Below are positions 1-64,000 of a stretch of 64,000 bases of DNA, piece by piece. Position 1 is the stretch's first letter. The number at the start of each line of letters is the position of its first letter. The notes under the pieces were generated by a model. It was not told where the DNA came from and ran no database searches. It saw only the letters and a program-made list of their open reading frames with translations. The stretch lies in assembly GCA_002401885.1 (NCBI GenBank), contig NVUL01000001.1, positions 32,966 to 96,965 on the forward strand. Direction: 5' to 3'. The stretch comes from SAR86 cluster bacterium. Lineage in GTDB: Bacteria > Pseudomonadota > Gammaproteobacteria > Pseudomonadales > Pseudohongiellaceae. Made by a program: the position numbers and the translations under genes.

Positions 1-675
1 CTGCAACAGACCGATTCTATCCAAATACTCTACAGTCTGCAGCGTCGCATCCAGAATGGCCTTAGCCAAGTCAGCCTCGGGATCGAGAGGTAACGGAGTA
101 AGTCGGCTGAACATTAGTTTGTTATCGGAAATTAGCGACTGGCGAATACCGTTTCGCTGCCAGTTTACTAAGAGAAATTCTTCACTCGTTTCTAGACCGA
201 GCTCCCTAGCAACTTTACAAATAGCGAACGCGGGAGACGTAATGCTCTTGATGGACACCTGCTCTTGCAGAAGGAGTCGAACCCAGTTGTCTACATTCCT
301 AGTTTGGGTTATCGCACTGAACAGAACCCTATCGTCACGGCGTCCGGTTTTTTCTCTACCAAGCACCTTGGCGGAACGAAACTCGACGTTTCGAAAATGC
401 TGCTCAAGCTTCCTAGTCAGGAATGATTTTCTGTCGTAGGGGCTTACATGGACAACTTTCTCCACTATAAAGTCTTCGGCAGGAGAATCTACAACCAGGG
501 ATATTTGCGTAAGTGACTCGTCGATGATGTAGGTTCTAAATTTGTCGTGACCAACATCATCGTCGATAAATACACCTAGCCTCATCAGACGGTCATTATC
601 CAGGCCATACACAGTCAATCCCTCAAAATTTATGAGGATTATGCGCTTCTCTGATGATGAGCCGAGACCTAACAT
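1..675 (-). CDS. Unidentified MSHA-operon protein, possibly PilM/GspL-like (partial)
   Basis: An open frame runs from an ATG at 675 without a stop to the window edge (225 codons visible), 19 bases after the mshG stop, so it is very likely the next gene of the pilus operon. The N-terminus (MLGLGSSSEKR) has no signal peptide. Alternating short beta-like stretches and an absence of long hydrophobic segments would fit an actin-like cytoplasmic protein of the PilM/GspL/MshI kind, but I see no diagnostic motif. The C-terminus is missing. Its role in MSHA pilus assembly is inferred from position only. Confidence 0.6.
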   Translation of the reverse strand, partial: MLGLGSSSEKRIILINFEGLTVYGLDNDRLMRLGVFIDDDVGHDKFRTYIIDESLTQISLVVDSPAEDFIVEKVVHVSPYDRKSFLTRKLEQHFRNVEFRSAKVLGREKTGRRDDRVLFSAITQTRNVDNWVRLLLQEQVSIKSITSPAFAICKVARELGLETSEEFLLVNWQRNGIRQSLISDNKLMFSRLTPLPLDPEADLAKAILDATLQTVEYLDRIGLLQ

Positions 676-694
676 TACTTTCCCTACCCTTTCC

Positions 695-1900
695 TTAAAT
701 CGCCATATTGCTAATGGAGCTGTAAACTGGGCCCATGACCGACAGCATCACCCAGCCTAGAATGGCACCTAAAAGAACTGTCATTGCCGGCTGAATCATG
801 GCCTGTACTTTGTCGATTGAATCTTTAATATCACGCTCGTAAAAATAACTTACGTTCAACAACGCATTGTCCAACTGGCCGGTAGCCTCGCCAACTTTTA
901 TCATTCTTACAACTAAGGGAGGGAATAGCCCGGTATTGCGAAAACTTGTGGACACTCCCTTACCTTCCTGAATCTCATCGCGCGCCTTGCTCAAGGCATG
1001 ACGAATAGCTTCATTGCCCGAGGCACGCTCGGTAATCTCTATACACTTTAGGACGGGAATACCCGCCTTGTACAGCATCGCGAACAAATTGGCGAAACGC
1101 GACAATATAATTTTCTTCAATACCGGCCCAATCTGCCATGCCCGTAGCTTGAACGAATCGACCTGATAGCGCGCCTCGTAGCTCACGCTGGTTGAAGTTT
1201 TAATAGCAGCCCACATAGCCATTGGTACTAATGTAAATAGGTACCAGAAGTTAACAAAGAAATTCGAGGTAGCTATCAGCAGTTTCGTATGAGTAGGTAA
1301 TTCTTGACCGATGCCCTCTATAAAACTTACCAGTTGGGGCACCAGATAGACCATTAGAAAACCCACCACTGCCATCACTACCGCTCCTACGAATACTGGA
1401 AATATAAGCAACTTCTTAGTCGTGTTAATCAACTCATCATGCCATTTAATCATCTCGTTCAAGGAGAGGAATACATCGGGCAGCTGCCCGCTCTCTTCAC
1501 CTGCGGCAATCAAGTTACTAAACATGTCATCGAAAACTTTGGGATGCTCACCCAGAGCCTGCGAAAGTGTCATGCCCCCCTCAATGTCATCAATCACCTG
1601 CCCGATGACACGCCGAAAACTTGCCTGTTCAACGCTATCACGTAGATCGACAAGTCCATCGATTATCGAAACGCCAGAACGGGTTAATTGCTCCATGTGA
1701 AAACAGAAATTGATTAGGTCGATTCGTCGAATCGCACCACCGCCGAATAGGCTTCTCTTTTCTTCGACAAATTTGCATTTGATCAGGTCCATGCCCATTC
1801 GACTGAGCCGAAATTCGAGATCATTCTCGTTCGAGGCATCTAATGTCCCAAACTGATTTCGACCTTTGCTGTCGATTGCCTTGTAACTGAAGAGTGACAT
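695..1900 (-). CDS. mshG: MSHA biogenesis protein MshG (PilC/GspF-type inner-membrane platform)
   Basis: This 401-residue protein is of the usual length for the GspF/PilC family, the polytopic platform that couples the cytoplasmic assembly ATPase to pilin polymerisation. Two repeated GspF domains (about residues 65-190 and 270-395) are visible; each contains a G-x-S-I or G-I-P-V segment followed by a GEESGQL or GEATGQL motif, and each ends in a long hydrophobic helix. Another hydrophobic segment lies near residues 210-230. It begins 7 bases after the mshE stop, so the ATPase and its membrane partner are encoded side by side. Assignment to MshG rather than a generic PilC rests on the neighbouring MSHA-type genes. 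Confidence 0.88.
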   Translation of the reverse strand: MSLFSYKAIDSKGRNQFGTLDASNENDLEFRLSRMGMDLIKCKFVEEKRSLFGGGAIRRIDLINFCFHMEQLTRSGVSIIDGLVDLRDSVEQASFRRVIGQVIDDIEGGMTLSQALGEHPKVFDDMFSNLIAAGEESGQLPDVFLSLNEMIKWHDELINTTKKLLIFPVFVGAVVMAVVGFLMVYLVPQLVSFIEGIGQELPTHTKLLIATSNFFVNFWYLFTLVPMAMWAAIKTSTSVSYEARYQVDSFKLRAWQIGPVLKKIILSRFANLFAMLYKAGIPVLKCIEITERASGNEAIRHALSKARDEIQEGKGVSTSFRNTGLFPPLVVRMIKVGEATGQLDNALLNVSYFYERDIKDSIDKVQAMIQPAMTVLLGAILGWVMLSVMGPVYSSISNMAI

Positions 1901-1907
1901 AGAATGC

Positions 1908-3626
1908 TTAGTCTCCTAGTCTGTCGGTGAGATCTACGATACGAGTAATTTCATCCAGGCTAGTGGTACCATCGATAACGCGTCTACAGGCATCATCGGC
2001 AAGCGTCCTAAAGCCTTCCTCGGCAGCTGCCTGTTTGAGAGTATGAGCGGACGCATTCTCCGAGATAAGCCTTCGAAGATTGTCACTATTCTGCAGAATT
2101 TCAAGTATCGACGTACGTCCTTTGTAGCCAAGCCCAGAGCACTTAGTACAACCAACGGCCTGATATATTTGCGTTTGGGTGTCATTTGCATCGAGCTTGA
2201 GCAGCGTGCGCTCCAGATCACCAAGTTCTTGCGGCTGCTTGCATTCGGCGCAGAGTCTGCGCACTAGTCGCTGACCGATAATTCCAATCAGATTCGCTGA
2301 AAGAAGGTCTGGCAACACGTCGAGGTCCGTGAGTCGTGGCACTGAGCCGATCGCCGAGTTGGTATGCAGAGTTGAGAATACTTGATGGCCTGTCATCGCG
2401 GCACGGAAGGCCATTTCTGCTGTTACGTTGTCACGAATCTCACCCACCAGAATTACATCTGGGTCCTGACGCATCATTGAGCGAATGCCTTCCGCGAAAT
2501 CCATCTTGGCCGCTGCATTGATTGAAGATTGACGAATCATTGGCATCGGATATTCGACCGGGTCTTCCATAGTCATTATATTGATGGCCTCCGTGTTGAT
2601 GTGATTCAACACAGAATAGAGCGTGGTGGTCTTCCCGCTACCGGTAGGGCCAGTCACGAGAATAACGCCCTCCGGCTTGGCGAGCATCATCTTGATCGCA
2701 TATAGGTTCTCTTCGCTCAGGCCCAGCGATTCTAGGGGGACGATGCCCTTACGTCTGTCCAGAATTCTGAGCACGATGTTTTCACCGTGTGTAGTGGGCT
2801 GGGCAGCAACTCTGAAATCGATCTGTCTGCCGATCAATGTGAGAGAAATCCGCCCATCTTGTGGCGCTCTCGATTCGGCTATATTCATACCACTGATTAC
2901 CTTTAGCCGCACGACCATCGCTGCCCAATAGCTCTTGTGCAGACTTCTAATCTGACGCAGTACGCCGTCGACACGATAGCGAATTCTTAGAAAGGCTTCT
3001 TCCGGCTCGAAGTGAATATCCGAGGCCCCCTGTTGTACCGCATCTGCCATCAATGCGTTGATGAGACGTACCATGGGATGATGGTATTGGTCGCCCTCAG
3101 TCTGCAGATTATCTAGATCTATCTCGCCGGTTTCGATTTCTTCCAAAATTCCATCGATGGATAGATTGAAACCATAGATTTCTTCGATGGTGCCAGCTAT
3201 GTCAGTCTCGTTACCCAGCACTGGTTGAATCTGCAGCTTGCTATCATGCAGGGCGCGAATTTGATCGAGCGCAACAATATTGTAGGTGTCTGGCATCGCT
3301 ACCGTGAGTTCATGCAAAGCCGAGTTATATGAAAGTGGCAAAACCTTGTAGCGACGTGCAAGTTCTTGCGGAACCATTTTTATCGCGTCGGCATCGATTA
3401 CGGAGCCGGTTACATCGACAGTGGAGTAGCCGGTATTCTCACTCAAGGCATCTCGAATAATGGAATCTGTTACGAAACCTAAGTGGATAAGAACGGCGCC
3501 TATACGCTTTCCAAGATTCTCTTGCTCTAAGAGTGCGATCGTTAATTGATCCGGAGTGATAATTCCCTTCTCGATCAATGCATCACCGAGTTGTTTCTTA
3601 CCAGTAGATTTAGGTTTCTCACTCAT
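1908..3626 (-). CDS. mshE: MSHA biogenesis ATPase MshE (GspE/PilB family)
   Basis: This 572-residue secretion/pilus assembly ATPase powers pilus extension. The N-terminal MshEN domain shows two tandem motifs of the c-di-GMP-binding type (about residues 12-36 and 40-63; the second begins R-I-G). The catalytic domain has Walker A GPTGSGKT at 326-333, a downstream DPDVILVGEIRD Walker B region, and a conserved LHTNSA histidine box. A C-terminal four-cysteine zinc motif (LCAEC...GCTKC) is typical of GspE. The start overlaps the end of mshN by 8 bases, suggesting translational coupling. Cyclic di-GMP control of extension is known for Vibrio MshE; here it is an inference from the motifs. Confidence 0.92.
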   Translation of the reverse strand: MSEKPKSTGKKQLGDALIEKGIITPDQLTIALLEQENLGKRIGAVLIHLGFVTDSIIRDALSENTGYSTVDVTGSVIDADAIKMVPQELARRYKVLPLSYNSALHELTVAMPDTYNIVALDQIRALHDSKLQIQPVLGNETDIAGTIEEIYGFNLSIDGILEEIETGEIDLDNLQTEGDQYHHPMVRLINALMADAVQQGASDIHFEPEEAFLRIRYRVDGVLRQIRSLHKSYWAAMVVRLKVISGMNIAESRAPQDGRISLTLIGRQIDFRVAAQPTTHGENIVLRILDRRKGIVPLESLGLSEENLYAIKMMLAKPEGVILVTGPTGSGKTTTLYSVLNHINTEAINIMTMEDPVEYPMPMIRQSSINAAAKMDFAEGIRSMMRQDPDVILVGEIRDNVTAEMAFRAAMTGHQVFSTLHTNSAIGSVPRLTDLDVLPDLLSANLIGIIGQRLVRRLCAECKQPQELGDLERTLLKLDANDTQTQIYQAVGCTKCSGLGYKGRTSILEILQNSDNLRRLISENASAHTLKQAAAEEGFRTLADDACRRVIDGTTSLDEITRIVDLTDRLGD

Positions 3627-5430
3627 CGTTGCCGTTTCCTGCCATGTTCGCGAGGCGGCTTCTGACCGCAGTTAGATCGAATCCTGCTGGATGATTCGCT
3701 GAATAACCCAATGCTTCGCGATAGTAGTTCTGTGCCGGCTCACTCTGATTCAGGTGTTCCAGGCTCACCGCCAGGTTAAACGCGTAGTCTGGATTTACTA
3801 GACCATTTAGAAGCGCGTCGGACTTAGCCAACTGTAAAGCTCTGAAGTAGGCTTGCTGAGCCTCGGACCAGCGTTGATTCGATGCTAGAAAGTTGCCATA
3901 AGCATAGGAGAGTGCAGCAACATCTGGGTGCTCATTGAGTAAGCGTTTAAGTTCAGCCTCCTGCTCGGAGGGACTGCCCGCCGGCAATAGTTCCATTAAT
4001 CCTGCACGTGCAATCGGGTCACTAGGATTGCGCGCCAGTAATCTAGAGTAGAGATCCAGGGCTTCTGTTAAGTTTCCATTTCGCGCCGTAATATTTGCAA
4101 GACCTAACAATGCGTCGCGCTGCCTAGGATCGCTAGCTAGTGTCTGACGATACAACACTTCGGCCTGATCGAGAGAGCCCTGTTGATAGGCCGCATAGGC
4201 TCGATCCACATTCGGATCGACTATCGCAACAGTCTCCTGTTTCCTGAAGCTAATTAAATTTGTAGGCTCCGCCGATTGAACGCCAATATTGGCAACAGGC
4301 TGAATTATAACCTCAGACGCAACAGCAACTGTTGGAGTATCGCCGATGATTGTCGTGGCCGTTTCAGGCTGCGGCATCTCTTCCACTATTGTCTCGGGCT
4401 GTAAGTTTGCCGCACTTCGACTCGCCTCAGGTACAGCCAGGATCTCAAGCACCGGGAGTTCGATGAGAGTATCTGCCACTGACGCTACTGCAGAAGTATC
4501 GCCAGTTTCCACATCAACGCCTCCTGGGATGACCAATTTCTCCGGCACACTGTCTGCAATATTGACCGCCGCCGTCTCCTCGGCTTCAGTAACATTAACA
4601 GCGTCAATGGACAATTGATTCCCGTCCGCTTCTGAGGAGACTCCGTCATCCACAAATTCTGTTGTCGAGTAGCTTCCCGCTGGGATATTGAACGTCGATT
4701 CCTGATTTAGAGAGACATAGAAATAAGCGGAAAGCGCAACAACAACGAGCCCTGATACGCCGCCTGCTGCGACCCTCATATTGACGTTTTTTAGTAGCGG
4801 TGACTTCTTTGCGGCGAAAACACTGCGGGCGGTTCTTCGCCCGGGCTCGTCTCTATCCCTCGCTCGCTCTCTAGCCTGCTCTGCACCCTTGGCGATCACG
4901 CGAGAATTCTGCATCTTGACAGATTTTACTGAGCCCGATGCCCCAACTATCGCTGTATCTGGGGCCGCCTCTTCGCCGGTAGTTGTATTGTCCTCTTCGC
5001 TCTCAAAACTATCGAAGTCGAAGGCCCCGTGCACAGATTTTGGTTCTTGCTGTTGTTCTGGCTCGGGCGATGCTTTCTCAACACTAGCCGCATCTCCACG
5101 GGAAGGACTTTGTTCTAAATCCGTGTCACTGCCGGCCGCGGATTCTTTAGCAGCTCCAACCGAAGTTGGCAGCACATAATCATCTTCGTCTTCAAATTTG
5201 ATTGCGGCTTCGAGGTTGGGTACAGCCGAACGCGTAGAAACTTCTTCTATGGCTTCCATGCTGAGTTTGATTTCAGATGCGGGGGAATCTTCCGAAACTT
5301 TTTCGGCCACTACACTCGCCTGCTGCGTTACATCAGCGGCGGCAGGAACAGCTTCTTCGGACTTATTCTCTTGCGCGGCCTTCTTCTTCGCTTCCTCGGC
5401 CTTGCGCAGCGCGTCCATCAATAAACTCAT
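3619..5430 (-). CDS. mshN: MSHA biogenesis protein MshN (TPR protein, inner membrane)
   Basis: The N-terminus MSLLMDALRKAEEAKKK is the hallmark of MshN-type proteins. A long acidic, low-complexity segment (about 20-210) follows, then one membrane helix (about 225-245), a second acidic linker, and a C-terminal block of tetratricopeptide repeats (about 410-600, e.g. AYAAYQQGSLDQAEVLYRQ). The expected topology is a cytoplasmic N-terminus and periplasmic TPR domain. The gene lies between the secretin gene and mshE. At 603 residues it is longer than many MshN proteins, mainly through the disordered linkers. A structural or scaffold role is known for the family; binding partners are not visible here. 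Confidence 0.82.
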   Translation of the reverse strand: MSLLMDALRKAEEAKKKAAQENKSEEAVPAAADVTQQASVVAEKVSEDSPASEIKLSMEAIEEVSTRSAVPNLEAAIKFEDEDDYVLPTSVGAAKESAAGSDTDLEQSPSRGDAASVEKASPEPEQQQEPKSVHGAFDFDSFESEEDNTTTGEEAAPDTAIVGASGSVKSVKMQNSRVIAKGAEQARERARDRDEPGRRTARSVFAAKKSPLLKNVNMRVAAGGVSGLVVVALSAYFYVSLNQESTFNIPAGSYSTTEFVDDGVSSEADGNQLSIDAVNVTEAEETAAVNIADSVPEKLVIPGGVDVETGDTSAVASVADTLIELPVLEILAVPEASRSAANLQPETIVEEMPQPETATTIIGDTPTVAVASEVIIQPVANIGVQSAEPTNLISFRKQETVAIVDPNVDRAYAAYQQGSLDQAEVLYRQTLASDPRQRDALLGLANITARNGNLTEALDLYSRLLARNPSDPIARAGLMELLPAGSPSEQEAELKRLLNEHPDVAALSYAYGNFLASNQRWSEAQQAYFRALQLAKSDALLNGLVNPDYAFNLAVSLEHLNQSEPAQNYYREALGYSANHPAGFDLTAVRSRLANMAGNGNDE

Positions 5431-5465
5431 GGAGTCTTCTCAGTTAATTCGTGGTGACGTCGTCT

Positions 5466-7073
5466 TTAGAATGCTAGCCGAGCATTCCGGCTGGTATCAG
5501 AATTTGAAGCCGTTGGAAGATACTCTCTAAAATTCTCAAAATCACCCTCTATGCTAGGCTGCCTAATAACAACCGGACGGATGAAAATAATTAGCTCTGT
5601 CTTGACCAAGTTTTCATCTTTCTGGCTAAACAAATTGCCTACAATTGGAAGACGGTTCAGTCCGGGCAAACCTGAGTTGCTGTTCTCGACCGTGTCTTGC
5701 ATCAAACCACCTAGAATCGCTATCTGCCCACTTTCGACTTTTAGTATGGATTCAATCTCGCGAATCTGAACCTCCGGTATCTGGTTGATGACGTTCTCCT
5801 GAGCCAAGGCAGGGTTCGGGTCATTAACGAAACGAATTATGCGGGATATAGTCGGTCGTACGTTCAGCGTGACTTGATCGTTCTCGCTTATCTGCGGAGT
5901 CACCGCCATCGTAAAGCCGATGGGAACACTATGGACTTCACTAGTGAAGACGGTCGGAGTTCCTGGGCCGGCCGCACTCGCCGCGACGCCGGGCTCGACC
6001 GAGATCGTAAAATAAATTCTGCTGTCGACAACTCTGAGCATCGCCGTTTGATTATTGAGAGCCATAATCTTCGGGCTAGACAATACTTTCGTTTCACCGA
6101 ACTGAGATAGTAACCTAACCGTTGAGGTGATCGCATCAGGCCCTGCCGACTTGTCTATGGTTAAGACATTTGTTGGCGTAGAAGCCAAGTTTAGGCCCAG
6201 TAAATCCTGGGTAAAGCTTACCTGTCCGTTATCTCTCGCGAGCAGGGACCAATCAACTCCAGACTGGAATCGATCATTTAGATTTACTTCAACGATAGTC
6301 GCCTCAATCAGCACCTGATAAAGAGCTCGGGTTCGAACCGTCTCGATAAAGGTGAAGACGTCTTCATGCTGGCGGTTCGTTGCGCGAACAGTGACCAGGC
6401 CGCTCTCAGGACTCATTATAATGGAACTGCTACTATCACCCTCTGCACTTTCGCCAAGTATAGTCGCTAAGTTAGATTCCAACATCTGCCAAAAATCATT
6501 ATTTGAAACTTGGCTTAACGTCGAAGTGGAAGTATTGGTTTCATCGCCTCCTACGCCAGAGGCTACCGCAACTGTAGACTGCGCATTCCTAGCTACGTTG
6601 ACATAGTCGATTCGGTAGTTACGCAACTCTGGTAGGTCGGCCTCTACAGTCAGATAGTCTTCGCGCTCGAAATCCCAGACTATTGATACCTGCCTAGCGA
6701 GCCGATCGAGAATTTGCGGCAGGGTCTGATCAATCGCGTTCAAGCTAACAGAGCCGGTTACTGCGGAGTGCACATCGATATTGATGTCCGCGTCTCTCGC
6801 CATAGCGAATAGCAGCTGCCTAACCTCGACATCTTGTACAACCACCGAATAGAGCGCTAAGGGTGCTTCCGATTGCGGGGCAGTTACTGCGGGCAATGGC
6901 CTGACGATATTTGGGATGTTTGATTCGGGAGCCGCTTCAGGCGCGGCGAGGTGCCTGCCATCGACGGGTCGTTCCCCGATGGCGTCCGCGGGGTCAAACT
7001 GCAATGTGTCACAAGCCGAGAGCAGCGCTAAACTAAAGGCGATGCTCAAAATTTTTCGATCAACGTTCAACAT
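5466..7073 (-). CDS. mshL: MSHA secretin MshL (outer-membrane pore lipoprotein)
   Basis: This is a secretin of the PilQ/GspD superfamily forming the outer-membrane channel for the pilus. The N-terminus has a lipoprotein signal ending in a lipobox-like LLSAC. An N0/STN-like region (about 75-150) and a C-terminal secretin domain (about 290-510) contain the family segments VLSSPKIMALNNQTA and ILGGLMQDTVENSNSGLPGLNRLP. I take the ATG at 7073, which has GGAG eight bases upstream, giving 535 residues. An in-frame GTG at 7082 overlaps the mshM stop and is an alternative start. The gene is followed at 36 bases by mshN. Confidence 0.87.
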   Translation of the reverse strand: MLNVDRKILSIAFSLALLSACDTLQFDPADAIGERPVDGRHLAAPEAAPESNIPNIVRPLPAVTAPQSEAPLALYSVVVQDVEVRQLLFAMARDADINIDVHSAVTGSVSLNAIDQTLPQILDRLARQVSIVWDFEREDYLTVEADLPELRNYRIDYVNVARNAQSTVAVASGVGGDETNTSTSTLSQVSNNDFWQMLESNLATILGESAEGDSSSSIIMSPESGLVTVRATNRQHEDVFTFIETVRTRALYQVLIEATIVEVNLNDRFQSGVDWSLLARDNGQVSFTQDLLGLNLASTPTNVLTIDKSAGPDAITSTVRLLSQFGETKVLSSPKIMALNNQTAMLRVVDSRIYFTISVEPGVAASAAGPGTPTVFTSEVHSVPIGFTMAVTPQISENDQVTLNVRPTISRIIRFVNDPNPALAQENVINQIPEVQIREIESILKVESGQIAILGGLMQDTVENSNSGLPGLNRLPIVGNLFSQKDENLVKTELIIFIRPVVIRQPSIEGDFENFREYLPTASNSDTSRNARLAF

Positions 7074-7078
7074 ACAGA

Positions 7079-8803
7079 TCACTCCAGGATCAGGCCGGCA
7101 ATGCTATTGTTTATGTTGCATTCAACACTGCTCATATTCTGCACAAAAGGTTCGAATTCATAGATAGTCGCTGGAAGCCCCTCGATAAAATCTTGCGCAA
7201 GACTTACGCCGTCGAAATTCCCATACTTGATAGTCCAATAACTACGGTTGCTGTTGCTGGACATACAGACGTAACTGTCAGCCAGATAATCATGCTCGTC
7301 GAGTATTTGTAGGAATGATTCTGCAAATTCCAAATTGCTAGCATCCCCAGAAAGGAACTGCACGGTATATCCGCCACCTTCAGAACTCCTCAGCCAGTCG
7401 ATAGATGCAAGCACGCGATTCTGCAGCTTGCCTCCTGATGCCGATCTGCCGAAACCCATTTCAGCGGGAGTGAGCTGTTGCTCTGCAGGCGTGGCCACGA
7501 TGTTATTAACCCAACCAGGCTGAACAAATCCTTCTGCCAGGCTAGGCTCAATACGTACGACTTCCTCGGGAGCAACTGCAATTCGAGCTCGGCTTGCCCT
7601 CTCGGCGCCATCTACTAACCCTGCTGCGACTGTAGCTGCATGTGCTGCTACGTTTAGCTGATTAACGTCACCTTCAACCGGCATGGGAGGGAACTGAGGC
7701 TTCTGAGACTGTGGCCATTGTTCTTGCTCGAGTTCTACGACTATTTCTTCATCACCATCTTCGACGATTGATATGCGGACAGGATTGCTTGCTGGCTGTT
7801 GTTCCAGGAACTTGCCGCTAAACTGATCAATCACTTGTGACTGCATTGCTATGCTACCCGCCTGCGGCCAGACAACGAACGCAACTGCCAAAACAGCGGC
7901 CAACATACCAGCACTAACTACACGCAGAGGTGAAAACAGGGTACGCAGCGCTGCGGTTAGGTAGTCGCTATCGCAGATGGCTGCCCATACATGATGCGCA
8001 GTGATTAGCGGAGACGTGCCCCCGTTTAATTCACTGCCAGCTAGCACGTCCTCGGCAAATGCAGCCAGCAGTGCCTTATCTACAAGTATATTAATACGTC
8101 GCGTAAGGCCTCCCGAGGCCTTCGACACTAGCCATTCGGCACTTCTCGTAAGCAACTGTGGACAGGGACAACCTGCAGCTCCCAGACGAAAACGCACATA
8201 TTCCGACAGTTCATTCGTAGTCAGCGGATTCAGGTGAAAACTATGAGTGATACGCTCGCGAAGCTGACGTATATTCTTCGAGCTCAGATTCTTATCCAGT
8301 TCAGGTTGACCGAAAAGAATAATCTGCATCAACTTGTCGACTTGTGTTTCGAGATTACTGAACAGCCGAATCTCTTCCAGAGTTTCTACCGACATACCCT
8401 GAGCTTCTTCGATGATAACGAGGACTCTTCTATTCGCCGTATGCTGTTTGATAAGGTAATTTTGTAGCTGCTGCATAACCAACAGCTTCGATGTATCGCG
8501 TCTCACCGGCAGCTTCAATTCAAATGCGATGGCATACAGAACTTCATCTGGACTGAGCCTAGGGTTAGCGAGGTAGACAATTTCTGTGGTTTCCGGCAAA
8601 CGTTCTTCCAGCATGCGGCAGAGCATCGTTTTTCCGCTGCCAACCTCGCCTACTACCTTGAGAATTCCTTCGCCACTCTCGATTGCAAATAGCATTGCAT
8701 CGAGCACTACGCCCCTACCCTGATTGCCACCGGAAAAAAACAACGATGTGTCGGGCGTAATACGGAACGGATGTCTTTCGAGTGAAAAATAATCCAAGTA
8801 CAT
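7079..8803 (-). CDS. mshM: MSHA biogenesis protein MshM: ExeA-like AAA ATPase with C-terminal SPOR-like domain
   Basis: An ATPase of the ExeA/GspA type, which helps secretin assembly through the peptidoglycan. The start MYLDYFSLERHPF is typical of the family, and an AGGAG lies nine bases upstream of the ATG at 8803; an upstream in-frame start is less likely. Walker A GEVGSGKT is at 52-59 and a Walker B-like VLVIIEEAQ near 115. One membrane helix (about 300-320) separates the cytoplasmic ATPase from a periplasmic part ending in a SPOR-like fold (about 460-555; YTVQFLSG, then YWTIKYGNF). SPOR domains bind denuded glycan in septal peptidoglycan. It is the first gene of the pilus operon and its stop touches the mshL start. 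Confidence 0.84.
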   Translation of the reverse strand: MYLDYFSLERHPFRITPDTSLFFSGGNQGRGVVLDAMLFAIESGEGILKVVGEVGSGKTMLCRMLEERLPETTEIVYLANPRLSPDEVLYAIAFELKLPVRRDTSKLLVMQQLQNYLIKQHTANRRVLVIIEEAQGMSVETLEEIRLFSNLETQVDKLMQIILFGQPELDKNLSSKNIRQLRERITHSFHLNPLTTNELSEYVRFRLGAAGCPCPQLLTRSAEWLVSKASGGLTRRINILVDKALLAAFAEDVLAGSELNGGTSPLITAHHVWAAICDSDYLTAALRTLFSPLRVVSAGMLAAVLAVAFVVWPQAGSIAMQSQVIDQFSGKFLEQQPASNPVRISIVEDGDEEIVVELEQEQWPQSQKPQFPPMPVEGDVNQLNVAAHAATVAAGLVDGAERASRARIAVAPEEVVRIEPSLAEGFVQPGWVNNIVATPAEQQLTPAEMGFGRSASGGKLQNRVLASIDWLRSSEGGGYTVQFLSGDASNLEFAESFLQILDEHDYLADSYVCMSSNSNRSYWTIKYGNFDGVSLAQDFIEGLPATIYEFEPFVQNMSSVECNINNSIAGLILE

Positions 8804-9000
8804 TTTTGCGTGGCTCCTGCCAGATACAGACTCTAAGCACAGACACATTTCGCGCGCCCAACACCAAGGCCTGATAAAAAAAACCAGTTCTAGTCATAGT
8901 ATCGGGCAGGTTCAGGAGAAATTGACTAAAATCGCGGGATTTAACCGCCTTTTTGGGGTCGAGGACGCAATTGAGACAGATTGCGGGAGAATCAGGGAAT

Positions 9001-9660
9001 TCAGGGGTTTGTCTCTTCTCCCAATTCGAATTCTGCAAGGATTTGTGACTCATTACGGGCATCCTCAACCCAAACGGATAAAGCGGTATTTTGCTGCATT
9101 GTTCTTATGTATTCCTGGCTGGAATCGGAAAGCTCAATGCCATAGGTAGTGAGGCGCATTACGATAGGCGCGAACATACAATCGGCCACAGAAAACTCCC
9201 CGAAGAGATATTCGCCGCGCGGAAAGAACTTAGCCCTCGCATCGCTAAACAGCTGGTCCACCCGTCTACAGTCTGCTTCGGCCGCCGCAGTGATCTCTAG
9301 TCTCTTTCGAGCTCTGCAGTTCATGGGCATCTCGGAACGAATCGCCATGAAGCCGGAATGCATCTCGCTACAATAGGCGCGGCATAGTGCGCGCTCCTCA
9401 ATGTTCCTGGGCCAAGCCGACCCTTGTAGGTATTTTTCTGATACATACTCACAAATAGCCAGTGAATCCCAGATTGTGCTATCGCCATCCTTCAGCACAG
9501 GCACACGCAGCGTTGGCGAATACTGCGCAAGCTCCTGCTGGTACCCCTCGGTAAAGAGCGCAATGCAAATTTCCTCGAAAGGGATATCGAAGTGCTTTAG
9601 CAACAGCCAAGGCCGCAGCGACCAAGCTGAATAGTTCTTGCTACCGATAACTAGTTGCAC
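9001..9660 (-). CDS. Glutathione S-transferase family protein
   Basis: This 219-residue protein is of normal GST length. The thioredoxin-like N-terminal half begins MQLVIGSKNYSAWSLRPW and carries the cis-proline glutathione-site segment RVPVLKDG, then the DSLAICEYV helix. The C-terminal half is alpha-helical and includes FSVADCMFAP, the typical N-capping and D-box region. The S-x-W-S/R pattern at the N-terminus places the likely catalytic serine near residue 11 or 14. Substrate is unknown; such proteins conjugate glutathione to electrophiles or act in stress responses. It stands alone: a terminator lies upstream at 9705-9746, and the pilus operon starts downstream. Confidence 0.86.
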   Translation of the reverse strand: MQLVIGSKNYSAWSLRPWLLLKHFDIPFEEICIALFTEGYQQELAQYSPTLRVPVLKDGDSTIWDSLAICEYVSEKYLQGSAWPRNIEERALCRAYCSEMHSGFMAIRSEMPMNCRARKRLEITAAAEADCRRVDQLFSDARAKFFPRGEYLFGEFSVADCMFAPIVMRLTTYGIELSDSSQEYIRTMQQNTALSVWVEDARNESQILAEFELGEETNP

Positions 9661-9704
9661 AATCGCTCCCCCACTCCCACTTTGTTGAAACTTCCTCTAC
9701 ATTA

Positions 9705-9746
9705 CAAAAAAAGCCTGACCATTGCGAAATGATCAGGCTTTTTTTG
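9705..9746. terminator. Bidirectional intrinsic terminator
   Basis: An inverted repeat built on GCCTGA/TCAGGC with an extended CATT/AATG stem is flanked by a run of A on the left and T on the right. It lies directly after the orphan PilB-type ATPase gene read on the minus strand. Confidence 0.85.
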
Positions 9747-9774
9747 CGGCGCTACAGACTTTAGAATCAACGCT

Positions 9775-12264
9775 CTACAGTGTCCGAATCTGAGTATAGT
9801 CTGTATAGCCCATTAGTATCTTCTCGATACCATCCTGCTTCCTGGTGTGCATGCCCGCTTTGATTGCCGCAATATGTACTTCCGATGCTGGGGCCCGACG
9901 CAAGACCAAATTCTTGATTTCAGAATTGTTCATCAAGAGTTCGTGAACACCCATGCGCCCTCTATAACCCGTATCAAGGCAATCCATGCAGCCCGGCGCT
10001 TTATAGAGAGTGAACTGACCTTTCTGCGCGAAGTCCTTATGCCAGAGTTCAATCTGCCTGATTACTTCTTCATCACTAGGTGCAGAACGAGAATCTCCCG
10101 ACATTGCCTCACTGCAATATTCGACTGCCAGGAACTCGAGCTCTCGCTTCTCAGGTGTGTAAGCTTTCTTACAAGAGGTGCACAAGGTTCTTGTTAGGCG
10201 TTGGGAGAGTACACCGATCATCGCATCGGCGAAGTTGAATGGATCCATATCCATATCTAATAAGCGCACGATACTTTCCGCTGCGCTATTGGTATGCAGC
10301 GTTGATAGCACCAAGTGACCAGTGAGCGATGCCTCGATCGCTGTTGATGCTGTTTCATGGTCACGCATCTCGCCTACCATGATGATGTCTGGGTCAGCAC
10401 GCAGGAAGGCTCTCATCGCGATAGAAAATGTCATTCCAACTTTGTCGTTTACTTCAACTTGGCGTAGCCCCGGCTGAGTAATTTCCACTGGATCTTCCGC
10501 TGTCCAAATTTTTCGCTCAGTACCATTCAAATAATTTAAAACGGAATGCAAGGTTGTACTCTTACCAGAACCGGTAGGGCCACAAACGAGAAACAAGCCG
10601 TGCGGCCTGGAAATGCCATCTAATAAACGGTCGAGATTGTCACTACTTAGCCCGATGGCGTTGATCGGCATACACTTACCGCCACTAAGCAGACGAATAA
10701 CAACATCTTCTATACCACCGGCGGTAGGAATGGTTGCCACACGTAGCTCTACATCAACTGGAGCGAAGTGTCTGAAATTAATCTTTCCATCCTGAGGCTT
10801 GTTCTTGTTAGAAATGTCTAGGTGCGCCATTACCTTGATTCTGGAAACGAACACGGCGCGATATTTTGTGGGAAATTTGTAGTAGGTCGCTAGCACACCA
10901 TCTTTTCTGAAGCGCACGACAACCTTCTGCTTGCCCATACCAGGCTCTATATGTATGTCCGACACCTTCTGCCGATGCGCATCTTCGACAATTTTATTGA
11001 CTATGCGCACTACGACATTGTCAGTAACCTGCGCAGTTTCTGCTGCTGAGAAGAGCGTCGAATCATAGGAATCGTCTTCACCATCGGCATCTAACTCGCC
11101 ATCGAAATCGGCTATCGTCGCTTCGATGTCTTCGGATGAATAATAGAACTGTAGTGCCCAGTTAATGTCCTCTGGGGACGCCATGACAGGCTCGACATAT
11201 TTGTTAATGTTAAAACTTAGAGCGTCAGTAACCTGCCAATCCATTGGGTTCTCGATCGCTACGACGATCTTGCCCTCGTAGACATAGAGGGGTACAACCT
11301 TGTGCTTAAATGCGATAGCCGCGGTGAGCACTCGAATAACTTCCGGCTCCACAATAAATTCGCGTAGGTTTACAAAGGGAATACCTAGCTTCTTGGCGAG
11401 GCTCTGTTGAATCTCATCCTTCGCGATGACTCCGGCGTTGACCAAAATCTCGCCAAGCGCGCTCTTACGACTCTTCTTCTGTTCTTTTAACGCGTCTTGA
11501 AGCTGCACCTCCGTTACCAGATCTTCCGACAGCAGAATCTCACCGAGTTTTAGGTTCGGCATGTTCTTCTGCCGAGAGAGAGCGCCCTCTAATTCATCTG
11601 CATCAACGATCTTATTGCTTACTAAGTATTCGCCGATCGTGCGCGAGCGCTCTGTCTGTTGCTCCTCGAGAGCAGTGCTTAGTGCTTCCTGAGAAATCTG
11701 CTTCTCTTGAACGAGCAGGTCGCCGATCTGACCACCGATGGTATTGCTTTCGATTGAGGCTTTGGAGACGAAGAGGTGGGTACAGTAGCGCCACTTGCGT
11801 CCGACCTTTGTCTGCTCGTAAAAATGGAGTCCGTTCTTGTCGGTGCGCGAGCCGTAGGTCTTGCCGGTGATTTCTGTTCGATCTTTAAAAAATACCTCGA
11901 AGGAACGCGCAGCCGTATCGACATCCAGTCCTTTGATTTTCTCTTCGGTATTCTGGCTTTCTAACATCAATTGATACGGTTTCTCCAGTCGAAGAAACTT
12001 AATGTTAGCCATATCGATATCGGTAGGATTGTTAGCACGCGGTTCGAGAATGCTGATTGTTTCGGTAGACGCGTTGAACTGAGTGAGCTTACCCTTAGTA
12101 CGGCTATTATTATTCAGCTCAATAGTTACTGAGGTATTGGAGTATTCAGGCCCCTCATGCACATCCGAGAACGGCGGTGGCTGAAGGTCTATCTTCATAA
12201 TTACTGGGGATTGTGAATTCATGCCCGAAGAAGGCCCCATCACAATCGCTGAATCGCTTTGCAT
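9775..12264 (-). CDS. Orphan PilB/GspE-type ATPase with four N-terminal 30-residue repeats
   Basis: This 829-residue ATPase is much longer than MshE or PilB (about 560-575). The catalytic part is complete: Walker A GPTGSGKS at 562-569, a DPDIIMVGEMRD Walker B segment, an LSTLHTNSA histidine box and a C-terminal CTSC...CMDC zinc site. The N-terminal 170 residues form a separate region of unknown fold. It is followed by four copies of an LGEIL...ALxxQ helical-hairpin motif spaced exactly 30 residues apart (starting near 180, 210, 240, 270), then an MshEN-like domain. The start at 12264 has a strong GAGGAG site. No pilin or platform gene adjoins it. It may serve the MSHA system or act in twitching or chemotactic control; this is inference. 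Confidence 0.85.
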   Translation of the reverse strand: MQSDSAIVMGPSSGMNSQSPVIMKIDLQPPPFSDVHEGPEYSNTSVTIELNNNSRTKGKLTQFNASTETISILEPRANNPTDIDMANIKFLRLEKPYQLMLESQNTEEKIKGLDVDTAARSFEVFFKDRTEITGKTYGSRTDKNGLHFYEQTKVGRKWRYCTHLFVSKASIESNTIGGQIGDLLVQEKQISQEALSTALEEQQTERSRTIGEYLVSNKIVDADELEGALSRQKNMPNLKLGEILLSEDLVTEVQLQDALKEQKKSRKSALGEILVNAGVIAKDEIQQSLAKKLGIPFVNLREFIVEPEVIRVLTAAIAFKHKVVPLYVYEGKIVVAIENPMDWQVTDALSFNINKYVEPVMASPEDINWALQFYYSSEDIEATIADFDGELDADGEDDSYDSTLFSAAETAQVTDNVVVRIVNKIVEDAHRQKVSDIHIEPGMGKQKVVVRFRKDGVLATYYKFPTKYRAVFVSRIKVMAHLDISNKNKPQDGKINFRHFAPVDVELRVATIPTAGGIEDVVIRLLSGGKCMPINAIGLSSDNLDRLLDGISRPHGLFLVCGPTGSGKSTTLHSVLNYLNGTERKIWTAEDPVEITQPGLRQVEVNDKVGMTFSIAMRAFLRADPDIIMVGEMRDHETASTAIEASLTGHLVLSTLHTNSAAESIVRLLDMDMDPFNFADAMIGVLSQRLTRTLCTSCKKAYTPEKRELEFLAVEYCSEAMSGDSRSAPSDEEVIRQIELWHKDFAQKGQFTLYKAPGCMDCLDTGYRGRMGVHELLMNNSEIKNLVLRRAPASEVHIAAIKAGMHTRKQDGIEKILMGYTDYTQIRTL

Positions 12265-12424
12265 ATTTACTCCTCAACTCCTGCAGTACTTTAGCAGGAA
12301 TTGGAAAACTGCACAATTTGTGCATCTTATTGAATTTATTAGCTATTCATCCTGTTGCTGATCGCTATTTCCAGCAAGCAAGGTGAGACTTTGTAATTCG
12401 TTCTGCTTCGACTCAGGTCGCTTT

Positions 12425-13339
12425 TTATCTGGCCAGTTTGGTTTTGCAGAAAATGATCAATTTAGTTAGGCTTCCAGTGGTCAAGCCTACTCCCGTCAGC
12501 ACAAGCGTACAGGCAAATAGCATGAAAAATGTAACTTCTTCTGCAAGAAAAAGATTCGCCCAAAACAGGCTGAATAAGGGGATCAAAAATGTATTGGTGA
12601 CAGCAAGATTCGATCCTACCCGCGAAATGAGCCTGTAGAACAAAACGAAGGCGAAGCCTGTGCAAATTATCCCCAGAGATAGGACACTCAGCCAGATCGA
12701 ACCCGTTGGCATTATCTCGGGCATTTGCCAGAGAGCGAGGGGCAATAGAGTTAACGAAGAAAAAATCAAACTACCTGTCGTAACTGCTACGCCACTCACG
12801 GCAGGGAGATATCGAGCCATTAGGTTAATTGCTAGACCATAGAATACCGACGCCAAAATACCTGCCGCTATCGCCAACAGACTTGTGCTTGACGCTAACG
12901 GCCCGGAGTAATCCAACATCAATAGAACTACTCCCAAAAAACCGACGAACATACCCACTATTGCTATCAATGAGAGTCGCTGCTGCCACAAAGTAAACGC
13001 AATAATAGCTGTGAAAAATGGAACGGTGGCATTAATGATTGAGGCGAATCCGGCACCTATGCTCAGGGTAGCGTAAGCCAAAAGGCAGAATGGGACTGTC
13101 ATATTGCAGAAACTGAGAAGGAGAATAGGACGCCAGTTTGACACTATCTCATGCTGCTTTCCCAAAGCGATACAAACTGGCAATAACACCAGCAATGCTG
13201 AGGTCACGCGCATCTCAATGAGAAAGAAAGGGCCAAACACGGGCGAGCTAATTCGCAAAAACAAAAAAGATGCTCCCCAAATTGCGGAAAGCAGTATAAG
13301 CACGAGATAATCTTCTAATGCGGGTTCACGGGCCTGCAT
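12425..13339 (-). CDS. EamA/DMT-family inner-membrane transporter
   Basis: This 304-residue protein has about ten hydrophobic helices arranged as two EamA repeats. The first begins LVLILLSAIWGASFLFLRI, the classic DMT start, and the second is near residue 155 (LLAIAAGILASVFYGLAINL). Such proteins export or exchange amino acids and other small metabolites; the substrate cannot be read from sequence. I chose the ATG at 13339 (MQAREPALEDYL) because the longer frame to 13525 would put a cationic, non-conserved tail ahead of the first helix and would overlap the neighbouring aminotransferase gene. Confidence 0.85.
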   Translation of the reverse strand: MQAREPALEDYLVLILLSAIWGASFLFLRISSPVFGPFFLIEMRVTSALLVLLPVCIALGKQHEIVSNWRPILLLSFCNMTVPFCLLAYATLSIGAGFASIINATVPFFTAIIAFTLWQQRLSLIAIVGMFVGFLGVVLLMLDYSGPLASSTSLLAIAAGILASVFYGLAINLMARYLPAVSGVAVTTGSLIFSSLTLLPLALWQMPEIMPTGSIWLSVLSLGIICTGFAFVLFYRLISRVGSNLAVTNTFLIPLFSLFWANLFLAEEVTFFMLFACTLVLTGVGLTTGSLTKLIIFCKTKLAR

Positions 13340-13428
13340 TGTTGGGAAACCTATTCTGCGTAACCGCAGTGAGAGTTGTGCGCGAGATAGGCCGTCGAGT
13401 TGATTTGCTCGACTGACCGCTGGACTGA

Positions 13429-14604
13429 CTAAGCTGAGTAGACTGCTTGCGCCGCAGCTACCGCCTTGCTGACTTCTGCTTGCACGCCTTGCGTAGCAAG
13501 TACGCTGCCGAGTGCCGAAATACAAAGCAACACATTGCTTTTGTTGCTAGCGAAACCCATCAGGCCAATGCGCCACACTGAACCTGCCAGCGCGCCGAGG
13601 CCAGAGCCAATTTCAAGATTGTAGTCGTTCAATAACGCCGTGCGTACTGCCGCATCATCTATTGAAGCTGGAAATGAGACGGCGTTTAACTGAGGAAGAC
13701 GGTACTCTTTGTCCACCACAAATTTGAGACCCAAAGATTCTAGACCAACGACTAAGGCAGCGTGATTCAGTGCATGCCTGTCCCAGGCATTCTGCAAACC
13801 TTCTTCCTGTAAAATCAACAAAGATTCGTGTAGAGCATAGAGAGAATTAACCGGCGCCGTGTGGTGGTAAGAGCGTTTCGCATCGCTTCCCCAATAGCCC
13901 ATGACCAAATTCAGATCGAGAAACCAACTCTGGACCTTCGATTCTCGCTCACGTATAACCTGTGCCGCTCGCTCGGAGAAAGATATCGGAGACAGTCCCG
14001 GAACACAGGATAGACACTTCTGTGTTCCGGAGTAGATCGCGTCGATACCCCATTCATCTACCTGCAACTCGATGCCACCCAGCGATGTCACAGCATCGAC
14101 GATGGAGAGACAATCGTACTTTGCAGCTAAACCACAGAGCGCCTCTACATCGGAGCGAGTTCCAGTTGAGGTTTCGGCATGTACAAAGGCGATGGCTTTC
14201 GCGTCTGGATTGTCGGTCAAAGCTTGTTCGGCCTTATCGATATCGATAGTGCTGCCCCAAGGGTCTTCCACCATGATCGCCTCGGCACCACAACGTTCTA
14301 CATTTTCTTTCATGCGCCCACCAAACACGCCATTCTGACAGATAATCACCTTGTCACCGCGCTCGATCAAGTTTACAAATACTGTTTCCATACCCGCAGA
14401 GCCAGGGGCAGATACGGGCATAGTTAGCTGGTTTTCTGTTTTAAAGGCGTGCTGTAGAAGCTGCTTGGTCTCATCCATCATCTGGATAAAGGCTGGGTCG
14501 AGATGCCCTATCGTAGGCCGTGACAAAGCCTCGAGAATTCGTGGATTCACATCGGAAGGACCGGGGCCCATAAGTGTACGAACTGGCGGATGAAATGATT
14601 TCAT
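13429..14604 (-). CDS. Class V aminotransferase, alanine/serine-glyoxylate aminotransferase type
   Basis: A PLP enzyme of 391 residues, the usual length for AGXT-like aminotransferases that convert glyoxylate to glycine with alanine or serine as donor. The N-terminal GPGPSDVNPRI segment, the APGSAGMETV phosphate-binding region, the AETSTGTR and DAVTSLGG segments and the PLP-binding lysine in SGTQKCLS (Lys196) are all present. The C-terminal IGSGLGALAGSVWRIGLMG segment closes the fold. The donor cannot be told apart by eye from serine-pyruvate enzymes. The EamA gene begins 90 bases after its stop, on the same strand, so the two may be co-transcribed. Confidence 0.87.
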   Translation of the reverse strand: MKSFHPPVRTLMGPGPSDVNPRILEALSRPTIGHLDPAFIQMMDETKQLLQHAFKTENQLTMPVSAPGSAGMETVFVNLIERGDKVIICQNGVFGGRMKENVERCGAEAIMVEDPWGSTIDIDKAEQALTDNPDAKAIAFVHAETSTGTRSDVEALCGLAAKYDCLSIVDAVTSLGGIELQVDEWGIDAIYSGTQKCLSCVPGLSPISFSERAAQVIRERESKVQSWFLDLNLVMGYWGSDAKRSYHHTAPVNSLYALHESLLILQEEGLQNAWDRHALNHAALVVGLESLGLKFVVDKEYRLPQLNAVSFPASIDDAAVRTALLNDYNLEIGSGLGALAGSVWRIGLMGFASNKSNVLLCISALGSVLATQGVQAEVSKAVAAAQAVYSA

Positions 14605-14674
14605 TGAGTGCTAACCTCTAGTGTGCCTTTGCAAAAGTGGCTCTTTTATAGTGCCTCGGTAAAAACGGAGCCCA

Positions 14675-14703
14675 TAAAAAAGCCGAGTATAACCCGGCTT
14701 TTC
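14675..14703 (-). terminator. Terminator of the alpha ribosomal operon
   Basis: On the minus strand AAGCCGGGTTATACTCGGCTT forms a short GC-rich hairpin followed by a T tract. It lies 25 bases after the rplQ stop and marks the end of the long ribosomal transcription unit. Confidence 0.82.
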
Positions 14704-14727
14704 TGAATACACTTGAAAACTAACTGC

Positions 14728-15129
14728 TTAATCCTCAGTAGCTTCCACCACTGCATCGTCAGCTTCGGTATTGGGTCGATCTACCAGTTCAACATAAGCC
14801 ATAGTCGCTTTGTCACCGGCGCGCTCGCCACACTTAAGAATGCGGATATAACCACCGGGGCGGTCTGTGTAGCGCGGGCCTAGTTCGGTGAACAATTTAC
14901 CCACTGTAGCTTTGCTACGAGTACGGCTGAATGCCAAGCGGCGGTTCGCCACACTGTCCTTCTTTGCCAAAGTAATCAGAGGCTCAGCAACGGACCGCAG
15001 CTCCTTCGCCTTGATTAGTGTGGTTTTAATAATTTCATGCTCAACTAATGAGATAGTCATATTTCTGAACATGGCTGATCGGTGCGAACTATTTCTATTT
15101 AGCTGGCGACCGCTTTGTCGATGACGCAT
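14728..15129 (-). CDS. rplQ: 50S ribosomal protein L17
   Basis: The N-terminus [17 protein letters not shown] is the universal L17 signature and is followed by the conserved TLIKAKELR and PLITLAKKD segments. At 133 residues it is close to the family norm, with a short acidic tail ([12 protein letters not shown]). An AAGG ribosome-binding site precedes the start. L17 lines the polypeptide exit-tunnel side of the large subunit. It is the last gene of the alpha operon, directly after rpoA and before a strong terminator. Confidence 0.97.
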
Positions 15130-15162
15130 AACTCGTTACCTTATCTAAGGGCTTAACTAATT

Positions 15163-16161
15163 CTAAGCTGCCCGATCGTCTGATTTAAGACTGGACGGAG
15201 GCCAATTTTCAAGACGCAGACCAAGTGATAGCCCACGCGTAGCCAACACGTCTTTAATCTCTGTTAGAGACTTCTTACCTAGGTTTGGTGTCTTCAACAG
15301 CTCAACTTCTGTGCGCTGTATAAGATCGCCAATGTAATAAATATCTTCAGCCTTGAGGCAGTTCGCAGAGCGTACAGTCAACTCAAGATCATCGACCGGG
15401 CGAAGAAGAATCGGATCAATCTCGTCTTCATGCTCTTCGGGTTCTGCAATGATTTCACTTTGCAGGTCGACGAATACTGCTAGCTGATGCTGCAAGATTG
15501 TAGCAGCACGACGAATAGCTTCTTCTGGCTCAATAGTGCCGTTAGTTTCAATATCGATCACTAATTTATCGAGGTCAGTGCGTTGTTCAACACGGGCACT
15601 ATCTACCGAGTAGGACACACGAATAACTGGCGTGTAGGAAGCGTCGAGGAGAAGTCTTCCAACACTACGAGTCTCATCGTCTTCAGAAGCACGACTATCC
15701 GCTGGAGAGTAACCTCTGCCCTTGCGAACAGTTAGGCGCATGTTCAGCTCGCCATTCGCATTCAAATGCGCGATAACATGATCTGGATTCATGATCTCAA
15801 CATCATGGTCCACAGTAATATCACCCGCAGTTACAGCGCCGGATCCTTTCTTGTTTAGAGTGAGAACCGCCTCTTCGTTGTTATTTAGTACTACGGCGAG
15901 GCCTTTGAGATTAAGAAGAATTTCGATTACATCCTCTCGTACGCCTTCAATAGTGCTGTACTCATGTACAACTCCATCTATCTCGACTTCTTCAACTGCA
16001 GCCCCAGGCATAGAAGAAAGTAGGATCCTTCGTAATGCGTTACCCAATGTATGACCAAAGCCCCGCTCTAGCGGCTCTAATACAACCTTCGAGTGACAAG
16101 CATCGAACTCGTCGACCTGTATCACTTGCGGCGTTAGAAAATCTGATAAAGAAATTTGCAT
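15163..16161 (-). CDS. rpoA: RNA polymerase alpha subunit
   Basis: This 332-residue alpha subunit assembles RNA polymerase and contacts activators and UP elements. The N-terminal domain carries the dimerisation motif [20 protein letters not shown], and the C-terminal domain (about 250-320) carries the helix-hairpin-helix DNA-binding segment [17 protein letters not shown] use the ATG at 16161 (MQISLSDFL), aligned with other RpoA starts and preceded by GGTGGA; nine extra upstream codons are probably not translated. It sits between rpsD and rplQ as in other gammaproteobacteria. Confidence 0.97.
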
Positions 16162-16187
16162 GAAATCCACCCTTTGTGTGATTGTCA

Positions 16188-16808
16188 CTACTTAGAATAT
16201 AGCTCGACGATTAGGTTCTCGTTGATCTCTGAAGGCAGATCTTCACGCTCAGGCTTGCGCGTGAACTGACCTTCTAGCTTGCTTTGATCTACTGTTACCC
16301 AATCGATCGGATTACGCTGCGAAGCTAATTCCAATGCTGATTTAATTCGTAGCTGCTCTTTAGCTTTCTGACGAATGGCAACAGAGTCACCTTCAGAAAC
16401 ACGGTAAGAAGCAATATTTACCACTTCACCATTCACAGTGATGGATTTGTGTGCAACAAGTTGACGTGATTCGGCGCGAGTCGAGCCAAAACCCATGCGA
16501 TAGACAACGTTATCTAGACGGCATTCCAATAGCTGCAATAGATTTTCGCCTGTCGCACCTTTAATTCGAGCCGCTTCCTTATAGTAGCCTCGGAACTGCT
16601 TCTCCAGCACACCATAAGTTCTTCTGACTTTTTGCTTCTCGCGAAGTTGCACACCGTAATCAGATAGGCGGCCACGACGTGCACCGTGCTGGCCAGGAAT
16701 CGTATCGGCTTTGCACTTGCTATCTAATGGACGAACGCCGCTCTTCAGAAACAGATCTGTTCCTTCACGACGGGACAACTTACATTTTGGGCCTAAATAA
16801 CGGGCCAT
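16188..16808 (-). CDS. rpsD: 30S ribosomal protein S4
   Basis: The 206-residue protein begins [20 protein letters not shown] and contains the S4 RNA-binding domain (about 95-160, [20 protein letters not shown]). S4 is a primary 16S rRNA binder and, in E. coli, the translational repressor of the alpha operon, in which this gene lies. Only two cysteines (Cys9, Cys32) occur in the N-terminal region, so it is a zinc-free type. Length and context are normal. Confidence 0.97.
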
Positions 16809-16862
16809 AGTCTATCTCCTGTGCTCTTTCACGTATCAGAAGAGCTTCTGCTTACTTATCGT

Positions 16863-17258
16863 TTAAACGCGACGTTTCTTAGGGGGTCTGCAGCCATTGT
16901 GTGGAATAGGCGTGACGTCAGTAATATTTCCGACTCGAAGACCGCAATTATTCAGCGCTCTAACAGCCGACTCACGACCAGGACCAGGACCATTAACCTT
17001 CACGTCCAGAGTCTGCAATCCATAAAGTTCAATAGCCGCTTTTCCTGCCTTCTCTGCAGCAACCTGAGCTGCGAAAGGCGTGCTCTTTCTGGAACCACGG
17101 AAACCGGAACCGCCGGCAGTCGCCCAGCTCAATGCATTACCCTGACGATCGGTAATAGTGATGATCGTGTTATTAAAGGATGCATGAATATAAGCAAGGC
17201 CATCGATAACGGCGTTGCGGGTTTTCTTCTTAGTCGACTTCTCTGCTGGCTTAGCCAT
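16863..17258 (-). CDS. rpsK: 30S ribosomal protein S11
   Basis: A 131-residue protein with the S11 signatures [19 protein letters not shown] and [13 protein letters not shown], ending in the basic [12 protein letters not shown] tail. S11 lies on the 30S platform and contacts the mRNA exit region. It sits in the alpha operon between rpsM and rpsD. Confidence 0.97.
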
Positions 17259-17317
17259 AAATTATTCCATCTAACTCTTTTGTACGTTCTAAATACTTAG
17301 CTGACTACGCTTGCCAA

Positions 17318-17674
17318 TTACTTACGAATTGGTTTGCGTGGACCTTTTCTCGTTCTAGCATTTGTTTTCGTGCGCTGACCACGAACTGGCAGAGAACGAC
17401 GATGACGAATACCACGGTTGCAACCTAAATCCATAAGACGCTTGATGTTCATGGATACTGCGCGCCTGAGATCACCCTCAGTAGTATGGTTCGCTACTTC
17501 CGCTCGAATGCTGTCCAATTGTTCAGGGCTGAGCTCACTAGTCTTCAACGAAGGCGTGATTCCAGTCTTGTCACAAATCGCACTTGCGGTAGTTGGGCCA
17601 ATTCCAAACACATAACGTAAAGAAATAACGATGTGCTTGTTATCGGGTATGTTGATTCCGGCAATACGTGCCAT
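17318..17674 (-). CDS. rpsM: 30S ribosomal protein S13
   Basis: 118 residues beginning [14 protein letters not shown], with the helix-two-turn-helix region [10 protein letters not shown] and the basic C-terminal tail [18 protein letters not shown]13 sits at the head of the small subunit and bridges to the large subunit and P-site tRNA. It is the first large gene of the alpha operon, after rpmJ. Confidence 0.97.
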
Positions 17675-17727
17675 AAAAGGTGCTCCGTTCTCTACTATTC
17701 TTGCTTACGAATTCAGTCGTGTCAGGA

Positions 17728-17844
17728 TTAACCCTGACGTTGCTTGTGTCTTGGCTCAGATTTGCAAATTACTCGCACAGAGCCATTACGCTTAATTACT
17801 TTGCAGTTTCGGCAAATCTTCTTTACAGATGCTCTAACTTTCAT
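17728..17844 (-). CDS. rpmJ: 50S ribosomal protein L36 (zinc-ribbon form)
   Basis: A short frame of 38 codons in the secY-rpsM gap reads [20 protein letters not shown] and continues into [15 protein letters not shown], which is plainly L36. The zinc ligands Cys11, Cys14, Cys27 and His33 are all present, so this is the zinc-containing version, not the zinc-free paralogue made under zinc starvation. It lies between secY and rpsM, as in most gammaproteobacteria. Confidence 0.95.
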
Positions 17845-17896
17845 GTTCGTTCTCCGTTGTTCTTTAAGTAGTCTCTATAACTCAGCGAGCAAGTGA

Positions 17897-19222
17897 CTAA
17901 ATACCACTACGTCCGTAGCTGCCTAACTTCGATTTCTTCATCAGAGAATCATACTGATGAGACATTAGGTGCGACTGTACCTGTGACCAGAAGTCCATAG
18001 TTACAACCACCGAAATTAATAGCGCCGTACCACCCAAGTTAAAGGGCACGTTAGCAAACATTTGCATAAAATTCGGCAACAAACATACAAGTGTAATATA
18101 CACAGCACCGAACATAGTCAGCCTCGTGATTACACCGTCGATGTACTTCGCAGTTTGCTCACCAGGTCTAATGCCGGGAATAAATGCACTTGAGCGCTTC
18201 AAGTTCTCGGCAACATCGCGTGGATTAAATACTAGTGCCGTATAAAAGAAGCAGAAGAATATAATCATCGCGCTAAAAATAATGATGTAAAGAGGCTGGC
18301 CCGGTCCGATGAGGAATGCTAATTCCTGCAACCACTCCGAACCCTCAGCCTGACCAAACCAGTTCGCGATACTGGCAGGGAATAACAAGATACTGCTGGC
18401 GAAAATCGCTGGTATAACGCCCGCCATATTAATCTTAAGTGGTAGATGACTAGCTTGAGCCTGATACATCTTTCTACCCTGCTGGCGTTTCGCATAGTTG
18501 ACGGTAATGCGACGCTGCGCTCTTTCTATATAGACGATACAGGCAACAACACCGATCGCGATCAAACCCACGACTAGCAGTAACACACCATTGATCTGGC
18601 CTTCGTAAGCTTGCGTCAACGATGTACCGATAGCTGCCGGAAAGCCTGCAACGATGCCGGCGAAGATCAACATCGATATTCCGTTGCCGATACCTTTTTC
18701 TGTAATCTGCTCACCCAACCACATCAGGAACATTGCCCCGGTAACCAGAGATACAATAGCAGTCAGGTTAAATGCAAGACCCGGCGCGTAAGCCATTGGC
18801 GCCAAAAGCCCAACAGTCATACCGGTTCCCTGAACAGTCGCTAGCACCAAGGCACCGTAACGCGTGTACTGGGATATCTTACGGCGACCAGATTCGCCTT
18901 CTTTCTTTAACTGATCTAACTGCGGGCTTACTGCAGAAAGCAACTGCATAATAATCGAGGCCGATATATAAGGCATGATGCCCAGGGCTAGGATGCTCAT
19001 TCTTTCCAGAGCACCACCGCCGAACATATTAATCATATCCGTGAACGTGCCTTCCTGTGCTGAGAAGAAGGACGCCAACTGCAATGGATCAATTCCAGGG
19101 ACAGGGATATGTGTGCCAATTCGGTATACGAAAATAGCAAACAATAGAAACAACAGACGTGACTTAAGCTCGCCTAGTCCCGCGCCTATGTTTTCTGGAG
19201 TTATGTTGGGTTTGTTTGCCAT
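17897..19222 (-). CDS. secY: Preprotein translocase subunit SecY
   Basis: This 441-residue channel subunit of the SecYEG translocon has the ten expected membrane helices. Signatures include the N-terminal segment [12 protein letters not shown], the helix-2 plug region ([16 protein letters not shown]) and the cytoplasmic loop [26 protein letters not shown]. It exports signal-peptide proteins, of which this window encodes many. It lies in the spc operon between rplO and rpmJ. Confidence 0.97.
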
Positions 19223-19240
19223 TATCTATTTTACTGTTCG

Positions 19241-19789
19241 CTATTCTTCTGCCGCAGGAGCGTCGTCTTTTTTAGCCTTAGCCGGCTTCTTCTTAGCCGC
19301 CTTGGCAGGCTTGTCAGCTTTCTTCGCTAACTTCTTAACTTTCACCGGAACTTCAATGTCGATGACCTTGCCACCGGCAGCTTCGATTGCTGCTCGCGCA
19401 CCCTTAGTTGCACCAATTCCTTCGAGAGTAACTGCCTTAGTTACATCACCGGATAACATTACCTTCGCTCTCTTGATTCCAGCAGTAATTAAGTTCGCCT
19501 TCCGCAGCACTTCAATAGTGACAACGTCCGCATCCAATTTATTTAATTCTGATGTGCGAACCTCGGCTGAAACACGTCCTATACGGGAGCTAAAGCCGTA
19601 CTTCGGTAGACGCATTTGCAAAGGCATCTGGCCGCCTTCGAATCCCGGTCGAACTGTGCCGCCAGTACGAGACTTCTGACCTTTGTGACCGCTTCCAGCA
19701 GTCTTGCCCGAGCCACTACCGATACCGCGACCGACGCGTTTCTTGGCTTTATGGCTGCCAGGAGCTGGGCTTAATGTATTTAGTTCCAT
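19241..19789 (-). CDS. rplO: 50S ribosomal protein L15 with C-terminal basic extension
   Basis: The N-terminus [20 protein letters not shown] and the glycine-rich [19 protein letters not shown] segment identify L15. The ATG at 19789 with AAGGA upstream is preferred over an adjacent GTG. At 182 residues it is some 38 longer than the E. coli protein. The extra part (from about 147) is a lysine/alanine/proline-rich tail ([20 protein letters not shown]) followed by an acidic end. The tail could make additional rRNA contacts; its function is not known. Confidence 0.95.
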
Positions 19790-19799
19790 CACGATATCC

Positions 19800-19982
19800 T
19801 TAGTCTACGGCGACCATGTAGCTAACTTTGTTAATCATTCCGCGTACCGATGGAGTATCTTCCACCTCGACGGATTGGTTCATGCGACGCAGGCCCAGGC
19901 CCCTCAAGCAAAGCTTGTGCTTTGGAAGTGTGCCGATCGGGCTACGTACTAATGTAACTTTGACTATCTTTTTCTTCGCCAT
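19800..19982 (-). CDS. rpmD: 50S ribosomal protein L30
   Basis: Sixty residues with the L30 pattern [29 protein letters not shown], full length for bacterial L30. It lies between rpsE and rplO in the spc operon, the usual position. Confidence 0.96.
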
Positions 19983-20016
19983 TTTTCTACCTGCTGTTCC
20001 TTAAGCCGTCTAGTCT

Positions 20017-20526
20017 TTAACCGAGAATCTCTTCGACTGACTTACCGCGTTTGCCTGCAATGTCTTCAGGTGAACGCATGTCTCGCAGACCGTTAAAAGT
20101 AGCGCGCACTACGTTAACTGGGTTAGTGGAGCCATAACACTTGGCCAGTACATTCTGTACACCCGCCAATTCTAGAATCGCACGCATTGCACCACCGGCG
20201 ATTATGCCAGTACCTTCAGATGCTGGCTGCATATATACCTTAGACGCGCCGTGCTTTGCTTTAATTGGATACTGCAAAGTATGGCCATCTAAACTCACCG
20301 TAATCATGTTACGGCGTGCCGCTTCCATAGCCTTCTGAATCGCCAAAGGAACCTCACGAGCCTTACCGCGACCAAAACCGATGCGGCCATTGCCGTCACC
20401 AACTGCAGTAAGTGCTGTAAAACCAAAAACCCGACCACCTTTAACCACTTTCGCTACGCGGTTAACCTGGATCAGCTTTTCTTGCATGCCTTCTTCGTTC
20501 TTATCAGGCTGGTCTCTATATGCCAT
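20017..20526 (-). CDS. rpsE: 30S ribosomal protein S5
   Basis: 169 residues with the double-stranded RNA-binding-like N-terminal domain ([19 protein letters not shown]) and the C-terminal segment [22 protein letters not shown]5 helps decoding fidelity and mRNA unwinding. The KVVKGGR loop, where spectinomycin-resistance changes usually occur, looks wild type. It lies between rplR and rpmD. Confidence 0.97.
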
Positions 20527-20538
20527 AGTTCAAAACCC

Positions 20539-20889
20539 TTAAAATTTCAATCCGCCTTCACGAGCCGCTTCGGCAAGAGCCTTGATGCGGCCATGATAGG
20601 CATAACCTGATCGATCGAAAGCAACTTTCTCAATGCCAGCTGCTTTAGCTCGTTCAGCGATTAATTTCCCGACTTTGCCAGCTGCATCGACATTGCCAGT
20701 CTTTCCACCACGCGCATCTTTCTCAACAGTAGATGCAGAGGCCAAAATTTGATCACCAGAAGGCGAGATTACTTGCGCATAGATATGTCTAGGCGAGCGG
20801 TATACACACAGTCTGTTCACGCGTAGTTCGCTAATCTTTGCTCTGGCTCTTTTTGCCCGTCTAATACGAGCTACTTTTTTAACGTTCAT
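20539..20889 (-). CDS. rplR: 50S ribosomal protein L18
   Basis: 116 residues with the L18 pattern: basic N-terminus ([12 protein letters not shown]), then [16 protein letters not shown] and the C-terminal [22 protein letters not shown]. It binds 5S rRNA together with L5 and L25. It lies between rplF and rpsE. Confidence 0.97.
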
Positions 20890-20900
20890 ATCTATGTGCC

Positions 20901-21434
20901 CTATTTCTTCTTCGCTTCTTTTCTAAATACACGCTCATCAACGTAGCGAATTCCCTTGCCCTTATAAGGCTCAGGTGGACGAAAATCTCTGATTTCCGCA
21001 GCGACTTGACCTACTAACTGTTTGTCAGCACCAGAGATCACAATTTCTGTCTGTGAAGGAGTTTCCGCAGAGACGCCTTCTGGGAGCTGATAGTTGATTG
21101 GGTGGGAATATCCAACCGTGATATTGATTTTCTTACCTTCAGCTTTGGCTCTATAACCAACGCCTTGTAGCTCTAATTTCTTTTCAAATCCTTGGCTAAC
21201 ACCAAGCATCATGTTGTTGATTAGCGAACGGAAAGTACCAGCCATGGCATTTGCCTGACGCGAGCCATCTTTCGCTGAGATACTAAGCACCTCTCCATCC
21301 TGAACAACGGCAACAGAACTATGCAGCTCCAAGCGCAGGTTTCCCTTGCCGCCCTTTGCCAGAATCTCGGTATCGCTAACGTTTGTTTCTACGCCTTTAG
21401 GTATCTCTACCGGGCTATTTGCTACTCTAGACAT
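20901..21434 (-). CDS. rplF: 50S ribosomal protein L6
   Basis: 177 residues in two similar domains, beginning [16 protein letters not shown] and containing the C-terminal signature [15 protein letters not shown]6 sits near the base of the L7/L12 stalk and the sarcin-ricin loop. It lies between rpsH and rplR. Confidence 0.97.
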
Positions 21435-21498
21435 AATATTGCTCTATTGACGATCTCAGCTCTCGCTCGCGAGACTCAAGATCGAGTATCAACACCAA

Positions 21499-21894
21499 TT
21501 AGAAAACTGTGCAAAGAACCTCGCCGCCGAGTCCGGCCGCGCGTGCTTGCGTTTCAGTCATCAGGCCTTTGTTTGTAGACATTATTGAGATGCCCAAACC
21601 GGCTCTAACCTTTGGTAAATCTTCTTTACCTTTATAACTGCGCAGGCCCGGCCGGCTTGCGCGCTTAATTTCTTCTATAACGGGTTTTCCCTGAAAATAC
21701 TTCAGATCTATGTTCAGGTTAGGCTTGCCGCCATTTTCATCTACCTGATAACCAGCAATATAACCTTCGTCCTGTAAAACTTTTGCGATTGCCACCTTCA
21801 TCTTAGAAGAAGGCATACCAACCGTTGGCAATTTCGCCATCTGCGCATTGCGAATGCGAGTTAAAAGATCTGCTATGGGATCTGACATGCTCAT
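21499..21894 (-). CDS. rpsH: 30S ribosomal protein S8
   Basis: 131 residues beginning [18 protein letters not shown] and ending in the S8 C-terminal signature [20 protein letters not shown] followed by VLCTVF. S8 is a primary 16S rRNA binder and represses the spc operon in E. coli. It lies between rpsN and rplF; a 64-base gap separates it from rplF. Confidence 0.97.
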
Positions 21895-21907
21895 AATTCT
21901 TCTCCGA

Positions 21908-22213
21908 CTACCAGCTGGCCTTGGTTAAACCAGGCACATCGCCGCGCATTGCTGCTTCGCGCAACTTATTACGGCACAAACCAAATTTACGATACACACC
22001 ATGAGGGCGACCTGTAATCTGGCATCTTCGTCGCTGACGAACTGGGCTGGCATCACGAGGCAGTTTTTGCAACTTAACCTGTGCTTCCCATCTCTCGTCA
22101 TCACTAGCATTAACATCATTGAGAACAGCCTTTATAGCAGCACGCTTGGCAGCAAATTTCTCTACTGTCTTAGTACGCTTGTTCTCTCTAGCTATCATTG
22201 AAGTCTTAGCCAT
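21908..22213 (-). CDS. rpsN: 30S ribosomal protein S14 (long, zinc-free form)
   Basis: 101 residues, the long C-minus version of S14. It has the [19 protein letters not shown] signature but lacks the two CxxC pairs of the short zinc form. It starts two bases after the rplE stop, indicating coupled translation. Confidence 0.97.
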
Positions 22214-22215
22214 TA

Positions 22216-22875
22216 TTAAGAGTCCTTTTCTTCATCAGTTGCAGGCGCGTCTACCGCTGCAGGTGTTTCTTCTACTGCAACGATGGCTGGCGCAACTGGC
22301 GCTGCCTCTGCTTTTTGTTCGTCAGCAACAGGTGCTAAGTTTCTAAACGGAAAGCGCATTGCCCTTAAGAGTGCACGGCCTTCGTCGTCGCTTTCTGCTG
22401 TTGTGGTAATAGCGATATCCAGACCGCGCAATGTATCGATCTTGTCGTAGTCGATCTCTGGGAAAATAATCTGCTCTGTAACGCCCATAGCATAGTTGCC
22501 ACGGCCGTCAAAAGACTTAGGATTCAGACCACGGAAATCTCTAATACGTGGAATCGAAATACCAACCAATCTTTCCAAGAAGTCATACATACGCTCACCA
22601 CGAAGTGTAACCTTACAACCTACAGGCCAACCTTCACGAACCTTGAATGCAGCAACAGACTTTCGCGCCTTCGTGATCACTACTTTCTGTCCGCAAATCT
22701 GAGTTAGATCGTTAGCCGCATTTTCAAGAACCTTCTTGTCTGTCAATGCCTCACCAACACCCATATTTAGCACAACCTTAGTAATCTTAGGCACGCGCAT
22801 AGGATTGTCATAACCAAATTCTTTGGTTAGAGCGGGTATTACTTCTTTCTTATAAAATTCTTTAAACTGAGCCAT
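22216..22875 (-). CDS. rplE: 50S ribosomal protein L5 with C-terminal acidic extension
   Basis: The core reads as L5 ([57 protein letters not shown]). L5 binds 5S rRNA and contacts P-site tRNA. I use the ATG at 22875 ([10 protein letters not shown]); a TTG further upstream is not supported. The protein is 219 residues, about 40 longer than usual, because of an alanine/proline/glutamate-rich tail from about residue 180. The tail is low complexity and looks disordered. Confidence 0.95.
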
Positions 22876-22894
22876 GCTTGGCAACCTACCGTTA

Positions 22895-23209
22895 TTAATC
22901 TATATCTTGACCGTTTGACTTAAAGACACGCTTCTTATCGCCATCTTCAAGCACCTGAATACCAACGCGGTCTGCCTTGTTAGTCTCAGAATTAAAAATG
23001 GCAACGTTCGAAATACTAAGCGCTGCCTCTTTCTCAACAATTCCACCAGCCTGACCCGCGTTAGGGTTTGGCTTAGTGTGACGTTTAACCATGTTCACAC
23101 CATGAACGATTACTCGATCAGTACCAACGAGACGGGAAATAGTTCCGCGTTTACCCTTGTCTTTGCCAGTGATTACTATCACTTCATCATCACGTTTAAG
23201 TTTGCGCAT
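22895..23209 (-). CDS. rplX: 50S ribosomal protein L24
   Basis: 104 residues with the KOW motif near the N-terminus ([20 protein letters not shown]) and the conserved [20 protein letters not shown] segment. L24 initiates large-subunit assembly. It lies between rplN and rplE. Confidence 0.97.
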
Positions 23210-23287
23210 TTCCTGCCCTTGCCTCTATAACTCTATCTTGTTTACGATAACTCTATTCAGTTGGCGCAAAATCGAATCTATTAACGC

Positions 23288-23656
23288 CTAAAGTACTTCT
23301 GGCGCCAATGAAATAATTCGCATAAATTTTTCATTTCGCAGCTCTCTCGTAACCGGACCGAAAACACGGGTGCCGATTGGAGCTTGCTGCGCGTTCAATA
23401 AGATCGCCGCGTTGTCGTCGAAACGAATCTGAGAACCATCACCGCGTCGAACACCTTTCTTAGTGCGTACGACCAACGCAGTCAGTACCTGACCCTTCTT
23501 TACCTTACCGCGTGGAATCGCTTCCTTGACGGTAACTTTAATCATGTCGCCAATGTGAGCGTAACGACGATGAGACCCGCCCAACACCTTAATACACATT
23601 ACGCGTCTAGCGCCGCTGTTATCCGCGACATCTAAGTAAGACTGCACTTGAATCAT
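23288..23656 (-). CDS. rplN: 50S ribosomal protein L14
   Basis: 122 residues, full length, with [20 protein letters not shown] and the C-terminal [11 protein letters not shown] signature. L14 forms an intersubunit bridge. It is the first gene of the spc segment; a perfect hairpin (23670-23691) lies in the spacer just upstream. Confidence 0.97.
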
Positions 23657-23669
23657 CGATCCACTCCAG

Positions 23670-23691
23670 TTGCATTCGCTGTCGAATGCAA
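23670..23691 (-). promoter_or_regulatory. Perfect hairpin in the rpsQ-rplN spacer
   Basis: On the minus strand TTGCATTCG pairs exactly with CGAATGCAA around a four-base loop (ACAG), 14 bases before the rplN start. No T tract follows, so it is not a terminator. It sits where the S10 and spc operons meet and may be an RNA processing or translational control site; this is inference. Confidence 0.5.
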
Positions 23692-23711
23692 ACTCTTAAT
23701 CTAAAGCTAAT

Positions 23712-23987
23712 TTAAACTTGCGCTGCCCGCTCGTCTATTGACACCAAAGACCAAGACTTTGTCTTGGACAGAGGACGCACTTCCTTAATTGTTACTTCAT
23801 CGCCTGGCAAACAGTCGTTGTTCGCATCATGCGCATGAATCTTCGTAGACCGTTTGATGATCTTTCCATATACCGGGTGTGTTACCCGACGCTCTACGAG
23901 CACAACGATGGACTTGTCCATCTTGTTGCTGATTACCTTCCCAGAGGTCGTACGAGCAGTTTTCTCGATGTTCTCAGTAGCCGACAT
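23712..23987 (-). CDS. rpsQ: 30S ribosomal protein S17
   Basis: 91 residues with the S17 pattern [20 protein letters not shown] and [19 protein letters not shown]17 is a primary 16S rRNA binder. It follows rpmC by two bases, and is the last gene of the S10 segment. Confidence 0.97.
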
Positions 23988-23989
23988 AT

Positions 23990-24187
23990 CTATGATCCAC
24001 TTTTCTGTTTTTCGGTGATAATGGTTTTCACGCGAGAAATATCCCTGCGCACAGCACCAATCAAGTGAACCTGGCTCAACTGACCAGTACCATTCTGCAT
24101 ACGGTAGTTAAACTGATCTTTATGAAGATCCTGCAATTGTGTCTGCAGTTCCTCTACCGACTTTTCTCTCAACTCACTGGCTTTCAT
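23990..24187 (-). CDS. rpmC: 50S ribosomal protein L29
   Basis: 65 residues, [18 protein letters not shown] and the [12 protein letters not shown] segment identify L29, part of the exit-tunnel rim that docks SRP and trigger factor. Its ATG overlaps the rplP stop by one base (TAATG), so the two are translationally coupled. Confidence 0.97.
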
Positions 24188-24600
24188 TACATTACCGTCC
24201 GCTTTACGAAGACTGTTTCAAAAGGCAATTTGGCGGCTGCCAAATCAAAGGCTTCGCGAGCCACGCTTTCTTCAACACCTTCCATTTCAAACATAATTCT
24301 TCCTGGCTGAATCTGGGCTACCCAGTACTCAACGTTACCCTTGCCTTTACCCTGTCTGACCTCAAGAGGCTTCTGTGTAATAGGCTTGTCGGGAAATACA
24401 CGAATCCAAATCTTTCCGCCACGTTTTACGTGTCTAGTCATTGCTCGACGAGCAGCTTCGATCTGGCGTGCAGTCAATCGTCCACGTGATATGGCTTTCA
24501 AACCATAATCACCAAAATCTACGTTGCTGCCTCTATGTGAAAGACCACGGTTGCGGCCCTTCATCATCTTGCGAAATTTTGTGCGCTTTGGTTGTAACAC
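24187..24600 (-). CDS. rplP: 50S ribosomal protein L16
   Basis: 137 residues beginning [19 protein letters not shown], with the loop region ([15 protein letters not shown]) that reaches toward the A and P sites. The arginine preceding [10 protein letters not shown] and neighbouring residues match other L16 proteins. It lies between rpsC and rpmC. Confidence 0.97.
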
Positions 24601-24606
24601 GTCTCT

Positions 24607-25287
24607 TTACCCTTGGTTGGTTTTAGCAGGAGCAGGAGCAGGCACAATTGCCTCTTCTAGATCCAAAACCTCACCTTTAAATATCCAAACCTTTACGCCA
24701 ATCAAGCCATAAGTAGTGCTTGCCTCAGCAGTTCCGTAATCGATATCCGCTCTGAGTGTATGCAAAGGTACGCGACCTTCTCTGTACCATTCAGAACGTG
24801 CAATCTCAGCACCACCTAAACGACCACCCACTTGTATCTTTATGCCTTGAGCACCCTGTCGCATTGCATTCTGTACGGCACGCTTCATGGCGCGACGAAA
24901 CATCACACGACGCTCTAACTGCGAAGCAACACCGTCTGCCACCAATTGTGCATCTAAGTCTGGCTTGCGAATTTCTTCGATATTGATCTGCACGGGTACA
25001 CCCATCTTTGCAGTCAATGTATTGCGAAGCGCTTCAACGTCTTCGCCTTTCTTGCCAATCACGATACCTGGTCGCGCAGTGTAGATCGTAATCTTGGCTG
25101 TTTTCGCAGGACGCTCTATCTCAACTCTGGAAACGGACGCACTCGCCAACTTCTTCTTAATGAAATCTCTAACCTTAAGATCCACAAGCAAGTTTTCTGC
25201 GTACTCTTTTCCCTCGGCATACCACACAGAAGTGTGCTTCTTAACTATGCCAAGTCGAATTCCAGTTGGATGTACTTTTTGACCCAT
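24607..25287 (-). CDS. rpsC: 30S ribosomal protein S3
   Basis: 226 residues beginning [14 protein letters not shown], with the KH domain (about 40-110, containing [17 protein letters not shown]) and the C-terminal [17 protein letters not shown] signature. S3 forms the mRNA entry helicase region with S4 and S5. It lies between rplV and rplP. Confidence 0.97.
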
Positions 25288-25296
25288 CTGATACCC

Positions 25297-25629
25297 CTAG
25301 CTATCTGCGACTGTGATTGTTATGTGACATGAACGCTTAAGAATTCGATCAGCGCGGCCCTTTGCTCTTGGCATAATGCGTTTCATCGTCATGCCCTCAT
25401 CAACCATAATCGTTGATACTTTCAATTCATCTACGTCAGCACCTTCATTGTGCTCCGCATTTGCTATTGCCGAATTCAATACTTTCTTAATGATTTCAGC
25501 GCCTTTCTTAGGACTGTACGTCAACACCAACAAAGCTTCTTCAACAGCCTTGCCGCGTATTTGATCAGCTACAAGTCGCGCTTTCTGAGCGGAGAGACGT
25601 GCACCTTTTAATCTTGCTTGAACTTCCAT
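25297..25629 (-). CDS. rplV: 50S ribosomal protein L22
   Basis: 110 residues, with [20 protein letters not shown] and the C-terminal beta-hairpin [18 protein letters not shown] that lines the exit tunnel; no macrolide-resistance-type deletion is seen in the hairpin. I use the ATG at 25629 rather than the adjacent GTG. Confidence 0.97.
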
Positions 25630-25642
25630 CACAGACCCCTAA

Positions 25643-25915
25643 TTACCGTGCCTTCTTATCAGCGTTATGACCGCGATAAGTGCGAGTTATAGAGAACTCA
25701 CCTAGCTTATGACCGACCATGTCTTCATTAATGGAGACTGGCACATGCTGTCGCCCATTATGGACGGCGATGGTCAAACCAATCATGTCCGGAGAAACCA
25801 TTGAACGTCGTGACCAAGTTTTGATTGGACGCTTGTCGTTATTCTCTGATGCGGTCTGCACCTTCTTCATTAGATGAAGATCGATGAAAGGACCTTTTTT
25901 TAGCGAACGTGGCAC
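25643..25915 (-). CDS. rpsS: 30S ribosomal protein S19
   Basis: 90 residues beginning [19 protein letters not shown] and carrying the conserved [16 protein letters not shown] segment. S19 partners S13 at the 30S head. It lies between rplB and rplV. Confidence 0.97.
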
Positions 25916-25938
25916 TAGTGAATACCTCTACTGAAGCC

Positions 25939-26769
25939 TTAGCGGCTTGAATTTCTGCGACGAACAATCATGTTATTCGTGCGCTTGTTAGTTCTAGTTT
26001 TAAAACCCTTAGTCTTCGTGCCCCAAGGTGAAACTGGGTGACGGCCGCCGGAAGTTCTTCCCTCACCACCACCATGTGGGTGATCTACTGGGTTCATGGC
26101 AACACCACGAACTGTAGGTCTTACACCTCTCCAACGCTTAGCACCCGCTTTACCGAGTGAGCGCAATGAGTGCTCGGAGTTAGACACTTCGCCTATCGTC
26201 GCGCGGCAGTCGCTCAACACCTTACGCATTTCGCCAGAGCGAAGACGAAGTGTTGCGTAGTTGCCTTCTCGTGCTACTAGCTGCAAAGAAGTACCAGCGC
26301 TGCGAGCAATTTGCGCGCCTTTACCCGGCTTCAACTCGCAGCAATGAACCGTACTACCTAGTGGCACGTTTCTAAGAGGCAAACAATTGCCAACTTTGAT
26401 TGCAGCATCTTCACCAGATATAACTGCATCGCCAGCTTTAACCTTGCCAGGCGCAATTATATAGCGACGTTCGCCATCGGCGTACAACAACAATGCGATA
26501 TTCGCGGAGCGGTTTGGATCGTATTCCAGACGCTCAACCTTCGCCACAATTCCATCTTTGTTTCTCTTGAAATCGATGATGCGGTATTTCTGCTTGTGCC
26601 CACCGCCTATATGACGCGTGGTGATGCGACCTTTGTTATTTCTACCGCCAGATTTTGACTTAGCAGCAGTTAGAGGCGCATACGGTTCGCCTTTATGTAG
26701 ATCGGGATGAACAACCTTGACGACGAAACGACGTCCTGGTGAAGTAGGTTTACACTTTACAACTGGCAT
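25939..26769 (-). CDS. rplB: 50S ribosomal protein L2
   Basis: 276 residues, with the C-terminal [19 protein letters not shown] signature that holds the histidine important for subunit association and peptidyl-transferase function, and [19 protein letters not shown] near the N-terminus. Full length. Confidence 0.98.
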
Positions 26770-26780
26770 GACTTACCCCT

Positions 26781-27080
26781 TTACCCGATGTCCGCAAAGT
26801 CAATTTCATGACCCGCTTCAAGTCTGACATACGCCTTCTTCCAATCGGAGCGACGTCTAATTTTTCCCTTCGGAGTGCGCTTGGTCTTTCCTTTAACCAC
26901 TAGCACCTGCAAGTCAGCAACAACAACATTGAATATTGTCTCTACAGCTGTCTTGATCTCTGATTTTGTAGCATCTGTCGTGACCTTGAACGCGTACTGG
27001 TTATTCAACTCACCCATGATGGTGGTCTTTTCAGATACGTGTGGTCCGAGAATTACTGAATAGATTCTTTCAACGTTCAT
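26781..27080 (-). CDS. rplW: 50S ribosomal protein L23
   Basis: 99 residues, ending in the L23 pattern [21 protein letters not shown]23 is the docking site for trigger factor and SRP at the tunnel exit. Its ATG overlaps the rplD stop by four bases (ATGA), implying coupled translation. Confidence 0.97.
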
Positions 27081-27697
27081 GCCAACATCTCCTCTACTTT
27101 CTTCAATGCGGAGACTGTAATCAGCACATTCTCGAAGCCGATCAGACTAACCGGATCGAGACCAGTAACATCCAACACATCAACCTTGTGAAGGTTGCGA
27201 GCTGCGAGATACAGGTTCTTTTCTACTTGATCGGAAATAATGAGGACGTTATCTAATTCAAATTCTTTTAGCTTGCTAACGAGCGCCTGAGTCTTATGTG
27301 AATCCAGTGCGAATTCGTTAACCGCGAACAATCTGTCTTGGCGAATTAGCTCAGACAGAATGCACTGCATCGCGCCGCGATACATTTTCTTATTGAGTTT
27401 CTTAGAGTGATCTGCAGGACGTGCAGCAAAGGTAACACCGCCGCCGCGCCAGATTGGAGATCGAATAGTTCCAGCACGTGCTCGGCCAGTACCCTTTTGA
27501 CGCCAAGGCTTACGACCGCCTCCGCGAACTTCAGAACGAGTTTTCTGCTTAACTGAACCCTGTCGGGCGCCAGCCATATAGGTTACAACAGTCTGATGGA
27601 CTAAAGGCTCGTTATAGGCCTTGCTAAAAGACTCGTCTGAGAGTGAAACTGTTTCTTTGCCCGTCTTCTTGCCGGGCAACGCAAGATTTAATTCCAT
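27077..27697 (-). CDS. rplD: 50S ribosomal protein L4
   Basis: 206 residues with the tunnel-constriction loop [19 protein letters not shown] followed by [10 protein letters not shown], and the globular part that in E. coli represses the S10 operon. A hairpin with a T tract lies upstream between rpsJ and rplC and could be a place where such control acts. Confidence 0.97.
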
Positions 27698-27700
27698 TGC

Positions 27701-28339
27701 TTACCCCTTTGCCTTGACGGCTGGACGAACGATTACGTTTGAACCGGTAGCACCTGGCAGTGCACCTTTAATAAGAAGAAGATTGTTTTCTAAATCAACT
27801 CTTACTACTTCTAAAGATTGGGTTGTATGCCTAACGTTACCCATCTGACCCGCCATTTTCTTTCCCTTCCATACTCGACCTGGCGTCTGACACTGGCCGA
27901 TAGAACCAGGTGCACGGTGAGATAGCGAGTTACCGTGGGTGGCATCCTGCATTTGGAAATTATGTCGCTTAACGGCGCCCTGAAAACCTTTACCTTTCGA
28001 GGTGCCAGTTACATCTACCATCTGGCCAACTTCGAACTGATCAACTTTGAACTCACTACCCATTTCGATCTCAGCTGTGTCCGCTACGCGGAATTCCCAA
28101 AGACCGGAACCGGCTTCGGTGCTCGCCTTGGCAAAATGGCCCGCCATTCCTTTCGACACACGTGAAGCACGACGCGATCCAGTAGTAACCTGAATGGCGC
28201 TATAACCGTCAACATCGGGAGTCTTAACTTGTGTGACCCGGTTAGGTTGTACTTCCACAACCGTAACGGGGACAGATGTACCCTGTTCAGTGAAAATGCG
28301 GGTCATACCGCTTTTTCGACCGACTAATCCAATCGACAT
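27701..28339 (-). CDS. rplC: 50S ribosomal protein L3
   Basis: 212 residues from the ATG at 28339 ([16 protein letters not shown]), which has GAGG eight bases upstream; five extra upstream codons are unlikely to be used. The [10 protein letters not shown] segment, including the glutamine methylated in E. coli L3, and the [15 protein letters not shown] signature are present. A 165-base gap containing a terminator-like hairpin separates it from rpsJ. Confidence 0.96.
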
Positions 28340-28446
28340 TTTTCTAGACCTCATCGTGCAAGGGGCTAAACCCGCTATGGCCGCTGACGCGTTACACTAT
28401 GCTCACTACCGCATGGGTAGCTAATAGTTCAGTGCGCCAGAACTTT

Positions 28447-28481
28447 AAAAAAAGGGCAAAGAGGACTGAATGCTCTTTGCC
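28447..28481 (-). terminator. Terminator-like hairpin between rpsJ and rplC (possible attenuator)
   Basis: On the minus strand GGCAAAGAG pairs exactly with CTCTTTGCC over a nine-base loop and is followed at once by C and seven T residues. This has all features of an intrinsic terminator, yet it lies inside the S10 gene order, 24 bases after the rpsJ stop. Two small GC hairpins follow before rplC. It either ends a separate rpsJ transcript or attenuates the operon. Confidence 0.7.
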
Positions 28482-28504
28482 TGGTTATGTTTTACTCAGT
28501 CTGA

Positions 28505-28816
<312 letters not shown>

Positions 28817-28907
28817 CTACTTCGAGCTCCAAAAAATTCTTTAATATTAATAAGTTACTGAACGTTTCTCGTTTGGCATTTGATTAATAGCCAAATAAGG
28901 GATGCGA

Positions 28908-28936
28908 ATATTAAGGTTTTGGCCCTATCCTGTCAA
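28908..28936 (-). promoter_or_regulatory. Strong sigma70 promoter of the S10 ribosomal operon
   Basis: Read on the minus strand, TTGACA (28936-28931) and TAATAT (28913-28908) are separated by exactly 17 bases. A start site is expected near 28900, giving a leader of about 85 bases before rpsJ that can fold a TTTGGC/GCCAAA hairpin (28871-28896). The leader is shorter than the known E. coli S10 leader. Confidence 0.8.
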
Positions 28937-29047
28937 GGAATAACCGCCTGAAAGCCGCTTTTTCTCTGACTTTAGGGCATATTACTCAAGTTCACCTCAG
29001 CCTAATTACTTCGCTGTTCTAGGCAGCAGTTTGAAGTATTGGGTTTC

Positions 29048-29474
29048 GCTGCGATTAAAGACCAGCGCCGAGCGAAGCGGAATGACAAAACCCGCCACCA
29101 GTCGAAAGGTGAACACCCGATAGCTCCAGTCCTTTCGACTCCCCTGCAACGTTTAGGCGGAACGGTTATGGCATGTAGCGTAGCGAGGGCACCCCAGAGG
29201 GGCGCGGTCTGCAGCGAAATCCGATGCCTCAAACTGTAGCCGACCAGCCTTCCAATTTGCCTAGTCCTATTTTTCAGATATCTCGGAGCTCGCAGCATTG
29301 CCGTTTGCTGCAGGCCTGCCTATATCCGTATTCTTCTTTCTGACATTTCCCTTAGATATTCATTGAAGTCAGCGCATAGGCTCTATCTTCAGGTCAGCTC
29401 TCCTCCGGGGTGCCCTCGCTGCACAAAATGCCCAAGGTCATTTTGCTCCGCTCGGCGCTGGCCTCTATCGCAGC
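29048..29474. repeat. Nested inverted repeats in the gene-free tuf-rpsJ spacer
   Basis: The 741-base stretch between rpsJ and tuf has no convincing gene. It holds an outer inverted repeat (29048-29086 against 29437-29474; core CCAGCGCCGAGCG, most positions matching) and an inner one (29182-29199 against 29403-29420; AGCGAGGGCACCCC, one mismatch in 18). The enclosed 430 bases are more GC-rich than the flanks. It resembles a small non-autonomous mobile or palindromic repeat element, but no target duplication was made out. Confidence 0.6.
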
Positions 29475-29507
29475 CAACGACAACACTGCGAACTCCCTGA
29501 AAACGAA

Positions 29508-29539
29508 GAAGCCAGCGCTCCTTTCGGAGGGCTGGCTTC
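29508..29539 (-). terminator. Terminator after tuf
   Basis: GAAGCCAGC pairs with GCTGGCTTC and an inner CTCC/GGAG stem extends it; on the minus strand it is followed by TTCGTTTT. It lies 19 bases beyond the tuf stop, so tuf and rpsJ are probably separate units. Confidence 0.78.
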
Positions 29540-29557
29540 TATATTCAGATTTTCGAT

Positions 29558-30751
29558 TTACTCGATGATCTTAACTACAACGCCTGCGCCTACTGTACGA
29601 CCACCCTCTCGGATAGCAAAACGTAGACCGTCATCCATCGCGATCGGAGCAATCAACGTCACAACCATGTTCACGTTGTCACCAGGCATTACCATCTCAA
29701 CGCCTTCTGGTAGCTCACAAGCGCCTGTCACGTCCGTGGTGCGGAAGTAAAACTGGGGTCTGTAGCCTTTGAAGAATGGCGTATGACGTCCACCTTCATC
29801 CTTGTTCAAAATATACACTTCAGCTTCGAACTTCGTGTGTGGCGTTACAGATCCGGGCTTACCCAAAACCTGACCGCGCTCAACTTCTTCACGCTTAGTT
29901 CCACGCAGTAGAACACCTACGTTCTCGCCTGCACGGCCTTCGTCCAACAACTTACGAAACATCTCAACACCCGTACAAACCGTCTTCTGAGTGTCTTTAA
30001 TTCCTACGATGTCTAGCTCGTCGCCAACATTAACAATGCCGCGCTCGATTCGGCCTGTTACCACAGTACCGCGACCGGAGATTGAGAACACGTCTTCGAT
30101 TGGCATCAAGAAAGGCTTCTCAACGTCACGAACCGGATCAGGGATGTAGCTGTCTAGAGTCTCAACCAGCTTCTGTACCGCAGGCATGCCGATATCAGAT
30201 GTGTCGCCTTCAAGCGCCTTAAGCGCTGAGCCGATAATGATAGGCGTGTCGTCACCTGGGAATTCGTATTGATCCAATAGCTCACGGATCTCCATCTCTA
30301 CCAATTCAATCAATTCTTCGTCATCAACCATGTCCGCTTTGTTCATGAACACAACGATGTAAGGAACGCCAACCTGCAAAGACAGCAGAATGTGCTCACG
30401 AGTCTGTGGCATAGGGCCGTCTGCAGCCGAACAAACCAAGATAGCGCCGTCCATCTGAGCAGCACCAGTGATCATGTTCTTTACGTAGTCGGCGTGACCT
30501 GGACAGTCAACGTGCGCGTAGTGACGGTTAGGCGAATCGTATTCAACGTGAGACGTGGAAATAGTAATTCCGCGCTCTCTTTCTTCTGGCGCATTATCGA
30601 TCTGCGAAAAATCACGTATTTCACCACCGCCCCATAATTCAGAACAGACCTTAGTCAAGGCCGCTGTCAACGTCGTCTTACCATGGTCAACGTGACCAAT
30701 TGTACCTACGTTAACGTGTAATTTATTTCTTTCGAATTTTTCCTTCGCCAT
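29558..30751 (-). CDS. tuf: Elongation factor Tu
   Basis: 397 residues. The GTPase domain has G1 GHVDHGKT, G3 DCPGHADY and G4 NKAD; domains 2 and 3 follow with FRTTDVTG and the C-terminal [11 protein letters not shown]-Tu delivers aminoacyl-tRNA to the ribosome. The leader upstream holds a TATAGTGA/TCACTATA hairpin, and the gene lies directly after tRNA-Thr, as tufB does in other gammaproteobacteria; a common tRNA-tuf transcript is likely. Only one tuf gene is seen in this window. Confidence 0.98.
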
Positions 30752-30895
30752 TTTCGACTGCCCCTATCTATTCTAAGCGTCATCAATTAATTTTGAATTA
30801 GGTCCTGTTTTTATAGTGAGAATCACTATAAAGAAACACTACCTGCTTCCGATCTATTTAAACTGCATACCTAAACTTTATACTGACCAAATGAA

Positions 30896-30971
30896 TGGTG
30901 CTCACACCCGGAGTTGAACCGGGGACCTCTTCATTACCAATGAAGTGCTCTACCGCCTGAGCTATGCGAGC
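30896..30971 (-). tRNA. tRNA-Thr (GGT)
   Basis: 76 bases on the minus strand, beginning GCTCGCATAGCTCAG and ending in an encoded CCA. The anticodon stem CTTCA/TGAAG frames the loop with GGT, and the T arm has GGTTCAACTCC. It is the tRNA nearest to tuf. Confidence 0.97.
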
Positions 30972-31033
30972 CGCACATTAGTAATCTCAGCCCCTGTCCT
31001 GCAACCGACACTAACGTCGGCTTCCTCATGTAT

Positions 31034-31061
31034 CGATCGAGCTACTCAGGTAGCTTGATCG
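31034..31061 (-). other. 12-bp hairpin between tRNA-Gly and tRNA-Thr
   Basis: CGATCGAGCTAC pairs with GTAGCTTGATCG around a four-base loop, with one G-T wobble. No T tract follows, so it is more likely an RNA processing structure in the tRNA-tuf precursor than a terminator. Confidence 0.5.
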
Positions 31062-31093
31062 CCGTGCTAAAAGTTCCAATTCTTTAGCTAAAT

Positions 31094-31167
31094 TGGAGCG
31101 GGTAGCGGGGATCGAACCCGCGTATCCAGCTTGGAAGGCTGGGGTTCTACCGCTGAACTATACCCGC
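31094..31167 (-). tRNA. tRNA-Gly (TCC)
   Basis: 74 bases, beginning GCGGGTATAGTTCAG and ending TCCA. The anticodon stem CCAGC/GCTGG surrounds a loop with TCC. The acceptor stem GCGGGTA/TACCCGC is perfect. Confidence 0.97.
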
Positions 31168-31201
31168 CTACAAAATCTACTCCCCCTAACTAGCAATGAG
31201 T

Positions 31202-31285
31202 TGGTGGAGGGGGGTGGATTTGAACCACCGAAGCTTGCGCGTCAGATTTACAGTCTGATCCCTTTGGCCACTCGGGAACCCCTCC
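31202..31285 (-). tRNA. tRNA-Tyr (GTA)
   Basis: 84 bases with the long variable arm of a class II tRNA, beginning GGAGGGGTTCCCGAG and ending in CCA. The anticodon stem CAGAC/ATCTG frames GTA. It is the first of the three tRNAs upstream of tuf. Confidence 0.96.
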
Positions 31286-31339
31286 AACATGAACTTCCAA
31301 GGGTCAAATTCCCTGGCACTCTCACTCAGGAGCGGCATT

Positions 31340-32017
31340 TTATGGGAATTGAGTCCCTTGTGCAATCGTTTCGCAGAGATTTTCTGTAATGGTCAAATCG
31401 GGCCGACCGGCCGTCAATTCTAGCCATGCGGGGTTTTCTAAGACATATCGCTCCAGCACCTGCAATTGAACTTGGATTTCGCCAGTAGAACGCGGTATTT
31501 CTTCTATCTCTGGAGCATAACCCAGCCCCTGAACCCCATTGCGCGCTGCCTCAGCATTAGCTAGTTCGGAGAAAACGCCCAGCGCGATCCCGTTCTCCAA
31601 CATTCCTCGGGTGATTAGGTAGATTTCACTCTCCAATTCAGCCGCTATGAGGCTCTCACTCAGGCCATCTAAGGTAATAGTTGCGATCCTCCGCGAGGAC
31701 GCCGGAGGTATGAAAACCCGATATTGTGAGCTCAACGGATCGCCACTAAGACTCACATCGGAAGCGAATGCTGCGTCACCCAGCTCGGCGATCAAGCTGG
31801 AGGCGTCATCGATAGTGCTAAAACCCCCTATTGCGAAGCAATTCAGAGCGGGCTGAGCCGCGAGCTGCGCCTCATATTCACTCACCAGAGTTAAGCCACT
31901 GTTGAGCAGCTGCCTGGGAATGTTAGGCACTGGCGGGACAATGGGCTCCGCGCCATAGCGAACCCATGAAAAATAGCCGATATTAGCCAGTAAGAGAAAA
32001 ATAGCTATATAACGCAT
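31340..32017 (-). CDS. SPOR-domain-like membrane-anchored protein
   Basis: 225 residues: an N-terminal membrane helix (about 4-19) followed by a periplasmic part. A SPOR-like stretch of about 75 residues is visible near 120-200 (LITRGMLENGIALGVFSELANAEAA and GLGYAPEIEEI), with a degenerate earlier copy near 58-115 (CFAIGGFSTIDDASSL). SPOR domains bind septal peptidoglycan. The gene begins three bases after the coaX stop; a birA-coaX-SPOR trio is common in Pseudomonas relatives, but why they are linked is unknown. Confidence 0.75.
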   Translation of the reverse strand: MRYIAIFLLLANIGYFSWVRYGAEPIVPPVPNIPRQLLNSGLTLVSEYEAQLAAQPALNCFAIGGFSTIDDASSLIAELGDAAFASDVSLSGDPLSSQYRVFIPPASSRRIATITLDGLSESLIAAELESEIYLITRGMLENGIALGVFSELANAEAARNGVQGLGYAPEIEEIPRSTGEIQVQLQVLERYVLENPAWLELTAGRPDLTITENLCETIAQGTQFP

Positions 32018-32020
32018 GAC

Positions 32021-32791
32021 CTAAGCTCGCTCTCGATCGCTGTCAGGGTATGGGCAAGCGACGTCGAGACCATCTAGAACAAGAGACGTGACAACCTCAC
32101 TGCATTCTAGGCCCGCTAACCCATGCAGCAATTCCGCATCTCCGCCTGCGAAGTAAATTTCGACACCGCTCGCACTACCTAATGACTCGCTTTGCTGTTC
32201 TATTGTTGCCAGCAATGCCGTCACTGTTCCATTAAATACGGCCTCATCTGTTGAATGCCCCAAACTTTGGGAATACGCGGAATAGTTGTCACTTAGCCGA
32301 ATCGCTGTATGTGATTCCAGGCTGCTGTGCATCAATCCTAAGCCGGGGATAATATAGCCGCCTAAATGCAGCCCCTGCTCATCGACCACGTCGATAGTGA
32401 ACGCGGTGCCACTATCTATAATCATGCAGGCACCGTCCGCCCTGCGATAAGCGGCTAACATGGCTAGCCACCTATCTATACCAAGCCTGCTGACGTCCGC
32501 ATACTGATTGGTTACGCCCCCGCAGCTTTGGGCTACCTTCGCCTGCACAAGATCTACTCGGTACTTCGCGCGCACCCAATCTTCGAGCTTCTTATTTACA
32601 TCATTGCCGCGAACACTGCACATGCGCGCCATCGTCATTGCTGCCTCTAGCTCTGTGACTCGCTGCAACTCTTCAAGCCCGGACACATGTCCTGCGTTGA
32701 TCACAGTCAAATTGCCCACTGCCAGCAGTCGCCATTTGATACGTGAATTGCCTACATCAAGTTCTAATATCATGTGCTGATTAATACTCAT
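32021..32791 (-). CDS. coaX: Type III pantothenate kinase
   Basis: CoaX phosphorylates pantothenate in the first step of coenzyme A synthesis. The phosphate-binding segment LELDVGNSRIKWR, the YADVSRLGIDRW pantothenate-site segment, the acidic DSGTAFTIDVVD and the late GGDAEL motif are present; length 256. The ATG at 32791 overlaps the birA stop as ATGA, suggesting coupling. An ATG at 32773 (MILELDVGN) matches other CoaX starts and is a real alternative. Type III enzymes are resistant to feedback by CoA. Confidence 0.92.
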   Translation of the reverse strand: MSINQHMILELDVGNSRIKWRLLAVGNLTVINAGHVSGLEELQRVTELEAAMTMARMCSVRGNDVNKKLEDWVRAKYRVDLVQAKVAQSCGGVTNQYADVSRLGIDRWLAMLAAYRRADGACMIIDSGTAFTIDVVDEQGLHLGGYIIPGLGLMHSSLESHTAIRLSDNYSAYSQSLGHSTDEAVFNGTVTALLATIEQQSESLGSASGVEIYFAGGDAELLHGLAGLECSEVVTSLVLDGLDVACPYPDSDRERA

Positions 32792-33582
32792 TCTGAAAGC
32801 GGACGCAACGACGGAAATACTTCCCCACCATTGATCGATTGTATGCCGTTCGCAGTTTGTAGTCGCAATGAACCCTCTGAATCCACTCCTAGCGATTTCC
32901 CGATGAGCCGACTTTCGCCATTTTGAATTTCGATATCAATCATTCGATAGCAATCCAGGCTATTCCAGCGCTCTTCGAAAGAAGAGAATCCGCTGTTTTC
33001 GTATCTCCCCAAATTGCGGCATAAGTGATTCAAGAGTGCCGCGAGCAGAATGGCTCGAGAAGGCAGCTCATTGATGATGCTATTCAGGTCGGTTACCGGC
33101 CGATCGATGCGCTCTTGTGAACCTGCTGACAGTTCGACATTCACTCCGATGCCGAAGACAACGAAGCGGGAAGCCTCTTTCTGCTGCAATTCCAACAGGA
33201 TGCCAGCTAACTTCTTCTTCTCAAACAGAACATCGTTGGGCCATTTCAACTGAAGGCCTTGAGCACCTAATTCCCGCAGCGCTTCGAGAACGCTGATAGC
33301 GGTGACCAGACTAAGAGCCTGCAGCGCATTGGCCTCCATCGAGAAACGACGAGTCAGAGACAAATAGATACCCGCATTCTTCGGACTCAACCACTGACGA
33401 CCCCGGCGGCCCCTTCCCGCAGTTTGTGAACTGGCAACAACTACCCGGTTCTCAGTATTGCCAGATCGAATCTGCCGAAGTGATTCGGAATTTGTGGAAT
33501 CAATCTCATCAAAAATCTGAATTCTATCTATAGATTTCTCAGACTCAAGATTTAGCAGATTCCGAAGTGTTTGTTCGTCCAT
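32788..33582 (-). CDS. birA: Biotin--[acetyl-CoA-carboxylase] ligase (no DNA-binding domain)
   Basis: 264 residues; attaches biotin to the carboxyl carrier protein AccB through biotinyl-AMP. The biotin/AMP loop GRGRRGRQW, the KWPNDVLFEKKKLAGIL segment and GIGVNV are visible, followed by the small C-terminal domain. The winged-helix N-terminal domain of E. coli BirA is absent, so this is a monofunctional ligase and cannot repress biotin genes. It starts the birA-coaX-SPOR operon. Confidence 0.92.
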   Translation of the reverse strand: MDEQTLRNLLNLESEKSIDRIQIFDEIDSTNSESLRQIRSGNTENRVVVASSQTAGRGRRGRQWLSPKNAGIYLSLTRRFSMEANALQALSLVTAISVLEALRELGAQGLQLKWPNDVLFEKKKLAGILLELQQKEASRFVVFGIGVNVELSAGSQERIDRPVTDLNSIINELPSRAILLAALLNHLCRNLGRYENSGFSSFEERWNSLDCYRMIDIEIQNGESRLIGKSLGVDSEGSLRLQTANGIQSINGGEVFPSLRPLSE

Positions 33583-33676
33583 AGCTTCAGCAATAGCTCA
33601 GAAATTCGGAAATAGTCCTATTAAAATTAGACATACCGGCGAAGCACCTCACTAGCAAGCAGGCTATGCCTGAAAT

Positions 33677-33728
33677 AAAAAAAGGAGCGTGGATATTGCC
33701 TTGAACAGCATCCGATCGCTCCTTTTTT
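33677..33728. terminator. Bidirectional terminator between cstA and birA
   Basis: GGAGCG and CGCTCC, flanked by seven A residues and six T residues, enclose a 27-base loop region. It lies 51 bases after the cstA stop read on the minus strand. Confidence 0.65.
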
Positions 33729-33779
33729 CATTGGGCACTAGGAGTACGTACCCTAGCTACTGAATAGAATTCAGCGTTA

Positions 33780-35492
33780 CTACTCTCCCGTGCTTGCAGC
33801 GTCCGCCGATTCAATAGCAATCTCGCCACTCTTGATCTTCGAAATTATGCCGAGCGCTTCCAGCATAACCATGATGCTAGTGACCATCACTAACACCTCG
33901 ATAACAACCAATGCCCACTGCCCTTTCTGATAATGATCTACGATGTACCAGCAAGAAGCCCAGAATGCCATTGTGAAGATAAGGATCATCGGCGCCAGAA
34001 TGAATTTAGGCGAGCGCCCCAATCTCATTAGATAGACTGCGATCAGTAGCAGGGTCATCGAGGCGAGGATTTGGTTAGTTCCGCCGAACACAGGCCAGAT
34101 CAAAGCACCACCGTCTCCAGGGTAACCACCAGCAGACACACCGAAGGCCAGCATCAGACACGCCGCTATCGCGACCAGTGTAGCGACGATGTTGTTCTTC
34201 AACGCTCCTATATTATAGATACTACCCCATTCTTGAATGATGTAGCGCTGCAAGCGTAAGCCGGCATCCATAGTAGTACCCGCGAAGAGCACTACCATTA
34301 CAGCGAGCATAGTTTGCGCGAAGGCGATGGGGATGCCCCAGCCGGTGGAAATCAAGATCGCACCGCCGTCGATAAAGCCCTTCTGCCCAGGACCATCATA
34401 AAATCCAGAGTAAAGCGCACTCCAATCCGCGGAATTTGCCGCATAAAGAGATCCTGTCACCGCAACGATTGTTATCAATGCCAGCGAACCTTCACCAAGT
34501 GCACCGAGATAGCCAACAAAGCGCGCGTCCTTCTCATTGCTCAACTGCTTAGAGCTGGTTCCGGAAGCTACGATTCCGTGGAATCCAGACAGGGCACCAC
34601 AGGCAATTGTGACGAAGAGGATTGGCCATATTGGCGGTGTATCCGTAGCCAGATTCGGATTGAACGCTGGTGCGGTTACATCTGGTAATGCGATAAATAC
34701 CGCGCTGTAGAGAACGAACAAACCTACGACTAGTTGCGCACCATTAATGTAATCACGTGGTTGCAACAAGAGCCATACCGGCAACATCGAAGCAATACCG
34801 GCATAGACAAACAACAAGATAATCCAGTTGCCATTCGCTCCGAGGCCAAAAATATCGCCCGGTAATTCCAGAGGCATCACACTTCCGACGTAGATCGTGA
34901 AGTAGAGAATCGCAACACCGATTACTGATATCAGCAGAAGGTTGTAATTTTTCCGAATCAATACTCCGATGCATATCGCTACGGGAATCGCAGCCCAGGC
35001 AGGAAATACCGATGAAGGGAAGATAACCATGTCTGTCGCAATGATGGTCGCGAACATCGCGTTAACCAATACCAGCAACAGAAAAATTATTACCATGAAC
35101 AAGGCCGAGGCACGCTTACCAATAACATCTGAGGAAAGTGCACCGATTGACTTTGCGCCGTGACGGTTGCTTGCCCATAAGGCTCCCATGTCATGAACAC
35201 CGGCGAAAAATATAGATCCGAACGTCACCCACAACAAGGCTGGAACCCATCCCCAGTACACCGCGATCGCTGGACCAACGATTGGCGCGGCGCCGGCAAC
35301 AGCGGTAAAGTGCGCGCCCCAGAGCACATACCTATTAGTCGGCACATAGTCAACACCATCGTTTATTCGATGCGCTGGAGTCACGTAGTCAGGGTCTAGC
35401 TGATAGATTTTCCCTGCGATGAATTTGGAATAGACGAACCAGCCAAAAGAAAAACCAACAAGGCCGAAAATGACGATGAAGATCGAGGACAT
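33780..35492 (-). CDS. cstA: Carbon starvation protein A (CstA family transporter)
   Basis: 570 residues with about 14-16 membrane helices. Conserved CstA segments include HFTAVAGAAPIVGPAIAVYW, FFAGVHDMGALWAS, TIACGALSGFHGIVASGTSSKQ and the late GALIWPVFGGTNQ. CstA-type carriers take up pyruvate and some peptides, and are induced in carbon starvation in E. coli. The ATG at 35492 has a GGGAG site; the longer frame from 35564 lacks support. A terminator closes it downstream and it appears to be monocistronic. Confidence 0.93.
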   Translation of the reverse strand: MSSIFIVIFGLVGFSFGWFVYSKFIAGKIYQLDPDYVTPAHRINDGVDYVPTNRYVLWGAHFTAVAGAAPIVGPAIAVYWGWVPALLWVTFGSIFFAGVHDMGALWASNRHGAKSIGALSSDVIGKRASALFMVIIFLLLVLVNAMFATIIATDMVIFPSSVFPAWAAIPVAICIGVLIRKNYNLLLISVIGVAILYFTIYVGSVMPLELPGDIFGLGANGNWIILLFVYAGIASMLPVWLLLQPRDYINGAQLVVGLFVLYSAVFIALPDVTAPAFNPNLATDTPPIWPILFVTIACGALSGFHGIVASGTSSKQLSNEKDARFVGYLGALGEGSLALITIVAVTGSLYAANSADWSALYSGFYDGPGQKGFIDGGAILISTGWGIPIAFAQTMLAVMVVLFAGTTMDAGLRLQRYIIQEWGSIYNIGALKNNIVATLVAIAACLMLAFGVSAGGYPGDGGALIWPVFGGTNQILASMTLLLIAVYLMRLGRSPKFILAPMILIFTMAFWASCWYIVDHYQKGQWALVVIEVLVMVTSIMVMLEALGIISKIKSGEIAIESADAASTGE

Positions 35493-35989
35493 AAAGCGCT
35501 CTCCCGGATTATTATTATGAAATCTAAGTTCGGCATCATAGCAAGTTAGGGGACGGCGATACAACGTAATGTCGCGTAATTACTGGCTTTGTTTGGATTA
35601 TCTGGATTCAGTTACCCACTTACTTTCCAGCTATTTAGCCAACCTATTCGACGATAGTTCAGACGCGTCTTCTTCATTAGCTTTATTCCAAAGCAGAGGA
35701 TAATAGGTGACTCTTTCTGGTGTAGCCGTTGGCCTGCGGCGTACTAACCACTCACGAGCCTTCGGCTCTGATTGTTCGCCGTTACCCAACTTGAAATCTT
35801 GCAGCTCAAGGCCCTATTCACATCAATAGGATCGCTCTCTGATGCTAGCGCACAGGGTCTGGGTGTTTCCCAGCAAACAGTCAGAGCCGAAGGCTCGTTT
35901 GCAGGGAAATGCACAGACTCTGTGCGCGACCTTGACTGCCTATCATTCAACATTGACTCAATATTCCTAACTACCCTTTTAACGAGGCG
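35493..35989. other. Gene-free stretch upstream of cstA with an inverted repeat
   Basis: About 500 bases without a convincing gene; short open frames on both strands lack start signals and family features. It holds the cstA promoter region on the left and the exact 18-base inverted repeat described separately. Confidence 0.6.
35754..35898. repeat. Exact 18-bp inverted repeat with hairpin-forming arms
   Basis: ACGAGCCTTCGGCTCTGA (35754-35771) and its exact reverse complement (35881-35898) are separated by 109 bases. Each arm can also fold alone (GAGCC-TTC-GGCTC). A GCACAGACTCTGTGC hairpin follows. It is not next to a T tract and may be a short interspersed repeat. Confidence 0.6.
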
Positions 35990-36025
35990 AAAAAAAACCC
36001 GGTCATCTGCATGACCGGGTTTTTG
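35990..36025. terminator. Bidirectional terminator downstream of the PHM-type gene
   Basis: ACCCGGTCAT and ATGACCGGGT pair exactly around a four-base loop, with A and T runs outside. It ends the minus-strand gene that stops at 36042. Confidence 0.9.
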
Positions 36026-36041
36026 CTAGCTGTGACGAAGC

Positions 36042-37745
36042 TTAGTTAGATGGTGCCGCCGCATGGTATGTCCAGTAGCCGATGAACATCTCATCCCAGC
36101 TCTGCAATCCAAAAACAAGTTCCTGACTTGGGTCAGGGTTAGCCGGATTGAATTCGGAATTATCGAAAGCACCGGTGACGTGTACTTTAGTGCCCGCCTT
36201 AATCTGTACTGGCTCTTCCAATTCATAAGTAGGCTGCCATGCGTAGCTGTAGTTTGGAACGCTAAGCAGATCAGTCATTGTGCCGTCTTCATTTTCCATG
36301 GAGAACTTCATGTCCTTGCCACGGAAGTGCATGTGAGCACGTAGGCCAGTTACGACTACGTCCTCATCGAACGTATATTGAGCCGCTGATTCGTAGTCCT
36401 GGTCGTACGCAGGGATTTTGAACTGTGAAGCTACCGAACGAGTGAAATTCTCGTACTTAGGTGGCTCGTCGTACATATACAGACCAATGAGCGTCTCATC
36501 AGTTGTCGCTTTACCGTTAGTTGTAAAGTGGAACTGCATGGACAATTTATGATCTTTAGGAATGTACACACCCGTATCTTCAGGGAAAGACATCGCATCT
36601 ACCTTACCGGGGGCATAACCCTCGAGGAAACGACGTGCAACAGAAGTTGTGTTGCCTTCTCCACCGTCGAAATTCTCGGCGGGCGCAGTTACGTAGGTGA
36701 GAAGGTGATGAAGAACTGTCTCGTCACCGGGGATAAACTGAACCGCTTTAACCCACTTGTCTTCGTCGAAAGGAAGCTCGACGTCCACATCGATGTAGTC
36801 GAGAACACCAGTGGCTGGAATTTCCATCTTCGGCGCCTTAACGATGAAGTCAGGCTCGCCTAGGCTCCACTCTTTCCAGTTAGGCATATCTATCTCTGTT
36901 AATGGGTCAATAGCCGCGGCACCGCGTGGTGCTCCAGCATCAATCCAGTGAACAAGAGTCTGCAGGTCTGCATCTGTCATGTAGCGCGCATTGTTGAAGT
37001 GCCCGATATTTGGGTCAACCTGTGTAGGTGGCATGCGCTTAGTAATAAGTGTTTCACGAATCATCGGCGACCAGCCCTGCAGCATCAGGTGGCTGTCCAT
37101 CGCGAATGGTCCAATTCCACCCTCGCGGTGGCAAGTTGCACATTGCTCAGCAATGATTGGTGCAACTTCTGTTGCATAGTCTGGAATTGCGCTTGCGTGA
37201 AATTCTTTTACTGGGAATTCGAGATCACAACCAACAGCATCAATAATCATTGTGCGCTCTACTGTTCCAGCTAATTCACTAGACAATGTAGCTGCTGCAC
37301 TAGCTACCGGGCCACGGTAGAGAATAGTAAGACGCTCTGGGTCGAGGATAACGATCTCCCCAGCCTTAGTCAGAGACAGAGTTTCAGAAACGATCTGGCC
37401 GTCGTCGAGCAGCAGGGGCAAGTCCGAACCCAGTGCCGATTTGGCGGAGCGAATCGCCTCAATATTAGATTCTGCCGAGGAGTTGATCAACGCAAACGCG
37501 ATACCCTGATCGCTCCATGCAGACGCCATAGCCTCTAGGCTAGCTACAGACGAATTGATGGCTGAACAGCTGCTATCGAAAGACATTAATACTAATGCTT
37601 CTTTGTTGCGGTAACGGCTCAACTGGTGGAAATCGCCGTTGCTATCCATAAGTCCAAAATCACCCACTCTATCAGGCAGCGCCATGGCTGAGGCAGATAG
37701 AACTGAAGCGATCAGGGCTATGCCGAATCCGATTAATTTATTCAT
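36042..37745 (-). CDS. Exported redoxin-cytochrome c-copper monooxygenase (PHM-type), paralogue A
   Basis: 567 residues with a signal peptide (cleavage after SASAMA, about residue 22). A thioredoxin-fold domain (about 25-150) has lost the CxxC pair; only Cys60 remains nearby. A haem c site C202-A-T-C205-H206 follows, with Met238 in KRMPP as likely sixth ligand. The C-terminal half resembles peptidylglycine alpha-hydroxylating and dopamine beta-type copper monooxygenases. It has His346-His347, His406 (MQFHFTT), His471-x-His473 and Met553 in DEMFIGY, matching the five histidines and one methionine that hold the two coppers. Haem and copper in one chain suggest built-in electron delivery for O2 activation. 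Substrate unknown. It has its own GGAG site and terminator; a paralogue lies upstream. Confidence 0.85.
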   Translation of the reverse strand: MNKLIGFGIALIASVLSASAMALPDRVGDFGLMDSNGDFHQLSRYRNKEALVLMSFDSSCSAINSSVASLEAMASAWSDQGIAFALINSSAESNIEAIRSAKSALGSDLPLLLDDGQIVSETLSLTKAGEIVILDPERLTILYRGPVASAAATLSSELAGTVERTMIIDAVGCDLEFPVKEFHASAIPDYATEVAPIIAEQCATCHREGGIGPFAMDSHLMLQGWSPMIRETLITKRMPPTQVDPNIGHFNNARYMTDADLQTLVHWIDAGAPRGAAAIDPLTEIDMPNWKEWSLGEPDFIVKAPKMEIPATGVLDYIDVDVELPFDEDKWVKAVQFIPGDETVLHHLLTYVTAPAENFDGGEGNTTSVARRFLEGYAPGKVDAMSFPEDTGVYIPKDHKLSMQFHFTTNGKATTDETLIGLYMYDEPPKYENFTRSVASQFKIPAYDQDYESAAQYTFDEDVVVTGLRAHMHFRGKDMKFSMENEDGTMTDLLSVPNYSYAWQPTYELEEPVQIKAGTKVHVTGAFDNSEFNPANPDPSQELVFGLQSWDEMFIGYWTYHAAAPSN

Positions 37746-37951
37746 TACTAAGGCTCCAAAAAGCTAATTATTAACCTATTTATTAACCACAGCAGTCTAG
37801 CCCAATTGATGCAAAATGTGCAGCCTGAAACATTACTTTTTGTAACAAGTTGACGCAGATACCGTGCGGTTTACCGAGGCTTCTAACGAGGCTTGACCGA
37901 AAAATTGGAGATTTAGGAGTGGGCTGTCAGGTTTAGCATTCACACCACACT

Positions 37952-37971
37952 AAAAAAGGCCGAAATCGGCC
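37952..37971 (-). terminator. Terminator downstream of PHM-type paralogue B
   Basis: GGCCGAATCGGCC-type stem (GGCCGA/TCGGCC) followed on the minus strand by six T residues, 35 bases after the stop at 38007. It separates the two neighbouring paralogues into distinct units. Confidence 0.8.
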
Positions 37972-38006
37972 CTCTGTGGAGGTCGTACTGGAGATTAAGC
38001 TTGTGT

Positions 38007-39773
38007 CTACCGGCTGGTTTTATTGTAGGAAAGATAGCCAATAAACATCTCATCCCAACTCTGAGCGCCTCCCCTGACAGCAGCGGCTGGGTCTGGGTTG
38101 CCAAGATTATATTGGGAATTATCAAAGGCACCCTCGATCATCACTCTCGATCCAGCAGGCAGTAACATAGGTTCGGAGAGGCGGTAGGTTGGTTGCCAGG
38201 CGAAATTGTAGTCTGGCACATTAATGATCTGGTCTTTTGTGCCATCTGGATAGACGACGCTGAAGCGCATGCGCTTGCCACGATAATGCATGTGCGGACG
38301 CAGTCCGTGCAACAGCACCTCCTCTTCGAACACATGGGACGCACGCATCGCGTGATCGGATACGCCCGGTGGAATTTCGATGTTACGCCCACCGTGGCTT
38401 AAGGAATAAGTAGAGTACTGATAATCGGGCTCTTCCTCGGCGAAATAGAGGCCTAGCTTTGTACTATCAATCGCTTCTTTTCCGAATGTCGTGTAATGCA
38501 GAGACATTTGCACCGCTGAACCCTTGGGTACAAATACTCCCGTTTTTTCGGGATACGTTACCGCCTCATCTTTACCAGGGGCATAGCCTTCCAGAAATTC
38601 TCTGTAGTTGTCGTTTTCGCCCTCAATGATTTCTTCAGCATAGTCAGCGGGAACGATATAGCTCAGCAAATGATGAAGAACTCGGCGATCGCCCGGAAGG
38701 TGTTGCACCGACTTAACCCAGACGTCTCCCTCGAAAGGCAATTCGATCGTAACATTCTCGTAGTCTAAGACGCCGGTTGCAGGCACGGTGAAGGCGGGCA
38801 CATCGACGATGTAATCAGGCTCCCCTAGCTCCCAAGCCGAATTAGGTGGCTCGATTAGAGTGAGCGGATCAACTTCACTGACACCACGGGGCGAGCCCGC
38901 ATCTATCCAGTGAATGAGAGTTTGCAACTCCTCTGCATCCATATAACGCGCGTTGGTAAAATGATTCACGTTAGGGTCAACTTGAGCAGGCGGCATGCGC
39001 TTGGTCATCATGACTTCCTTCATCATCGGCGACCAACCTTGGACCATCATATGCGAATCCATAGCGAATGGTGCTATGCCCCCTTCTACATGGCAGCTAA
39101 TACACTTCTCTTCCAATATTGGGGCAACCTCAGTCGCATAGTCAGGCGTATAATTGGCATGCATCTCTCTGGCTGGAAATTGCAGCTCACAACCGGCCGC
39201 ATCTGTAATGATAGTTTGCTCGATTGAGGCTGCATCACCGGCAACTGCGGCGGCCAACACATCTGCAAAAACGGTAGTCCCTGCTACGGCCTCAATATTG
39301 AGTGCGGGGCGTGCTCGCACCGGGTCAGTATCCAAGCCACCGCGGTAAAGAATCTGGCTGCGCGCCGGCTCCAATACCACTATCTCACCCGCCTTGCTTA
39401 GGCCAAGACTTTCGGCGACAAGCTGACTGTCATCTAACAAGATGGGTAGTTCGAAATTGTGTAGATTGTCCATCAGACGAACATCGTCGGCACTATCAAT
39501 GGCGTCGGAATTTATGGCAAGGAAGGTAATTCCTTGTTTCTCCCAAGTAGTACGCAGTAAGCGATACTTGTGCAGCTGCTCAATATTATCAATGCAGCCC
39601 ACCGCTGTAGCAATAATGACTACCGCCTTGCTATCGCCATATTTCTGCAGTTGGTGGTAGACACCCTTGTGATCGATTAGAGCGAAATTTCCAACTCGCT
39701 CAGCGCCAGCATGGGCTTGGATCGCGAAGACACTGTTTAATATGACGAGAACTAGTGCGCATAGCTTTTTCAT
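38007..39773 (-). CDS. Exported redoxin-cytochrome c-copper monooxygenase (PHM-type), paralogue B
   Basis: 588 residues, same architecture as paralogue A. A signal peptide ends about AHA (residue 22), then comes a redoxin-like domain with only a single nearby cysteine (Cys60). The haem site is C224-I-S-C227-H228 with Met260 in KRMPP, followed by the copper domain. Copper ligands by position are His367-His368, His426, His494-x-His496 and Met576 (WDEMFIGY). The segment EGGIAPFAMDSHMMVQGWSPM after the haem site is nearly identical in all three copies. The AAAGG site before the ATG and a downstream terminator suggest a single-gene transcript. It lies head-to-tail upstream of paralogue A, so a tandem duplication followed by divergence is likely. 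Confidence 0.85.
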   Translation of the reverse strand: MKKLCALVLVILNSVFAIQAHAGAERVGNFALIDHKGVYHQLQKYGDSKAVVIIATAVGCIDNIEQLHKYRLLRTTWEKQGITFLAINSDAIDSADDVRLMDNLHNFELPILLDDSQLVAESLGLSKAGEIVVLEPARSQILYRGGLDTDPVRARPALNIEAVAGTTVFADVLAAAVAGDAASIEQTIITDAAGCELQFPAREMHANYTPDYATEVAPILEEKCISCHVEGGIAPFAMDSHMMVQGWSPMMKEVMMTKRMPPAQVDPNVNHFTNARYMDAEELQTLIHWIDAGSPRGVSEVDPLTLIEPPNSAWELGEPDYIVDVPAFTVPATGVLDYENVTIELPFEGDVWVKSVQHLPGDRRVLHHLLSYIVPADYAEEIIEGENDNYREFLEGYAPGKDEAVTYPEKTGVFVPKGSAVQMSLHYTTFGKEAIDSTKLGLYFAEEEPDYQYSTYSLSHGGRNIEIPPGVSDHAMRASHVFEEEVLLHGLRPHMHYRGKRMRFSVVYPDGTKDQIINVPDYNFAWQPTYRLSEPMLLPAGSRVMIEGAFDNSQYNLGNPDPAAAVRGGAQSWDEMFIGYLSYNKTSR

Positions 39774-40084
39774 TTAAATAACCTTTCAGTTAGCAAGGTC
39801 GCTGCTAGAGTGTAAGGGGTAATTCCTCTTAAAATCTCACTTCGCTCTACCACGATGAGACAACGGCAGAATCCGATTAGATCTGGACTCAAGCAATACC
39901 GGTAGCTTAGCGCAATCTGCTTATTAACGAGAACAATAGACTGTAAGGCTTTGTGACAAATTGAAACTGACGCGGAGGTGGAAAATGCTACTAAATTACA
40001 TTAATTCAATAGCTTAAGGAATTTTTCTGCCGACTCAGAAACGCGAGTCCAGGCCGGCAGCAGAGCGTGATAAACGCTTCAAAT
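39774..40084. other. Gene-free stretch between paralogue B and the HupE-like gene
   Basis: 311 bases without a gene. It contains the upstream region of paralogue B and the 3' side of the HupE-like gene. A palindrome TTTGTGACAAA lies at 39950-39960. No clear terminator was found after the HupE-like gene. Confidence 0.5.
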
Positions 40085-41464
40085 TTAGCTGTTAGCGTCG
40101 CGGCTAGCGCCATAAGTGCTCATGTTCTCAACTAGCGAGAATCGACGGAAAAGTTCGTACATTCCCCAGAGCGCGAGCCCGATAACGATTAACATCATGC
40201 CCCAGCGCATTAACCCCGAGAAGAAGATCGAATCGAAAATAGGCGCCTGCAATTGATACTGCGCAAGCGTATTGCCGCGATCCAACATCCAGTGCCAGGC
40301 ACTGTGCGCCAGCAAAGCGGAAAGCAGAATGGTGCCAATACGCTCCTGAACGAAGAAACGAAACAGAATGCGTAGCAGAGGAATGACCAAGATGAGCACA
40401 AGGATTTGACCAAATTCCACACCTACATTGAACGCCAGCAGGGAAGAGAACAGATGTCCGCCAGCAAATTGCAGCGTGTCACTAAACAGGAATGAAAAAC
40501 CAAAGCCGTGTACCAAGCCGAAACCAAAAGCAGCCACCCAGCGATGCTGTAGTTTTGCACCGACTATGTTTTCGAATGCCATGTAGACAATGGAGAGCGC
40601 TATTAGAGTTTCGATCAAAGGTGGGAACCAGAGCGCGTTAGGCGCCATGCCAAATGCCGAACTGATGAGAGTTATCGAGTGAGCGATAGTAAAGGACGTT
40701 ATCACTGGAATTAGCGCGCGCAAGTTACGCAGAGGTATCACGAGACAGAAAAGAAACAACAAGTGATCTATGCCATCCAGAATGTGTTCGAAACCCATAT
40801 TCACAAACCGGAGTGCGGCCTGATACCAGCGCGGGTCCAATAGCACCACACCTGGATTACCGAGATAATTGAAGACGCGTTCCGCGCCCGACGGCAATAG
40901 GAAGCGCAGCACGGTCGTAGTCTGATTCGACAAGGTGCCTATCTCTGGATTGATGGAGAATTCAGACTGATCCGACGAAATGGGATACGTCACCATGACA
41001 TCCAGCACACCCTGTCGCCAAAATAAATCTACCGAATCATCGAGTCGCGGGCTAAGAATATTTTCTAAGGCATCATCGAAGGTAGTGAAGGATCGATTTG
41101 ACGGCAGAGAAACTCGAACTGCCTCCAGCTGCTTCTCGGTCAATTCCTCACCGTTCTCATAGAAGCGAATGGATTCGGTGATGTAAACGCGAGCCGCATC
41201 ATTCAGGGAGAACTCCGCCTCGGAGAACTGAAGATAACCGGGGCCGCGCAGCGGGAAACTGATCTCACTAAAAGCCTCCATCGGCACACGCAATAACGCC
41301 GTAAGCTGGTTCCCTTCGGGTTTGACGAATGCGTACACAGTGACACGACTGGGAATATCGTGAGCTAAGCTCAGCGATGGCATCAAAAGAGCCGCAAGCA
41401 ACACACAGGGTGTAATTAGTTTTTTAAGCGAAACTACGCTTAATACTGCGCTAATTTTATTCAT
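40085..41464 (-). CDS. HupE/UreJ-family membrane protein (putative metal permease)
   Basis: 459 residues. A signal peptide (ends about SLSLA) is followed by a periplasmic domain of about 200 residues beginning HDIPSRVTVYAF. Then come six or seven membrane helices carrying the HupE/UreJ-type motifs GFEHILDGIDHLLFLF, FTIAHSITL, FGLVHGFGFSF and AFNVGVEFGQ. The histidines and aspartate in these motifs are thought to pass divalent metal (nickel or cobalt in known HupE proteins). I use the ATG at 41464; 27 upstream codons lack a signal peptide context. Surrounded by copper monooxygenase genes, copper supply is a tempting guess but unproven. It is divergent from the PAL-like gene. Confidence 0.75.
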   Translation of the reverse strand: MNKISAVLSVVSLKKLITPCVLLAALLMPSLSLAHDIPSRVTVYAFVKPEGNQLTALLRVPMEAFSEISFPLRGPGYLQFSEAEFSLNDAARVYITESIRFYENGEELTEKQLEAVRVSLPSNRSFTTFDDALENILSPRLDDSVDLFWRQGVLDVMVTYPISSDQSEFSINPEIGTLSNQTTTVLRFLLPSGAERVFNYLGNPGVVLLDPRWYQAALRFVNMGFEHILDGIDHLLFLFCLVIPLRNLRALIPVITSFTIAHSITLISSAFGMAPNALWFPPLIETLIALSIVYMAFENIVGAKLQHRWVAAFGFGLVHGFGFSFLFSDTLQFAGGHLFSSLLAFNVGVEFGQILVLILVIPLLRILFRFFVQERIGTILLSALLAHSAWHWMLDRGNTLAQYQLQAPIFDSIFFSGLMRWGMMLIVIGLALWGMYELFRRFSLVENMSTYGASRDANS

Positions 41465-41604
41465 AATTTCTTGTTTATTATTAGTAATTTCAGTTAGATA
41501 GATAGCGCGCAGTGGAAGTTGAATAGAGCCTCGATAGCGCTTCAATCGCTATCATCTAAAGACTGTTACAAATACTTACACCAAGCCCCCGGAAAATTTG
41601 GCCT

Positions 41605-41638
41605 GTGAGTATACTGTCTACAAAGAAGTGAGTATACT
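41605..41638. promoter_or_regulatory. Paired GTGAGTATACT operator-like sites upstream of the PAL-like gene
   Basis: The 11-mer GTGAGTATACT occurs at 41605-41615 and again at 41628-41638, start-to-start 23 bases, about two helical turns. Each contains the palindrome AGTATACT. They lie in the shared spacer between the HupE-like gene and the PAL-like gene, 60-90 bases before the latter. A dimeric regulator could bind here; alternatively TATACT could serve as a -10 element. Confidence 0.45.
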
Positions 41639-41697
41639 CGGCCTTGCTCTAAGAGCATAAAACCTCCCGCAATTCGGGCATTTAGAGGAAAATAAGA

Positions 41698-42888
41698 ATG
41701 ACAAAGAAACTAATTATAGGGGCAACTTTAGTCGTTGCATTGGTTGTCCTTGGTCTTGGGCAATCGAAAATACAAGAGCCAAGCATCGCCGCATCTAATG
41801 ATGTAATGGCACCACATTTTCTCGTGGATCCATTCTGGCCTAAGCCACTTCCTAATCATTGGGCAATGGGCAACACAATCGGAGTTGACGTAGACGAGAG
41901 AGATCATATCTTCATCGTGCACAGAAATGACGCGTCTCAATTCGGTGGCAACACTGAAATTGGTCTACAGGGCGGCGTCGCAGAATGCTGCACTCCTGCA
42001 CCACCAATCATTGAAATCGACATTGAAGGCAACATCATCAATGCATGGGGCGGCCCTGTTGAAGGCGCACCTTATGACTGGCCTGCATCTAACCACGGTA
42101 TCGAAATCGCGCCTAACGGTGACGTTTGGATCGGTGGTAACGGCGCCGGTGACTCCCACGTTCTCGTGTTCACACGTGACGGCGAGTACATCCGTACAAT
42201 CGGCATGCAAGGCGAAGATCGCGACAGTAACAGCGAGACACATTACGGCCGCGTTGCTGAAATCGCCATTGACGCTGAAGCCAACGAAGCCTACTTCGCT
42301 GATGGTTATCAGAATAAGCGTGTTGCGGTTGTTGACGTAGCCACTGGCGCCTTGAAGCGCTATTGGGGTGCTTACGGTAATACTCCAGACGATACGGCGG
42401 ATGTAACCTATGTTCCCGGCCAGCCTGGACCTCAGCAATTCCGTGGCCCAGTTCACTGTGCAGAGCCTTCAAACGACGGACTTGTATATGTTTGTGACCG
42501 TGGTGCTGACCGAGTTCAGGTATTCCGCAAAGACGGCACTTACGTAAGAGAAGTTGTTTATAACCCAGCTACATTGAACCAAGGTTCGACTTGGGACATC
42601 GCTTTCTCACGTGACCCTGAGCAAGAGTTCATCTATCTTGCAGACGGTCAGAACTTCAAGATCTCTGTAATCGATCGTGAGTCAATGGAAGTACTTTACA
42701 CTTTCGGTCAAGGTGGCCGTCAGCCAGGTACATTCTACGCACCTCACAGTATTGCCACTGACTCTCAGAACAACATCTACACAACTGAGACTTATGAAGG
42801 CAGCCGCGTACAGAAATTCCTCTACCAAGGAGTTCGCCCGGTGACAGTTGTAGACCGCGCGCCAACTTGGCCTGCTGACGAGCTGTAA
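41698..42888 (+). CDS. Exported six-bladed beta-propeller resembling peptidyl-alpha-hydroxyglycine lyase (PAL)
   Basis: 396 residues with an N-terminal signal or anchor (about 4-21) and NHL-type blades. It aligns by motif to the PAL half of animal peptide-amidating monooxygenase, which cleaves hydroxyglycine to an amide and glyoxylate. The three zinc histidines of rat PAL have counterparts at His133 (SNHGIEI), His253 (GPVHCAE) and His350 (YAPHSIA). The catalytic Tyr corresponds to Tyr204 in DGYQNKR, and arginines to Arg76 (HRND) and Arg268 (CDRGADR). Spacings are close to those I recall for the rat enzyme, but the residues flanking the third histidine differ. A GAGG site precedes the ATG and a terminator follows. 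Function is inferred. Confidence 0.75.
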   Translation: MTKKLIIGATLVVALVVLGLGQSKIQEPSIAASNDVMAPHFLVDPFWPKPLPNHWAMGNTIGVDVDERDHIFIVHRNDASQFGGNTEIGLQGGVAECCTPAPPIIEIDIEGNIINAWGGPVEGAPYDWPASNHGIEIAPNGDVWIGGNGAGDSHVLVFTRDGEYIRTIGMQGEDRDSNSETHYGRVAEIAIDAEANEAYFADGYQNKRVAVVDVATGALKRYWGAYGNTPDDTADVTYVPGQPGPQQFRGPVHCAEPSNDGLVYVCDRGADRVQVFRKDGTYVREVVYNPATLNQGSTWDIAFSRDPEQEFIYLADGQNFKISVIDRESMEVLYTFGQGGRQPGTFYAPHSIATDSQNNIYTTETYEGSRVQKFLYQGVRPVTVVDRAPTWPADEL

Positions 42889-42913
42889 GAAACTGTTCAG
42901 AGCGTTTTAAACT

Positions 42914-42947
42914 AAGCCGTATCGAAGCAATTCGATACGGCTTTTTT
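42914..42947 (+). terminator. Terminator after the PAL-like gene
   Basis: AAGCCGTATCGAA pairs with TTCGATACGGCTT around a four-base loop and is followed by T residues, 26 bases after the stop. Confidence 0.9.
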
Positions 42948-42973
42948 ATGCTCGATGATCTCTTGCGTATTGC

Positions 42974-43197
42974 CTCCTATCTATGACCAATACCCAAACA
43001 ATACTGAGCTGTGGAGAAACGGCAGCTCATCTTTACCAACCTTTATTCAGTTCTTTCTATAAGTATCATCTACGAAATACTGAGCGCAGGAGAAACGGTC
43101 TTTTTAACTTACGATAGATGCCGAATAGCCTTCTATCTATAAATATCATCTAAGAATTACTAAGCGCAGGAGAAACGGCGTTCCGTCTTTACAACTA
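42974..43197. repeat. Three imperfect tandem repeats of about 77-80 bp
   Basis: Units start near 42974, 43051 and 43131. Each carries a pyrimidine-rich CTATCTATAA-like start, a TACTGAGC or TACTAAGC stretch and a well-kept GGAGAAACGG. The second and third agree best (shared AGCGCAGGAGAAACGG). They fill the gene-free stretch (42948-43343) before the small exported protein. No hairpin or gene is evident in them. Confidence 0.6.
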
Positions 43198-43343
43198 TCA
43201 GTTCATCTCTCATTCATATGCCATGCTTGATCATAGTTAACATGTCAATTATGCTCAGACCCCGAACAGATACGGCTAATAGAGACATTCAATTAGCCAC
43301 CGCAACTAACAATAGATCAATAAGCGACGAGAGACTCATCTCC

Positions 43344-43916
43344 ATGAAAATTCGAACCCTGATTTCACTATGTGCCGCCTGCATTAGTTTATTCTCTATC
43401 CCCGCCCTTGCCGTGGAAGATATTGTCATCAACTATGAAAAGACTGGTAGCCCGCGCGCCGATCTGAGCAACATGAAAGTTAGTTTGCGCATTGCCGAAT
43501 TTACCGACGGCAGGATGGTAGAGAACCCGCGCCTGATTTCAGATGCCCAGCTTTTGGGTGCCGATGGCTTTCAAGCTGAGAAGGCGATCTCGGCTATAAT
43601 TCAGGATGCTATGCAAAGCGGCTTCGCGAACGCGAACGCGAATCTGGTGGATGCCGACGGCGATATGTTCCTACAGGGAAACCTGACCGCCAGTGAGGTA
43701 CAGATCGTCGATCGTGGTGGCGTTGAGACACTGCAATTAACACTGCGCGCCTCTGTACAACTAATGAGTGGTAGTCGCACCGTGTGGCAGACAAACCTAT
43801 TCGGTCGCGGTAGAGCCCCTACCAGCGAAGGTATGGCAGTCACTGTACGTGCTGCCTTGGACAGGCTCATCAATGAGCTCATAGGTGATGACTATTTTCT
43901 AGCAGAGATTCGCTAG
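43344..43916 (+). CDS. Exported protein of unknown function
   Basis: 190 residues with a clear signal peptide ending PALA (about residue 23). The mature part begins VEDIVINYEKTG and shows alternating beta strands and one helix (FQAEKAISAIIQDAMQSGF). Its shape (short adhesive-like beta protein with MFLQGNLTASEVQIV and a GRGRAPTSEGMAVTVRAALDRL helix) recalls the CsgG/LptE-like lipoprotein-associated fold, but no diagnostic motif is seen and there is no lipobox. I chose the ATG at 43344 because it starts the signal peptide; the longer frame from 43218 has an unlikely leader. It converges with the nuclease-like gene across a shared terminator. Confidence 0.7.
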   Translation: MKIRTLISLCAACISLFSIPALAVEDIVINYEKTGSPRADLSNMKVSLRIAEFTDGRMVENPRLISDAQLLGADGFQAEKAISAIIQDAMQSGFANANANLVDADGDMFLQGNLTASEVQIVDRGGVETLQLTLRASVQLMSGSRTVWQTNLFGRGRAPTSEGMAVTVRAALDRLINELIGDDYFLAEIR

Positions 43917-43949
43917 AAATTTATTCCGCTGTTTCCGCTCTACATTTTC

Positions 43950-43981
43950 AAAGAATCTAGAGATATCCTCTAGATTCTTTG
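43950..43981. terminator. Bidirectional terminator between converging genes
   Basis: AAAGAATCTAGAG and CTCTAGATTCTTT form a long AT-rich stem around a short loop. It lies between the plus-strand gene ending at 43916 and the minus-strand gene ending at 43983. Confidence 0.7.
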
Positions 43982-43982
43982 C

Positions 43983-44849
43983 CTAGAAACAACCCAGACT
44001 GGTGTCCATCGATCCTAATACTAGTCTGGGGTTTTCTGGGAAAAATTCCAAGCCCGTCGCTTTCTCAATCTCATCTATACTTGCCCTGTTGTCGCAATGG
44101 TGAACATGCACGGGCAAATCCTGATCGAAGATGAACGCCGTAGCCCGATTGTCCGGCGAGACTACGATTTTAAAAAATGCATCTGGCACCCTGTGCTGAG
44201 TCTGTGTTTCTAAACTCGCAGTGACTGGCGTCTCTCTGAATATAGGCCCGGTTAAGACATACACTTCGTTCTCTCTATTCACCCAATTTCTAATTGACCA
44301 TTCCAAACCATACCAGGCGCCCTGACTCAAATTCCGGCTACGCGCCACAGCATTGCTCATGTAGTTCACTTCGTTCCAGTAGGGTGTGCCTGCAAAATTG
44401 ACCAGCGGCACGAATCGCGCACGAGTAAGTCCACTCTCTTCGGCGTTGATAAAATCTGCCGCACTCAGCGTCTCCTCGACAAAGTCATCGACCAAGGCCT
44501 CGCGCGATAGGCTCGATGCAATTCCTATGGAGCCCGAGGTAACCCGATAGGCAGCCCAATCCGCCGCCTTGTTGCGTGTGCTGTATGAAAGCGCATAGAT
44601 CGGACGAAGAATCAGGTGATTCTCTGTGCTGCCTCCGACGGGGCAACCGTGCAAGCAGTGGGCTATACGCAGCTCAACAGACTGACTTTGGGACATGGAT
44701 ACAATCAACACCACTGCCAGAACAACTCTCCGAAATAGGGAGAGAACGCCTGCCGAGAACGCCGGATGCCCTAATTGAATGACAATTTCTGCCTGTTTGG
44801 TGCATTTCAGAAGCAAGCTACTAACCTCACTGAAGGTCTGGGAAGACAC
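43983..44849 (-). CDS. Exported DNA/RNA non-specific endonuclease-like protein with degraded catalytic motif
   Basis: 288 residues from a GTG start; a membrane segment near residues 35-52 may be a signal. The fold of the NucA/NUC1 family is recognisable from the central block VNYMSNAVARSRNLSQGAWYGLEWSIRNW and the following VYVLTGPIF. The family's catalytic DRGH is replaced by TRAR (LTRARFVP), so the essential histidine is missing while the metal-side Asn region is kept. Cysteines near both ends (CLHGC and HHCDN, then GCF) could form disulphides. It may be an inactive binding protein or have a changed mechanism. The true start is uncertain, since no good ribosome-binding site precedes it. Confidence 0.65.
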   Translation of the reverse strand: MSSQTFSEVSSLLLKCTKQAEIVIQLGHPAFSAGVLSLFRRVVLAVVLIVSMSQSQSVELRIAHCLHGCPVGGSTENHLILRPIYALSYSTRNKAADWAAYRVTSGSIGIASSLSREALVDDFVEETLSAADFINAEESGLTRARFVPLVNFAGTPYWNEVNYMSNAVARSRNLSQGAWYGLEWSIRNWVNRENEVYVLTGPIFRETPVTASLETQTQHRVPDAFFKIVVSPDNRATAFIFDQDLPVHVHHCDNRASIDEIEKATGLEFFPENPRLVLGSMDTSLGCF

Positions 44850-45188
44850 GGGAAGGAGTTGAATTCTAACGCCTGCTGCACCCTAAACTCCAGCACCCGT
44901 TAAGCATTAATTCGGGCCTGGCTATGGCCTAATTTTGCTCATGAAAACAGCAAAACCCCCTCTACAAGATCCACCCATTGGCAATAATTCCGCTGTTTCC
45001 TGCAATTGAAAAATTGCGCATCGCGCAAAAACACTGAGTTTCAGCTCAATTCTGCGGAAAACAGCTATTCGATTATTCAAATTCAGTATTTTTTTAATAT
45101 TCAGGAAGTATTCCTTGATTTTGCATCCTACTATGCGCCCTAAGTTAGAAAGCAGTACCTGATATTTATGAAGTTTGAGGAGAGCAAA
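44850..45188. other. Gene-free stretch upstream of paralogue C
   Basis: 339 bases, AT-rich toward the right, containing the divergent upstream regions of the nuclease-like gene and PHM-type paralogue C. No clear promoter hexamers or repeats were recognised. A strong GAGGAG ribosome-binding site lies just before 45189. Confidence 0.5.
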
Positions 45189-46934
45189 ATGCTTAGATTT
45201 TCAATGATTGCCAAGATCGCAACTGCATCACTGATGACAGTTTTCATTGGCATGTCCGCCAACGCCGCTGATCGAATTAGTGATTTCTCACTAACCGATG
45301 CCGATGGCCGATTTTTCCAACTAAGTCGTCATGGCGATGAACAGGCTATTGTCCTTTTCTCCTTCGATCCAAAAAGCAGAGACGCACGTCGTGCCGCCGG
45401 TGATCTTGCCGACGTGGCTGAACAATTCGAGGGCCAGAAGGTCGAGTTCTTGATGATTAGCTCCACGGGTTCCACGGACAAACTGGCCATGAGAGAAGCA
45501 GCAGAGAAAGAAGACATCACTCTGCGCATACTCATGGATGACACTCAATTGGTAGCTGAAGAGCTGGGTCTTAGCCGAGCTGCAGAAGTAGTAATTCTTG
45601 ATCCTACCGCCAAAGAAGTTGTTTACCGCGGCGCGCTAAACGATCGCTTCGCTGAGGGTAGCCGCGCAAGACGCGCCAAAGTGCATTATGTCGCAGACGC
45701 ACTAACGGCGATTCTGGCTGGTCAGGACCTCAGCATTGAGCAAGTGGCGAGTAAGGGCGACGAGATCGACTTCTCAGCTAGCGTCGCTGTTACCGCATCA
45801 GTTTCCTACGCCAACGACATCGCGCCTATTCTTAAGGAGCGCTGTGTTACTTGTCATATGGAAGGCGGCATAGCCCCTTTCGCTATGAGCAGCCACCAGA
45901 TGGTTCAAGGTTGGTCGCCAATGATTCGTGAAACGCTCTACACCAAACGCATGCCACCGGGTCAGATTGACAATGAATTCGTGGAAAGCTTCCACGGCGT
46001 AAATCACATCACCATCGAGGAGACTCAGAAGCTGGTTAGCTGGATCAATGCAGGCTCTCCAAACAATGACGACTCCGATCCTCTTGCGGAATATCGCCCG
46101 GAAGTCGTTAAGTGGGCCAATGGCACGCCTGACATGATCATCCCAATTCCTGAGCAACGCATCCCAGCGACGGGCGTTCAAGACTATCGCAACCTGATGC
46201 TTCCTCTCGACCTTGACGAAGACATCTGGGTGAAGGCGGTTGCGTTCGCACCAGGCGACACTACGGTACTTCACCACATCATTGCCTTCTCTTATGGCGC
46301 TGATGGCATGAATGAATTTGAAATACTGAATCAAGGTATCGGTCTTGGCGCTTATGCGCCGGGCAATTCCCTTAATACCTATCCAGAAGGTGCTGGCTAC
46401 CCGCTTGAGGCTGGCGGTGGCTTGATGCTACAAATGCACTACACCACCTCAGGCAAGGAAGCAGTAGATGCATCCGAAATTGGAATCTATCTCTGGGACA
46501 AAGAGCCAGATCGCCGAATACTTGGCGGCTCAGCTGCAGACCTTGAGATCAGCATCGAGCCATTCGAAGCTGATCACGAGATGATAGCGACCAAGAAATT
46601 CCGTAAGGATGCTCTTTTGACTATGGTTGGCCCGCACATGCATTACCGCGGTTACGATGCCAATTTTAAACTCGTCTATCCTGATGGCAAGGTGGAAGAA
46701 ATTCTCAACGTACCTAATTATCAGTTCAACTGGCAGAAGACTTATGACTTCAAAGAGCCTAAGTTCTTGCCTGCTGGCACTGAGATGGTGTTCAGGGCTA
46801 CATTCGACAACTCGGCGAATAACCCTTTCAACCCTGACCCATCGTCAACGATCTCGTGGGGGGAACAAACCTGGCAAGAGATGTTCTTCGGCTTCTTCCG
46901 CTATGTAGATGCGGAAACAGGTGAAGGTGAATAA
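45189..46934 (+). CDS. Exported redoxin-cytochrome c-copper monooxygenase (PHM-type), paralogue C
   Basis: 581 residues from the ATG at 45189, which has GAGGAG directly upstream; a start seven codons earlier is less likely. Signal peptide ends about SANA (residue 26). The redoxin-like domain (about 28-150) has no cysteine at all, so it cannot do thiol chemistry. The haem site is C219-V-T-C222-H223 with Met255 in KRMPP. Copper ligands by position are His362-His363, His417 (LQMHYTT), His483-x-His485 and Met565 (QEMFFGF). It differs from A and B enough to be an older copy, and a longer acidic loop (about residues 262-298) follows the haem region. It has its own terminator at 46955-46990. Confidence 0.85.
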   Translation: MLRFSMIAKIATASLMTVFIGMSANAADRISDFSLTDADGRFFQLSRHGDEQAIVLFSFDPKSRDARRAAGDLADVAEQFEGQKVEFLMISSTGSTDKLAMREAAEKEDITLRILMDDTQLVAEELGLSRAAEVVILDPTAKEVVYRGALNDRFAEGSRARRAKVHYVADALTAILAGQDLSIEQVASKGDEIDFSASVAVTASVSYANDIAPILKERCVTCHMEGGIAPFAMSSHQMVQGWSPMIRETLYTKRMPPGQIDNEFVESFHGVNHITIEETQKLVSWINAGSPNNDDSDPLAEYRPEVVKWANGTPDMIIPIPEQRIPATGVQDYRNLMLPLDLDEDIWVKAVAFAPGDTTVLHHIIAFSYGADGMNEFEILNQGIGLGAYAPGNSLNTYPEGAGYPLEAGGGLMLQMHYTTSGKEAVDASEIGIYLWDKEPDRRILGGSAADLEISIEPFEADHEMIATKKFRKDALLTMVGPHMHYRGYDANFKLVYPDGKVEEILNVPNYQFNWQKTYDFKEPKFLPAGTEMVFRATFDNSANNPFNPDPSSTISWGEQTWQEMFFGFFRYVDAETGEGE

Positions 46935-46954
46935 TCTTAGCTAGTTGTTTGTAT

Positions 46955-46990
46955 AAAACCCGGCCACTGCAAAGTGACCGGGTTTTTTTT
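46955..46990 (+). terminator. Terminator after paralogue C
   Basis: AAACCCGG-C-CACT pairs with AGTG-A-CCGGGTTT around a four-base loop, followed by eight T residues, 20 bases after the stop. Confidence 0.9.
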
Positions 46991-47141
46991 CGGCTAGATT
47001 TGCTGCCAGAATTCTATGGTCACACGCCGTCCCCTGAGCTATTAAGATGCAATCGGTTGCCATTACCGGTCGTCCTGACAGCATAGGGGGAAATTGCTAG
47101 TATCCAAGCTCTCCTTATCCATCTGGAAAGAATTACACACC

Positions 47142-48797
47142 ATGAAGAAGTTACTCCTATCCACACTGACTTTGTCTCTGATAGCGTCTATGAGCGCTAC
47201 GCTAATCGCTGATACCACACTCTATACAAATGTGAACGGCTATACGCTCGACTCGAATCGAGAGCTGCAGCAGTTTACCGCCATCCAGTTCACGGATGAT
47301 CGAGTTGATAGACTTTTTAGAGAAGACGAAGAACTGCCGCAGGATGTTGATACCCTAATAGATGGCAGTGGCCAGACGCTGATTCCAGGGCTCATCGATG
47401 CCCATGGACACGTTCTTAGCTACGGTCTAAGTCTGTTGCGGGTTGATTTGGTAGGAACCGAGACAGAGCAGGAGGCAGTGCAGCGGGTCGTAGACTTCGC
47501 GGAGAATAGCGAACAGCTCGAATGGATTCAGGGGCGCGGCTGGAATCAAGTGCTGTGGGATAGTAACGAGTTTCCATCGGCAGTGAGCCTGGACGCGGCC
47601 CTGTCAGACAAACCTGTTTGGCTCAGCCGTGTCGACGGCCACGCGGGATGGGCAAACAGTACGGCTATGGAATTGGCCGGAGTCGACCGTCGAAGCGGAG
47701 ATCCAGACGGCGGACAAATTATTCGTGACGAGGATGGCAATCCTACCGGCGTTTTCATAGACAATGCCATGGCGCTAATCCGGACGCAGATCCCAGCAAC
47801 GAGCATAGAAGAACAGAAATTCGCTCTGCGCACGGCGATGCTCGAACTGGCGAAGCAGGGACTAACCAGCGTGCATGATGCGGGCGTAGGGAGCAGTGCG
47901 ATAGAAGCCTATAAGCAGCTATTAGCAGACGGCCCTCTGCCTATCCGAGTCAACGTGATGTTATCTGCCGGAGACGATTTCTTTGAGCAACGCCTCAGTG
48001 AGGGACACTATCGCAGCGCAGATGATACGCTGACTATGAACAGCGTGAAAATCGCTGCAGATGGTGCACTGGGCAGCCGCGGCGCTGCGATGATTGACGC
48101 CTATTCTGACCTCTCCGGACACACTGGACTGTTACTGCACAATCCCGAACGTCTTGAGTATTTTATGCGCGCTGCCATGAACGCGGGATTTCAGGTCAAC
48201 ACCCATGCGATCGGCGACAATGCCAATAAGGTAGTACTGGATAACTACGAGCAACTTATCGCGGAAACGAACTCAAGAAGCTTGAGGCACCGAGTAGAAC
48301 ACGCACAAATCCTGCGCTTTGAGGACATACTCCGCTTCGCTGAACTAGGCGTCATTCCTTCGATGCAGGCAACACACGCGACCAGCGACAAGAATATGGC
48401 AGTGGACAGGATTGGTGATGTCCGTATTCAGGGCGCTTATGCGTGGCGCAAACTAATCGATGCCGGCGCATTGATAGCTAACGGGTCCGATTTTCCCGTA
48501 GAGTCGCCGAACCCCTTCTTCGGCCTGCACGCAGCGATCACACGCCAGGACAAGAGTAACGAACCTCCGGGTGGTTGGTTCCCCGAAGAGAAGATGACCG
48601 CAATTGAGGCCTTCGCCAGCTTTACCATCGACGCGGCCTATTCGGGCCATCAGGAAGATTTGCTCGGCACTCTGGAACCGGGCAAGAAGGCAGACTTCAT
48701 TATTCTGGATAGAGATATTTTCGCAATCGATGGGAGCGAAATCTGGCAGATCGAAGTAGAAGAAACGTGGGTTAATGGGCAACGCGTTTCCTACTAG
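47142..48797 (+). CDS. Exported amidohydrolase (YtcJ-like, metal-dependent)
   Basis: 551 residues, signal peptide ending about TLIADT, start MKKLLLSTLTL. Amidohydrolase-superfamily metal motif HGH occurs in LIPGLIDAHGHVLSYG; later elements are NTHAIGD (metal histidine), HRVEHAQIL and the aspartate in IANGSDFPVE. The YtcJ family hydrolyses amide or ester bonds with one or two bound metals; substrates are largely unknown. The C-terminal GTLEPGKKADFIILD is the typical closing beta region. It lies between paralogue C and the penicillin acylase-type gene, all on the plus strand. An upstream TTG frame from 47094 is not supported. Confidence 0.88.
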   Translation: MKKLLLSTLTLSLIASMSATLIADTTLYTNVNGYTLDSNRELQQFTAIQFTDDRVDRLFREDEELPQDVDTLIDGSGQTLIPGLIDAHGHVLSYGLSLLRVDLVGTETEQEAVQRVVDFAENSEQLEWIQGRGWNQVLWDSNEFPSAVSLDAALSDKPVWLSRVDGHAGWANSTAMELAGVDRRSGDPDGGQIIRDEDGNPTGVFIDNAMALIRTQIPATSIEEQKFALRTAMLELAKQGLTSVHDAGVGSSAIEAYKQLLADGPLPIRVNVMLSAGDDFFEQRLSEGHYRSADDTLTMNSVKIAADGALGSRGAAMIDAYSDLSGHTGLLLHNPERLEYFMRAAMNAGFQVNTHAIGDNANKVVLDNYEQLIAETNSRSLRHRVEHAQILRFEDILRFAELGVIPSMQATHATSDKNMAVDRIGDVRIQGAYAWRKLIDAGALIANGSDFPVESPNPFFGLHAAITRQDKSNEPPGGWFPEEKMTAIEAFASFTIDAAYSGHQEDLLGTLEPGKKADFIILDRDIFAIDGSEIWQIEVEETWVNGQRVSY

Positions 48798-48855
48798 TTC
48801 GTAGCTGGCCACTTAAGTAACACATGGCGATGCTTCGCAGCGCAGGTGAACGACT

Positions 48856-51084
48856 ATGAATAAATGTCCCCTATCAGCTTTACTACTGACCGCTCTTCTT
48901 ACAACCTGTTCGCCGCCGTCGCAGGAGGCTGAACCGGTAAGCCAAGCGATTGCTTCGGCAGCGCAGATCGATCCTGCTGAGTTGGCTCGCTGGGAACAGC
49001 TGGCAAGCAGTGTCACCATCAGCAGAGACAAATGGGGCATCGCTCACATCTACGGAAAGACAGATGCGGATACCGTATTCGGCACGCTGTACGCACAGGC
49101 CGAAGACGATTTTAATCGAGTCGAAACCAACTACATCAATGCTATGGGGCGCTTGGCAGAGGCCGAGGGAGAAGCCGAACTGTTTCGCGACCTCCGCATG
49201 AAACTGTTCATCGATCCTGTCGATATGCAGGCGCAATATAAGGCGAGCCCAGAGTGGCTGCAGAGCCTGATGAATGCGTTCGCAGACGGGCTTAACTACT
49301 ATCTCTACACACACCCTGAGGTGACACCCAGAGTTATCGATCGCTTTGAGCCGTGGATGGCGTTGACGTTTTCGGAAGGCAGCATCGGCGGAGATATTGA
49401 GAGAGTCAATCTTCGAGAACTACAACGCTTCTATGGTGACGGCACACTAGTGGCGCAAACCGAATCAGTTTCCGATGGAGAACCGCGCGGATCCAATGGC
49501 TTCGCGATCGCCCCCTCTAATACAGAACATGGCAATGCGCTGCTGTTGATCAATCCACATACTTCCTTTTTCTTTCGTTCCGAGCTGCATATGGTCAGCG
49601 AAGAAGGGTTGAATGCCTACGGTGCGGTAACCTGGGGGCAGTTCTTTATCTATCAGGGCTTCAATGAGAACGCAGGCTGGATGCATACGTCTAGTCGCGC
49701 CGATGCGATAGATGAATACCTAGAAACCATTGTACAGAAGGATGACGGCTACTATTACCTGTTTGGCGACGAGGAACGAAAGCTAGAAGAAACTGAAATC
49801 AGCCTTCCATATAAGAATGATGATGATATGGCGGCGAAAAATTTCACTGTCTATCACAGCCACCATGGGCCGATAATTCGCGAGCGGGATGGCAAGTGGG
49901 TAAGCATTAAACTCATGCAGGAGCCAATTAAGGCGCTCACTCAATCCTACACCCGCACCAAGGCGCAGAACCATGAAGAGTTCTACGCGAGCATGGAGTT
50001 ACAGACTAACTCTTCGAACAATACGGTGTACGCCGATTCCGATGGCAATATTGCCTATTACCACGGCAACTTCATTCCGGTTCGTGACCCTTCATTCGAT
50101 TGGAACAGTCCGCTAGATGGCAGCAATCCGGAAACGGAATGGCAGGGCCTACACCCAATCGACGAGATAATTCATCTACTGAACCCGACCAACGGTTGGA
50201 TTCAAAACACTAACAACTGGCCATTCACAGCGGCTGGGGAATATAGCCCGCGAGCTGAGGACTATCCTCCCTATATGGCAAACAATGCGGAAAACTATCG
50301 CGGTGTACACGCCGTTCGTGTCTTGAAAGAGACAAGCGACTTCACCATAGATAAGCTTATCGAGGCTGCTTATGACCCCACACTAACCGCCTTCGAAGAC
50401 TTGATTCCTGGCCTTCTGCTTATAACCGCGGTTGATAACCAAGGGGAGTTGCAGGCCTCTATTCAATCTCGCACGCTCGAGTATATCGATCTACTTCGGA
50501 ACTGGGATTACAAGTATTCCATCGATTCCACTGCTACCACACTCGCGGTCTACTGGGGCCAAGCCCTGATGAATCAAGTAGCAACTGACGCCTCCAGAGC
50601 CAACATCAATGTCTACAAATACATGGCGAACAATGCCAGCATCGCACAGAAATTAAGTTCACTGCGCAACGCAGCAGAGCAGCTTGAAACCGATTTCGGC
50701 GATTGGCGTGTCCCCTGGGGAGAGATCAATCGCTATCAGCGACTGAGCGGCGATATCGTGCAAGACTTCAATGATGAAGCGGTGAGCCTTCCTGTAGCTT
50801 TCGCATCTTCACGCTGGGGTTCGCTCGCATCGTTTGGAAGCCGAACCTATCCGGGAACCAAAAAGATGTACGGCACGAGTGGAAATAGTTTTGTCGCAGC
50901 GGTGGAGTTCGGCGACAAAGTTACTGCGAAGGCAATTACGGTGGGGGGATTGAACAATGATCCCAACTCTCCCCATTTCGATGATCAGGCTGAGATGTAT
51001 ACCAAAGGCGAATTTAGGGACGTACTGTTCTATAGAGAAGATATCGAAGCGAACTTAGAAAGAGAATACACTCCCGGGAACTAA
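48856..51084 (+). CDS. Penicillin acylase-family lipoprotein (N-terminal nucleophile amidase)
   Basis: 742 residues. The N-terminus has a lipobox-like LLTTC (Cys18), so it is likely an outer-membrane or periplasmic lipoprotein. It belongs to the Ntn-hydrolase penicillin/acyl-homoserine-lactone acylase family. The self-processing site is G212-S213 in EPRGSNGFA, leaving Ser213 as nucleophile of the beta chain; the catalytic Asn lies further on (ELQTNSSNNTVY). The GTSGNSFV and INPHTS segments are kept. Substrate could be an N-acyl amide, peptide or signal lactone. The gene ends inside a tandem repeat array (51064-51290). Confidence 0.86.
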   Translation: MNKCPLSALLLTALLTTCSPPSQEAEPVSQAIASAAQIDPAELARWEQLASSVTISRDKWGIAHIYGKTDADTVFGTLYAQAEDDFNRVETNYINAMGRLAEAEGEAELFRDLRMKLFIDPVDMQAQYKASPEWLQSLMNAFADGLNYYLYTHPEVTPRVIDRFEPWMALTFSEGSIGGDIERVNLRELQRFYGDGTLVAQTESVSDGEPRGSNGFAIAPSNTEHGNALLLINPHTSFFFRSELHMVSEEGLNAYGAVTWGQFFIYQGFNENAGWMHTSSRADAIDEYLETIVQKDDGYYYLFGDEERKLEETEISLPYKNDDDMAAKNFTVYHSHHGPIIRERDGKWVSIKLMQEPIKALTQSYTRTKAQNHEEFYASMELQTNSSNNTVYADSDGNIAYYHGNFIPVRDPSFDWNSPLDGSNPETEWQGLHPIDEIIHLLNPTNGWIQNTNNWPFTAAGEYSPRAEDYPPYMANNAENYRGVHAVRVLKETSDFTIDKLIEAAYDPTLTAFEDLIPGLLLITAVDNQGELQASIQSRTLEYIDLLRNWDYKYSIDSTATTLAVYWGQALMNQVATDASRANINVYKYMANNASIAQKLSSLRNAAEQLETDFGDWRVPWGEINRYQRLSGDIVQDFNDEAVSLPVAFASSRWGSLASFGSRTYPGTKKMYGTSGNSFVAAVEFGDKVTAKAITVGGLNNDPNSPHFDDQAEMYTKGEFRDVLFYREDIEANLEREYTPGN

Positions 51085-51290
51085 CCTAAGACAGAGAGAG
51101 CCTATTGACCAAGCAAAGCCACAAATTTATCTGGAGGAAGAATACACTCCCGGGAACTAACCTAAGACAGAGAGCCTATTGACCAAGCAAAGCCACAAAT
51201 TTATCTGGAGGAAGAATACACTCCCGAGAATTAACCTAAGACAGAGAGAGTCTATTGACCAAGCAAAGTCACAAATTTATCTGGAGGAAC
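51064..51290. repeat. Three tandem repeats of about 75 bp starting in the acylase stop region
   Basis: Copies begin at 51064, 51140 and 51214. Each contains GAATACACTCCCGGGAACTAA-like sequence, which in the first copy encodes the last residues EYTPGN and the stop of the acylase gene, followed by CTATTGACCAAGCAAAG and ATTTATCTGGAGGAA. Copies differ at only a few bases. It looks like recent duplication of the gene end. Confidence 0.85.
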
Positions 51291-51305
51291 ATTCTCCCAG
51301 AAACT

Positions 51306-51336
51306 AAAAAAGCCCCGACAAATATCGAGGCTTTTT
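51306..51336. terminator. Bidirectional terminator between acylase and ggt genes
   Basis: AAAAAAGCCCCGA and TCGAGGCTTTTT form a hairpin with A and T runs. It lies between the converging acylase (plus) and gamma-glutamyltransferase (minus) genes. Confidence 0.85.
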
Positions 51337-51385
51337 GTCAACAACTTGACGCTAAGTGTGCATCAAACCATTTGGCAACCGCTAG

Positions 51386-53104
51386 TTAGTAACCTACCGC
51401 AGCTCCATCGCCACGCCGAGAATCTGCAGAACCTTCAAACAATCCGTTCGCACGATCATGATAAACAGCCATGGCTGCTCCCTGTCCACTGCGCTCCGTC
51501 ACTCGATGACCCTTCGCCTCATACAGGCGAAGCGTATCGGGAGATAGCGCACCTGACTCCACGCTAGTTACATCGGGCAACCACTGGTGGTGAATACGCC
51601 CTGCTTCCACAGACTGCGCGATATTCATTTCGTGATCGATGACATTTAATATCAATTGCAACGTTGTATTGATGATCGTCTTCCCGCCTGGGCTACCTGC
51701 TGTGAAGACCGGCTTGCCATCTTTGGCAACAATCGTAGGCGTCATGCTAGACAGCGGACGCTTCTCTGGCGCAACTAAATTTGGAGGCGTACCGATTAAT
51801 CCACGTGCAGTAGTGACACCTGGCACTGCATTGAAATCGCCCATCTCGTTATTGAGCAAATAACCGCCACCCTCAACCACGATTCCCGAACCGTAGCCGA
51901 ATTCCAGCGTATAGGTCATGCTGACCATATTGCCCTCTTTGTCGACGACGGAGAAATGCGTAGTTTCCTCACTCTCATAGATCTGGGCGAAATCTGCAGG
52001 GCTGCTCTGTGATGCCTCATCCATGTCGATAGAAGCACGCAAGGTCTCCGCATAGTCTTTATCCATTAAGCGTTCCAGTGGCATACCTTCATTGAAATCA
52101 GGGTCGCCCAAGTGCTCTGCACGATCCGCATACGCACGACGCATGGTCTCGGTTAGAACATGTAAATAGTCAGCAGAATTGTGCCCAATATCTGCTAGAT
52201 CGAAGCCTTCGAGTATGTTCAACATCTCTACCAGAGCCACGCCACCAGAGCTAGGTGGCGGCATGCTCACGATATCGTATCCACGGTAGGTGCCACGAAT
52301 TGGCTCGCGTTCTTGTGGCGCGTATTTAAGCAAGTCCTCCTCGGTGATTATTCCACCAATGTCTGCCATGAAACCAGCTAGTCGCTCGGCGTTCTCACCT
52401 TTGTAGAAGCCGTCAGCACCATTATCTTGAATGAGCTCTAAGGTATGGGCCAAATCGGGCTGTAGCCATGTTTCTCCCAACTCATAGAGCGAACCATCAG
52501 ACTTGAAGAATTTGGCAGCGGTGGAGGGATAGCGATCGAAGCGGCCCTTGCTTCTGGCAAATCCAGTGTAGAGAGAATAGCTAATTGGAATACCCTCTCG
52601 AGCTAGCTTAACGGCTGGAGCAACAAGGTCGGCCCAAGGTAGGCTGCCAAGTTCTTGGTGCGCCTTCCACAAGCCCGCAACCGTTCCCGGTACGCCGACT
52701 GCTAAGGCTCCGATGTGGTTTGAATTGTCGACAACATTTCCATCGAGGCCAAGATACATGCGCTCGCTAGCAGCAAGCGGCGCCTTCTCTCTGAAATCAA
52801 AGGTGGTCGCATGACCATCATCGCCGTGATAAACCATAAACCCACCGCCGCCGATATTACCGGCACTGGGCCAAGTAACTGCTAAGGCAAATGCAGTTGC
52901 GATTGCCGCATCGACTGCGTTCCCACCTTGCTTAAGTGCCCCTACACCGGCTTCAGAAGCTAGTTCCGAGGCACTTGTCACGATGCCATTCTTCACTCGC
53001 AGTGGCGTTCTACCGCCTACTGAAAATGAAGTGGAAACAAGTAGGAGGCTGAGGAAAAATACTACGCCCTTTAGGGTCTTACGGCCGAACAGTTGATAAC
53101 TCAT
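51386..53104 (-). CDS. ggt: Gamma-glutamyltransferase (exported)
   Basis: 572 residues, signal peptide (about 1-28, ending TSFSV). GGT cleaves gamma-glutamyl bonds of glutathione and transfers the glutamyl group in the periplasm. The nucleophile is Thr381, first residue of the small subunit in TTHFSVVDKEGNMVS; processing occurs before it. Other family segments are NGIVTSASELAS, GGGGFMVY, PPPSSGG and the C-terminal SPGGKTIINTTLQ. Length and domains are normal. It reads toward the acylase gene and is divergent from the dipeptidase gene. Confidence 0.95.
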   Translation of the reverse strand: MSYQLFGRKTLKGVVFFLSLLLVSTSFSVGGRTPLRVKNGIVTSASELASEAGVGALKQGGNAVDAAIATAFALAVTWPSAGNIGGGGFMVYHGDDGHATTFDFREKAPLAASERMYLGLDGNVVDNSNHIGALAVGVPGTVAGLWKAHQELGSLPWADLVAPAVKLAREGIPISYSLYTGFARSKGRFDRYPSTAAKFFKSDGSLYELGETWLQPDLAHTLELIQDNGADGFYKGENAERLAGFMADIGGIITEEDLLKYAPQEREPIRGTYRGYDIVSMPPPSSGGVALVEMLNILEGFDLADIGHNSADYLHVLTETMRRAYADRAEHLGDPDFNEGMPLERLMDKDYAETLRASIDMDEASQSSPADFAQIYESEETTHFSVVDKEGNMVSMTYTLEFGYGSGIVVEGGGYLLNNEMGDFNAVPGVTTARGLIGTPPNLVAPEKRPLSSMTPTIVAKDGKPVFTAGSPGGKTIINTTLQLILNVIDHEMNIAQSVEAGRIHHQWLPDVTSVESGALSPDTLRLYEAKGHRVTERSGQGAAMAVYHDRANGLFEGSADSRRGDGAAVGY

Positions 53105-53491
53105 TAGATTGCTCTCAAATAGTGCGCTAGGCCAAATCGCCTTTTTGCATTTAGCTGTATTCCGGATCGTTGCAGACTTGCATTTTAATGCATCGCGGTC
53201 TCACGTTCACGTCATAATACCGTGCCTACTATCGAGAAAACATCGGTTTAGGAGGCAAAAATCTCCTCTTTCTCTGCCTAAATCCTCCTTGATTCACGAA
53301 ATCCAGAGTGTGAGACCAAGGGAATCATTCAATTTCCCGCTATTCCATTGTCATTAGGTAATTCTAAGTGCTAGCTTTACGGACTTGATACATCGGCAAT
53401 GACCCCGTATGGATCGGTGTATTATTCACTAGGGCCCCTGCTAGCCTGCAGAACAAGCAAATACTCAACTTACCAACGAGACACTACTACT
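53105..53491. other. Divergent upstream region of ggt and the dipeptidase gene
   Basis: 387 bases without a gene. It holds a pyrimidine-rich tract and an inverted repeat TTTAGG...CCTAAA near 53248-53285 around AGGAGGC-like sequence. No strong promoter or known operator was recognised. Confidence 0.5.
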
Positions 53492-54859
53492 ATGGTTTTT
53501 CATCTCAGATTATTAAAGCTAATTACAACAATTGCGTTTCTTGCGGCTTTTCTAACCGCTTGCAGTGAAGATGCCGTTCCAACTCAGAGCTCCGCACCGG
53601 CAGCCGAGTCAGTCGCAAACGCCGCAGTAGAGACCGAACAACAGTTAGTCGAGCGTGCCCTCGGCATCCACGAGAGAGTCATCACGCTAGACACTCACGC
53701 GGACATCAATACGAGCAATTTTACGCCCGACAATAATTACACTTCAGATCTAGATACCCAGGTAAACCTTCCTAAGATGGAACAGGGTGGATTGGATGTA
53801 GCTTGGTTTATCGTCTACACCGGTCAGTCGACACTCGACGCAGAGGGTTATGCGGCAGCGTACGCGAACGCCATCGACAAGTTCGATGCCATTCATCGTC
53901 TAGCCGAAGATATTGCACCAGAGCTGATCGAGATTGCCTATACCTCGGATGACGTAAGAAGAATCGTTGCTGCGGATAAGAAAGTCGCAATGATTGGCAT
54001 CGAAAATGCCTATCCCGTTGGCTTAAACATGGCCAATATAAAAGATTTTCAGGAACGTGGTGGTCGCTACATGTCACTAGCGCATAACGGACATAGCCAG
54101 TTCTCGGATTCGAATACCGGCGAGCGGGACAATATTTGGCTACACGATGGCTTGAGCGAGATGGGAAAAGAAGCCGTTGCCGAGATGAACAAATGGGGAA
54201 TCATGATCGATGTATCTCACCCCTCAAAAGATGCCATCATGCAGATGCTGGATCTCACTCGTGCGCCACTAGTCGCTTCTCACTCTTCCGCGCGCGCGAT
54301 GAGTGAACACAGCCGCAACTTGGACGATGAGCAGTTGCTACGCATCAAAGAGAATGGCGGCGTCGTTCAAACCGTGGCCTTCAGCAGCTACCTGAACGCG
54401 GACAAGAATGCGCGATTTAGTGAAGCGCGAAATACGCTGATTGCCGAGATAGCCACAGACCTGGGCGTTGAAGTTCTCGGCTTTGCGGAAATTCGCGCCT
54501 TGAGTGAAATTCAGAGAACGATATACCGCAGTCTTATGGATGAGGTCAATGCCCTAGCTGCACCGCGGCTGGAAGCCGAAGTTAACGCGATAGCACCACC
54601 GGTTGATGTTGTAGATCTCGTCAATCACATCGACTACATGGTAGAGCTGATTGGACTGGAACATGTGGGCATTAGCTCGGACTTCGACGGTGGTGGCGGC
54701 ATCAGTGGCTGGAACGATGCATCGGAGACAGCCAATGTGACTGTCGAATTGGTTCGTCGCGGTTATAGCGAAGAACAGATTGGTCTGCTTTGGAGTGGCA
54801 ATCTCTTGAGAGTGCTTGACGATGTACAACGCATAGCAGCCGAGATTCAAGCGGAATAG
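53492..54859 (+). CDS. Membrane dipeptidase (peptidase family M19), lipoprotein
   Basis: 455 residues. The start at 53492 (MVFHLRLLK) gives a lipoprotein signal with FLTAC at about residue 23; the earlier ATG at 53399 would bury the signal. Zinc-site residues of M19 are visible: H-A-D in TLDTHADINTS, Glu in GIENAYPV, His in SLAHNGHSQF and VSHPSKDAI plus ASHSSARA. The C-terminal ISSDFDGGGGISGW segment is typical. The enzyme cleaves dipeptides, and some members act on beta-lactams. Periplasmic location is inferred from the lipobox. Confidence 0.9.
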   Translation: MVFHLRLLKLITTIAFLAAFLTACSEDAVPTQSSAPAAESVANAAVETEQQLVERALGIHERVITLDTHADINTSNFTPDNNYTSDLDTQVNLPKMEQGGLDVAWFIVYTGQSTLDAEGYAAAYANAIDKFDAIHRLAEDIAPELIEIAYTSDDVRRIVAADKKVAMIGIENAYPVGLNMANIKDFQERGGRYMSLAHNGHSQFSDSNTGERDNIWLHDGLSEMGKEAVAEMNKWGIMIDVSHPSKDAIMQMLDLTRAPLVASHSSARAMSEHSRNLDDEQLLRIKENGGVVQTVAFSSYLNADKNARFSEARNTLIAEIATDLGVEVLGFAEIRALSEIQRTIYRSLMDEVNALAAPRLEAEVNAIAPPVDVVDLVNHIDYMVELIGLEHVGISSDFDGGGGISGWNDASETANVTVELVRRGYSEEQIGLLWSGNLLRVLDDVQRIAAEIQAE

Positions 54860-54960
54860 ATTTTAAGTTCTAAGCAAAAACCTAGTTTCATTGAGCAGCC
54901 GTAACTGGCACACAAAAACAAGAAAGTCGTTGGATTTAGTAAGCGACCAAGGAGCCAAGA

Positions 54961-55509
54961 ATGAAAAATTTTACGCGATTGATTTCCACAATAGCACTAA
55001 GCTGTTGCTACATTGTAGCAAGCGCCGCCGACGATGGTGGCTCTACTATAATGAGTAAAGCAGAAGTCGATGCAACACTAAAACAGGGTCTCGCCAACTT
55101 GGCGACTGGCAGGACTGTGAGTGATATCGTCATGCGCCATATTGGGGTTGGCGACGAGAACATGGGTGTATCAGTCGTGCAGCGAAGCAGGGTCGAAGCC
55201 AACGGCGTTGAGACCGGCATTGCACACGTCGATCTCGACGAGATCTACTATATCGTAGCAGGCGAAGGCACCATGGTTACGGGTGGCGAATTTGTCGACA
55301 AGCAGACCAGCGTGAGCTCATTACTTGGACCGATGGAACGCGGAGAGATTCGCGGCGGCGTGCTACAGAAAGTTAAGCCAGGCGATATCGCGATAATCCC
55401 CAAGGGTATGCCACACGGCTGGCACGAGATGACGACCGACACGATCAGCTACATCATCTTTCGCGGCGACCCTAACAAGGTTATGGAAATAAAATCTACG
55501 GCGGATTAG
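54961..55509 (+). CDS. Exported cupin-domain protein
   Basis: 182 residues, signal peptide ending ASA (about residue 22). The cupin core is present: motif 1 around HVDLDEIYYIVAGEGTMVTGG and motif 2 in PGDIAIIPKGMPHGW, together supplying one or two histidines and a glutamate-like metal site. Cupins range from dioxygenases to sugar isomerases; no closer match is visible. It lies 101 bases after the dipeptidase gene on the same strand, with AAGGAGCC before the ATG. Confidence 0.85.
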   Translation: MKNFTRLISTIALSCCYIVASAADDGGSTIMSKAEVDATLKQGLANLATGRTVSDIVMRHIGVGDENMGVSVVQRSRVEANGVETGIAHVDLDEIYYIVAGEGTMVTGGEFVDKQTSVSSLLGPMERGEIRGGVLQKVKPGDIAIIPKGMPHGWHEMTTDTISYIIFRGDPNKVMEIKSTAD

Positions 55510-55972
55510 AAACCCGCATGACAATGTAAAGGGGTGTCGGCAATCAACATCCCTTTGATATAAAAGTCAATTTGACCCATCGGTTAAATTGAGAAGCCCA
55601 GTGAAAATGGAGACACACCACGGAATTGAAATCCTCACCCTAGAGCTAGAAGCACGCATAGAGTACGCGATAATGGAATGATCCCCCCAACCCCTAACAC
55701 CCCCAGACTTGTTCTTTTCTTTACTTAGCGTTCTTTAAACTCGAGCGACCTGAAAACCCCGCATTCCTTCTCAAAGCCTCTGATTTCGGCATATGTCGTC
55801 AATAACTGAGCACTTTAGCGCCATTTTTGATTACTTCATCACATAAATAATCGCATAATCAGAGTCAAATGAGATTTGGGTCACACCTTGCAGGCCACAT
55901 AGATTTAACATAGCAACTTAATCTACTAGACCAATGGGTATATTCGAGCACTATCAAAACTAGAAAAGCGCC
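55510..55972. other. Gene-free stretch upstream of the FecR-domain gene
   Basis: 463 bases, AT-rich in its right half. An AAAGGG/CCCTTT inverted repeat at 55528-55556 is a weak terminator candidate for the cupin gene. No other clear element was seen. Confidence 0.5.
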
Positions 55973-58420
55973 ATGACTACCTACAGCCACCAACAAGCTT
56001 CTTCTCCCAGAGTCAGAATTGCGACCTATTTGCTATCTCTGATCTTCGCCCTTGCGCCTCCTATAAGCACTGCGCAATCGAGCAGCCAAGATGATCCAGA
56101 ACTAGCCGGTCGTGTGATAGTCGTTAGCGGTAGCGCAATCGCCCGAGGAGCTGATGGCGACAGGCCGTTAAGTCGCAGAGAAGCGATCTATGTTGGCGAC
56201 ACCATCTTCACCGATGTTCAAGCGTCTATGCAGATTAGAATGGTGGACGATGCATTAATCTCGCTCCAAGAATCAACCGAATTTGCAATCGTTGCCTATC
56301 GATACGAACAAGATGTCAGTAGCGATGAGTCTACTATCAAACTCATTCAGGGTGGCTTTCGAACAATAACTGGCAATATCGGCCAGCAAAACAGGGCAGC
56401 ATATGAAGCCAATATTGCCGACTTCGCCACAATAGGAATCCGTGGCACAGATTTCGAAGCGGTAATCACAGCAAACGGAGTATTCACCGGCGTCTATGAT
56501 GGGGGCACTACGGTCTCTAATCCAGCCGGCAGTTTGGATTTAGGTGTTGATGCAAATTATGATTTCGCGCAAATCGCTACACCCAACTCTCCTCCCATAG
56601 GTTTGCTGCTGCAACCGCCAGGGCTGGGTAATATTCCATTTACGGCGGCAGCGGATGACGATGAAGAAGCTGTAAATGAAGATGAGAGTCAAGACGACAG
56701 TACGGACACTGACAATAGTAGCGACGCAGATACAAGTGACGACGAAGCTGTTGATGGCCAGAACAGCGGTGACAATGGACAGGCAGATGATACGAATAAC
56801 GACAATGATGGAAACAACGGTGGCGCCAATGCCAATAGTCTACCAAACAATGTAGTCCAGGAAATTGCCAGCACAAGTTCCAACACTGGCGGCGACAATC
56901 AAGAAGAATCCAGTGACACTGCGTTGAGCCTGCAAACACCCTCTACGGAAGTTGCGGTCGCTGCAATGGAGACCGGCACCACCAGCGCCCTATTGAGCAA
57001 CAATCAAGAAGACACTACTTCAACGGTCAACGTTAACCCTAGCGAAACCAGCACGGACGGATCACTTTCCTGCGCTACCGATTCTACTCTATGCTTGCAA
57101 CTTGTTGATGGTCAGGTTATTGGCGATGACTCTGAATCCACGTCAGGTGGCGCTGACGATACAAACACTGATACCACGGACAGTAGCGATTCAAACGACA
57201 GCTCTGGAAACAACGGAAATTCCGGCAACAATGGCAACGGAAATTCCGGTAACAATGGAAATAGTAATGGCAACAACGGAAATGGCAATTCCGGGAACAA
57301 CGGCAACACAAATTCCAACAGCGACGATGACACTACTACCACTACCACGGACACTACCGTTGTCACCAACGACGATGGCACCATTACCACGACCACGACC
57401 ACGATCACTGTTACTGACAGCAGTGGCAATGGAAATTCCGGGAACAACGGTAACAATAACGGCAATGGAAACAGCGCCGGGGATGATGACAGTTCCAGCG
57501 ATGCTACCGATTCAACCGACGACGACAACACTAACGGCAACTCCGGTAACAACGGTAACAATAACGGCAACGGAAACAGCGCCGGGGACGATGACAGTTC
57601 CAGCGATGCTACCGATTCAACCGACGACGACAACACTAACGGCAACTCCGGAAACAACGGAAACGGCAATGGAAACAGCGCTGGGGACGATGACAGTTCC
57701 AGCGACGCTGATACTACTACTACCACTGTCACCAACGACGATGGCACTACTACCACCACTACTACCACCACTACTACCACCACTACCACCACTACCACCA
57801 GCGGCAATGGCAATCCCGGGAACAACGGCAATTCCGGGAACAACGGCAATTCTGCTGGCAACAGTCAGACTCTGAAAAAACCAGAATTGACCGTCGATGC
57901 CCAAGGCATAAGTTGGGGCAGATGGAATAACACCGTCGACGATAATTTCGTCGTGATCAGCCAGATAGATGATGACCTTGTGTTGGTGGCTACTAGCGAA
58001 TACCTAGCTCAAGTTAACCCAGCACCTATCGGCAAATTAACTGGCAGTCACAACTATGCCACCACAATCATCTCTTCTTTCATAGGCAGTGGAAGCGCAG
58101 GAGATATATCAAGCCTACTAGCTGGCATGAGTGTCGATTTCGAAACAGGGGTAATCAATCAAGGTACTCTGGATATATTGGTAGCGGACCAGGCCTGGTC
58201 TATTGAATTTAATGGCTCCGTCAACAATGGTGTAGTCGAGCTAAATGCCATGAACGGACGGTTATTGGACAGCACAGGCCTCATCAGCAATTCTATCGAA
58301 GCAAACCTCGGTGGCATCTTTAGCGGAAATACCGGCTCGGCATTCGTAGGGGGATTCGACCTGATCGATGAAATCAATACCTACAATACCGTCAACGGCC
58401 TGTTTACCATAGAACGTTAA
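55973..58420 (+). CDS. Exported FecR-domain protein with long Asn/Gly/Asp/Thr repeats
   Basis: 815 residues with a signal peptide (about 1-35). A FecR-type domain (about 45-190) reads GRVIVVSGSAIARG and ends around ATIGIRGTDFEAVI. Residues 225-650 are low complexity, including a 35-residue unit (GNSGNNGNNNGNGNSAGDDDS...) present twice in full and once in part (57430-57713 in the DNA), and a run of about 18 threonines (57741-57799). A compact C-terminal domain (about 655-815, SWGRWNNTVDDN) follows, resembling the end domain of large surface adhesins. It is probably a surface or matrix protein; function not known. Confidence 0.8.
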   Translation: MTTYSHQQASSPRVRIATYLLSLIFALAPPISTAQSSSQDDPELAGRVIVVSGSAIARGADGDRPLSRREAIYVGDTIFTDVQASMQIRMVDDALISLQESTEFAIVAYRYEQDVSSDESTIKLIQGGFRTITGNIGQQNRAAYEANIADFATIGIRGTDFEAVITANGVFTGVYDGGTTVSNPAGSLDLGVDANYDFAQIATPNSPPIGLLLQPPGLGNIPFTAAADDDEEAVNEDESQDDSTDTDNSSDADTSDDEAVDGQNSGDNGQADDTNNDNDGNNGGANANSLPNNVVQEIASTSSNTGGDNQEESSDTALSLQTPSTEVAVAAMETGTTSALLSNNQEDTTSTVNVNPSETSTDGSLSCATDSTLCLQLVDGQVIGDDSESTSGGADDTNTDTTDSSDSNDSSGNNGNSGNNGNGNSGNNGNSNGNNGNGNSGNNGNTNSNSDDDTTTTTTDTTVVTNDDGTITTTTTTITVTDSSGNGNSGNNGNNNGNGNSAGDDDSSSDATDSTDDDNTNGNSGNNGNNNGNGNSAGDDDSSSDATDSTDDDNTNGNSGNNGNGNGNSAGDDDSSSDADTTTTTVTNDDGTTTTTTTTTTTTTTTTTTSGNGNPGNNGNSGNNGNSAGNSQTLKKPELTVDAQGISWGRWNNTVDDNFVVISQIDDDLVLVATSEYLAQVNPAPIGKLTGSHNYATTIISSFIGSGSAGDISSLLAGMSVDFETGVINQGTLDILVADQAWSIEFNGSVNNGVVELNAMNGRLLDSTGLISNSIEANLGGIFSGNTGSAFVGGFDLIDEINTYNTVNGLFTIER
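57430..57713 (+). repeat. 105-bp tandem coding repeats in the FecR-domain gene
   Basis: Two nearly identical copies of a 105-base unit (35 codons) and a third shortened copy. Copies differ by a few synonymous changes, which points to recent expansion. A threonine-codon microsatellite (ACT/ACC) follows. Confidence 0.85.
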
Positions 58421-58444
58421 CAATCAGTCTGGATACATTCTCTT

Positions 58445-61141
58445 CTAACGCGCCGGTCGCGCATGGGCCGCACCCCTAAAAATCGCATTCATCAGCATAA
58501 CGTTGAGACCATCTAGATAGGCGCGCACAGTTGGGTCCTGTGTGAAAGCGATAACCTCGCCCGCGCCATAGGACTCTGATACAACGAAAGGCTTATAGGC
58601 TAGTTGCCTACGATTCTCTTCCCATATATAGCCGCTCGCGAGCAGCTCATCCGGACCCTGAAATCGCGCCACGTTGAAGCCATCGCTGAGGCGAACCGGC
58701 GTATACACATCGCCGCCTCGAACCAGAACGTTGAGCACAGGCGCTACACCCGCGCTGAGCCAATGCTCCTGATCGACGTCGGCTCTCACTAACACACCGG
58801 CAACGGCATCTGGATAGTTCTCGAGGGCATGGGTCTGCGCTTCATATTGGTCAATTGAAGTAATGTATTGGCCGTCCACCGCACTCTCCTCTGCCGCATC
58901 TGCATTCTCAGAATCCGCAACCTCCTTCTCGATAACAGCCCGCTCGCGCCGGATAGAAAGTAGATCAACATCCGAGTCCGCCAGAAAACGGGTCGCATTG
59001 CCTAGGCCGATGATGACCCCACCCTGCCTCACCCAAGTCTTCAAATTCTCAATACCCGATTCTCCCAGCACCGTCTTGTAACCCGCTCCATTCATCAGCG
59101 GCAATATAAGAACCTGATACCGGTTCAGATTTGCAGAACCTAAGATGTCTACTCGTATAGCAGTTACAGGAAAGTCGAATTGACGCTCAATAACGAATCG
59201 CGTATTTCCAGCGCTATAGGATGCAGTAGGCACATCCCAGGCCATCGCTACTTTAGGCTCATTGTGCCGTACAACGTTGGCGCTGCCGAAACTCGGCCCA
59301 TCTGTCACCCAGCTATCGCTTACGGCAACCACATTCGCGCCCGTCTCTGTTGCCAGTCGATTTACGGTCTCATGCACAGAGTCTGGATTATCACTAATAT
59401 CGAGTATTAGCGTTCCCGCAGGGTATTCATTGCCGATATTCGTGAACGCCTTGTCGTTGCTCTTTACTGCTAAGCCTTCGCGTAACGCCCTTGCCAGAAA
59501 TCTGACTGCAGGCGCTGAACCCCATGGAACAAGATAGGAAACGGAAGCACGGCCACCTGCCACACTGCCCGGCTGCACGAGGTCGGTTCCTACTAGTTCG
59601 AAATCACCACTTGGGATGCGCCCGCAAATATCTGTTTCGACGTTCATCATCAGCGGCAACGACCAAGCCGTTACATCATAGATCTCATCCGGCAAATTGC
59701 GCTCCCGGCGCCGCTCTTGCTCCGCAAGAAAGTCTTCTTCCATGCCAACTTCACTATCCAGCAACGTGCGGATAAAACGCTTGGACGGTTGATCGGTACG
59801 AATCAGATAGGCACCTGGCTGGTAGGATTCGCCACAAGCATTGAACGAAGATAGGGCGCGCTGCACTTCAATGTCTTGCCGACTTAGCAGACCAGCGAGT
59901 TTATTTGCAGCCGCTTGATCTGCCTGGACAGGAAGAATATAGGCTCGGATATCTTCATCCTCACCCTCTTCAATCGCGCTAGCTCGGTATTCATAGAATT
60001 CTTGTAGAAACTTCTGTCTGTTCTCTGAGACCGTTTCAGCCGTAGCGAGTGAAGTCACGAAGTGATTTCTAACGGCATAGCGATAGTGCAAATCGTTGCC
60101 ATCATACTGCCTGACTACGAGCCCGCGTGAGGAAGCTTGCTCGTAAGTCATCGCTATGCTGCCGAAGTAAGAAGGCCAGCTAGCACCGTAGCCGGGATAG
60201 AATGCGTCATATACCTCCCGTGTAAAATAATCGAAGCCGAACATATCGAAATAGCGCGCATTATTGCGCCCAAACAACTGCAGGCTTGAACGCTGCGCCT
60301 CGGCCAGATGAGGGTTGTAAGGTATCGCCTCCGGCGCAAAGAAATAGGTTCCATCAGATCCCATCTCATGAGCATCCACATAGGCGACTGGGTACCATTC
60401 CAACATCGCCTTAGTCCTCCCCTGAGTTTCTGGCTGTGTCTGTATAAACCAATCGCGGTTCATGTCGAAGAGATAGTGGTTCGTTCTACCACCTGGCCAG
60501 GGCTCATCATGCTCAGCCGAGAGCCTATCTGAGTCGGGCAGCAGACCCTCCGCAGTTACAAAATTGTGAATGAAGCGATCGCGCCCATCAGGATTCTGCA
60601 TCGGGTCAATGACTACGATGGTGTTCTGCAAAATCGAATCGACGCGATCATCGCCACGCGATGCGAGCAGATGGTAGGCAGTCAGCATGGATGCATCGGT
60701 TGAAGAGATTTCATTGCCGTGCACGCCATAGGATAGCCAAGTCACTGCCGGCTGCTCATCAATAATTCGACTCGCTGCGGCGTCGTCGGTAATACGCGGG
60801 TCGGCTAAGGCCTGCATATTGGCCTTCGCCTCACTCAATCTTGCACTGTTCTCAGCGCTCGATATTACAGCGTAAATTAATTCTCGATTCTGCCAACTAC
60901 GCGCATATTCTACGAGCTCAACTCGATCTGGCGCCGCCTCTGCTAGGGCGTGAAAATAACGAATCGCATCCCGATGCCAGGTGATTCGCTCACCAGGCTG
61001 ATATCCAAGCACATCAAAGACAGTTGGGACGGCTGGGTCATAATTAGTATCAGGCCAGTACTCGAAATCATCCTGCGCTTGTAGGGGCAGACTGATACTA
61101 AGGACCATTAGAGTCGCTAGGGAAAGTGATCGAAGATGCAT
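58445..61141 (-). CDS. Exported M14-family zinc carboxypeptidase
   Basis: 898 residues, signal peptide ending PLQAQ. Zinc ligands are His141 and Glu144 in GVHGNEIS and His258 in VDAHEMG; an Arg-rich RSWQNRELIY segment and IDPMQNPDGRDRF shape the substrate site. The catalytic domain occupies roughly residues 40-390. The remaining 500 residues include an intracellular-type GATase-like fold (VVRHNEPKVAMAWD, LPLMNGAGYKTVLGESG), as in other long bacterial M14 proteins. It removes C-terminal residues from peptides in the periplasm or outside. The gene converges with the FecR-domain gene and is divergent from the deiodinase-like gene. Confidence 0.88.
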   Translation of the reverse strand: MHLRSLSLATLMVLSISLPLQAQDDFEYWPDTNYDPAVPTVFDVLGYQPGERITWHRDAIRYFHALAEAAPDRVELVEYARSWQNRELIYAVISSAENSARLSEAKANMQALADPRITDDAAASRIIDEQPAVTWLSYGVHGNEISSTDASMLTAYHLLASRGDDRVDSILQNTIVVIDPMQNPDGRDRFIHNFVTAEGLLPDSDRLSAEHDEPWPGGRTNHYLFDMNRDWFIQTQPETQGRTKAMLEWYPVAYVDAHEMGSDGTYFFAPEAIPYNPHLAEAQRSSLQLFGRNNARYFDMFGFDYFTREVYDAFYPGYGASWPSYFGSIAMTYEQASSRGLVVRQYDGNDLHYRYAVRNHFVTSLATAETVSENRQKFLQEFYEYRASAIEEGEDEDIRAYILPVQADQAAANKLAGLLSRQDIEVQRALSSFNACGESYQPGAYLIRTDQPSKRFIRTLLDSEVGMEEDFLAEQERRRERNLPDEIYDVTAWSLPLMMNVETDICGRIPSGDFELVGTDLVQPGSVAGGRASVSYLVPWGSAPAVRFLARALREGLAVKSNDKAFTNIGNEYPAGTLILDISDNPDSVHETVNRLATETGANVVAVSDSWVTDGPSFGSANVVRHNEPKVAMAWDVPTASYSAGNTRFVIERQFDFPVTAIRVDILGSANLNRYQVLILPLMNGAGYKTVLGESGIENLKTWVRQGGVIIGLGNATRFLADSDVDLLSIRRERAVIEKEVADSENADAAEESAVDGQYITSIDQYEAQTHALENYPDAVAGVLVRADVDQEHWLSAGVAPVLNVLVRGGDVYTPVRLSDGFNVARFQGPDELLASGYIWEENRRQLAYKPFVVSESYGAGEVIAFTQDPTVRAYLDGLNVMLMNAIFRGAAHARPAR

Positions 61142-61335
61142 TGTATCTCTCTGGGAATTAGGTTTAATTCAATTTGCGAATCTGATCCTACGCTTCGCAT
61201 CAATAGACTAGCGTTTTTTCGGCCCTCCATCTACTGAATCCAGAAAACAGCTCAGCTAACAGAAGTATTGTGTCACTCCGATGCAACCGGTATAAACAAA
61301 GTCTCAGAAGAATATTTAGCGTTAGCGGAAAGACT

Positions 61336-62013
61336 ATGACAAAGCAAACCCCAAATACGATCGAACTCGCTTTCGAGGAGCTGTCTGCAGAGGAAATGAA
61401 AGTGCGGGCTTTAGACTTTAATGCGCTAATGCAAAGAAGGAGGACTGTGCGTGACTTTTCCTCCAGAGAGGTCCCTAGGGTTGTAATCGACGCCTGTCTT
61501 ACCGCAGCCGGTAGCGCACCTAGCGGAGCGAATAGACAACCCTGGCACTTCGCCTTGATCAGCAACCCCGCTATCAAGCGAGAGATTCGTTCTGCAGCGG
61601 AAACCGAGGAAGAAGAATTCTACAGCAAGCGTGCTCCGCAAGACTGGCTGGACGCTCTAGCGCCGCTTGGAACAGACTCGGCCAAACCGTTTCTCGAACA
61701 CGCTCCTTTTCTAATCGTGGTCTTTGCACAGAAATTTGCTGTAGATGCCCAGGGCAACAAACAGAAGAACTACTATGTGACAGAGTCAGCTAGCATTGCG
61801 ACCGGTCTCTTGATTGCGGCTCTACACAACGCGGGCCTGGCAACTCTGACTCACACGCCCAGCCCGATGAAGTTCTTGAATACGATTCTAGAAAGACCGC
61901 GCACAGAGAAACCTTTGATGGTGGTCGTCACAGGCTACCCTGAAGTGGCAGCCAGAGTGCCGGATATTCAGCGCAAGATACTGAACGAGTTTGTGAGCAT
62001 CCATGAAGAATAA
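61336..62013 (+). CDS. Iodotyrosine deiodinase-like flavoprotein (nitroreductase superfamily)
   Basis: 225 residues with a clear GGAAAG site before the ATG at 61336. FMN-site motifs RRRTVRDFS and [10 protein letters not shown] are typical of the iodotyrosine deiodinase/BluB branch. The substrate lid of human deiodinase (Glu157, Tyr161, Lys182) is fully matched by Glu92, Tyr96 and Lys117, at the same spacing. The HYY-like [11 protein letters not shown] and VTGYP segments also agree. The bacterial enzymes reductively remove iodide or bromide from tyrosine; substrate here is inferred from the triad. Confidence 0.85.
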
Positions 62014-62039
62014 TATGCTGTTGTAACTCACCAGAGCTA

Positions 62040-63908
62040 CTAGTGTCGGTATAGGAGAAGCTGATCTACCACTTCGTCTATTCCCGTTATATCGAGATCA
62101 CCATCGTTGTCACGATCATGCAGGATTGCACAGGAGGCGGCCTCTAGGGCAAACAGTTGATTGGGTAATCGCAGGAAGGAACCATCTCCCTGATTCTCAT
62201 GAATCAGGAATAACTTAGTGCGAACATCTGAGGTCACTATGTCGAGATCACCATCGCCATCGAGATCTCCTAGGTCGACGGCGATCGGAAAGCCTTCATC
62301 GTTCTCAGCAAGACTATAACTAACCATGCTAGTTAAACTTCCACTGCCAGATCCCATAAAAACTGTTAGGCTTTTGGAATTCGCATTCACTGCCGCTATA
62401 TCAACATCGCCGTCACGATCAATGTCCCCTGCGGCGAGCATCCATGGATCGCCATTCGCAGCCACTCGATCGGACTCGGTGAAGCTTCCATCGCCATTGG
62501 ACAACAAGACGGTAAGCTCGTTACTCGTTCGCGTACCTATTGTTACATCCATCAGCCCATCCGCATTCATGTCTCCAGTTGCACAAGACCACTCGCCATC
62601 GCCTGCATCGAGAGTTTCCGGGAGCAAGCCAAAGTTTCCACTGCCATCGTTTGTGAACAGTGCCACTCGATTCGCGCCGAAACTCGTCGCTATGATATCG
62701 GGGTCACCATCGTTCTCGAAGTCTGCCAGACAGATACCTCTAACTCTCTCACCTGCTACGAGATTCTGTGTCTGGAGAAGGCCGCCTAAACCGTCTCCTT
62801 TGAAAACATGCACATAGGAACCGTTCGCGCTGCCGACGATGAAATCAATATCGCCGTCACCGTCTATGTCTGCGCCTTCATTTGGGCTCGGCCGGTCCCC
62901 GAGGATAATCGGAACAATTGAAAAGGCGCCGTAGTTGCCAGCTCCATCATTGAGAAAGATGCGCAGATCGTTCGTAATCTCGTTCGGCACAATGAAGTCG
63001 GACCACCCGTCCTCATTGAGATCGCCTGCGTAGGCACCGTAAGCCTGCACCTGCTCGGTCGAGCCCTCTTCGCGCACGGATATTGCCGAGATCTGCTCGA
63101 AGCTTAGCCCGGCTGCTGCCGACTCTATCCAAAAAGACCAATTGTAGCCTCCGTCAAGGACACCGCCATCTAGCGCAGCAATAGAGCCACCTACCAGACT
63201 AACAGTAACCCACTCGCCAGCGGACAGACTCCTAACGGGCAGAAACCGCAGGGTGCTGTTGTTGTCTTGCAGCGACACCTCGCCATCGAGAACACCAGAC
63301 CAGCGTCCGAATACTTTGATCTTGTCATTGCTGACCTGTGCAGGATCTAACGGGCGGTCGAAACTGATTCTTATCTCACCTGCAGCATCTGCCGTAGTGT
63401 CATCTTGCGCGGGAAAAACCGATAGCGCTGATAACTTCTCTGGGACTCTTACCGAGAAATTTATCGGCTGCTGATCATAGTGGAAAACGTCACCGAGGGT
63501 ATAACCAACATACAGATTAACCGACTCAACTGCGGAACCGACGACGCCACTGAATATGCTCTGCAACATCGAGCTCGCGAGAGTCACCTGCTGCCTATAG
63601 GCGCTGAGTTCATTCGTATTCAATTCGAGCAATTGACCGACATCGTTTAGAAAATAGATGACACCAGCGATCTCGAACGCCACATAAATATCTGCTGACT
63701 GACCGAGGTGTTCAGACTGAGGACAGAGCAGTCCTCCGATAGAAATCGTAGCCGCTGAGCTTACCTCTGCGGAGTAACTAATGCCGGAGTCTGAAGAGGC
63801 ACCGCCGGAGAAGACGCGCTGACCGTCGCATACTAGCTGCGCGAAAACAGGTGTGCTCGCCAGAGCAACGAGCAGTGCTAGTGCATTGATAATCGCTCTC
63901 TTCAACAT
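62040..63908 (-). CDS. Exported FG-GAP/VCBS-repeat protein
   Basis: 622 residues, signal peptide ending TPVFA. The N-terminal third is beta-rich with an Ig-like domain (about 150-265, FPAQDDTTADAAGEIRISFDRPL). The rest is about seven FG-GAP repeats carrying calcium-type DxDxDGxxD loops (DIDGDGDIDFIVG, DIDRDGDVDIAA, DLDGDGDLDIVT). Such propellers mediate adhesion or bind glycans. It ends 27 bases from the deiodinase-like gene, converging, with no clear terminator between them. Confidence 0.85.
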   Translation of the reverse strand: MLKRAIINALALLVALASTPVFAQLVCDGQRVFSGGASSDSGISYSAEVSSAATISIGGLLCPQSEHLGQSADIYVAFEIAGVIYFLNDVGQLLELNTNELSAYRQQVTLASSMLQSIFSGVVGSAVESVNLYVGYTLGDVFHYDQQPINFSVRVPEKLSALSVFPAQDDTTADAAGEIRISFDRPLDPAQVSNDKIKVFGRWSGVLDGEVSLQDNNSTLRFLPVRSLSAGEWVTVSLVGGSIAALDGGVLDGGYNWSFWIESAAAGLSFEQISAISVREEGSTEQVQAYGAYAGDLNEDGWSDFIVPNEITNDLRIFLNDGAGNYGAFSIVPIILGDRPSPNEGADIDGDGDIDFIVGSANGSYVHVFKGDGLGGLLQTQNLVAGERVRGICLADFENDGDPDIIATSFGANRVALFTNDGSGNFGLLPETLDAGDGEWSCATGDMNADGLMDVTIGTRTSNELTVLLSNGDGSFTESDRVAANGDPWMLAAGDIDRDGDVDIAAVNANSKSLTVFMGSGSGSLTSMVSYSLAENDEGFPIAVDLGDLDGDGDLDIVTSDVRTKLFLIHENQGDGSFLRLPNQLFALEAASCAILHDRDNDGDLDITGIDEVVDQLLLYRH

Positions 63909-63973
63909 TATCTGCTACCACTAATTCAACATCCATTAAGCTAGCATAAATTCAATCATTAATGACAGACCAT

Positions 63974-64000
63974 AAAAAAGGCCTGCGACTTAAGTCGCAG
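63974..64000. terminator. Terminator hairpin cut by the window end
   Basis: AAAAAAGGCCTGCGACTTAAGTCGCAG begins a hairpin (CTGCGACTT with AAGTCGCAG) preceded by a run of A; the expected T run would lie outside the window. It probably serves the next gene to the right. Confidence 0.6.

Follow-up and report, generated by a model that had tools for sequence, protein, structure and literature searches.

The window, a stretch of 64,000 nucleotides, carries a gene for an assembly-type ATPase next to a set of genes for an MSHA-type pilus (Table 1). The genes mshM, mshL, mshN, mshE, mshG and mshI run from position 8848 down to position 1 on the same strand as the ATPase gene, which forms the edge of the cluster and is separated from mshM by a single GST-like gene. 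The original prediction had described the ATPase as an orphan that stands apart from pilus genes; this description has to be abandoned, since the MSHA cluster begins 926 bp downstream on the same strand. Past mshI, beyond the window, lie two genes with pilin-type signals, a two-component pair and then lspA and glycerol genes (named by eye from their translations). The apparent two-component pair (sensor kinase and response regulator; L159, 11303–13025) is located inside the MSHA cluster, between the pilin-type-signal genes. The other flank of the ATPase gene is occupied by DMT, aminotransferase, rplQ and rpoA genes, whose order is fixed in the genus, and the order DMT, ATPase, GST, mshM, mshL is shared by relatives in the genus. 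A 15-base palindrome-like site (TGCACAATTTGTGCA) is present at 12310–12324, 46 bases 5' of the ATPase start. This TGCACA-N3-TGTGCA site was set aside as it is kept only in a few close relatives (L070, L071).

Table 1. Features of the ATPase gene and of the neighbouring MSHA cluster (positions in the window)
Feature	Position	Strand	Basis or remark
Assembly-type ATPase gene, 829 aa, ATG start	9775..12264	-	ORF list; T2SSE 377 bits
Predicted SH3/LSm-like barrel 1, residues 45-93	11986..12132	-	AF2 block pLDDT about 91-97; weak Pfam LSM 40-63
Predicted SH3/LSm-like barrel 2, residues 120-176	11737..11907	-	AF2 strands; tandem Tudor fold match
Motif 1, residues 179-202	11659..11730	-	Q at position 1; Gln 24 kept
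Motif 2, residues 209-232	11569..11640	-	T at position 1; Gln 24 kept
Motif 3, residues 239-262	11479..11550	-	K at position 1; Gln 24 family-invariant
Motif 4, residues 269-292	11389..11460	-	A at position 1; Gln 24 replaced by Lys
C-terminal subdomain of MshEN/GSPII domain, residues 293-379	11128..11388	-	Pfam MshEN 66.6 bits; AF2 helices, strands
T2SSE ATPase domain, residues 414-826	9787..11025	-	Pfam
Walker A GPTGSGKST, residues 562-570	10555..10581	-	Kept in 60/61 sequences of at least 740 aa
Walker B region RADPDIIMVGEMRD, residues 622-635	10360..10401	-	
CTSC, residues 695-698	10171..10182	-	First CxxC of zinc-binding pair
CMDC, residues 759-762	9979..9990	-	Second CxxC of zinc-binding pair
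GST-like gene between ATPase gene and mshM	9001..9660	-	Pfam GST_N_2, E 2.4e-14
mshM-like AAA ATPase	7079..8848	-	AAA_22 100 bits; ExeA/MshM-type TIGR03015 match; cluster position
mshL-like secretin	5466..7082	-	TIGR02519 pilus_MshL 237 bits, best family, just under cut-off 250
mshN-like TPR protein	3619..5430	-	TPR matches, gene order
mshE, the cluster's own extension ATPase	1908..3626	-	Two motifs; motif II ends in Asn
mshG-like inner-membrane platform protein	695..1900	-	
mshI-like gene, cut by window edge	1..675	-	510 aa in genome

The assignment to the PilB/GspE-type assembly ATPases was correct, given the T2SSE match and the presence of the catalytic motifs: Walker A, Walker B, the His box and both CxxC motifs are intact in the 829-residue protein. 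They are conserved in its relatives apart from scattered misses; the first CxxC was unmatched by the pattern used in 14 of 61 relatives. When the gene (G000) was compared with its ortholog in G029, both being intact copies, Ka/Ks was between 0.011 and 0.045 by region in every module, the value for motifs 1 and 2 being 0.011. Judged from sequence, the protein is an intact PilB-class ATPase under strong purifying selection.

Several more specific identities were rejected. The protein scored 509 of the 675.65 bits set for PilB (TIGR02538) and falls in a separate clade, although PilB is still its best full-length NCBIfam match. The scores for GspE (TIGR02533; 448 of 630.25 bits) and TfpB (NF053534; 399.7 of 850 bits) were below the cut-offs, and both stand apart in the tree. 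MshE forms a separate clade, and the cluster has its own mshE. The genome also encodes a PilB above the cut-off, a TfpB at 870 bits and MshE, and its GspE-like protein scores just under the GspE cut-off. In a tree of ATPase domains the family formed one clade (92/89) on the PilB side, apart from MshE, GspE and TfpB; its sister was a GAF-like orphan ATPase (100/100). Two candidate relatives, L136 and L062, fell outside the family in this tree and were dropped.

N-terminal to the ATPase domain, four 24-residue MshEN-type motifs (in order, QIGDLLVQEKQISQEALSTALEEQ, TIGEYLVSNKIVDADELEGALSRQ, KLGEILLSEDLVTEVQLQDALKEQ and ALGEILVNAGVIAKDEIQQSLAKK) begin at residues 179, 209, 239 and 269, a spacing of exactly 30. 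They match 7, 8, 10 and 8 of 11 consensus positions, respectively. The summed motif score of 33 was reached in none of 20,000 shuffles of the region (best shuffle 19), which upholds the proposal that there are four motifs rather than two at 30-residue spacing. A canonical MshEN domain contains two motifs and a 5-residue spacer (PMC5013675), whereas the spacer between motifs here is 6 residues. Scored against NCBIfam NF053729 (c-di-GMP_motif), a curated model of the MshE-related c-di-GMP motif with a cut-off of 38 bits, motifs 1 and 2 alone reached 49.7 bits and motifs 3 and 4 alone 54.9 bits. Since both halves are above the cut-off, the region is best described as two consecutive motif pairs.

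An AlphaFold2 model of residues 1–402 was built from 37 relatives. The predicted order is two five-stranded barrels (residues 45–93 and 120–176), both mostly above pLDDT 90, four helical hairpins and then the C subdomain. The original prediction had set apart a 170-residue N-terminal region of unknown fold; the region exists, but its fold is now predicted by AlphaFold2 and Foldseek to be two SH3/Tudor/LSm-like barrels. Using Foldseek, the N terminus matched the tandem Tudor of 53BP1 with an E value of 1.6e-4. A DUF6982 match was obtained in 11 of the 37 relatives, somewhere within residues 1–402 (best 4.8e-8), and the Pfam DUF6982 and LSM matches are faint sequence traces of the predicted barrels. 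The four predicted hairpins agree with the expectation that the repeats form MshEN-like helical pairs, although the packing of motifs 1 and 2 is less certain: pLDDT in the 1–402 model was 84–95 for motifs 3 and 4 and 57–77 for motifs 1 and 2. Motifs 3 and 4 with the subdomain that follows matched GSPII-B of PilF and MshE with E values of about 1e-9; this pair passes the motif profile, is followed by MshEN_C and has the predicted MshEN fold. Motifs 1 and 2 folded alone gave four helices with a pLDDT of 88. Their fold match to MshE was weak (E 2.8, rmsd 12.7), and they are without a C subdomain of their own.

The leading arginine of the MshEN motif is replaced in each repeat (Q, T, K and A at position 1), as had been noticed at the outset. 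Altered nucleotide binding had been proposed on this ground; it is plausible for motifs 3 and 4, but the arginine is not the reason. GSPII-B of Thermus thermophilus PilF has K and L at the arginine position and an affinity for c-di-GMP about 83-fold above that of MshEN, and putting R into GSPII-B weakens the binding (PMC11731258). Because GSPII-B binds c-di-GMP with K and L there, the arginine is dispensable, and its loss was rejected as the cause of altered binding on the published PilF data (PMC11731258). The terminal glutamine of the motif hydrogen-bonds c-di-GMP, and the non-binding GSPII-A of PilF has H and R instead (PMC12002112). This glutamine is replaced by lysine in motif 4 in 37 of 37 relatives, which is what makes altered binding by motifs 3 and 4 plausible. 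It is kept in motif 3 in all 37 relatives, in motif 1 in 32 and in motif 2 in 29 (5 gaps). Glutamine is thus found at both ends of the pair formed by motifs 1 and 2 and at only one end of the pair formed by motifs 3 and 4. We infer that c-di-GMP binding is altered or absent in the ATPase-proximal pair, and that the extra pair, with both glutamines kept, may bind it. Four GGDEF protein matches are encoded in the genome. In all 11 readable genomes, the last residue of motif II in the cluster's own MshE (loci L146–L156) is Asn or Asp.

The integrity of the ATPase gene was compared with the presence of MSHA in 81 genomes of the genus; most are metagenome assemblies, and close relatives among them cannot be counted as independent. 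Matching mshL and mshG are found together, in exactly the same 14 genomes. An unbroken ATPase copy was found in 13 of these 14 MSHA genomes versus 2 of the 67 without this cluster. The 13 copies, in which no lesion was seen, include 11 that are complete or open to the contig end and 2 cut by contig ends; the 67 other genomes have 2 unbroken copies, 9 broken copies and, in 56 cases, none. Hence 0 of 13 copies with MSHA carry lesions versus 9 of 11 copies without (Fisher's test: p = 4e-5 for lesions, 4e-12 for presence; kinship uncorrected), and within the genus unbroken copies track the cluster.

The lesions are varied: a stop at 413; a frameshift at 414; two stops, at 55 and 82; two frameshifts, at 95 and 309; a frameshift at 95 with a stop at 262; a frameshift at 110; several lesions together; one large deletion; and an insertion of 2 bases close to residue 28. 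A single lesion may be common to two of the broken copies, and assembly errors may explain part of the set. The copy in G020 was not accepted as intact, as a 2-base insertion throws its start codon out of frame. For the broken copies in G035, G020 and G060, Ka/Ks was still low where computable, indicating that the lesions are recent or that some of them are assembly errors. In G020, which is without MSHA, an lspA-like gene directly follows the ATPase gene; the MSHA cluster is thus missing exactly as far as the ATPase gene. Two separate broken copies were seen in one assembly (G087:C240 and G087:C277).

Both unbroken copies in genomes without this cluster have peculiarities. G011 has another MSHA-type cluster. 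G014 (L017/L122), a genome without MSHA, keeps a long open copy in which the N-terminal module is diverged and motif 1 is missing. There is a long low-complexity insert between the barrels and motif 2 of that copy. Conversely, G013 has the MSHA cluster and no ATPase gene, and several of its msh genes are frameshifted. These frameshifts were not used as a sign of decay, other genes of that assembly being broken as well.

A scan of 84,980 species genomes yielded 68 loci, including relatives in Gallionella, Methylotenera, Burkholderiales, Chromatiales and Lysobacteraceae. Full-length relatives are found in gamma- and betaproteobacteria, and most keep four motifs at 30-residue spacing; some (L109, L114, L122, L127, L132 and L134) have only motifs 3 and 4 and a remnant, the second helix, of motif 2. 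Adjacency of the ATPase gene to MSHA is limited to this genus, and the two are mostly unlinked in betaproteobacterial and other relatives. Within the flanks fetched for the distant relatives, no pilus gene of the window's cluster was found and the neighbours look unrelated; no conserved operon partner emerged, as the shared neighbours track kinship. An MshL-like secretin was absent in 7 of 29 genomes of the more distant relatives. Co-occurrence with MSHA in distant relatives was dropped as support, because nearly all sampled Gallionellaceae (more than 80 of 100 genomes) carry an MshL-like secretin. From its sequences and the structural model, the family is a distinct class of assembly-type ATPase, defined by a doubled MshEN_N region and predicted N-terminal barrels.

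PilF of T. thermophilus was the best fold match of the N-terminal model (E 1.4e-9). It too belongs to the assembly-type ATPases and has multiple MshEN/GSPII modules (PMC11731258, PMC12002112), and it lacks the arginine, without which its c-di-GMP site works (PMC11731258). In its non-binding GSPII-A a basic residue, R62, takes the place of the glutamine (PMC12002112), as Lys does in motif 4 here. However, PilF carries three full modules, and every one of them has a C-terminal subdomain of its own, whereas the present protein has two MshEN_N-like halves and a single C subdomain; two SH3-like barrels come first here, unlike in PilF. The MshE of Vibrio cholerae shares the 24-residue motif, the kind of ATPase and the MSHA setting but has two motifs, a 29-residue spacing, both terminal glutamines and no N-terminal barrels (PMC5013675). 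TfpB of Acinetobacter baylyi resembles the protein in being an extra PilB-like motor outside the pilB-pilC operon (PMC8213720), but the protein scores about 400 bits versus a TfpB cut-off of 850, and the genome has its own TfpB. The GAF-like orphan ATPase of the same genome (L005; L142 6951–9281, G000:C84), the sister in the tree, differs in having no clear motif repeats; it is GAF-like by eye only, with no GAF family matched, and no pilus genes were found in its neighbourhood.

With moderate confidence, we favor the view that the protein is an accessory assembly-type (extension-type) motor of the adjacent MSHA pilus, alongside the cluster's own MshE. This reading is suggested by the position of the gene, on the border of the MSHA cluster, and by its integrity, which follows the cluster in the genus. 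The protein would be a second motor working with the MSHA-type pilus encoded beside it, and its architecture is predicted to consist of two SH3/Tudor-like barrels, two MshEN_N-like modules (motifs 1–2 and 3–4), one MshEN_C-like subdomain and the ATPase. The barrels may recruit a partner (MshE, the platform protein or some other MSHA component), and the N-terminal modules may tune the motor. Motifs 3 and 4 would have lost classical c-di-GMP binding through the Gln-to-Lys change in motif 4, and motifs 1 and 2, with both glutamines present, may have retained it. The nearest working model is the two-motor arrangement of PilB and TfpB in A. baylyi, a documented motor pair (PMC8213720).

A tentative alternative is that the protein serves the type IVa (PilB/PilC) pilus as a general accessory extension motor, its adjacency to MSHA in this genus being mere neighbourhood. 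Its position on the PilB side of the tree, apart from MshE, and the PilB model as best full-length match (509 bits) fit this possibility, as does the lack of linkage to MSHA in most distant relatives, some of them without MshL; moreover, the gene for TfpB, the known accessory motor, likewise lies apart from the pilus operon (PMC8213720). However, gene loss and lesions follow MSHA, whereas PilQ/GspD-like secretin matches turned up in the same genome search for most genomes where the gene is absent or damaged, so a type IVa pilus alone does not keep the gene intact. The genome, furthermore, already has PilB, plus a TfpB over the cut-off. We consider it unlikely that the protein acts as a regulatory subunit and not as a motor, forming mixed rings with MshE or PilB in which its N terminus relays a c-di-GMP or protein-binding signal. 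The unusually large N-terminal half (about 400 residues) with its barrels and doubled MshEN_N would suit such a role, the cluster's MshE is without the motif II glutamine in all readable genomes, and contacts between different T4P ATPases have been reported (PMC11656802); yet all catalytic motifs are conserved as in an active enzyme. A very improbable reading is that of an ordinary PilB-like orphan ATPase, with extra motifs that stem from neutral duplication and have no special role. Some members do keep only motifs 3 and 4 and the motif 2 remnant, but the layout of four motifs spaced by 30 residues is found repeatedly in both gamma- and betaproteobacteria, and motifs 1 and 2 are under strong purifying selection (Ka/Ks 0.011).

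Starting from the favored accessory MSHA motor, a bolder proposal, which we regard as rather doubtful, is that the accessory motor has taken over c-di-GMP control of this MSHA pilus from MshE. It is prompted by the loss of the glutamine from both MshE motif II and motif 4, which leaves motifs 1 and 2 as the only pair that keeps both. In such a split design, the ligand-binding pair (motifs 1–2) would sit on top of a pair that is blind to the ligand and relays the signal to the ring, and the SH3-like barrels would dock the protein to the pilus base. The family may in any case represent a widespread, recognisable class of accessory motor whose N-terminal layout is fixed and unusual. With it come a genus in which motor integrity follows one pilus system and a natural test of the role of the MshEN glutamines. 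How one pilus machine is shared among several PilB-like ATPases is an open question (PMC11656802).

Part of the genus has a further MSHA-type cluster, which is diverged and has a longer secretin (L143, G011:C17). The mshL matches near 198–217 bits in 12 genomes also point to such a cluster, and in G011 both motifs of its MshE-type ATPase end in Gln.
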